Assembly (NCBI GenBank): GCA_014896555.1
Contig: JADBKC010000020.1
Coordinates: 1 to 32,795 of the forward strand
Reading direction: 5' to 3'
Origin: Caryophanales bacterium
GTDB lineage: Bacteria; Bacillota; Bacilli; Bacillales; DSM-4216
Length of the DNA: 32,795 bases
Below are positions 1 through 32,795 of the stretch, one piece after another; position 1 is the first letter of the stretch; each line of letters opens with the position of its first letter. Below the pieces are notes generated by a model that ran no database searches, had not been told where the DNA came from, and worked only from the letters and a program-made list of their open reading frames with translations. The position numbers and the translations under genes are program-made.

Positions 1-150
1 GATCAGCGGCAGCTCTTCCACACGTTCAAACGTGGTAAATCGATAGGAACAGCTTTCGCATTCGCGCCTTCTGCGTATCGATCTTCCTTCATCGACCGGC
101 CTTGAATCCACCACGCGGGTGCCATTGTGCTGACATGCTGGACATCTCAT
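1..150 (-). CDS. nrdR: NrdR transcriptional repressor, N-terminal 50 residues (cut by window edge)
   Basis: NrdR is the zinc-ribbon/ATP-cone repressor of ribonucleotide reductase genes. The visible 50 residues begin [20 protein letters not shown] and carry two CxxC pairs (CPAC near residues 3-6, CESC near 31-34) that form the N-terminal zinc ribbon, followed by the typical [10 protein letters not shown] segment. The ATP-cone lies beyond the window edge. The ATG at 150 is preceded by GGAG with a 7-nt spacer. The order nrdR-speD-gapB matches Bacillus, where dnaB would follow. The gene reads out of the window, so nothing can be said about its 3' end. Confidence 0.95.
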
Positions 151-197
151 AACATCACTCCGTCTCATCTCAATATTCCCGCATTCTACCTAGAATG

Positions 198-227
198 ATT
201 ATATAATAATGGAGTTTTTGAACGCAA
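198..227 (-). promoter_or_regulatory. Predicted sigma-A promoter of nrdR
   Basis: On the minus strand TTGCGT (222-227) and a perfect TATAAT (198-203) are separated by 18 bp. A 6-bp dyad, CATTCT-AGGT-AGAATG (182-197), follows the -10 directly and overlaps the expected start site. It could be an operator or a 5' hairpin. No clear NrdR box was seen here. Confidence 0.6.
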
Positions 228-264
228 TTTTTCTTTCAAAAGAAGCGACATTGCCAAAGATAAG

Positions 265-290
265 TAAAAGGTGCATGATTGCCATGCACC
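265..290 (-). terminator. Intrinsic terminator after speD
   Basis: An 8-bp perfect stem, GGTGCATG/CATGCACC (283-290 with 270-277), has a 5-nt loop and is followed on the minus strand by TTTTACTT. It begins 8 nt past the speD stop and separates speD from nrdR. Confidence 0.8.
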
Positions 291-298
291 CCTGAATT

Positions 299-679
299 TT
301 ACAATGCTTTTATATTTTGAGACTTCACTTGTACCGGGCCCATCCCTCTCGGCAATTCAATGGTTTCACGAGTCTGGGCACCTAATGCTTCAGCTATATA
401 ATCAGCAGCAATATTCGGATTCAAATCGCCGCATGTATAAACGTCAATGCTTGCGTATCCGTGCTCTGGGAAGCTATGAATCGTTAAATGTGATTCTGAT
501 ATAATCACTACCCCGCTGACGCCTTGTGGAGCAAATTTATGAAATGCTACCTCTCTGATTTCTGCGCCAGATTTCAATGCGGCTTCCACGAAGATTTTTT
601 CAATTTGTTCCACATCGTTCAGTTTTTCAAATTCACAGCCCCAAAGTTCAGAAATGACATGACGACCCATTGTTTCCAT
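299..679 (-). CDS. speD: S-adenosylmethionine decarboxylase proenzyme, prokaryotic class
   Basis: SpeD decarboxylates S-adenosylmethionine to provide the aminopropyl donor for spermidine synthesis. At 126 aa it is the usual length of the small Bacillus/Thermotoga-type proenzyme. The autocatalytic cleavage site is visible as Glu62-Ser63 in [14 protein letters not shown]; Ser63 becomes the pyruvoyl group. His68 and Cys83 (YTCGD), the processing and proton-donor residues of the family, are in place. The ATG at 679 has a strong GGGGGAAA SD 7 nt upstream. The gene has its own promoter, terminator and a structured leader (described separately), so it looks monocistronic. The downstream neighbour nrdR is unrelated in function. 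Confidence 0.97.
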
Positions 680-794
680 TGATCGTTTCCCCCTTTTACA
701 AAATTTTTTTCGATCAAAAGAATATTTTTAAAAGTTTTATAACTACCACGGGGGAAAGTTAGTCCGAAGAGGTCCTAACCCTTTAAGTAGTTAT
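679..794 (-). promoter_or_regulatory. Structured speD leader with SD-containing hairpin loop and matching C-run
   Basis: Reading the minus strand 5' to 3', an upstream hairpin is closed by ATAACTAC/GTAGTTAT (787-794 with 739-746). Inside it GTTAG pairs with CTAAC, with flanking AAA/TTT. Its 3' side holds TTTCCCCC (750-757), part of it unpaired. Next comes a second hairpin, TTGATCG/CGATCAA (711-717 with 679-685), whose 25-nt loop contains the SD GGGGGAAA (686-693) and whose 3' arm reaches the A of the start codon. TTTCCCCC and GGGGGAAA are perfect 8-nt complements, so the SD could be locked by a pseudoknot or by refolding. I match it to no known riboswitch class. The regulatory role is inferred. 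Confidence 0.55.
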
Positions 795-823
795 GATTCC
801 ATTATAAGAAGTTCACGAATCAT

Positions 824-852
824 AGTATACTTTGTTTAATATCTTTTTGCAA
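824..852 (-). promoter_or_regulatory. Predicted sigma-A promoter of speD
   Basis: TTGCAA (847-852) and TATACT (824-829) are spaced by exactly 17 bp on the minus strand. Initiation near 817 would give a leader of roughly 135-140 nt, which includes the whole structured element before speD. Confidence 0.7.
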
Positions 853-1023
853 TAATGTTTTTGTCGAACGCAGGCAAAAATCGTTTGTACCATGAAGAGG
901 GCCCAACCCGGTTAAATAAAAGCTCCACATAGCATGATTTTCAGTCTCAATAGGATAGAACCTTTAGCTGGATTAAGCAAAAAACGGACCATCCATATCA
1001 TAATAAAGCTAAACGTATCCCAT
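853..1023. other. Non-coding stretch between gapB and speD
   Basis: This part of the 507-bp gapB-speD gap holds no convincing ORF, promoter or repeat in either direction. The speD promoter lies to its left and the gapB terminator region to its right. Confidence 0.5.
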
Positions 1024-1057
1024 AAAAAAAGAGGCTGACTTTATAGGCCGCCCCCTC
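1024..1057 (-). terminator. Probable intrinsic terminator downstream of gapB
   Basis: On the minus strand a GC-rich segment (GAGGGGGC, complement of 1050-1057) can pair with GCCTC (1031-1035), with a small bulge, and is followed directly by TTTTTTT (1024-1030). A second, weaker hairpin, GGG-CCAGGCT-CCC with a T5 run, lies just upstream at about 1070-1084. A third, AT-rich dyad (AAAACT/AGTTTT, about 1159-1180) sits right after the stop codon. The pairing is imperfect, so the exact end is uncertain. Confidence 0.55.
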
Positions 1058-1186
1058 TCCTAAGCACAAAAAGGGAGCCTGGCCCAGTCAACCCCTGTAA
1101 AACAACAGTTTTTAGCTGGAAAACATATGCGAAGCTATGGTGCATCTTGTTAAACACGAAAACTAGCTTTTTTCAGTTTTTATGGT

Positions 1187-2221
1187 TCAACCAATTTTCA
1201 TTTCAGCTTTTTTTTCCATTTCTTGCGCGACAAAAGTGGCCAACTCCACTACACGGCAGGAATAACCCCATTCATTGTCATACCAAGCCAACACTTTTGC
1301 CTTTTTTCCGCCGATGACGATCGTGGATAATCCATCGATTATGGCAGAACGTGAATCGGTATTAAAATCGATGGAAACAAGCGGTTCGGTAGTGAATCCA
1401 AGTTTTCCTTTTAAAGGACCTTGGCTGGCGGCAATAAACGCTTGATTAATTTCATCGGCCGTAACTTCCCGGCGCAAATCCACTACTAAATCCACTAAAG
1501 ACACGTTCGGAGTCGGCACGCGCAGCGCCATCCCATGCAGCTTTCCTTTCAATTGCGGCAGCACAAGCGCCAACGCTTTAGCCGCCCCTGTCGTTGTTGG
1601 TATGATGGACTGGCCGCAGCTGCGGGCTCTTCGCAAATCTTTATGAGGATTATCAATATTCTTTTGGTCATTTGTATAAGCATGAACGGTTGTCATCAAC
1701 CCGTTTTCGATGCCGAATTCTTCATCCAGCACTTTCGCTACCGGTGCCAGACAGTTGGTTGTACAGGAAGCATTGGAAATAATATGATGCTTTTCTATGT
1801 TTAAATCGCTTTCATTTACGCCCATCACAATCGTAACATCCTCATTTTTGCCAGGAGCCGTCAAAATCACTTTTTTCGCTCCGGCCTCAAGATGAAGAGA
1901 CGCTTTTTCACGGGCATTAAATTTACCAGTTGCTTCAATCACGATATCTATTTGAAGATCTCCCCAAGGAAGCTCTGCTGGATTTCGGTTGTTTAATAAT
2001 TGAATTTTTTTGTTGTTGACAATAATGGCGTTGTCTTCTGCTTCGACCTCTCCTTCAAACTTTCCATGATTGGAGTCATATTTAATGAGATGAGCTAATG
2101 TTGCAGCAGGGTAGCTTGCATTAATGGCTACAATATCTAATTTTTCTTCTAAAATGGCTCTACGAAAAACCATCCTTCCTATGCGGCCAAAACCATTGAT
2201 TGCTATTCTCGCCTTCATCAT
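1187..2221 (-). CDS. gapB: Glyceraldehyde-3-phosphate dehydrogenase, gluconeogenic NADP-type (GapB)
   Basis: GapB converts 1,3-bisphosphoglycerate to glyceraldehyde-3-phosphate, preferring NADP, in gluconeogenesis. The protein has the N-terminal Rossmann motif INGFGRIGRMVFR, the catalytic cysteine in SNASCTTNCLAP, the active-site histidine in TTVHAYTNDQ, and the C-terminal WYDNEWGY. It follows B. subtilis GapB rather than GapA over long stretches (for example NIDNPHKDLRRAR and LVDLVVDLR). Length 344 aa is normal. Two consecutive ATGs exist; the first (2221) is 7 nt after AGGAGG and is preferred. Two perfect matches to the CcpN operator consensus precede the gene, so glucose repression by CcpN is expected. 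Neighbours are speD and coaE, as in Bacillus. Confidence 0.97.
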   Translation of the reverse strand: MMKARIAINGFGRIGRMVFRRAILEEKLDIVAINASYPAATLAHLIKYDSNHGKFEGEVEAEDNAIIVNNKKIQLLNNRNPAELPWGDLQIDIVIEATGKFNAREKASLHLEAGAKKVILTAPGKNEDVTIVMGVNESDLNIEKHHIISNASCTTNCLAPVAKVLDEEFGIENGLMTTVHAYTNDQKNIDNPHKDLRRARSCGQSIIPTTTGAAKALALVLPQLKGKLHGMALRVPTPNVSLVDLVVDLRREVTADEINQAFIAASQGPLKGKLGFTTEPLVSIDFNTDSRSAIIDGLSTIVIGGKKAKVLAWYDNEWGYSCRVVELATFVAQEMEKKAEMKIG

Positions 2222-2235
2222 TCCGGCTCCTCCTA

Positions 2236-2279
2236 TATGTTATACTTTTAAGAGAATTGACTAAAATTAGTATAACACA
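2236..2279 (-). promoter_or_regulatory. gapB control region: -10 element and two inverted CcpN-type operators
   Basis: Two 11-mers fit the CcpN consensus TRTGHYATAYW with no mismatch: TGTGTTATACT on the minus strand (2269-2279) and TATGTTATACT on the plus strand (2236-2246). They face each other with centres 33 bp apart, about three helical turns. The first overlaps a good -10, TATACT (2269-2274); no good -35 is visible 17 bp upstream (ATTCCA), so the promoter is weak. The second lies between the start site and the SD. CcpN repressing gapB on glycolytic substrates is established for B. subtilis; its use here is inferred from the sites. Confidence 0.65.
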
Positions 2280-2364
2280 TTTCACCTTTAATGGAATGGT
2301 CATTTTACATATTTTTCGAGAATTCTTTTTTATACCATTTTAAAAATACGTGATGCTGCAAAAC

Positions 2365-2394
2365 AAAAAAGGCTGTCCAATCTTAATTCAGACA
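2365..2394 (-). terminator. Intrinsic terminator after coaE
   Basis: On the minus strand TGTC...GACA (2391-2394 with 2374-2377) closes a hairpin with an inner AAT/ATT pair. It is followed by GCC and a TTTTTT run (2365-2370), just past the coaE stop. Confidence 0.6.
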
Positions 2395-2400
2395 TTTTAT

Positions 2401-3003
2401 TTAAGGGCGAAGGCCCCATTTTTCGATGATCTGTTCTAACTGTTGTTTTGTCTCGGCAATGGTTCCGTTGTTATGGATGACTGCATCCGCTTTTTTTACT
2501 TTTTCTTCAAGAGGCATTTGTGCCGAGATTCGAATCTCGGCATCCTCTTTATCTAAACCGTTTCGTTTCATCAGTCGTTCGAGCTGTATGCTTCCATCCA
2601 CATAAACAACGATCGTTTTATCCACCATCCATGTCAGTCCGCTTTCAAAAAGAAGTGGAATGTCAAGAATAACCGTTTGTTTTCCATCCCGAATGGCCTG
2701 CTCTTTCTCCAAAAGCATTTGTTTGCGGACAGCCGGATGTACAATTGAATTAAGTTGAAGTCTTTTTTGCTCGTTGCGAAACACGAGATCGCCGAGCTTA
2801 CGTCGGTTAATTTCCCCATTTTCCAATAGAATTTCTTTTCCGAATGCATTCACAATTTTGTTGTAAGCTTCTTCTCCAGGCTGAACGACAATCTTTGCGG
2901 CTGCATCGGCATCAATCACTGTATAGCCTTTTTCTTTCAAAAGGCTTGAAACCGTGCTTTTTCCGCTGGCGATGCCGCCCGTTAAACCGATGATGTGAGC
3001 CAT
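2401..3003 (-). CDS. coaE: Dephospho-CoA kinase
   Basis: CoaE phosphorylates the 3'-hydroxyl of dephospho-CoA with ATP, the last step of coenzyme A synthesis. The P-loop [12 protein letters not shown] is at the N-terminus, followed by the family's VIDADAAAK substrate motif, the DIPLLFE motif near the middle, and the [10 protein letters not shown] lid segment. The reading frame stays open to a TTG at 3006, but ATG at 3003 sits 6 nt after GGGGG and gives [10 protein letters not shown], so it is the preferred start (200 aa, normal). It lies 51 nt downstream of ytaF in the same direction and is probably cotranscribed with polA-mutM-ytaF. Confidence 0.95.
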
Positions 3004-3054
3004 CAACGTCCCCCTTTTCCATTCTTGTAACGTATGAAATAATGTGGATATCTT

Positions 3055-3696
3055 TTAACCAATTTTCCAAAATCCAATTAACATTAACAGCAGCCCGGGG
3101 AGAAACGCCAATCTTTGTACCCATCGCCTTTTGGCGAACACTGTCCCCATCTTCAGCCCAGCTGAAACGAATACTAGACTCATAATGGCAACCGATGCGG
3201 ATAATAAAACGGGAGAATAGCCGAGCATGGCTGCTCCCAATCCGGCGCCGAAAGCATCAAGGGATAAGGCTATTCCAAGCATGACCGCTTCCAAACCAGT
3301 AATCGTTCCTGATTGATCAAAATCCGCTTTTGTCGGCGTCTTCAAAATATTAATCACTAAACCAATGGACTTTAATTCCAGCTTAAAAATCGTCTTTTCA
3401 TGAGGAAGTTCTTCTTCCACATTTTGATGGCTGAGAAAAAGCGGAAAAAGTGCCCACGCTCCCAAACCAATCAAAATAATACCACCAATCAGCGATGCTG
3501 AATGAGGGGACAATATCTCGCCGAATAAGCGGCCAATCATCATGGCCGCCAACAAAGCCGCAGCTGAACAGCAAGAAAGAATCACGACAGACTTTAAAGG
3601 GAGTTTCATTTGTTTGATGCCATAGGCCATTCCAGTACTGAAATTATCAAGACTAACCGCAAACGCAAGTAAGAGTAAAGAAATAAATGATCCCAT
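3055..3696 (-). CDS. ytaF: MntP/YtaF-type six-helix membrane protein, sporulation-associated
   Basis: This 213-aa hydrophobic protein has two homologous halves. Each carries an aspartate motif in a transmembrane helix: AVSLDNFSTG near the N-terminus and ALSLDAFGAG past the middle. This is the pattern of MntP-type manganese exporters and of Bacillus YtaF. A hydrophilic linker of about 50 residues joins the halves. YtaF is linked to sporulation in Bacillus, but its substrate is unsettled, so transport of manganese or another cation is only inferred. ATG at 3696 has an AAGGAG SD 8 nt upstream. That SD lies inside a perfect 11-bp hairpin described separately. It sits between mutM and coaE as in relatives. 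Confidence 0.9.
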   Translation of the reverse strand: MGSFISLLLLAFAVSLDNFSTGMAYGIKQMKLPLKSVVILSCCSAAALLAAMMIGRLFGEILSPHSASLIGGIILIGLGAWALFPLFLSHQNVEEELPHEKTIFKLELKSIGLVINILKTPTKADFDQSGTITGLEAVMLGIALSLDAFGAGLGAAMLGYSPVLLSASVAIMSLVFVSAGLKMGTVFAKRRWVQRLAFLPGLLLMLIGFWKIG

Positions 3697-3701
3697 TGTG
3701 T

Positions 3702-3779
3702 AAGCTCCTTCCTATCTGCCTGAAAACAATATATGGAAGGAGCTTGCCCATTGTTCATTCGTTTTTACAAACGGCAAGC
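3702..3779 (-). promoter_or_regulatory. mutM-ytaF leader with two competing hairpins; one buries the ytaF SD
   Basis: On the minus strand, arm AAGCTCCTTCC (3735-3745) is perfectly complementary to GGAAGGAGCTT (3702-3712), giving an 11-bp stem with a 22-nt loop that contains the whole ytaF SD. Upstream, GCTTGCC (3773-3779) pairs with GGCAAGC (3742-3748). This enclosed region holds a small CGTTT-GTAA-AAACG hairpin with a GNRA loop. The segment 3742-3745 belongs to both long stems, so they cannot both be fully formed. No U-run follows, so control at translation rather than termination is the simpler reading. It resembles no riboswitch I recognise and is too small for yybP-ykoY. Confidence 0.6.
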
Positions 3780-3783
3780 CATG

Positions 3784-4602
3784 TCAATGCTGGCAGTTCA
3801 AACAAAGATGCGTACTTCGGCCAGCGACTTTTATTTTTTCGATAGGACGCCCACAAATCCGGCAAGGCTCCCCTTTTCTTGCGTACACGAACAGCTGCAG
3901 CTGGTACATCCCTTTCTCCCCTTGGGAATTCACATACGAGCGGACCGTGCTTCCGCCTTTATCGATGGCTTCTTTCAACGTAGCGATGATCTCCACTCTC
4001 AGCTTTTCTATTTCCTCGTCATTCAAATCCTGTGCTGTCCGCTCCGGATGAATCCCGGAGCGAAACAACACCTCATCGACATAAATATTGCCTAGTCCAA
4101 CTACCACTTTTTGATCTAGCAGGACTGCTTTAATCAATCTAGTAGTTTTTTTAAGCTCTTCTTTCAAAAAGTTGTATGTGAATTCATCAGAAAAAGGCTC
4201 CGGCCCTAATTGGGATAAAGGCGGATGAAAAAGCTCTTCCCCCTTTAAAAACAAATGAAACGTTCCAAATTTCCGCACATCTCTATACAACAGGTGCGTA
4301 CCGTCAATAAAGTGGAACACTAAATGTATATGCGGATCCAGCTTCATCTCCTCTTCCACGCGGTAGCGTCCTTCCATCCGCAAGTGCGATACAACGGAAT
4401 AGTCATCAAAATAGAAAATCAAGAATTTTCCTCGTCTCGATATATCATGAATCGTTTGTCCATTCAACGTTTTTCGAAAAGTGTCTGCGTCTGTGTTTTG
4501 AATCATTTTCGGCCAACGGATCGTGATGTCTTTTATCGTTTTCCCTTTTGTTAAAGGAAGCAATGTTCGCCTAATGATTTCTACTTCTGGCATTTCAGGC
4601 AA
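3784..4602 (-). CDS. mutM: Formamidopyrimidine-DNA glycosylase (Fpg)
   Basis: MutM excises 8-oxoguanine and formamidopyrimidines and nicks the strand by beta/delta elimination. The chain begins MPEMPEVE; after Met removal Pro1 is the Schiff-base nucleophile and Glu2 the general acid, so the start must be the TTG at 4602 and not the ATG three codons later. An AGGAGG SD lies 10 nt upstream. A C-terminal zinc finger reads CRICGRP...CLNCQ with the family's CxxC pairs, and the preceding helix-two-turn-helix region is typical. Length 272 aa is normal. It lies 23 nt after polA in the same direction, so repair synthesis and excision are coupled in one transcript. Confidence 0.96.
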   Translation of the reverse strand: MPEMPEVEIIRRTLLPLTKGKTIKDITIRWPKMIQNTDADTFRKTLNGQTIHDISRRGKFLIFYFDDYSVVSHLRMEGRYRVEEEMKLDPHIHLVFHFIDGTHLLYRDVRKFGTFHLFLKGEELFHPPLSQLGPEPFSDEFTYNFLKEELKKTTRLIKAVLLDQKVVVGLGNIYVDEVLFRSGIHPERTAQDLNDEEIEKLRVEIIATLKEAIDKGGSTVRSYVNSQGEKGMYQLQLFVYARKGEPCRICGRPIEKIKVAGRSTHLCLNCQH

Positions 4603-4625
4603 AAACCTATCACCTCCTAGCCAGC

Positions 4626-7256
4626 CTATTTAGCATCATACCACGTGGGGCCGTATGCATAATCCACTTTCAGCGGCACTTTCAATTCAACCGCATGTTC
4701 CATTACATCTGGCACTATTTTTTTCATCGTTTCTATCTCATCGGGAGGAACTTCAAAAATCAGTTCATCATGCACTTGAAGAAGCATTCTCGATTTCAGC
4801 TGTTCTTTCTCCAATCGTTCCGCCATATCGATCATTGCTTTTTTGATAATATCAGCGGCGCTTCCTTGTATGGGTGTATTCATAGCCGTCCGTTCCGCAA
4901 AGCTCCGTACATTGAAATTACGGCTTGTAATTTCCGGCAAATATCGTCTTCTATGAAGCAAAGTAGTTACATAACCCTTTCGTTTCGCTTCTCGAACAAT
5001 CTCATCCATATATTCTTTTACATCCGGATAAGAGGCAAAATAACGTTCAATAAATTGACCGGCTTCCTTTCTCGTAATCCCTAAATTTTGTGACAGTCCA
5101 TAATCGCTGATCCCATAAACAATCCCAAAATTGACGGCTTTCGCCTGTCTCCTCATATTGGATGTCACTTCTTCTTTTTGTACATGAAATACATCCATTG
5201 CCGTTTTGGTGTGGATATCCATATCCTCTTGGAATGCTTGAATGAGTTTTTGATCACCGGATATATGGGCAAGAACCCGCAATTCAATTTGAGAATAATC
5301 CGCTGAAAAGATGACCCAATCCTTTTCAGAAGGGACAAAAGCTTGGCGGATTTTCCTTCCTTCTTCGAGTCTAATCGGGATGTTTTGCAAATTAGGGTCA
5401 GCAGAGCTCAGTCTGCCTGTCTGTGTAAGCGCCTGATTAAAGCGTGTATGCACTTTATGAGTGTCTTGGTGAACCACCTTTAACAGCCCATCTATATAAG
5501 TGGATTGCAATTTTCCTAGCTGGCGATACTCCAAAATGTAGCGAACAATTTCATGACTGCTTTCCAATTTTTCCAATACATCGGCGGATGTTGAATAACC
5601 AGTTTTGGTTTTCTTGATTACCGGCAGCCCCATTTTTTCAAATAAAATATGTCCTAATTGTTTAGGAGAGTTAATATTAAACTCTTGTCCAGCCAATTCA
5701 AAGATTTCTTTCTCGATTTCCTGAAGCCTGTTGTAAAGTTCATCTCCCATTTCTTTCAACCGGTCCACATCCACCTTCACACCTGTCCATTCCATATCGG
5801 CAAGAATCAAGGCAAGCGGCATTTCCAGATCATAAAACAGAGAGAGTTGATCATTTTCCTTCAGAACATCTCGACATGTTTCCGCCAATTTCGCAAGCCC
5901 TGCCGCTTTTCTTGCAATATGCTCCTCATAAATATCTCTGTCCGGGAGCTTTAATTTCGCCCCTTTTCCATAGACCGCTTCGTCGGATTCAACCTCATGA
6001 AAACCATGAAGCTTGGCCACATCGGCAAAATCGGAAGGGGATTCCGATGGGTTAATCAAATAAGAAGCAAGCAGTAAATCAAATTCAATTCCTTTCAGCT
6101 CAATTCCATGCCTCCTCAAGGCAATGACTGTGCGTTTAGCGTCAAACACCGTTTTTATTTTCGTTTCGTCTTCAGCCCAGTTTTTAAAATTAGGAGATTG
6201 TAAGGCTTTCTCTTGCGGCAAATAAAAAATTCCTTTTTCATTTTGAACAGCCATCCCAACAATGTCGCTAGTGAAATAATTTTCATCAATCATTTCTAAA
6301 TAAAAGGAATTTTCTTGTGCGAATACATCCTCCGTGATCTCTTCGACAATTTGAAATTCCAATTTTTCTAATAGTTTCGCTTCTGTTTCCTGTGTTTGAT
6401 CGATTTTCTCCAACAAAGACTGGAATCCAAGTTCCTTATAAATACTCTGAACTTTTTCCCAGTCAGGTCCTTGATATTCAAGTTCGTCAACTGTTATTCC
6501 TAAAGGAGCGTCTCTTTTAATGGTTGCTAGTTCTTTGCTCATTAAAGCTTGTTGTTTATGTTCTTGAAGGCGTTCTTTAAGCTTTTTGCCGCTGATTTCA
6601 TCAATGGCACTGACTACCCCTTCAACAGTTTCAAACTCTTTTAACAGTTTAATCGCTGTTTTTTCGCCGATTCCAGGGACTCCAGGAATATTATCTGACG
6701 AATCTCCCATTAGACCTTTCATGTCGATAATTTGTCGAGGGGTGAGGCCATATTTTTCTTTTACATGCTCTGGAGTGTACTCTTCAATATCGGTAATTCC
6801 TTTTCGGCTGAGACAAACCGTCGTTTTCTCTGAAGCCAGTTGGGTCAAATCTTTGTCCCCGCTGTAAATTTTGATTTCAAAATCTTTTTCTTCCGCTTCT
6901 AACGAAAGCGTCCCAATAATATCATCCGCTTCATAATTTTCTAGTTCAAATTGCGGAATGTGAAAAGACTTTAATAATTCGCGGATAAATGGAAATTGCT
7001 CCGACAGTTCCGGAGGCGTCTTTTGCCTTCCGCCCTTATATTCCTTGAACGTTTCATGGCGAAAAGTCGTTTTGCCGGCATCAAATGCCACCAGCATATG
7101 AGTCGGCTTTTCTTCCTTTAATATTTTATTCAGCATCATCGTAAAGCCGTAAATTGCATTTGTATGAATGCCTTTTTCATTATTTAATAATGGAAGGGCA
7201 AAAAAGGCACGATATGCAATGTTGTTTCCATCTATTAAAATTAGTTTCTTCTTCAC
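4626..7256 (-). CDS. polA: DNA polymerase I
   Basis: Pol I fills repair gaps and removes RNA primers. The N-terminal 290 residues are the 5'-nuclease domain (LIDGNNIAYRAFFALP, AFDAGKTTFRHETF, YEADDIIGT, GLMGDSSDNIPGVPGIGEKTA). The middle domain aligns with a 3'-exonuclease fold, but the DxE metal motif is gone (residues about 317-330 read NSFYLEMIDENYF), as in Geobacillus Pol I. The polymerase domain has motif A DYSQIELR, motif B RRQAKAVNFGIVYG and motif C QVHDELIFE. The frame is open to an ATG at 7277, but GTG at 7256 has GGGAGG 7 nt upstream and gives VKKKLILIDGNN and 876 aa, the length of the G. stearothermophilus enzyme. Confidence 0.96.
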   Translation of the reverse strand: MKKKLILIDGNNIAYRAFFALPLLNNEKGIHTNAIYGFTMMLNKILKEEKPTHMLVAFDAGKTTFRHETFKEYKGGRQKTPPELSEQFPFIRELLKSFHIPQFELENYEADDIIGTLSLEAEEKDFEIKIYSGDKDLTQLASEKTTVCLSRKGITDIEEYTPEHVKEKYGLTPRQIIDMKGLMGDSSDNIPGVPGIGEKTAIKLLKEFETVEGVVSAIDEISGKKLKERLQEHKQQALMSKELATIKRDAPLGITVDELEYQGPDWEKVQSIYKELGFQSLLEKIDQTQETEAKLLEKLEFQIVEEITEDVFAQENSFYLEMIDENYFTSDIVGMAVQNEKGIFYLPQEKALQSPNFKNWAEDETKIKTVFDAKRTVIALRRHGIELKGIEFDLLLASYLINPSESPSDFADVAKLHGFHEVESDEAVYGKGAKLKLPDRDIYEEHIARKAAGLAKLAETCRDVLKENDQLSLFYDLEMPLALILADMEWTGVKVDVDRLKEMGDELYNRLQEIEKEIFELAGQEFNINSPKQLGHILFEKMGLPVIKKTKTGYSTSADVLEKLESSHEIVRYILEYRQLGKLQSTYIDGLLKVVHQDTHKVHTRFNQALTQTGRLSSADPNLQNIPIRLEEGRKIRQAFVPSEKDWVIFSADYSQIELRVLAHISGDQKLIQAFQEDMDIHTKTAMDVFHVQKEEVTSNMRRQAKAVNFGIVYGISDYGLSQNLGITRKEAGQFIERYFASYPDVKEYMDEIVREAKRKGYVTTLLHRRRYLPEITSRNFNVRSFAERTAMNTPIQGSAADIIKKAMIDMAERLEKEQLKSRMLLQVHDELIFEVPPDEIETMKKIVPDVMEHAVELKVPLKVDYAYGPTWYDAK

Positions 7257-7315
7257 TAGGCAACCTCCCTTTGTCATCTCCTAATTGTTATTCTACCATG
7301 CAAAGAACAGAAAAG

Positions 7316-7343
7316 AAAAAAGCGGTTTTCTACCCGCTTTTTT
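7316..7343 (-). terminator. Terminator between phoP and polA
   Basis: AGCGG (7321-7325) pairs with CCGCT (7334-7338), extended by A/T pairs to AAAAAAGCGG/CCGCTTTTTT around an 8-nt loop. On the minus strand it ends in a T-run. It lies between phoP and polA, about 60 nt upstream of the polA start, and probably ends the phoP transcript. By symmetry it could act on both strands. Confidence 0.75.
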
Positions 7344-7559
7344 TCTTCATGGAGGCCCCAAAAGTGCTATATCTCATGGATTGCCAAGGACGTTTCACCA
7401 ATGTCAATGGGCTATTCTATATGACTAAAGAGCAAACAGCTTGTTTTCCAATGGATTCAAAGAGTGGATTAAGCGGAGAAATATAGTCAGAAGGCGATAA
7501 AGCGGCCATCCATCCTTTTTATGATCTTTATGATTTTTATAGTTGTTTAGCTTATTCTT
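7344..7559. other. phoP-polA gap where phoR is expected; possible decayed fragment
   Basis: No sensor-kinase sequence is present after phoP in any minus-strand frame; in Bacillus the cognate kinase phoR lies here. On the plus strand 7349-7486 encodes an open stretch whose middle, MDCQGRFTNVNG, faintly recalls a PAS-domain turn, but it has no SD. On the minus strand a 30-codon ORF starting MAALSPSDYISP follows AAAGGATGG. Neither is recognised. The stretch may be remnant DNA or non-coding. Confidence 0.4.
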
Positions 7560-8270
7560 TTATTTTGGCTCTTCAAATTTATAGCCGATTCCTCTGATGG
7601 TTTTAATATATTGGGGTTTTTTCGTATTTTTTTCAATTTTTTCGCGTAAATGGCTAATATGAACATCCACAATCCGTGTATCACCAGCAAAATCATAATT
7701 CCAAACCGCATTTAGAAGCTGGTCTCTTGATAAAACGCGGCCTTTGTTTTTGATTAAGTATAAGAGCAATTCAAACTCTTTTGGCGTCAATTCTAAAAGT
7801 TGATCTTTATAATAAGCCTCATAAAGATTTTGATAAATGGTCACATCGCCAACTTGCAGAAAATCAGGCTCTTGCGACTGTTCACTTTGAGGTTCCGCAA
7901 GAAATTGCTGTCTCCTTAAAATCGCTTTCACCCTAGCCATTAATTCACGAGGGCTAAATGGCTTCGTCATATAATCATCAGCACCAAGTTCCAATCCAAG
8001 AACTTTATCGACTTCTTCATCTTTGGCGGTCAACATCAAAATGGGAATCATGATTTTTTGCTGTCGAAGTTGCTTGCAAACCTCCATGCCATCTAATTTC
8101 GGGAGCATCCAGTCCAGTATAATCAAATCTGGTTTTTCGTTAAATACTTTTTGCAAAGCCTCTTCACCGTCATACGCAGAAGTGGTTTGAAACCCCGCTT
8201 GCTCTAAATTATACTGGATCAATGTAACAATGGATGATTCATCATCGACAATCAGAATGTTTTTTTTCAT
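7560..8270 (-). CDS. phoP: OmpR/PhoB-family response regulator PhoP
   Basis: The receiver domain (residues 1-115) has the acidic pair Asp9-Asp10, the phospho-acceptor Asp53 (LIILDWMLP) and the conserved Lys103 (MTKPFSP). The C-terminal winged helix ends YIKTIRGIGYKFEEP, as in PhoB-type regulators. Length 236 aa and the position between mdh and polA match Bacillus PhoP, which governs the phosphate-starvation regulon. The partner kinase gene phoR does not follow it, so in this genome PhoP either works with a kinase encoded elsewhere or with a non-cognate one. ATG at 8270 has a GGGCGGG SD about 10 nt upstream, of moderate strength. A promoter lies about 45 nt upstream. Confidence 0.93.
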   Translation of the reverse strand: MKKNILIVDDESSIVTLIQYNLEQAGFQTTSAYDGEEALQKVFNEKPDLIILDWMLPKLDGMEVCKQLRQQKIMIPILMLTAKDEEVDKVLGLELGADDYMTKPFSPRELMARVKAILRRQQFLAEPQSEQSQEPDFLQVGDVTIYQNLYEAYYKDQLLELTPKEFELLLYLIKNKGRVLSRDQLLNAVWNYDFAGDTRIVDVHISHLREKIEKNTKKPQYIKTIRGIGYKFEEPK

Positions 8271-8313
8271 TGAAATGTATCCCGCCCTTTTTCATTTTTG
8301 TCTCTTCTCTTCC

Positions 8314-8340
8314 ATTATATAAGGTATCGTTCCTTGTCAA
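8314..8340 (-). promoter_or_regulatory. Predicted promoter of phoP
   Basis: Perfect TTGACA (8335-8340) and perfect TATAAT (8314-8319) lie on the minus strand, but the spacer is only 15 bp, shorter than the usual 17. It lies between the mdh terminator and phoP. No clear TTAACA repeats (Pho boxes) were seen. Confidence 0.5.
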
Positions 8341-8394
8341 AAGCCCTTTTCACTTATTTGCAAGGGATAAAGGGATTTATAAAAACGGGCGATG

Positions 8395-8445
8395 AAAAAA
8401 GCTCTACAAAAACGATTCGGTAAACAATCGCTTCATAGAGCTTTT
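8395..8445 (-). terminator. Intrinsic terminator after mdh
   Basis: A 10-bp stem, AAAAGCTCTA/TAGAGCTTTT (8397-8406 with 8436-8445), encloses an inner CGATT/AATCG hairpin. On the minus strand it ends in a T-rich run. It begins 12 nt after the mdh stop and closes the citZ-icd-mdh block before phoP. Confidence 0.8.
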
Positions 8446-8457
8446 CCTAACGAAATA

Positions 8458-9396
8458 TTATACTAAAGCGGACATTACGTTGCGTACGGAATCAGCGGAT
8501 TTAGCTAATGCGGCTTTTTCTTCATCCGTCAGTTCCAATTCGATGACCTTTTCAATTCCATTTGCGCCAAGAATAGTTGGAACACCAAGATAGATTCCTT
8601 CAAATCCGTATTCTCCTTCCAAATAAGCAATCGCTGGAAGGATGCGGCGCTGGTCTTTTACAATAGCTTCTGCCATTTCCACTAAGGAAGCTGCAGGTGC
8701 ATAATAAGCAGAGCCATTGCCAAGAAGATTGACAATTTCACCGCCACCTTTGCGAGTGCGTTCCACAATGGCATCTAAGCGATCTTGGGGAATTAATTTT
8801 TCAAGCGGAATTCCTCCTGCATAAGAGTAGCGGACAAGCGGAACCATATCGTCGCCGTGACCGCCAAGTACAAAACCAGTAACATCTTTAACGGAAACAT
8901 TTAATTCTTGTGCGACAAAAGTACGGAAACGAGCGGTGTCGAGCACTCCGGATTGGCCAATGACACGGTTTTTAGGGAATCCAGATTCTTTATAAACCGT
9001 ATAAGTCATGGCATCGACAGGATTTGTCAGCACAATAATAAAGCAGTTGGGAGAATATTTGACAATTTCTTTCGTAACCGCTTTTATTACCTTTTGATTT
9101 GTTTGGACAAGGTCATCGCGGCTCATGCCTGGCTTGCGGGCAATACCTGCCGTGATCACAACAACATCCGAATCTTTTGTGTCCTCATAATTGGAGGTGC
9201 CTGTAATGTTAGCATCAAAACCCTGTACTGGACTAGCTTCCAGCATATCTAATGCTTTCCCTTTTGTAGGGCTTTCTAAGTTCGGAATGTCGACTAGAAC
9301 AACATCTCCAAGCTCTTTTTGGGCTAGTAAAAATGCGGTAGTTGCTCCTGTAAAACCTGCACCGATTACAGAGATTTTTTTACGCTTCAGCGTCAT
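8458..9396 (-). CDS. mdh: Malate dehydrogenase (NAD, LDH-like type)
   Basis: Mdh interconverts malate and oxaloacetate in the TCA cycle. The nucleotide-binding motif GAGFTG is at residues 12-17 and Asp36, which binds the NAD ribose, is in VLVDIP. Arg87 and Arg93 ([11 protein letters not shown]) are the substrate arginines; an arginine at the first of these positions marks malate rather than lactate specificity. His180 in [10 protein letters not shown] is the catalytic base. Length 312 aa is normal for Bacillus. AAGGAGG precedes the ATG. It is the last gene of citZ-icd-mdh, followed by a strong terminator. An imperfect 13-bp hairpin lies between icd and mdh and may set the relative mRNA levels. 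Confidence 0.97.
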
Positions 9397-9428
9397 AAGC
9401 AGCCCCTCCTTATTTTTTATAAATGTAA

Positions 9429-9461
9429 AGAAGCTGGCTCTCCAATCAAGAGCCGGCTTCT
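9429..9461 (-). other. Intercistronic hairpin between icd and mdh
   Basis: AGAAGCTGGCTCT (9429-9441) and AGAGCCGGCTTCT (9449-9461) form a 13-bp dyad with one non-Watson-Crick pair and a 7-nt loop. In the mRNA (minus strand) the odd pair is C-A; in the other strand it would be a G-U wobble. No U-run follows, so it is more likely a processing or stability hairpin than a full terminator. Confidence 0.55.
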
Positions 9462-9477
9462 ATCCAACAAAAGAACA

Positions 9478-10749
9478 TTATTCCATGTTTGCAATTAATT
9501 GTGATCCAAATTCGGATGTTTTGACTTCTTTAGCCCCTTCCATCAAACGGGCAAAGTCATATGTGACTACTTTGGAAGCAATGGTCTTTTCCATCGATTT
9601 GACAATTAAGTTTGCTGCTTCATTCCATCCTAAATGTTCAAGCATTAATACACCGGACAAAATAACGGATGATGGGTTCACTTTATCCAAGTTGGCATAT
9701 TTTGGAGCAGTGCCATGTGTTGCTTCAAAAATAGCATGTCCCGTTTCATAGTTAATATTAGCACCTGGAGCAATTCCAATTCCGCCCACTTGAGCAGCAA
9801 GAGCGTCAGAAATGTAGTCTCCATTTAAATTCATCGTAGCCACTACATCAAATTCACGAGGACGCGTTAAGATTTGTTGCAAGAAAATGTCTGCAATTGC
9901 ATCTTTAATAATAATTTTCCCAGCTGCTTCCGCCTCTTGTTGAGCTTTGTTGGCAGCTTCTGTTCCTTTTTCTTCTTTGATGCGGTCATATTGAGCCCAT
10001 GTGAATACTTTATCGCCGAACTCTTCTTCCGCTAATTCGTATCCCCAATTTTTGAAGGCTCCTTCTGTGAATTTCATAATATTTCCTTTATGTACTAACG
10101 TAACAGATTTTCTGCCTTCTTTAATCGCATAGTTAATAGCCGCTCTTATAAGACGCTTAGATCCTTCTTCCGAAACGGGTTTAATGCCGATTCCAGAAGT
10201 TTCTGGGAAGCGGATTTTTTTGACGCCCATTTCATTTTGAAGAAAATCAATGACTTTTTTCACTTCAGGAGTGCCTTTTTGATATTCAATTCCAGCGTAA
10301 ATATCTTCCGTATTTTCACGGAAAATGACCATATCGGTATCTTGTGGACGTTTTACTGGTGAAGGTACTCCTTCAAAATAACGTACTGGACGCAGGCATA
10401 CAAAAAGATCGAGTTCTTGACGCAAAGCAACATTTAAAGAACGAATTCCCCCGCCTACTGGAGTCGTTAAAGGCCCTTTAATCGCAATTAAATAATCACG
10501 AATGACATCCAATGTTTCTTGCGGAAGCCAGTCACCTGTTTTATTGAAAGCTTTTTCGCCAGCATACACTTCTTTCCAGACGATTTTTCTTTCACCTTTA
10601 TAGGCTTTTTCTACCGCTGCATCTAAAACGCGTGAAGCTGCCCTCCAAATATCAGGGCCCGTACCATCCCCTTCAATAAACGGAATAATTGGATTGTTAG
10701 GTACGTTTAAGACTCCGTTTTGCACTGTGATTTTTTCGCCTTGTGACAT
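9478..10749 (-). CDS. icd: Isocitrate dehydrogenase (NADP)
   Basis: Icd oxidatively decarboxylates isocitrate to 2-oxoglutarate with NADP. The sequence has the N-terminal [14 protein letters not shown], the substrate loop [13 protein letters not shown] with Ser104 at the same number as in the B. subtilis enzyme, [14 protein letters not shown], the metal aspartates in the [11 protein letters not shown] region, and the cofactor motif [11 protein letters not shown]. Length 423 aa is normal. GGAGG lies 9 nt before the ATG. It is the middle gene of citZ-icd-mdh. A possible own promoter and a strong hairpin stand before it, so it may be transcribed both from citZ and independently. Confidence 0.97.
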
Positions 10750-10775
10750 GTTCTTATACCTCCAATTTCAGAATC

Positions 10776-10806
10776 AAAGGTTAGAAGCCATCGGCATCTA
10801 ACCTTT
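10776..10806 (-). other. Strong hairpin in the icd leader
   Basis: AAAGGTTAGA (10776-10785) pairs perfectly with TCTAACCTTT (10797-10806), and an inner GCC/GGC continues the helix. No U-run follows; the icd SD comes 14 nt later. If the candidate icd promoter is used, the hairpin would sit within about 8 nt of the 5' end of the mRNA, where it would protect against 5' decay. Confidence 0.6.
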
Positions 10807-10820
10807 GTGCAACTATTCTT

Positions 10821-10849
10821 AGTACACCAATAATTCACGCATTTGTAAA
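10821..10849 (-). promoter_or_regulatory. Candidate internal promoter for icd
   Basis: TTTACA (10844-10849) and TGTACT (10821-10826) are separated by 17 bp on the minus strand. The -35 is good (5/6) and the -10 moderate (4/6). It lies in the citZ-icd gap. Confidence 0.4.
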
Positions 10850-10934
10850 GAATAGATTTACAAACTCGCTTTTTGCGCTGGCAAGCGCTGTCAACAGTTC
10901 ATGATCGTTATCACCCTCAAATAAAGGCTTTTTA

Positions 10935-12050
10935 TTAACGATCTTCAAGTGGTACATACACTTGTTTGGATGGGCCAACGTATTCTGCACGCGGACGAAT
11001 TAAGCGGTTGTTTTCATATTGTTCTAAAATATGAGCAAGCCATCCTGAAACGCGGCTAACAGCAAAGATTGGCGTGAAAAGATCATGATCGATTCCCAAG
11101 CTGTGGTAAACGGATGCAGAATAGAAATCGACATTCGGCGGCAAACCTTTTTCTGACGTGACAATTTCTTCAATTCGAGTAGAAATTTCAAACCATTTCG
11201 GTTCTCCTCTGAGAGCTGTTAATTTTCGAGACATTTCTTTTAAATGTTTTGCACGAGGATCACCTTTTCGGTATACTCTATGGCCAAATCCCATAATCTT
11301 TTCTTTGTTGTCCAATTTTTTCCGAATGTATGGTTCCACGTTTTCAACGGAATCGATTTCCGTCAGCATTTTCATTACTTGTTCATTTGCACCGCCATGA
11401 AGAGGTCCTTTTAACGCTCCGATAGCTGAGGTAATGCCAGAATAAATATCTGATAACGTGGCGACACATACACGAGCGGTAAAAGTAGAAGCGTTCAATT
11501 CATGATCGGCATGTAAGATCAACGCTTTGTTAAATGCTTCTTCTTCAATGCTTTCCGGTTCTTTTCCATTTAGCATATAAAGAAAATTCGCTGCAAAGCT
11601 TAAATTTTTGTTTGGCGCAATTGGTTCAAGCCCTTTACGAATGCGGGCAAAGGTGGTTACCAATGCAGGCATTTTCGCTTGCAGGCGGATTGCTTTGCGA
11701 TAATTCGCTTCATCGCTCATATCGTCCGCTTCTTCGTCATACAATCCTAAAAAAGAAACTGCCGTGCGAAGTGCGGCCATCGGATGAACTTTATCAATTG
11801 GATACATTTTAAAATGGTCAATAATTTCTTGAGGAATTTCGTAGTTTTCAGAAAGCTGATTTTTTAATTCAACTAATTCCGCTTTTGTCGGCAAACGGCG
11901 ATGCCACAGCAGATATATCACTTCTTCAAACGAAGCATTTTCCGCTAAGTCATCAATGTTATAACCCACATATGTAAGGGTATCATCAATAATAGAACTT
12001 ACCGAAGTAGTGGCAGCAACTACTCCTTCAAGACCACGAGTTGCAGTCAT
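10935..12050 (-). CDS. citZ: Citrate synthase (type II, Gram-positive form)
   Basis: CitZ condenses acetyl-CoA and oxaloacetate into citrate. The catalytic triad is visible: His in LKGPLHGGANE, His in GFGHRVYRKGDPR, and Asp in the VDFYSASVYHSLGI segment. ILHADHELNASTFTARV is another family block. At 371 aa it matches the shorter bacilli enzymes. AAAGGAGAG precedes the ATG. It heads the citZ-icd-mdh operon. Upstream are a good sigma-A promoter, a near-perfect cre box at the start site and a roughly 145-nt leader with a dyad, so CcpA catabolite control and possibly RNA-level control are expected. In B. subtilis the citZ leader is also bound by aconitase. Confidence 0.97.
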   Translation of the reverse strand: MTATRGLEGVVAATTSVSSIIDDTLTYVGYNIDDLAENASFEEVIYLLWHRRLPTKAELVELKNQLSENYEIPQEIIDHFKMYPIDKVHPMAALRTAVSFLGLYDEEADDMSDEANYRKAIRLQAKMPALVTTFARIRKGLEPIAPNKNLSFAANFLYMLNGKEPESIEEEAFNKALILHADHELNASTFTARVCVATLSDIYSGITSAIGALKGPLHGGANEQVMKMLTEIDSVENVEPYIRKKLDNKEKIMGFGHRVYRKGDPRAKHLKEMSRKLTALRGEPKWFEISTRIEEIVTSEKGLPPNVDFYSASVYHSLGIDHDLFTPIFAVSRVSGWLAHILEQYENNRLIRPRAEYVGPSKQVYVPLEDR

Positions 12051-12115
12051 ACAAATCTCTCCTTTGTCTTAAATTTCCCCATTACCCACTTTTTTGTAAA
12101 TAATGAAAAAATAGC

Positions 12116-12156
12116 AAAAAAATTTACCTGAGCAATTGCTCAACTTGTGGACAGGT
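12116..12156 (-). promoter_or_regulatory. citZ leader stem-loop followed by a T-run
   Basis: On the minus strand ACCTG (12152-12156) can close on CAGGT (12126-12130) around the palindrome TGAGCAATTGCTCA (12129-12142), whose core forms GAGC-AATT-GCTC. A seven-T run (12116-12122) follows after GGTAAA. The shape is that of a weak attenuator or a protein-binding stem-loop in the citZ 5' UTR. Function is inferred only. Confidence 0.45.
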
Positions 12157-12180
12157 TCCTTTCTATTCAATTCAAACTAA

Positions 12181-12195
12181 AGGATGCGCTTTCAC
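12181..12195 (-). promoter_or_regulatory. cre box (CcpA operator) of citZ
   Basis: On the minus strand GTGAAAGCGCATCCT fits the cre consensus WTGNAANCGNWNNCW at every defined position except the first W. It lies just downstream of the -10, around the expected start site, a position that blocks initiation or early elongation. CcpA control of citZ is established in B. subtilis. Confidence 0.75.
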
Positions 12196-12200
12196 GTCTT

Positions 12201-12229
12201 ATTATAACTAATTATCTGACTTTTGTGAA
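12201..12229 (-). promoter_or_regulatory. Sigma-A promoter of citZ
   Basis: TTCACA (12224-12229) and perfect TATAAT (12201-12206) have a 17-bp spacer on the minus strand. The cre box starts 5 bp downstream of the -10. The TAACTAATTAT repeat here was considered as a CcpC dyad but its spacing is wrong. Confidence 0.75.
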
Positions 12230-12303
12230 CCAAAAGCGATTAAAATTAAAAAAATTATTTTTTTAGAAAAATGACTTTTTTATTAAAAATAATCGAACAT
12301 TTT

Positions 12304-12762
12304 TTAATGAAAAAAACTAAAGACTCTCATCGCCATATAAGCGATTCCTGCCCCAATAAGGGGTCCGACAGCCACTCCTTTAAAGAAAGCAATCGAAAGC
12401 ACCGTCCCAAAAACAAGTGACGTCGTGATATGAGGAGATTCGGCCAATAAAGCGACTCCATGCTTTCCTAAAATCGCAACGATTATACCGGAAACTAAAG
12501 CGATCCAAGCATAGGGCGATTTCAAAGAATCCGTTAAATCTCTAAAACCAATCTCGCCTGTTGCAATAGGCACAAGGACAGCCACTGTAATAATGGTTAC
12601 ACCCCAATTGATCCCTTTTGAACGGATCAATGAAAAAATGTTATCATCGGTACCGATGACTTTTAAAACGAATAGTATGGCTATCGCTATCATTAAAGAC
12701 TGGTTTTTGGAAATAAAACTGATAGCTAAAAGCAGCAGCAAAAATATAAGGGATTGTGACAT
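12304..12762 (-). CDS. ytwI: DUF441 family membrane protein YtwI
   Basis: This 152-aa protein is almost entirely hydrophobic, with about four transmembrane segments: residues about 3-33, 52-70, 85-103 and 115-148. It has small-residue motifs (GVALLAESPH, GVAVGPLIGAGIAYM) typical of DUF441/UPF0756. No function is established for the family. ATG at 12762 follows AAGGA with a spacer of about 10 nt. It lies upstream of citZ in the same direction but separated by 253 bp containing the citZ promoter, and is divergent from ytvI. A palindrome, CCTATTGAATAGG, lies at 12814-12826 in the shared upstream region. Confidence 0.9.
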   Translation of the reverse strand: MSQSLIFLLLLLAISFISKNQSLMIAIAILFVLKVIGTDDNIFSLIRSKGINWGVTIITVAVLVPIATGEIGFRDLTDSLKSPYAWIALVSGIIVAILGKHGVALLAESPHITTSLVFGTVLSIAFFKGVAVGPLIGAGIAYMAMRVFSFFH

Positions 12763-12957
12763 TATGACTCATTCCTTTCTTTAAAATTTCAATCAGCATA
12801 AGTTTTTCATGTTCCTATTGAATAGGTTTTGATTTGACATAATCTTCCTCACATAAATGGACTATCATTCATGAAAATCATCCGCTGGCCCTTAAATGAT
12901 CCTAACATGGCCATTATGCTGCAAGGAAAGATAAGGCTTTTATTCTCACTAGCGAAC

Positions 12958-12966
12958 TGCTACAAT
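12958..12966 (+). promoter_or_regulatory. Candidate extended -10 promoter of ytvI
   Basis: TGC followed by TACAAT (12961-12966) fits an extended -10, with only a weak -35 (TTTATT-like) 17 bp upstream. It stands about 45 nt before the ytvI start. The rest of the 249-bp ytwI-ytvI divergent gap shows no ORF. Confidence 0.4.
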
Positions 12967-13011
12967 ACAATTAGATTGTGACATCTTCATATATAAGGAG
13001 AGAATAGTCGA

Positions 13012-14145
13012 TTGAATCCTGAAAAGCTATATCGTATTCTACGCTTTTTTATTGTGGTTGGAACTGTTTTGCTTTTGTTGTACGCACTCTTTGTCGTGTC
13101 AAAAGTAACCTATCCGTTCATTATTGCACTGGCGATCGCTTTTTTGATCAACCCACTCGTGAATGTTCTCGAGAAGCGCTTAAAGTTCCCAAGACCTGTT
13201 GCGGTGATTGCCTCGATCCTTATTATTTTTGGAATTTTTATCGGTATAATTTCTTTACTGATTACAGAAATTGTGGCGGGTGCGAATTATCTGGCAAACG
13301 TAGTCCCAAAACAAGTGGAAACGATTGTCAAATACACGGAAAATTTTATTGCCAGCCAAATCATTCCGTTTTATGAACAAGCCTCAAGGCTGTTCAAAAA
13401 TTTGGACGCTAACCAACAGGAAACCATTTTAAGCAATATTCAAAATGCCGGCCAAAAAATTGCCACAAATGCCGGGGAGTTTTTAAAAAATTTCTTCTTA
13501 AAGCTTCCTGATTTAATTTCTTGGATTCCTAATGCTGCTACTGTTTTAATCTTTTCATTACTAGCCACTTTTTTTATAAGCAAAGATTGGGACCGCCTAA
13601 AAGGTCGATTTGGAAAATATATGCCAAATAAAGCACGTTCAAGCAGTGAACAGGTATTTGTGGACCTCAAAAAAGCACTTTTTGGTTTTATCCGCGCTCA
13701 ACTCACACTCATTTCGATGACCGCTGTGATCGTATTGATTGGACTTCTTATTTTGAGAGTTAAATACGCCATTACGATTGCTTTAGTTACTGGACTTGTG
13801 GATCTTATGCCTTACCTTGGAACCGGAGTGGTGTTTGTCCCGTGGATTATTTATGAATTCATTTCCGGGGAAGTTTCGCTTGGAATTGGTCTTTCGGTTC
13901 TTTATGTAATCGTCATTGCCCAGCGCCAATTTATGGAACCAAAAGTGCTTTCTTCCAGCATCGGCTTGGATCCTTTAGCCACATTGATCGCATTATTTGT
14001 CGGCTTTAAAGTCGTCGGGTTTTTTGGCCTCATTCTAGGACCGGTCGTTCTTGTCATCTTCAAGACTCTCCACCAAGCCAATGTATTTCAAGATTTATGG
14101 AACTATATCATGAAAGGAAGTTCGACAGACAAAAATGTCAGCTGA
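13012..14145 (+). CDS. ytvI: AI-2E/PerM family membrane protein YtvI, sporulation-associated
   Basis: This 377-aa membrane protein of the AI-2E exporter/permease family has hydrophobic helices near residues 10-50, 65-90, 150-190, 220-250, 260-300 and 310-355. The family signature region reads LVDLMPYLGTGVVFVPW and later SSSIGLDPLATLIALFVGFKVVGFFGLILGPV. The Bacillus orthologue is called a sporulation membrane protein; no substrate is known. The start is TTG at 13012, 11 nt after AAGGAG; no ATG is available nearby. It is the only plus-strand gene between 8 and 25 kb. Its stop codon falls within the loop of its own terminator hairpin. Confidence 0.92.
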   Translation: MNPEKLYRILRFFIVVGTVLLLLYALFVVSKVTYPFIIALAIAFLINPLVNVLEKRLKFPRPVAVIASILIIFGIFIGIISLLITEIVAGANYLANVVPKQVETIVKYTENFIASQIIPFYEQASRLFKNLDANQQETILSNIQNAGQKIATNAGEFLKNFFLKLPDLISWIPNAATVLIFSLLATFFISKDWDRLKGRFGKYMPNKARSSSEQVFVDLKKALFGFIRAQLTLISMTAVIVLIGLLILRVKYAITIALVTGLVDLMPYLGTGVVFVPWIIYEFISGEVSLGIGLSVLYVIVIAQRQFMEPKVLSSSIGLDPLATLIALFVGFKVVGFFGLILGPVVLVIFKTLHQANVFQDLWNYIMKGSSTDKNVS

Positions 14146-14166
14146 AAAAGCTGACATTTTTGTTTT
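14131..14166 (+). terminator. Terminator overlapping the ytvI stop codon (usable on both strands)
   Basis: A perfect 13-bp stem, AAAAATGTCAGCT/AGCTGACATTTTT (14131-14143 with 14149-14161), has a 5-nt loop and a following T-rich run. The ytvI TGA (14143-14145) is at the stem-loop junction. The A/T flanks make it usable for minus-strand transcripts from pyk as well. Confidence 0.88.
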
Positions 14167-14351
14167 TAACATAATCATCCATCTTCCTGATTCGATTTCA
14201 AAATTTTCCTGATAAAGAAGCACATCTTTTTTTGCCAATAATAATGAAGCGTTCCTCGATGAATGAGAGATTCATGATTCTACTAAAGACTCCAAACGAA
14301 AAACCTTCTTGTTGAAATCCTATGTTCATCTTGTATTTATCCCTTTTGGTC

Positions 14352-14379
14352 ATAAGAATCTAGGGAGCTAGCTTCTTAT
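14352..14379 (-). other. Hairpin just past the pyk stop codon
   Basis: ATAAGAA-x-CTAG (14352-14363) and CTAG-x-TTCTTAT (14368-14379) form an 11-bp dyad with one internal mismatch and a 4-nt loop. It starts 3 nt after the pyk stop. There is no T-run after it, so it may be a 3' stability hairpin; the ytvI terminator further on can stop transcription. The gap 14167-14351 holds no ORF. Confidence 0.5.
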
Positions 14380-14382
14380 ACG

Positions 14383-16143
14383 CTAGAGTACGCTGGCATG
14401 TCCGTTATAAATTACACCGCATGCAGCATCAACGGTGACTTCCTGTCCTTCTTTCAGATTTTTCATGGCATCTTCTACTCCAACTATGACTGGAATTCCT
14501 AAATTCAATCCTACAACAGCCCCGTGGCTAGTTAATCCGTCTTCTTCTGTTACAAGGGCTGCACATTTTTCAATGGCTGGAACCATGTCTTTATCTGTTC
14601 CTATTGTGACTAAAATCGAATCCTCTTGCACTTTTTCTAATGCTTCTTTTGCATTTTTGGCGATGACTACTTTCCCTACAGCCGATTTTCTCCCAATTCC
14701 TTGTCCTTTTGCAAGGATATCTCCCACGACATGGATTTTCATTAAATTGGTCGTACCGGATTCACCAACAGGAACTCCAGCCGTAATCACAACGAAGTCT
14801 CCTTGTTTGACCATGCCAGAATTTAATCCTGCGAGAACAGCCAGCTCCAACATTTCATCGGTGGATTCAGCTGCTTTGCTTTTTTGCGGATATACCCCCC
14901 ATACAAGCGCAAGGCGGCGGCAAACTTGCTCATTAGAAGTAACAGCAATAATCGGTGCTTTCGTTCTGTAGCGTGAAATCATTTTTGCCGTATGGCCGCT
15001 TACAGTTGGTGCGATAATCGCATGAACATCTAAATGAAGAGCCGTATAGGCAACGGACTGGCCAATGGCATTTGTCATATTATGTCCTATGTTCCTGCTT
15101 CTATCGGCCAATATGGCAGGATAATTCAGCGCCTTTTCCACACGGGAAGCAATTCGATGCATCGTTTGTACAGCCTCAAGCGGATACGCTCCTGCTGCTG
15201 TTTCTCCTGATAACATGATCGCATCGGTCCCATCAAAGATGGCATTTGCCACATCACTCGCTTCTGCACGGGTCGGACGCGGATTTCTTTGCATGGAATC
15301 CAGCATCTGTGTCGCGGTAATGACCGGTTTCCCCATTTCATTGCATTTTTTGATCAGTTCTTTTTGAACGAGCGGAACCTCTTCAGCTGGAATTTCTACA
15401 CCCAAATCGCCTCTTGCTACCATTAGCCCATCTGATACTTCCAAGATTTCATCAATGTTATCAACCCCCTCTTGGTTTTCGATTTTAGGAATGATTTGGA
15501 TGTGTGTAGCATTATATTCCTCAAGAATTTGGCGAATTTCTAATACATCGGATGCCCGCCTAACAAAAGAAGCAGCAATGAAATCAATTCCCTGCTGGAT
15601 TCCAAAAATGATGTCTTTTGCATCCTTTTCGGTCATTCCAGGCAAATTAACGGAAACACCGGGAACATTTACTCCTTTTTTATTCTTAAGGATACCGCTG
15701 TTCAATACTTTCGTATGAATTTCCCCATTTTCTTTGTCGATTGAAACGATTTCCAATCCGATCAAACCGTCATCCAGCAAGATTTTCGATCCGAGTTGTA
15801 CATCATCGATTAAGTTTGGGTAAGTGACCGAAATTTTTTCTGCCGTGCCTGTTACTTCTTTCATAGAAACAATCACATTAGTGCCTTTTTTCAGCTCGAC
15901 GGCACCGTTTTCCATATTATGTGTGCGAATTTCCGGTCCTTTTGTATCTAGCAAAATGGCTACGGTTTTGCCGGTTTGTCTGGCAGCCTCACGAATATTT
16001 CGAATTCGAACAGCATGTTCTTCATGATCTCCATGAGAGAAATTTAATCGCGCGACATTCATCCCGGCTTCCATTAATTTTGTCAACATTTCTACGCTTT
16101 CGCTTGCTGGCCCAATCGTACATACAATTTTCGTTTTTCTCAT
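14383..16143 (-). CDS. pyk: Pyruvate kinase with C-terminal PEP-utiliser domain
   Basis: Pyk transfers phosphate from phosphoenolpyruvate to ADP, the last step of glycolysis. The N-terminal barrel begins [13 protein letters not shown] and has the active-site [33 protein letters not shown] and [10 protein letters not shown] blocks. After the allosteric C-domain there is an extra domain (about 475-586) with the swivelling PEP-utiliser signature [23 protein letters not shown], as in Bacillus and Geobacillus enzymes. The frame is open to an ATG at 16158, but ATG at 16143 gives MRKTKIVCT and 586 aa, and a GGGTGGG SD sits 5 nt upstream. It follows pfkA by 24 nt; the two are cotranscribed. Confidence 0.96.
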
Positions 16144-16167
16144 GGTTTCCCACCCCATATCAAAAAA

Positions 16168-17277
<1,110 letters not shown>

Positions 17278-17603
17278 CATACCTAACAATCCTTTCAAAA
17301 AGACGAAATTGTCGGTGAACTGGAAACGTTTTTTGTCTTTTCTCTGAAAAACAGAAAATCATTCCCATTTCTTTTCTAAGGAAACATACTTTTCTTGTGA
17401 AAATGTGTGGGGTACTTTTACATTTTGGAAATAAAAAATAGAAAAAGGAAAAGACTGAATATTCTCTCTAAATGAAGAAAATTTCCAGAAACAAATCATG
17501 ACGCCAATCATAGCGGTCACAAACGAATGGCCGATTATAGAAAGGTTCATTTTTTTTTGGGTGATACCAAAGGGAAAATCCATGTATGGGCTAATACGAG
17601 AAG
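17278..17603. other. Non-coding gap between accA and pfkA
   Basis: No convincing gene is present. A 74-codon minus-strand frame from 17583 lacks an SD and has unusual composition, so it is not called. A loose dyad, AAAAGAC/GTCTTTT (17335-17341 with 17298-17304), followed by T on the minus strand, could be a weak terminator for accA read-through. Confidence 0.45.
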
Positions 17604-17630
17604 ACGCGCCCCGTCAAAAACGAGGCGCGT
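17604..17630 (-). terminator. GC-rich hairpin at the end of accA
   Basis: ACGCGCC (minus strand, 17624-17630) pairs with GGCGCGT (17604-17610), with an inner CGT/ACG and a T-rich loop. The stem starts inside the accA stop codon. Only TCTTCTCG follows, so it is a weak terminator or a 3' stability hairpin. Confidence 0.55.
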
Positions 17631-18610
17631 TATTCATGGGTTCCTATAAATTCATTTAAAACGGTATACTCGCCAATGGCTCTATATTTCTCGTAGCGCT
17701 GGTTCACTATTTCTTCCTCGCTTAACGAAATGAGCTGTTTTAAAGAGCGTTTCAACACTTCGTCAATATATTCAGCTTGCTTCTTAGGGTCGCGATGTGC
17801 GCCGCCGCGCACTTCTTTAATCACATCATCAATGACCCCCAATTCTTTCAAGTCCGGAGCTGTGATTTTCATTGTTTCGGCAGCCAATTTGGCTTTTGAG
17901 GCATCTTTCCATAAAAGCGCTGCTGCTCCTTCAGGTGAGATGACTGAATAAGTAGAGTTCTCAAGCATATACAAGTGATTGCCCATTCCTAAAGCTAGAG
18001 CGCCGCCGCTTCCGCCTTCACCGATCACGATGCAGACAATTGGCACTTTTAAGCCGGACATTTCAAACAAATTTCTGGCTATTGCTTCACTTTGTCCTCG
18101 TTCTTCAGCCGCTTTACCCGGATATGCTCCTTTTGTATCAATAAAACAAATGATGGGGCGGTGAAATTTCTCCGCTTGCTTCATAAGCCGAAGAGCCTTT
18201 CGGTATCCTTCTGGATGAGGCATGCCAAAGTTGCGGCGGATGTTTTCTTTCGTATCCTTTCCGCGCTGGTGTCCAATTACCGTAACCGGCAGGCCGTAAT
18301 ATTTGGCGACTCCGCCAACAATGGCTTCGTCTTCCCCAAAAAGGCGATCTCCGTGAAGCTCAATAAAATCTGTCAATAAATGTTCAATGTAATCAAGGGT
18401 AGTCGGCCGCTCTGGGTGTCTGGCCATTTGCACACGATCCCAAGGTTTTAAATTGTCATAAATATGCTTTTCCAATTTTTCCAGACGATTCTCCAATGTT
18501 TCAATTTCATCCGATAAATCCACATCTGATTTGGCTGTGAATTCTTTCAACTCTGCAATTTTTTCCCTTAGTTCAATAATCGGCTTTTCAAATTCAAGAT
18601 TGTTTACCAC
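17630..18610 (-). CDS. accA: Acetyl-CoA carboxylase carboxyltransferase subunit alpha
   Basis: AccA with AccD transfers the carboxyl group from biotin to acetyl-CoA, forming malonyl-CoA for fatty acid synthesis. The N-terminal 60 residues are a charged coiled coil ([16 protein letters not shown]), followed by the crotonase-like fold with [26 protein letters not shown] and the oxyanion glycine block [15 protein letters not shown]. Length 326 aa is normal. The start is GTG at 18610, after GAGGGGTGA; there is no alternative ATG near. It overlaps the end of accD by 7 nt, which favours translational coupling and equal subunit amounts. A GC-rich hairpin closes the cluster. Confidence 0.96.
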
Positions 18611-19473
18611 GCCAGCTCACCCCTCGGCTGATGAATATCTAAAAGGACCGTTAATTTATCCTTCAGTTCATTTCTTGGAATCACGTCATCCAGTTGCCCA
18701 TGTTTCAACAGAAACTCCGCCGTTTGAAAATCTTCCGGAAGCTCTTCCCGAATGGTTTGTTCAATAATTCGGCGCCCGGCAAAACCAATCAGTGCACCTG
18801 GTTCCGCAAAATTATAATCTCCCAAGGAAGCGAAACTAGCAGAAACCCCTCCTGTTGTTGGATGAGTCATCACGGAAATGAAAAGCCCTCCGTTGTCACT
18901 GAATCGTTTCAAAGCGGAACTCGTTTTCGCCATTTGCATAAGAGATACGATACCTTCTTGCATACGTGCACCGCCAGAAGCAGTAAAGATAATAAACGGA
19001 ATCCCTAAACGACCGGCTTCTTCTACCGTTCTGACGATTTTTTCCCCAACCACGGATCCCATGCTTCCCATGCGAAATTTAGCATCCATTACCGCAATGG
19101 CTGTCTTATATCCGTTGATTTCTCCAATCCCCGTCAAAACAGCCTCGTTTAATTTTGATTTTTGGCGGTCTTTTTCAATTTTTTCTAGGTAGTTGGGAAA
19201 GTTCAAAGGATTTTCTGTCACAAGTTCGGCATTGATTTCTGTAAAAGTTCCCTCATCAATCAACGACTCAATCCGTTCATAAGCAGACATTTGATGATGA
19301 TATCCGCAATGAAGGCATATATGGAGATTTTTTTTCAACTCTTTCGTATACATAATTTTCTTGCACTGGGGGCATTTTATCATAATTCCTTCCGGTACGT
19401 CATGCTTCGGTGCATCAGAAGGAACGGTGACATATTTTCGCTTCTTTGGCTTATTAAAGAAATCTTTAATCAA
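18604..19473 (-). CDS. accD: Acetyl-CoA carboxylase carboxyltransferase subunit beta
   Basis: AccD is the zinc-ribbon partner of AccA. From the chosen start, Cys34, Cys37 (CPQC), Cys53 and Cys56 (CLHC) form the N-terminal zinc ribbon, followed by the carboxyltransferase fold with [18 protein letters not shown] and [13 protein letters not shown]. The frame is open upstream to an ATG at 19605, but that would add 44 residues with no SD. TTG at 19473 is 7 nt after AGGGAGG and gives [20 protein letters not shown], which lines up with B. subtilis AccD (289 aa). It follows the GntR regulator by 83 nt without an obvious promoter, so it may belong to the malic enzyme transcript. Confidence 0.95.
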
Positions 19474-19556
19474 GGTGAATCCTCCCTTGTTAGGCTTCGC
19501 TTCTAAAGATTGTCTCCACTTTACACAAATTTTTTTAAAAAATACGCAAAAGTTTG

Positions 19557-20201
19557 TCACCTTCCATTCGACAACTTTTGAATTTCTTGATAAACACGAT
19601 AGCAAGCAAAGAAATCTTGTTTTTCCATTGCTTCTAAAAGCTTTAAATAATAGGGTTTGTATTTTTCAATTGTCCAATGTTGATTTTGAATGGAAGTTGC
19701 ATAGTCTGAGACAATCAGCCAAATCTTTTTTAATAAATGATTTTCTCCTAAATCCAAAATAAAAGAAAAAAAGTCATATTCCGACCATTCTTCCTTTTCA
19801 AGACTTTCCCGAGCCTTTTTTATCTTTTCATGGAGAGATCGATGTTGAAGAGCCAATGACAGCCCTCCGACTTCCATGATTTCTTTTGCTTTCCTGACAT
19901 CGTCTTGTATCTTTGGATCTTGCAAAATAAACATGCCAAGAAGTTCAACAAGACGATGGTCATGGAAATGACGCAAAAAAGTTCCCTCTCCCCTTCTTGT
20001 TTCAATCAATCCCAGAAGTTCGAGGGCTCTCAGCGCTTCCCGGACGGAGGAACGCCCGACGCCTAGACGTTCCGACAATTCCCGTTCAGATAGAATTTTA
20101 TCTCCAGGAAGCAATCCATCTTTTTCAATCATCGTTCGAATTTCTTTTACGATTTCCACAAACTTGGATTTTGGAAGAGCGTCTTTCACAACTCGTTTCA
20201 C
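19557..20201 (-). CDS. GntR/FadR-subfamily transcriptional regulator next to malic enzyme
   Basis: Residues about 12-75 form a GntR-type winged helix with the signature [47 protein letters not shown] in pieces (for example [12 protein letters not shown] and [11 protein letters not shown]). The rest is an all-helical FadR/FCD-type ligand domain. The usual D-x-x-x-H metal motif of FCD domains is not obvious: [19 protein letters not shown] occupies that place. The start is GTG at 20201, sharing GTGA with the malic enzyme stop, so the two genes are translationally coupled. A perfect FadR-type palindrome lies just after the malic enzyme promoter. I infer that this protein regulates its own operon; the ligand (an acyl-CoA, malonyl-CoA or organic acid) is unknown. 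It has no counterpart at this place in B. subtilis. Confidence 0.88.
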
Positions 20202-21436
20202 TCACCTTTTCCAATAGCTGCTAATCTCATAGTCCGTTCATATACTTCTTTAGGATCTACGTTTCTTCTTGCTACTCCTGTTTCCATCGCCGCTTTGGCG
20301 ACCGCCGCCGCTACCCGCGGTGCCACTCTCGGATTAAACGGACTAGGAATGCAATAGTTCGCATCAAGTTCTTCATCCGAAATGAGACTCGCAATGGCCT
20401 CCACTGCTGCTTGTTTCATCTTTTCATTTATATGAGTAGCTCGCACATCCAATGCTCCTCGAAAAATCCCCGGGAAAGCCAGCACATTATTCACTTGGTT
20501 GGGAAAGTCAGAGCGCCCTGTCCCGACGACCATCGCCCCAGCTTCTTTCGCTTCATTTGGCATCATTTCTGGAACAGGATTCGCCATAGCAAAAATAATC
20601 GGTTGATCGTTCATAGAACGAACCATTTCTTTTGTCAGTGCTCCGGCAACGGAAACTCCTATAAATACATCAGCGCCTTTTATCACATCTGCCAAACTTC
20701 CCTTTTTGTGCTCGTGGTTGGTGTACTTGGCTACCTCTTCTTTTACCTTATTCATGCCTTCCGGACGGCCTTCATAGATGGCTCCTTTGGAATCGCACAG
20801 GATAATGTCCCTTACACCATAATGATACAAAAGTTTAATAATCGCAATTCCAGCAGCTCCCGCACCGTTTGCCACTACTTTAATCTCTGTCATTTTTTTA
20901 TTGACAATTTTAAGGGCATTCAGCAAGCCGGCAACGGTCACGATTGCGGTTCCATGTTGATCATCATGAAATACCGGAATATTGGTCTCTTTTTTCAGCC
21001 GTTCTTCAATGATAAAACAATTCGGGGCCGCAATATCTTCTAAATTAACGCCCCCAAATGTTGGCTCCAATAGCTTCACTGTCTCGACAATTTTTTCCAC
21101 ATCATTCGTATTTAAACAAATTGGAAAAGCATCCACACCGGCAAAACTTTTAAACAGCACTGCTTTTCCTTCCATTACGGGAAGAGCTGCCTTTGGCCCA
21201 ATATTTCCTAATCCAAGAACCGCCGTGCCATCGGAAACGACGGCTACTGTGTTCCCTTTCATTGTGTAATCATAAACCGTTTCCGGCTTTTCGTAGATCT
21301 CTTTACACGGCTCAGCCACTCCAGGAGAATAGGCAAGACTTAAGTCTTTTTGATTCATAACCAGAACTTTTGCCACGGTTTCCAATTTTCCTTGATTCAA
21401 CTTATGCATGTGCAAAGCTTCTTCTCTTAATGACAA
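20198..21436 (-). CDS. ytsJ: Malic enzyme (malate oxidoreductase, decarboxylating; YtsJ-like)
   Basis: The enzyme oxidatively decarboxylates malate to pyruvate; YtsJ of B. subtilis prefers NADP. Motifs include LAYSPGVAEPC, GLGNIGPKAALPVMEGKA (malic N domain), DDQHGTAIVTVAGLLNAL, the Rossmann segment VANGAGAAGIAI, and MANPVPEMMP. It is a short, bacterial-type malic enzyme (412 aa) without a phosphotransacetylase tail. The frame is open to an ATG 13 codons earlier, but TTG at 21436 sits 8 nt after AAGGAG and gives MSLREEALHMHKLNQGK, matching YtsJ. It heads a cluster with a GntR regulator and accDA, tying malate-derived pyruvate and NADPH to fatty acid synthesis. A long leader precedes it. Confidence 0.95.
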   Translation of the reverse strand: MSLREEALHMHKLNQGKLETVAKVLVMNQKDLSLAYSPGVAEPCKEIYEKPETVYDYTMKGNTVAVVSDGTAVLGLGNIGPKAALPVMEGKAVLFKSFAGVDAFPICLNTNDVEKIVETVKLLEPTFGGVNLEDIAAPNCFIIEERLKKETNIPVFHDDQHGTAIVTVAGLLNALKIVNKKMTEIKVVANGAGAAGIAIIKLLYHYGVRDIILCDSKGAIYEGRPEGMNKVKEEVAKYTNHEHKKGSLADVIKGADVFIGVSVAGALTKEMVRSMNDQPIIFAMANPVPEMMPNEAKEAGAMVVGTGRSDFPNQVNNVLAFPGIFRGALDVRATHINEKMKQAAVEAIASLISDEELDANYCIPSPFNPRVAPRVAAAVAKAAMETGVARRNVDPKEVYERTMRLAAIGKGE

Positions 21437-21714
21437 AATATTCACTCCTTCATCCGTACTACGCCGGCATTCCATCGATTGGAGAAAAGGGGTTCGTCAT
21501 TTGTATTCTCTCGGCTGTTGAACCGTCTCCTTCTTTTCCGCCTGGCCGTGACTTCTTTTCCAAAGCGCCATCTCCATTCTGGCAAGGCCAGCTATAAACG
21601 ATAGCGCTATCGTCTGTATTGTCTAACCTTTTGTTCCATGATCTGTCCTAAATAACGAACTAGCTTTCTTATTCTTTAAACCAATGTTGTGATTCTCAAA
21701 TGCATGATTTTTTG
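21437..21714 (-). promoter_or_regulatory. Long malic enzyme leader with upstream ORF and palindromes
   Basis: About 300 nt separate the predicted start site from the TTG codon. On the minus strand a 10-codon ORF, MEQKVRQYRR (21639-21607), follows AGGA with a 6-nt spacer. Its stop codon lies inside the perfect palindrome ACGATAGCGCTATCGT (21598-21613). Directly after it is the hairpin CTGGC-CTT-GCCAG (21579-21591). A second ORF of 26 codons (21577-21497) has no SD. No terminator U-run is present. The pattern suggests leader-peptide or structure-based control; function is inferred. Confidence 0.45.
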
Positions 21715-21725
21715 TGGTCAGACCA
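21715..21725 (-). promoter_or_regulatory. FadR-type palindromic operator
   Basis: TGGTCAGACCA is a perfect odd palindrome of the TGGTnnnACCA type bound by FadR-subfamily GntR proteins (E. coli FadR and PdhR sites share the TGGT...ACCA core). It lies about 14-24 bp downstream of the predicted malic enzyme start site, suited to repression by road-block. The GntR gene in the same operon is the natural candidate to bind it. Confidence 0.65.
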
Positions 21726-21745
21726 ATTTTTAATGTCTATTTACC

Positions 21746-21774
21746 ACTATACCATAAGTCCGTTTGTTGGAAAA
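21746..21774 (-). promoter_or_regulatory. Predicted promoter of malic enzyme operon
   Basis: TATAGT (21746-21751) is preceded by TGG, giving an extended -10. The -35 at 17 bp (TTTTCC, 21769-21774) is poor. The promoter touches the dnaE stop codon, so no terminator separates dnaE from this operon and read-through is possible. Confidence 0.5.
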
Positions 21775-24700
21775 CTATATTCTTTTTAATACAACGTTTT
21801 CTCTTCCCAATACCGTTTTAAGCTCCGCTATGCAAGCTTCTGTCGGATTGACCCAGCGGTCCTTAAGAAGCTGAATCGTCCGATGCTCATCCTCATAATG
21901 AACCCATACTGCCGTTTCCCCTTTGTATTTTTTTAAAATGCGATACACAGCTTGAAGCGTTTCTTTCTCTTTTTTTTCTTTCGTAATTTTTAAGTAAAGG
22001 CGCTGATTCATTCTGGCGGCCAGTTCCTCCGCTTCCTTTATTCCGTATACTTTAGAGACAATCAATTGTTCATTTCCGTTTCTTTCTTCATTTGTCCCTT
22101 CCATTACGACAACGGTCCCTTTTTCGCATGTTCCGAAAAATTTACGGTAGACTTCAGGAAACAAAACAGCCTCCATTTCTCCGCTTTCATCCGAAATGCC
22201 TAAAAAGGCCATTTTTTCTCCTTTCTTCGTTCGAATCACTCGAAGTTCATGAATATAGACACCGATGATCATTTTTTTCCTTTGGCTTTTCAAATAAGCG
22301 ATATCAACGACTCCAATCTTTTGAAACAATGACTTATGCACAGAGACCGGGTGGCTGGATAAATAAAGGCCAAGCACTTCTTTTTCATATTTCAGGCGCA
22401 TATCATCCGGCATTGGTTTCACATCTGTATATTTAGGTTTTGGAAAAAAACTCTCATCTGCAAACAATTCGAAATGGCCGCTTTCATTTGGATCAGGCCT
22501 CATCAATTCCGCATGGTCAATGGCTGCATCCACACTCGCCAGCAGTGTCGCACGGTCTTTTCCAAAATCATCGAATGCACCCGCAAATATAAGAGATTCT
22601 ATCGTCCTGCGATTCACGGCCTGCGGTGAAACACGCAGACAAAAATCAAACAAATCTTCAAACATCTTTTCCTTGCGGGCTCTTAAAATTTCCTTAACGG
22701 CGGCTGCCCCCACTCCTTTAATCGCAGCAAGACCGAAGCGAATTCCTTCTTTTTCGGCTTTGAAAAAAAATTGACTGCTCTGAATCGAAGGCCTCAAAAT
22801 CTGAATTCCCATTTCTTTTGCTTCTCTCACATATTGGGCTATTTTTTTTTCGCTCCCAATCACCGATGTCAAAAGGGCGGCCATAAAGTACAACGGATAA
22901 TGCGCTTTTAAATAAGCGAGCTGATAAGCGATCTTGCTGTAGGCGACCGCATGGCTGCGATTAAAACCATAATTGGCAAATCGCACAATTAAATCGTAAA
23001 TTTGATCGGCCGTTTCCTTGCTGTAGCCGTTTTGAACAGCGCCCTCAATAAAATGTTTTCTTTCTTCCGCCAACACTTCTCTTTTCTTTTTCCCGACAGC
23101 TCGACGCAGCAAATCGGCTTCTCCTAAAGAAAATCCCGCCATTTTGGAAGCGATTTGCATAATTTGCTCTTGATAAATGAGAACACCATATGTTTGTTTT
23201 AAAATTCCTTCCAAGTCGGGGTGGGGATACGCGATTTTTTTCAATCCGTGCTTTCGTTCAATATAAAGGGGGATATTTTCCATTGGTCCTGGAGGATACA
23301 AGGCATTAACGGCTACAATATCTTCAAAATCGCTCGGCTTCAGCCGCATCAGCACTTTGCGCATACCTTCCGATTCCAATTGAAAAACACCCGTTGTCTG
23401 CCCCTTTCCTAGCAGTTCAAAGGTTTTGCGATCATTAAGCGGAATCTCGCTGAGATCCATTTTTTCGCCTGTCGAGTATTGAATCGACTCTAAAATTCTT
23501 TCTAAAATCGTTAAATTACGGAGTCCGAGAAAATCAATTTTCAAAAGACCTAATTCTTCTAAAATATCCATTGTAAATTGCGTTATATACATTTCATCAT
23601 GACCTTGTTGAATAGGGATCAACTCCACTAGCGGCTGTTCCGTGATCACCACGCCAGCTGCATGAGTGGATGCATGCCGCGGCAGGCCTTCAAGCTTTAA
23701 CGCCGTTTCAAAAATTTGTTTATGTACCGGATCACTTTCTACCCATGATCTGAACATTGGAGATTCCTTGTAAGCATCCGATAAAGTCAGGCCAAGTTTA
23801 GAAGGGAGCATTTTTGAAATTCGATCCAATTCTTTCGTTTGAAATCCGAACACTCTTGCAATGTCCCTAATAACCGCTTTTGCCGACAATGTTCCGAATG
23901 TGATGATTTGAGCGACATGAATGTTTCCATATTTCTTGGCGACATACCGTATGACCTCATCCCTTCGATGATCCGGAAAATCAAGATCAATATCCGGCAT
24001 TGTTACCCTTTCCGGATTTAAAAACCGTTCAAATAATAACCCGTATTTTAACGGATCAATATCCGTTATTTCCAACAAATAAGCCACCAGCGAGCCGGCT
24101 GCAGAACCTCGTCCCGGCCCCGTCAAAATAGCTTGCGATCTTGCAAACTTCATAAAATCCCAGACAATCAAAAAATAATCATTAAATCCCATTTTATCGA
24201 TAACCGCTAATTCATAGGAGAGCCGTTCCAAATAATGAGGATCTTCTTTCTTGCCTATTTTTTCAAGACCTTGTACACACAGCCGGTAAAGAACCTCTTT
24301 GGCATTTTCATTGTCCGGAAGCGGATATTTAGGAAGCATCTGATGGTGAAAATGAATTTCAACCGTACATCGCCCCACAATCTTCAGCGTATTTTCCAGT
24401 GCATCGGGATAGTCGGAAAAGCGCTTATACATTTCAGCAGGCGACTTAAAATCATATTCATCAGCGGCAAGCGTCTTCCGATTTTCATCCGCAAGTTTGG
24501 CTCCCTCTCGTATCGCCAACAAACATTCGTGAGAAAAAAAATCACCTTTATCCAAATATTGGACATCATGAGTGACAATACAAGGGATCTCCATTTCGTT
24601 GCTTAAAGCCGTCAAACCAGCGCGAATTTCTTCTTCCTGGGAGAGCAAATGGTCTTGAAGCGAAAAATAAAAGCTTTCTTTTTCAAAAATGTTCTTGAAC

Positions 24701-25146
24701 ACGTCGGCGACTTGACCCGCTTTTTCAAGTTCTCCATTCAAAATGAGCTGCTCAATTTCTCCTTCCATCCCTGGAGTAAAAGCGACAAGCCCTTTTGAAT
24801 AAGCTTGTAGCCACTTGATAGGAAGTCCTTTAGGAGACTTTGTTTGAATTAGGCTAGAAATTTTCAGCAAGTTTTGATAGCCATGATGATGTTTTGCGAG
24901 TAGAACAAGCGGAAAAGATCGACCCTGTCCAATTGGAGATTGTATATCAGCCGTCAACCCGATAATTGGTTTAATCCCGTTTGCTTTACATGCTTTATAA
25001 AATGGAACGGCCGCGTACATGACGTTATGGTCCGTCAAAGCCAGCGCTTTCAGTCCGAGTTTTTTGCCGTATTCAGCTAGTTTGTCGGGCATAATCGTAC
25101 TTGATAACAAACTGTAGCCAGTTTTAATTTGCAAATGGGCAAACAA
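21775..25146 (-). CDS. dnaE: DNA polymerase III alpha subunit, DnaE type
   Basis: DnaE of Gram-positives extends RNA primers before handing over to PolC. The N-terminal PHP domain (1 to about 210) starts FAHLQIKTGYSLLSS. The palm has GPGRGSAAGSLVAYLL and the metal aspartates Asp385 and Asp387 in MPDIDLDFPDHRRD, with a third in LLKIDFLGLRNL. Fingers and thumb blocks (GVFQLESEGMRK, YPPGPMENIPLYIERKHG, ANYGFNRSHAVAYS) follow, then a C-terminal OB domain (about 960-1040). There is no proofreading domain. 1123 aa is normal. The start is TTG at 25146, 8 nt after GGAGGAG; no ATG exists nearby. It has its own promoter. Confidence 0.96.
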   Translation of the reverse strand: MFAHLQIKTGYSLLSSTIMPDKLAEYGKKLGLKALALTDHNVMYAAVPFYKACKANGIKPIIGLTADIQSPIGQGRSFPLVLLAKHHHGYQNLLKISSLIQTKSPKGLPIKWLQAYSKGLVAFTPGMEGEIEQLILNGELEKAGQVADVFKNIFEKESFYFSLQDHLLSQEEEIRAGLTALSNEMEIPCIVTHDVQYLDKGDFFSHECLLAIREGAKLADENRKTLAADEYDFKSPAEMYKRFSDYPDALENTLKIVGRCTVEIHFHHQMLPKYPLPDNENAKEVLYRLCVQGLEKIGKKEDPHYLERLSYELAVIDKMGFNDYFLIVWDFMKFARSQAILTGPGRGSAAGSLVAYLLEITDIDPLKYGLLFERFLNPERVTMPDIDLDFPDHRRDEVIRYVAKKYGNIHVAQIITFGTLSAKAVIRDIARVFGFQTKELDRISKMLPSKLGLTLSDAYKESPMFRSWVESDPVHKQIFETALKLEGLPRHASTHAAGVVITEQPLVELIPIQQGHDEMYITQFTMDILEELGLLKIDFLGLRNLTILERILESIQYSTGEKMDLSEIPLNDRKTFELLGKGQTTGVFQLESEGMRKVLMRLKPSDFEDIVAVNALYPPGPMENIPLYIERKHGLKKIAYPHPDLEGILKQTYGVLIYQEQIMQIASKMAGFSLGEADLLRRAVGKKKREVLAEERKHFIEGAVQNGYSKETADQIYDLIVRFANYGFNRSHAVAYSKIAYQLAYLKAHYPLYFMAALLTSVIGSEKKIAQYVREAKEMGIQILRPSIQSSQFFFKAEKEGIRFGLAAIKGVGAAAVKEILRARKEKMFEDLFDFCLRVSPQAVNRRTIESLIFAGAFDDFGKDRATLLASVDAAIDHAELMRPDPNESGHFELFADESFFPKPKYTDVKPMPDDMRLKYEKEVLGLYLSSHPVSVHKSLFQKIGVVDIAYLKSQRKKMIIGVYIHELRVIRTKKGEKMAFLGISDESGEMEAVLFPEVYRKFFGTCEKGTVVVMEGTNEERNGNEQLIVSKVYGIKEAEELAARMNQRLYLKITKEKKEKETLQAVYRILKKYKGETAVWVHYEDEHRTIQLLKDRWVNPTEACIAELKTVLGRENVVLKRI

Positions 25147-25188
25147 CAGCTTGTCTCCTCCTTTCTAACCTGTTTTCCGCTACTTTTT

Positions 25189-25271
25189 TCCATTCTAAAT
25201 GGATCCAAACAACTTTAAGAATGGACATTTGCCTTATAGCTTATTATATAGGGAAAATTCCATACGAACAA
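25189..25271 (-). promoter_or_regulatory. dnaE promoter and leader hairpin
   Basis: TTGTTC (25266-25271) and perfect TATAAT (25243-25248) are 17 bp apart on the minus strand. The leader contains an 8-bp hairpin, TCCATTCT/AGAATGGA (25218-25225 with 25189-25196), with a 21-nt loop. It lies about 35 nt before the SD. Confidence 0.6.
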
Positions 25272-25304
25272 TTGTACGGATAAAAAGGAAATCATCGTTG
25301 TTTT

Positions 25305-25333
25305 ACATATAGGCATCGGTCCGTCCATATACA
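25305..25333 (+). promoter_or_regulatory. Candidate sporulation (sigma-E-like) promoter of ytrH-ytrI
   Basis: ACATATA (25305-25311) and CATATACA (25326-25333) are spaced by 14 bp, resembling the ATA-type -35 and CATA-type -10 of sigma-E promoters. The B. subtilis orthologues are sigma-E dependent. The match is loose. Confidence 0.35.
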
Positions 25334-25370
25334 TAATGTAGCAAACTTTTAAAAGCGGGAGAGGATAAAC

Positions 25371-25700
25371 GTGAATGAAGCATTTTTCCCGGAATTTTTC
25401 AAATGTTTTTTTATTTCTCTAGGTGTTCTATTGGGGGGATCCTTGATTGGCGGCTTTGCTTCCTTTATTACTGGTAAACCACCCATGACAGAAATCTATA
25501 ATATTTCCAACAATGTCCGTATATGGGCGATTATCGCTGCGATCGGCGGAACGTTCGACACTTTGTACAGCTTTGAAAGAGGATTCCTGCAAGGCGAAAC
25601 AAAAGAGCTCATCCGGCAGTTTCTTTTGATTTTGTCCGCAATGGGCGGGGCTCAGACCGGTGCTGCTATTATTCAATGGTTGACCCAGGAGCATATTTAA
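25371..25700 (+). CDS. ytrH: Sporulation membrane protein YtrH
   Basis: This 109-aa hydrophobic protein has three predicted transmembrane segments at about residues 10-33, 48-65 and 82-100. The blocks WAIIAAIGGTFDTLYSFERG and ILSAMGGAQTGAAIIQWLTQ are those of Bacillus YtrH, which is made under sigma-E control and needed for efficient sporulation. Its biochemical role is unknown. The start is GTG at 25371, 9 nt after GGGAG; the ATG two codons in is out of frame. ytrI starts 3 nt after its stop. It is divergent from dnaE. Confidence 0.92.
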   Translation: MNEAFFPEFFKCFFISLGVLLGGSLIGGFASFITGKPPMTEIYNISNNVRIWAIIAAIGGTFDTLYSFERGFLQGETKELIRQFLLILSAMGGAQTGAAIIQWLTQEHI

Positions 25701-25703
25701 ACG

Positions 25704-26210
25704 ATGAGAATCCCGCCTCTTTATCGCAAAAAAAATTGGCAAATATTTATAGCAGGAACCGCTGTCGGAGCATGCATCAGCTGGCTGATTTTTTTGTATA
25801 TGTTCGGCTCCCTTCAAGAAAAACAAACGAATACGATTGAAAGACAGAAAGAAATGATCAGCGATTTGAACGATCACCTTTCCATTTGGCAGGAAGAGTT
25901 TAAGAAATTGAATAAGAAAAATCAAGAACTGCTTACCGTGCAAAACATTGATGTGGAAATCATAAATTTTGAAAAATATGGAATTGAAGATTCACATAGT
26001 CAATTTGAAGCAGAAGAACTAATAAAAAAAGATTTGGATGCTCTATTAGCTAAAAACTTAGAAACCATTTTTGCCAATAAACAACTGATTAAGCAGCTTA
26101 TCGAAAATAAAATGTTAAAAATTCATAATAAAAGATACCATCTAAAAGTAAAGGAAGTTTATTTTTACACAACGGTTGAAATCTACTTGGAATTGGAGCT
26201 GGCTAAATAA
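25704..26210 (+). CDS. ytrI: Sporulation membrane protein YtrI
   Basis: The 168-aa protein has one N-terminal transmembrane helix (about residues 13-36) after a short basic cytoplasmic tail (RIPPLYRKKNW). A charged coiled-coil (about 37-85) and a mixed C-terminal domain follow. The position directly after ytrH with 3 nt between the genes, and the overall form, match Bacillus YtrI, a sporulation protein of unknown mechanism. ATG at 25704 follows AGGAG, which lies inside the end of ytrH, with a long 12-nt spacer, so translation may be coupled to ytrH. It ends 1 nt before a terminator shared with nrnA. Confidence 0.9.
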   Translation: MRIPPLYRKKNWQIFIAGTAVGACISWLIFLYMFGSLQEKQTNTIERQKEMISDLNDHLSIWQEEFKKLNKKNQELLTVQNIDVEIINFEKYGIEDSHSQFEAEELIKKDLDALLAKNLETIFANKQLIKQLIENKMLKIHNKRYHLKVKEVYFYTTVEIYLELELAK

Positions 26211-26211
26211 G

Positions 26212-26236
26212 AATCGGCGCCTTTTCAGCGCCGATT
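26212..26236 (+). terminator. Convergent terminator between ytrI and nrnA
   Basis: AATCGGCGC (26212-26220) and GCGCCGATT (26228-26236) make a perfect 9-bp stem with a 7-nt loop. T-rich sequence flanks both sides (TTACACTTATTTT on plus, CTTATTT on minus), so it can end both converging transcripts. Confidence 0.75.
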
Positions 26237-26241
26237 TACAC

Positions 26242-27177
26242 TTATTTTCCACACAGTTCATCTAGATCTTGAACCACTTGTTCCACATCGTCCCATGAAT
26301 AAACGGAAGCGCCGGCAGCCAGCGGATGGCCGCCTCCTTTGTACTTTTTCGCAAGTCCATTGATGACGGGGCCTTTTGAACGTAAGCGCACTCTGATTTG
26401 ATCCCCTTCTTCAATAAAGAAAGCCCACGCTTTGATTCCCTTTACGTCTCCCAAAACACTCACAAGCTGTGAAGCTTCGGAAACGGTGACTTGGAATTGA
26501 TCCAAGAGCTCTTTTTTAATAACGACGGTGCCAGCGCCGCTCGGACGGAGGTCAAAGTTTTGCAAGATAAACCCTTTCAATCTTAATAAATGAAAATCCA
26601 TTTCATACAACTGCGTATAAAGCAAACTGCGGTTAAATCCATATTGAATCAACTCAGCCGCGTATTGGAACGTTTTTTCCGTCGTGCTTGGATAAAGGAA
26701 TCTTCCCGTATCGCCCACAATGCCGGCATAAATGAGTCGGGCGGCATCATTTGTCATTTTTAATCCTTCGTCTTTGCATTCCAAGTAAAATTCATAAATC
26801 ATTTCACTGACCGAACTGGCCGATGTGTCCACCCAAAGCAAATCCCCATAAGGATCCTCATTGGGATGATGGTCGATTTTGATGAGAAAATCGCCAAGTT
26901 GGTAGCGTTCATCGCTGATTCGTTCACGATTGGCCGTGTCGCAAACAATGACAAGCGCCTCATTATAAACTTCATCGTCAATTTGATCCATGCGGTTTAA
27001 AAAGTACAAAGAAGGATCTTCTTGTCCAACCGTGTAAATATGTTTATCCGTAAAGGAAGCGCGCAAAATTTCCGCCAATCCCCCTTGAGAACCGTATGCA
27101 TCGGGATCGGGGCGAATATGCCGGTGGATAATAATGGTTTCATATTGTTTGATTTTTTCTAATATCTCTTTTTTCAT
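26242..27177 (-). CDS. nrnA: Oligoribonuclease/pAp phosphatase NrnA (DHH family)
   Basis: NrnA degrades 2-5-nt RNAs and dephosphorylates 3'-phosphoadenosine-5'-phosphate. The DHH domain has HRHIRPDPDAYGSQ, VIVCDTANRERI and the namesake KIDHHPNEDPYGD; DTSASSVSEMIYE and GIVGDTGRFLYPST follow. The DHHA1 domain ends with the substrate motif GGGHPLAAGAS. Two adjacent ATGs are possible; the second (27177) has an 8-nt spacer from AAGGG and matches the B. subtilis start (311 aa). It is convergent with ytrI and divergent from ytpI. NrnA substitutes for Orn in Bacillus. Confidence 0.95.
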   Translation of the reverse strand: MKKEILEKIKQYETIIIHRHIRPDPDAYGSQGGLAEILRASFTDKHIYTVGQEDPSLYFLNRMDQIDDEVYNEALVIVCDTANRERISDERYQLGDFLIKIDHHPNEDPYGDLLWVDTSASSVSEMIYEFYLECKDEGLKMTNDAARLIYAGIVGDTGRFLYPSTTEKTFQYAAELIQYGFNRSLLYTQLYEMDFHLLRLKGFILQNFDLRPSGAGTVVIKKELLDQFQVTVSEASQLVSVLGDVKGIKAWAFFIEEGDQIRVRLRSKGPVINGLAKKYKGGGHPLAAGASVYSWDDVEQVVQDLDELCGK

Positions 27178-27269
27178 CATAAATTCCCTTCTTTATAAAC
27201 GATATTTCCTTTTTTTGCTGTTCGAAATTCGATACAATGGAATGAGAAAGTACTAGTGGGGGAATGTGT

Positions 27270-27578
27270 ATGCCAATTTTTGTTTTTTTCATTGTTTTCT
27301 CGCTGGCTTTTTATCTCTTCTATAAAATTCAGTATGTGAGAAGCAACCGGCCGATGGAAAGAAAATGGCTCTCCGCAAAATCCAGTATGATGCTAGGCAT
27401 TTTTGTAGGTTTGTTCGAAATCAACACGTTTTTCGTGCAACAATCGAAAGTGGCCTACGCGATAGCGACGATCTTTATTGTTCTTGGCTTTTCCAGCATA
27501 TGGGCCGGATTCAAAGCTTACCGTCATTTTACCCCGTATGTCAAACAGGAAGCAGCAGAATGGGATAAATCATCTTGA
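27270..27578 (+). CDS. ytpI: YtpI family membrane protein
   Basis: This 102-aa protein has three hydrophobic helices (about residues 1-20, 42-60, 65-85) and the family blocks ERKWLSAKSSMMLGIFV and WAGFKAYRHF. It is an orthologue of B. subtilis YtpI, of unknown function. The frame is open to an ATG two codons earlier (27264), but ATG at 27270 is 7 nt after GGGGG and gives MPIFVFF, matching YtpI. It is divergent from nrnA with an 89-bp gap that contains TACAAT (27232-27237) but no good -35. It converges on ytoI with only 38 nt between stops. Confidence 0.9.
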   Translation: MPIFVFFIVFSLAFYLFYKIQYVRSNRPMERKWLSAKSSMMLGIFVGLFEINTFFVQQSKVAYAIATIFIVLGFSSIWAGFKAYRHFTPYVKQEAAEWDKSS

Positions 27579-27587
27579 AGTTTCTTC

Positions 27588-27618
27588 GACAGCTGATCGT
27601 GTTATGCGGACAGCTGTC
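27588..27618. other. Dyad between convergent ytpI and ytoI
   Basis: GACAGCTG (27588-27595) and CAGCTGTC (27611-27618) form a perfect 8-bp stem with a 15-nt loop; the right arm enters the ytoI stop codon. No T-run follows on either strand, so it is a poor intrinsic terminator although it sits where one is expected. Confidence 0.5.
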
Positions 27619-28933
27619 ATCTATCGATCATTTGAACCATCATCAGAGCTTTTCCCACAAGTGTATTCTCGTTGAATACTTCAATATCAATTTTGCCAAA
27701 TTTTCTTCCAGCCTCTAAGATTTTAGGATGGATTTCAATCATGCTTTCTAATTGGACTGGCTTAAAGTAGTAAATCGTCATATTTTCCACAACATGGTCG
27801 CCTTTTTTTTGCGCTTTCAAAGCCCGATTGGCTGCTTCTGTCACTAACGTTGTAAAAACTCCATAGGAGATGGTCCCAAGCTGATTTGTCATTTGCGGAG
27901 TGACCTCAAATTTATACACATTCGGCTGCTCTTGATTGGAAGTGGAAATATCGAATTGCTTCGTAATCAAATCGTCAATGGTTTCCCCTACTTGGGGCTG
28001 GCGCGAATTCGTCTGAAGAGCCTTCAATACATCTTGTCTGCTGATAATCCCTTGCAGCTTATTCTGATCATCGACAACCGGCAATACTTCAATCCCCTCC
28101 CAAATCATCATATGCGCAGCCGAAGCGACACTAGTCCGCTGACTTACGGTCAAAGGCTTTTTCGTCATCACTTTTTCAATCGATACCTCAGACTCGTACC
28201 CCATAATATCTTTCGTTGTGACAATGCCAACCACTTTCAATTGGCGATCTACAACAGGAAAACGTCCGTGGCCTGTTTTCATATTCTTTTCATGATAGTC
28301 GCCAACGGTATCGGATATCGTTAAGTAGGCCGTTTTTTCAATGGGAGTTAAAGTATCACCGACCAAGATAATTTCCTTTTTGATCAGCTGGTCGTAAATA
28401 GCACGATTGATCATGGTGGCTACCGTAAATGTATCATAGCTAGTCGATATAATCGGCAGTTCTAATTCATCCGCTAATTTTTTCACATGGTCTTCTGTGT
28501 CAAATCCTCCTGTAATCAGTACGCCTGCACCCGCTCGCAGCGCCAATTCATGAGCTCGAGTGCGGTTGCCGACGATCAACAAATTGCCTGCTCCTGTATA
28601 CCGCATCATGGCGTCTAGCTTCATCGCTCCGATGACAAATTTATTCAACGTTTTATACAACCCGGCACGACCGCCCAACACTTGACCGTCAATAATATTG
28701 ACCACTTCCGCATAGGTAAGTTTCTCGATATTTTCTTTCTTCTTTTTCTCGATGCGAATGGTTCCTACTCTTTCAATGGCGCTGACAAAACCTTTCATTT
28801 CCGCATCTTTAATTGCCCGATAAGCCGTTCCCTCACTTACATTTAACGCTTTGGCAATTTGTCTTACAGAAATTTTTTCACCTATTGGAAGGCCTTCTAT
28901 ATATTCTAAAATCTGCTCATGTTTGGTCGCCAA
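27617..28933 (-). CDS. ytoI: HTH-DRTGG-CBS-hotdog multidomain protein YtoI
   Basis: Domain order: an N-terminal HTH (about 1-60, ISVRQIAKALNVSEGTAYRAI), a DRTGG domain (about 75-185, LLIVGNRTRAHELALRAGAGVLITGG), two CBS repeats (about 190-310, with GRFPVVD and VLPVVD) and a C-terminal thioesterase-like hotdog domain (about 330-438). CBS pairs usually bind adenine nucleotides, so YtoI may be a nucleotide-sensing regulator; its target is not established. The frame is open to GTG at 28942, but TTG at 28933 gives MATKHEQILEYI, matching B. subtilis YtoI, with AAAGG 8 nt upstream. Length 438 aa is normal. Confidence 0.92.
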   Translation of the reverse strand: MATKHEQILEYIEGLPIGEKISVRQIAKALNVSEGTAYRAIKDAEMKGFVSAIERVGTIRIEKKKKENIEKLTYAEVVNIIDGQVLGGRAGLYKTLNKFVIGAMKLDAMMRYTGAGNLLIVGNRTRAHELALRAGAGVLITGGFDTEDHVKKLADELELPIISTSYDTFTVATMINRAIYDQLIKKEIILVGDTLTPIEKTAYLTISDTVGDYHEKNMKTGHGRFPVVDRQLKVVGIVTTKDIMGYESEVSIEKVMTKKPLTVSQRTSVASAAHMMIWEGIEVLPVVDDQNKLQGIISRQDVLKALQTNSRQPQVGETIDDLITKQFDISTSNQEQPNVYKFEVTPQMTNQLGTISYGVFTTLVTEAANRALKAQKKGDHVVENMTIYYFKPVQLESMIEIHPKILEAGRKFGKIDIEVFNENTLVGKALMMVQMIDR

Positions 28934-29037
28934 GTTTTTCACCTTTCCCTTTCATCATCTACTTCCATTATAAAGTGAAAACCAAAGCGATTCAATTTGT
29001 TGATCAAAAAGCATGGATGTCGTTAGAAAAATCATTC

Positions 29038-29089
29038 AAAAAGAGCTGAACTGAAACAAGGTAAAGTTTTTTCCTTGATCAGCCAGCTC
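29038..29089 (-). terminator. Intrinsic terminator after ytkL
   Basis: On the minus strand GAGCTG (29084-29089) pairs with CAGCTC (29043-29048); inner CTGA/TCAG and AAGG/CCTT extend the helix with small bulges. A TTTTTG run (29037-29042) follows. It lies 15 nt past the ytkL stop. Confidence 0.75.
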
Positions 29090-29104
29090 CCTGTTGTAAA
29101 CCTT

Positions 29105-29785
29105 TTAAAGCTCGATGCTGTCTCCCGGCTCCATAATTTTGCCGTTTTGGCCTTCCAGCAAGTCAATAAAGCGTGCAGGATCTTGTTTAATAACCGGGAA
29201 CGTGTTGTAATGGATCGGTACGACTGTCTTTGCACCTAGAAATTTAGCCGCAATCGCAGCATCTTCCGGTCCCATCGTAAAGTTATCTCCAATGGGCAGG
29301 AACGCTAAATCGATCGGATGTCTTTCGCCGATCAGCTTTAAGTCAGAAAATAAGCCGGTGTCCCCTGCATGGAAAATCGTTTTTCCTTCCGCCATGAACA
29401 GCACGCCTGCTGGCATCCCCATATAAAGGATCTGTCCATCTTTTGTTTCATAGCCGGTTCCGTGAAATGCTTGCGTGAATTTGACTTTCCCAAAATCAAA
29501 TTCATAAGCTCCTCCAATGCTCATGCCATGAGTGTTCAGCCCTTGCTTTCCTAAATAAACAGCTAGTTCATTAATGGCGATCACTTGGGAATGATTTCTT
29601 TTGGCAATCTCCACCGTATCTCCTACATGATCAGAATGACCATGCGTTAAAATAATCGCATCTGCTTTTACCTCTTCAGCCTTTAAATCCGTTAATTCGT
29701 TGCCGGTGATAAAGGGATCAATCAGAATCGTCTTTCCATTTGCTTCAATTTTAACGATGGAGTGGCCGTGGTAAGAAATTTTCAT
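29105..29785 (-). CDS. ytkL: Metal-dependent hydrolase, MBL fold (UPF0173, YtkL)
   Basis: The 226-aa protein is a short metallo-beta-lactamase-fold hydrolase. The HxHxDH zinc motif is visible as [12 protein letters not shown], followed by the histidines in AFHGTGYE, the aspartate in FHAGDTGLF and the C-terminal histidine in VPIHYNTFP. The family (UPF0173) is widespread in bacteria and archaea, but no physiological substrate is established. ATG at 29785 follows AAAGGAG with an 8-nt spacer. It lies between ytoI (same strand) and a Xaa-Pro peptidase (divergent). The upstream 240-bp region has a palindrome, CGTTGGCAACG (29836-29846), of unknown meaning. Confidence 0.94.
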
Positions 29786-30024
29786 ATTCCAATCTCCTTT
29801 CTGACATTATTTATATTTCTCATTTTTGCATATTTCGTTGGCAACGTCCAAAAATCCTGCCTTAAAAGGATTTCTTTTTTTGATATTCCATCATTTTCCA
29901 TTAATCAGTTATTGTCAAAATCGCCTTAATTTTACTAAAAAATGATCTGCCCTTATCTTTGTTTACTTTCCCATTTTTTGCTGTTACGCTTATGTTTAAG
30001 GAATCAATGAGGGAGGATATGACG

Positions 30025-31122
30025 ATGCACAGCCGATTGAGAAATTTGACAGATAGGATGAAAGAGACAGATACTGACTTTTCCTTCATCACATTGCCTG
30101 ATAATGTTTTTTATTTTACTAATTATAGAAGTGATCCTCACGAACGTATTTTAGCTGTTGGTGTTTTTCAAGAAGAGGAACCTTTTTTGATCTGTCCGCA
30201 GATGGAAGCGAAAGAAGCGAAAAATGCCGGCTGGAAGCATGAAATCATCGGCTACAGCGACATTGTGAATCCGTGGGAAGAAATTGAAACAGCCGTCAAG
30301 TCCCGGCTCCATTCCGTACGAAAAATTGCGCTGGAAAAGGAACATTTGAATATCAGCCGATATGAACAACTTTCTTCCCGATTCTCTAATGCGTCCTTTA
30401 TAGGGTTGGATGATAGACTGAATGAACTGCGAATGATCAAAGACGAGGAAGAAATACAGCTGATGAGAAAAGCCGCAGAATATGCCGATTACGCTGTTCA
30501 AGTAGGCATTTCGGAAATAAAAGAGGGAAAAACCGAACTTGAGATCATCGCCGCAATTGAATATGAACTAAAGAAAAAAGGAATTTCAGAAATGTCATTT
30601 GCGACGATGGTATTAGCAGGAAAAAACGCCTCATCCCCGCACGGAACTCCGGGGGCCTCTAAGATAAAAAAAGGCGATTTTGTATTAATTGACTTAGGAG
30701 TTGTTTATAAAGGATATTGCTCCGACATTACTCGAACCGTTGCCTATGGAGATATAACAAATGAACAAGAAGCCATTTACCAAACAGTTTTAAGAGCCCA
30801 GCAAGCGGCTGTCCGCGCAGTAAAACCGGGCGTTCCATTGAAAGAACTGGATTTGGCAGCGAGAAATATCATTGCACAAGCTGGATACGGAGAATATTTT
30901 CCCCATCGTCTCGGTCATGGATTAGGCATCAGCGTCCACGAGTATCCATATGTGACGGAGACAAACGATTTAGCCTTAAAAAAAAGCATGGTCTTCACGA
31001 TTGAACCTGGCATTTATGTCCAAGAAACAGCCGGTGTCCGAATCGAAGATGATGTTGTCGTGACTGACAAAGGTGTGGAAGTGTTGACCAAATATCCGAA
31101 AGAATTGCAAATTATTAAGTAA
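30025..31122 (+). CDS. pepQ: M24-family Xaa-Pro peptidase
   Basis: The protein has an N-terminal creatinase-like domain (1 to about 135) and a pita-bread M24 domain with all five metal ligands: Asp223 and Asp234 (LIDLGVVYKGYCSDITRTV), His298 (HRLGHGLGISVHEYP), Glu327 (FTIEPGIYV) and Glu341 (GVRIEDDVVVT). It should cleave peptides with proline in the second position, as an Xaa-Pro aminopeptidase or dipeptidase; sequence alone does not separate the two. Upstream in-frame ATGs exist at 29959 and 30019; ATG at 30025 is 7 nt after GGGAGGA and gives 365 aa, the usual size. It is followed by a terminator and an insertion sequence. Confidence 0.93.
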   Translation: MHSRLRNLTDRMKETDTDFSFITLPDNVFYFTNYRSDPHERILAVGVFQEEEPFLICPQMEAKEAKNAGWKHEIIGYSDIVNPWEEIETAVKSRLHSVRKIALEKEHLNISRYEQLSSRFSNASFIGLDDRLNELRMIKDEEEIQLMRKAAEYADYAVQVGISEIKEGKTELEIIAAIEYELKKKGISEMSFATMVLAGKNASSPHGTPGASKIKKGDFVLIDLGVVYKGYCSDITRTVAYGDITNEQEAIYQTVLRAQQAAVRAVKPGVPLKELDLAARNIIAQAGYGEYFPHRLGHGLGISVHEYPYVTETNDLALKKSMVFTIEPGIYVQETAGVRIEDDVVVTDKGVEVLTKYPKELQIIK

Positions 31123-31157
31123 ATAGGAGTCAGTCAAGACTTTGTGGGAATTTTTTT

Positions 31158-31205
31158 GGTTCGCTGAAAATAGATGTAAGTCATAGGTTGGCGAACCATT
31201 TTTTT
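31158..31205 (+). terminator. Terminator-like hairpin after pepQ
   Basis: GGTTCGC (31158-31164) and GCGAACC (31191-31197) form a 7-bp stem with a 26-nt loop, followed by A and TTTTTTT. It is 35 nt after the pepQ stop. The long loop is unusual; the surrounding segment may be part of a dispersed repeat (see findings). Confidence 0.6.
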
Positions 31206-31228
31206 GAATTTCATCCGTAAGCGCTTTC

Positions 31229-32710
31229 GGACTCTCATCCCTTGCCATGACGGACGAATATGTATACCTTTTTTTACCATCCCTTGAGTTCAGACAGGGC
31301 ATAATAGATCGGAGTCCCGGACGATTGCTGTAAATATGGCACGTTATTCCGCGTGATCTCCGGCCAAAGACGGCGGACGCGTTGTTTCGCCTTGTTCACG
31401 ATCGTCTGTTTGGTGGATGCCGTCGACACCGTTTCCTCCGCCGGCTGCGACGATTCTTCTCCGAAACGACGTCCGAAAAGACGAATCCCATCCATCCGGG
31501 CAATCATTGCCTTGAAAAACGCCCCGAGTCCCTTGTCTGTCCAACTGCGGCGGTATTTCACCCGATACGCCAGCTGGCTCATCACGCTTTCAGCCCTCCC
31601 CATCGGATACATGCCCGTTGTGTCCACTCCTTGCTCCTTCAGCCATTCCCGGTAATCACGGATGCATCCCGGCATCGATTCGATCCGGTGGATCAAGGCA
31701 GCCAGTTGTTGTTCTTTCGCTTCGTCCCCCAGCGTGCCGAGGGCGCTGTTCAGTTCCACAAGCAACCCCTCTTCATCCTGCTTCGCCAGCTTTTGCCGAA
31801 TCGCCTGCCACCGTGGATGGCCCGAGAAGCATTGGCGCAACTCACGCGCCACGTGGAATCGATCCAATTGGAAGCAGACCCGTCCCTTGAAATACTCCCG
31901 GCACGCGGTAATCCATGGAGCGCCGTCCCCGTTGATGACAAGAAGATCCCGACACGGATCATAGGCATATTCGTTCATCAAAAATTCCTCGAAGCCTTCC
32001 CACACCTCCCTCTTGCCCTCATGGACGTAATGGCGCTGATTCACGAATTCGATCCGTGAGCCGTTGCGCTTCCACCCTTCGTGAACGGTCAGGATTTTGT
32101 CTTCCTTGGCCCGTTTGCCCTTCCCTTGGCGAGAGACAAACAGTCCATCGGCCTCCACAAACAGCACCCGTCCATATCGCTGGTCAACCGGGCAGTGCAG
32201 CGGAGCTTCGGCCTCGAGCACCAACTGGCGGATCGCCTCATGGCTCATCACCGGATACCCGACCATCTGGGCAAGCGTACAAGCCGCTTTGCGATAGGAA
32301 GAGCACTCCACAGCCAATCCCACCGCCGTTTCTTCTAGACAAGGGCTGATTGACTGCGATCCATCAAACGCTAGAAAGGAGTCAAGCAAAAACGTGTAAC
32401 GGTTTTGTTCTCGGTCTAAATAGTAGTTTCGCTCAAAGGTGACTTCGCCAAACAGGGTTTGAATCGTGGTGCGTCGTTTGTCTTTCAAGTGGTACCGGCG
32501 CTTGTCCCGAGTTTCCGCCAATTGTCGGTCGATGTCCTCCAACAAAGCCGTAAACAGCTCGGCGAAGGCGTTTTGCAAGGCTCGAAACAAATCCAGTTCG
32601 ATCTCTTTCCATGTCAACGAATTTGTGGTAAGATGTTGTTGAATATTCATAGGACTCTCTCCTCCTGTTTGATAGTGTTGTCAATAATCATCTTACCAGG
32701 GAGAGAGTCC
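31229..32710 (-). mobile_element. ISLre2-family insertion sequence, about 1.48 kb
   Basis: The element carries one full transposase gene. Imperfect terminal inverted repeats are visible: GGACTCTCATCCCTTG at the left (from 31229, plus strand) and GGACTCTC-TCCCTGG at the right (from 32710, minus strand), differing by one inserted base and a few substitutions. Length is typical of the family. Base composition is visibly richer in G and C than the flanks, indicating transfer from a higher-GC host such as Geobacillus. I see no matching target duplication (AGCGCTTTC left, TTTTTTCAT right), so the ends or the insertion history are uncertain. Confidence 0.7.
31274..32650 (-). CDS. ISLre2 family transposase (UPF0236)
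   Basis: This 458-aa transposase has the family's N-terminal region (LFGEVTFERNYYLD, SPCLEETAVGLAVECSSYRKA) and a central RNase-H-like core. Likely catalytic residues, by position in the conserved blocks, are Asp168 (LFVEADGLFV), Asp242 (VINGDGAPWI) and Glu354 (GRAESVMSQL); this triad is my inference. The C-terminus is intact, with no frameshift or internal stop, so the element may be active. ATG at 32650 follows AGGAGG with a 10-nt spacer. GC-rich codon choice (GCC, CGC, CTG, GTC) differs from the neighbouring genes. It points toward pepQ. Confidence 0.93.
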   Translation of the reverse strand: MNIQQHLTTNSLTWKEIELDLFRALQNAFAELFTALLEDIDRQLAETRDKRRYHLKDKRRTTIQTLFGEVTFERNYYLDREQNRYTFLLDSFLAFDGSQSISPCLEETAVGLAVECSSYRKAACTLAQMVGYPVMSHEAIRQLVLEAEAPLHCPVDQRYGRVLFVEADGLFVSRQGKGKRAKEDKILTVHEGWKRNGSRIEFVNQRHYVHEGKREVWEGFEEFLMNEYAYDPCRDLLVINGDGAPWITACREYFKGRVCFQLDRFHVARELRQCFSGHPRWQAIRQKLAKQDEEGLLVELNSALGTLGDEAKEQQLAALIHRIESMPGCIRDYREWLKEQGVDTTGMYPMGRAESVMSQLAYRVKYRRSWTDKGLGAFFKAMIARMDGIRLFGRRFGEESSQPAEETVSTASTKQTIVNKAKQRVRRLWPEITRNNVPYLQQSSGTPIYYALSELKGW

Positions 32711-32716
32711 TTTTTT
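32651..32716 (-). promoter_or_regulatory. IS end hairpin over the transposase SD; terminator on the opposite strand
   Basis: AGGACTCTCTCC (32651-32662) and GGAGAGAGTCCT (32700-32711) are a perfect 12-bp inverted repeat around a 37-nt loop. In transcripts entering from outside the IS (minus strand), the stem covers GGAGAGAGTCCT between SD and ATG and would block translation. A transcript starting inside the loop, where TTGACA occurs (32676-32681), would lack the first arm. On the plus strand the same stem is followed by TTTTTT and can act as a terminator. Confidence 0.55.
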
Positions 32717-32795
32717 CATGTTTCCTGCTTGGGATCCTACCGCGCTTTGCTTGGTGGCCCCGATGAGGGGATTGCGAACCTACGTTCCCAACCCC
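32717..32795. other. Right flank, unassigned
   Basis: The last 79 bp contain no recognisable gene. They are relatively GC-rich, with a CCCC-GATGA-GGGG hairpin (about 32758-32770). They could be host DNA of foreign origin or part of a larger mobile unit. Confidence 0.3.

Follow-up and report, generated by a model that had tools for sequence, protein, structure and literature searches.

A Putative Transcript-Selective Translation Gate at the Sporulation Gene ytaF within a Housekeeping Operon of Bacillales

The sporulation gene ytaF is trapped in a housekeeping operon, and its leader very probably serves as a transcript-selective translation gate, with promoter use and read-through silence both being predicted features. 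According to the proposed mechanism, the long read-through mRNA that runs from polA-mutM to coaE would carry both arms of a hairpin, which would fold the Shine-Dalgarno (SD) sequence shut and leave ytaF untranslated during growth. During sporulation, transcription in the mother cell would start inside the loop, from a sigma-E-type promoter that has the 5' arm of this hairpin as its spacer; the short mRNA from this internal promoter would be without the 5' arm, its SD would be freer and YtaF would be made. The modeling suggests that the apparent switch is one between two transcripts and not between two folds of the same transcript.

The window, meaning the entire stretch of 32,795 nucleotides that was analyzed (contig JADBKC010000020.1), holds these genes on its minus strand in the order polA-mutM-ytaF-coaE, with a gap of 87 nt between mutM and ytaF. 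The features are as follows, listed in the direction of transcription.

3784 to 4602, minus strand: mutM (formamidopyrimidine-DNA glycosylase), co-directional and upstream of ytaF
3742 to 3779, minus strand: upstream 7-bp stem, GCUUGCC (3779-3773) with GGCAAGC (3748-3742), broken in the sister genome
3752 to 3754, minus strand: predicted -35 core ACA, which precedes the -10 start by 19 nt, an offset identical in 89 of 139 leaders
3735 to 3745, minus strand: hairpin 5' anti-SD arm AAGCUCCUUCC, in the predicted promoter spacer; covaries with the SD and is expected in read-through mRNA only
3727 to 3735, minus strand: predicted sporulation -10, CATATATTG in the window, CATATATTA in the sister genome and CATATACTA in most relatives
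3718 to 3722, minus strand: putative transcription start in the hairpin loop, placed from the -10 position
3702 to 3712, minus strand: hairpin 3' arm GGAAGGAGCUU, which includes the ytaF SD AGGAG (3709-3705) and pairs with the spacer arm in most mutM-linked leaders
3055 to 3696, minus strand: ytaF, sporulation membrane protein YtaF (TIGR02840), model score 225.4 bits (cut-off 149.6)
2401 to 3003, minus strand: coaE (dephospho-CoA kinase), co-directional and downstream of ytaF, with its own SD

The Hairpin and the Predicted Sporulation Promoter

The whole ytaF SD is contained in a perfect 11-bp stem on the minus strand, in which AAGCUCCUUCC (3745-3735) pairs with GGAAGGAGCUU (3712-3702), and the ATG follows at 3696-3694; a sequence-only reading of the window had proposed this stem, and it is found exactly where it was claimed to be. 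Among the inverted repeats listed for the 32.8-kb window this pair ranks first, and single-base shuffling of the upstream bases gave a perfect 11-bp partner for the ribosome-binding site (RBS) region just once in 20,000 shuffles. The fold of the 121-nt region is predicted at -30.4 kcal/mol compared to -22.7 kcal/mol for dinucleotide shuffles (z of -2.3), all fold energies given here being ViennaRNA predictions.

An element that the sequence-only reading overlooked is a promoter-like ACA-N16-CATATACTA at window positions 3754-3727, the spacer of which is the anti-SD arm itself. Of 148 distinct leaders, 139 agree with CATATACTA at six or more of its nine positions, and 89 of these also have an ACA that starts exactly 19 nt before the box; the final base of the -10 is G in the window and A in most relatives. 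Mother-cell sporulation promoters take the form of a CATAnnnTA -10 preceded at about this distance by a short -35. Box matching alone cannot tell sigma-E from sigma-K; element lengths and spacings for promoters of both are given in PMC517825. Sigma-E was chosen as the sigma factor because the literature reports ytaF as sigma-E-dependent: in C. perfringens its expression requires sigE (PMC9332280), and sigma-E control in B. subtilis is cited in the same paper. Deletion of ytaF in C. perfringens gave no sporulation phenotype (PMC9332280). The genome of the window encodes a sigma-E gene that scores above the family cut-off, and the element is most readily interpreted as a mother-cell promoter of sigma-E type, for which use, sigma factor and start are all predicted.

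Conservation and Covariation of the Spacer with the SD

The mutM-ytaF gaps of relatives, comparison of which had been suggested as a covariation check, were drawn from whole genomes as well as from named contigs; here the SD stem is kept and covaries, and the upstream 7-bp stem is broken in the sister genome. mutM lies upstream of ytaF in 151 of the 178 distinct leaders examined. Across these 151 mutM-linked leaders the spacer-SD duplex has a mean energy of -17.9 kcal/mol, compared to -9.2 kcal/mol with shuffled spacers; it reaches -12 kcal/mol or lower in 130 and is weaker than -10 kcal/mol in nine. The test that matters is that of partner swapping, because a promoter spacer need not match the SD of its own gene. 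When partners were swapped among 82 mutually dissimilar leaders, the leader's own spacer-SD pair was stronger than the average of the swapped pairs in 69 leaders (-17.6 versus -13.2 kcal/mol), and by the longest Watson-Crick run the own pair was better in 56 of 81; the corresponding P values, about 1e-11 for energy and 5e-5 for helix length, overstate the strength of the result, since related sequences are not independent.

In an alignment of 81 leaders, changes are seen on both sides at all eight tested pairs, double-change cells number 47 compared to 25.5 in shuffles, and 78.5% of cells are paired compared to 54-65% when the arms are slid. The number of pairs with change, and of further pair types, was not clearly above shuffles in this alignment. 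These column counts understate the pairing because MAFFT misregisters the 3' arm in many rows, and it is for this reason that the alignment-free swap tests were added. Together, the covariation of spacer and SD constitutes good rather than conclusive evidence of a pairing constraint, and by sequence comparison the SD stem and the sporulation promoter element are conserved together across the order Bacillales.

Operon Context

In every mutM-linked locus long enough to be checked (67 of 67), coaE is found downstream of ytaF at a median gap of 30 nt, compared to one of 24 such loci without mutM. An intrinsic terminator in the mutM-ytaF gap was considered and rejected, as none of the 151 gaps scanned holds a terminator-like site. 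CoaE is listed as essential in B. subtilis (PMC10968225), and taken with the constant position of coaE and the lack of terminator-like sites this suggests that transcription of coaE during growth probably must run through ytaF; if so, silencing ytaF without halting transcription would call for a block at translation. As a separate observation, B. subtilis without the mutM/mutY/ytkD system has CoaE raised 9.5-fold (PMC10968225, Table 1); given the mutM-ytaF-coaE order (window 2401-4602), altered read-through from the mutM locus would be one possible cause of this rise.

Leaders without mutM upstream offer a comparison, for which a scan of the collection by YtaF supplied 13 loci, mostly of a separate ytaF lineage. 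A duplex of -12 kcal/mol or lower is found in seven of 27 leaders without mutM versus 130 of 151 with it, a comparison confounded by the fact that the leaders without mutM largely represent separate lineages. Most of them keep a promoter-like CATA-type -10 but have no arm, and in many the upstream neighbor is a large divergent gene; co-directional armless cases (L031, L187, L204) and a few arm-bearing ones (L189) are also included. More telling, as far as sequence goes, are the rearranged leaders. L106 and L114 have their promoter farther upstream, and the arm has shifted along with it; in L202 and L203 the arm is upstream of the -35. In all four the arm lies upstream of the putative start.

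Predicted Accessibility and Alternative Explanations

Across 149 leaders, opening the RBS is predicted to cost 17.1 kcal/mol in the long mRNA versus 7.9 kcal/mol from the internal start, and the cost is lower from the internal start in 144 of them; in the window, where +1 was assumed to be 3720, the values are 14.4 and 7.7 kcal/mol. This unfolding cost was used in addition to simple SD accessibility because the latter rose just modestly from the putative start. Residual structure is predicted at the SD of the internal-start mRNA (27% open in the window). The structure that persists in the short transcript could be taken to mean that the hairpin damps translation of ytaF in every transcript, its position in the promoter spacer being incidental, in the manner of the small damping hairpin at the sigG RBS (PMC5942855). 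Such constant damping is unlikely: the 5' arm is upstream of the putative start, so a short transcript cannot include it, the opening cost drops by 9.2 kcal/mol on average, and the arm is mostly missing from leaders outside the mutM-coaE context.

Alternatively, the inverted repeat may act at the level of DNA as an operator that overlaps the promoter and binds a dimeric regulator, as it does cover the promoter and compensatory changes would likewise preserve the symmetry of a palindrome. The arm spacing, however, is variable (the distance from the -10 start to the SD is mostly 22-34 nt, reaching 61 nt in outliers), which disfavors an operator, and the SD invariably makes up the 3' half. The 81-leader alignment also has frequent G-U pairs, which are tolerated in RNA and not favored in a palindromic operator, and in L202 and L203 the arm is upstream of the -35; an operator is thus highly improbable.

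The sequence-only reading had taken two overlapping stems, one of which covers the SD, for mutually exclusive helices of a riboswitch or RNA thermometer. Both stems are present in the window, the second being the perfect 7-bp GCUUGCC/GGCAAGC stem, which has four bases in common with the 11-bp SD stem. Mutual exclusion does not hold up, as the upstream stem is lost in the nearest relative and the two stems of the window are largely compatible with each other: the SD hairpin is predicted at -20.9, the upstream hairpin at -13.5 and both at once at -28.3 kcal/mol. In the sister genome (L002) the upstream arms read GUCGGCC and GGCGAGC with two of seven pairs broken, and the 8-bp core of the SD stem, CUCCUUCC/GGAAGGAG, is intact; by this comparison the upstream stem is judged to be incidental. 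As for the GNRA-capped mini-hairpin that it was said to enclose, this can be drawn as GUUU-GUAA-AAAC but is absent from the minimum-energy fold.

A response to temperature is at odds with the predicted opening of the SD in the long mRNA, which is 0.5% at 37 °C and rises to just 2.5% at 70 °C. The idea of a manganese riboswitch fares no better: nowhere in the window does an Rfam family attain its gathering score, with none plausible at the ytaF leader, and the yybP-ykoY covariance model has no match in the window. This riboswitch controls MntP-type exporters, and YtaF does share the Pfam Mntp domain; it scores 225 bits against a cut-off of 149.6 with the sporulation YtaF model but 29.9 against 214 with the MntP model, and a manganese exporter link was therefore rejected in favor of a sporulation equivalog. 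No aptamer-like block was noticed among the conserved blocks of the leader, which are promoter boxes and stem arms. With its upstream stem broken in the sister genome, a ligand- or temperature-responsive leader that toggles two helices can be set aside as extremely improbable. The earlier interpretation is thus supported in part, being right about a real, conserved and covarying hairpin that hides the SD and not supported as to a riboswitch or thermosensor.

Related Systems and Other Loci

The closest described case is that of T4 gene e (lysozyme), together with I-TevI, in which long early transcripts bury the SD in a helix, and late promoters within the region of the 5' strand yield late transcripts that are without this strand and are translated (PMC3014915). 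The likeness of ytaF to this case is a predicted one, and the systems differ in that gene e has phage late promoters whereas ytaF has a predicted sporulation promoter within an order-wide, covarying bacterial element of a housekeeping operon. For B. subtilis sigG (spoIIIG), the available text of PMC5942855 describes a large hairpin proposed to block translation of spoIIG read-through mRNA, which cannot form in mRNA from PsigG; this resembles what is predicted for ytaF, likewise a sporulation gene. Unlike ytaF, sigG has a forespore sigma-F/G promoter and follows an operon that is itself a sporulation operon, and its arm is not reported as a covarying promoter spacer in that same text. The principle is hence already known from T4 gene e and sigG, and ytaF would by analogy be a new and unusually well conserved case; no earlier description for ytaF was found in a search of openly licensed papers.

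Of 299 genomes, 71 contained matches to the architecture pattern, and the reversed control pattern gave one match. Beyond ytaF, several matches fall before spoVIF (Pfam SpoVIF) directly after a gene which, from its sequence, we take to be gpsA, and a few precede cotD-type coat genes. At position 1500, the loci L213-L216 and L238-L241 are gpsA-spoVIF junctions that combine a CATA-type box with an anti-SD spacer arm, as at ytaF, and L230, L233 and L235 have CotD-type coat genes preceded by a CTCCTT-CATA-AAGGAG pattern. The mean duplex energy of spoVIF leaders is -13.0 kcal/mol where gpsA was found upstream (n = 39) and -8.6 kcal/mol where it was not (n = 18), in a sample that has much scatter and was partly seeded by the pattern search itself. 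As at ytaF, a sporulation gene comes right after a housekeeping gene and has a CATAnnnTA-type box whose spacer includes an anti-SD arm; unlike ytaF, the arrangement is confined to part of the lineages sampled, many of which have no spoVIF arm (the window's own genus included), and the class of mother-cell promoter is probably different. The gpsA-spoVIF pattern may be regarded as a lead, at the level of sequence, that the design recurs. Whether endospore formers repeatedly use anti-SD hairpins built into promoters to silence sporulation genes in vegetative operons (ytaF, spoVIF, sigG), with promoter spacers evolving under an RNA-pairing constraint, is evenly balanced.

Two further inverted repeats were observed in the window. 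A 458-aa ORF on the minus strand, with its ATG at 32650, is directly preceded by a perfect 12-bp repeat, AGGACTCTCTCC/GGAGAGAGTCCT (32651-32711), which includes the GGAGGAGAG SD of this ORF. The ORF presumably resembles an ISLre2-type transposase; a hairpin that hides a transposase SD in read-through mRNA would be a familiar trait of insertion sequences. The other, at 14129-14163, is a perfect 15-bp repeat with a 5-nt loop.

Implications

The proposed gate offers a testable explanation for a sporulation gene that sits inside a housekeeping operon and whose product is nevertheless not made during growth, and it would also account for the resemblance of the ytaF promoter spacer to an anti-SD sequence. 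Should the arrangement prove general, RNA-seq coverage during growth would make such genes look more highly expressed than they are, and an anti-SD spacer may be usable as an extra signal when searching for sporulation promoters.
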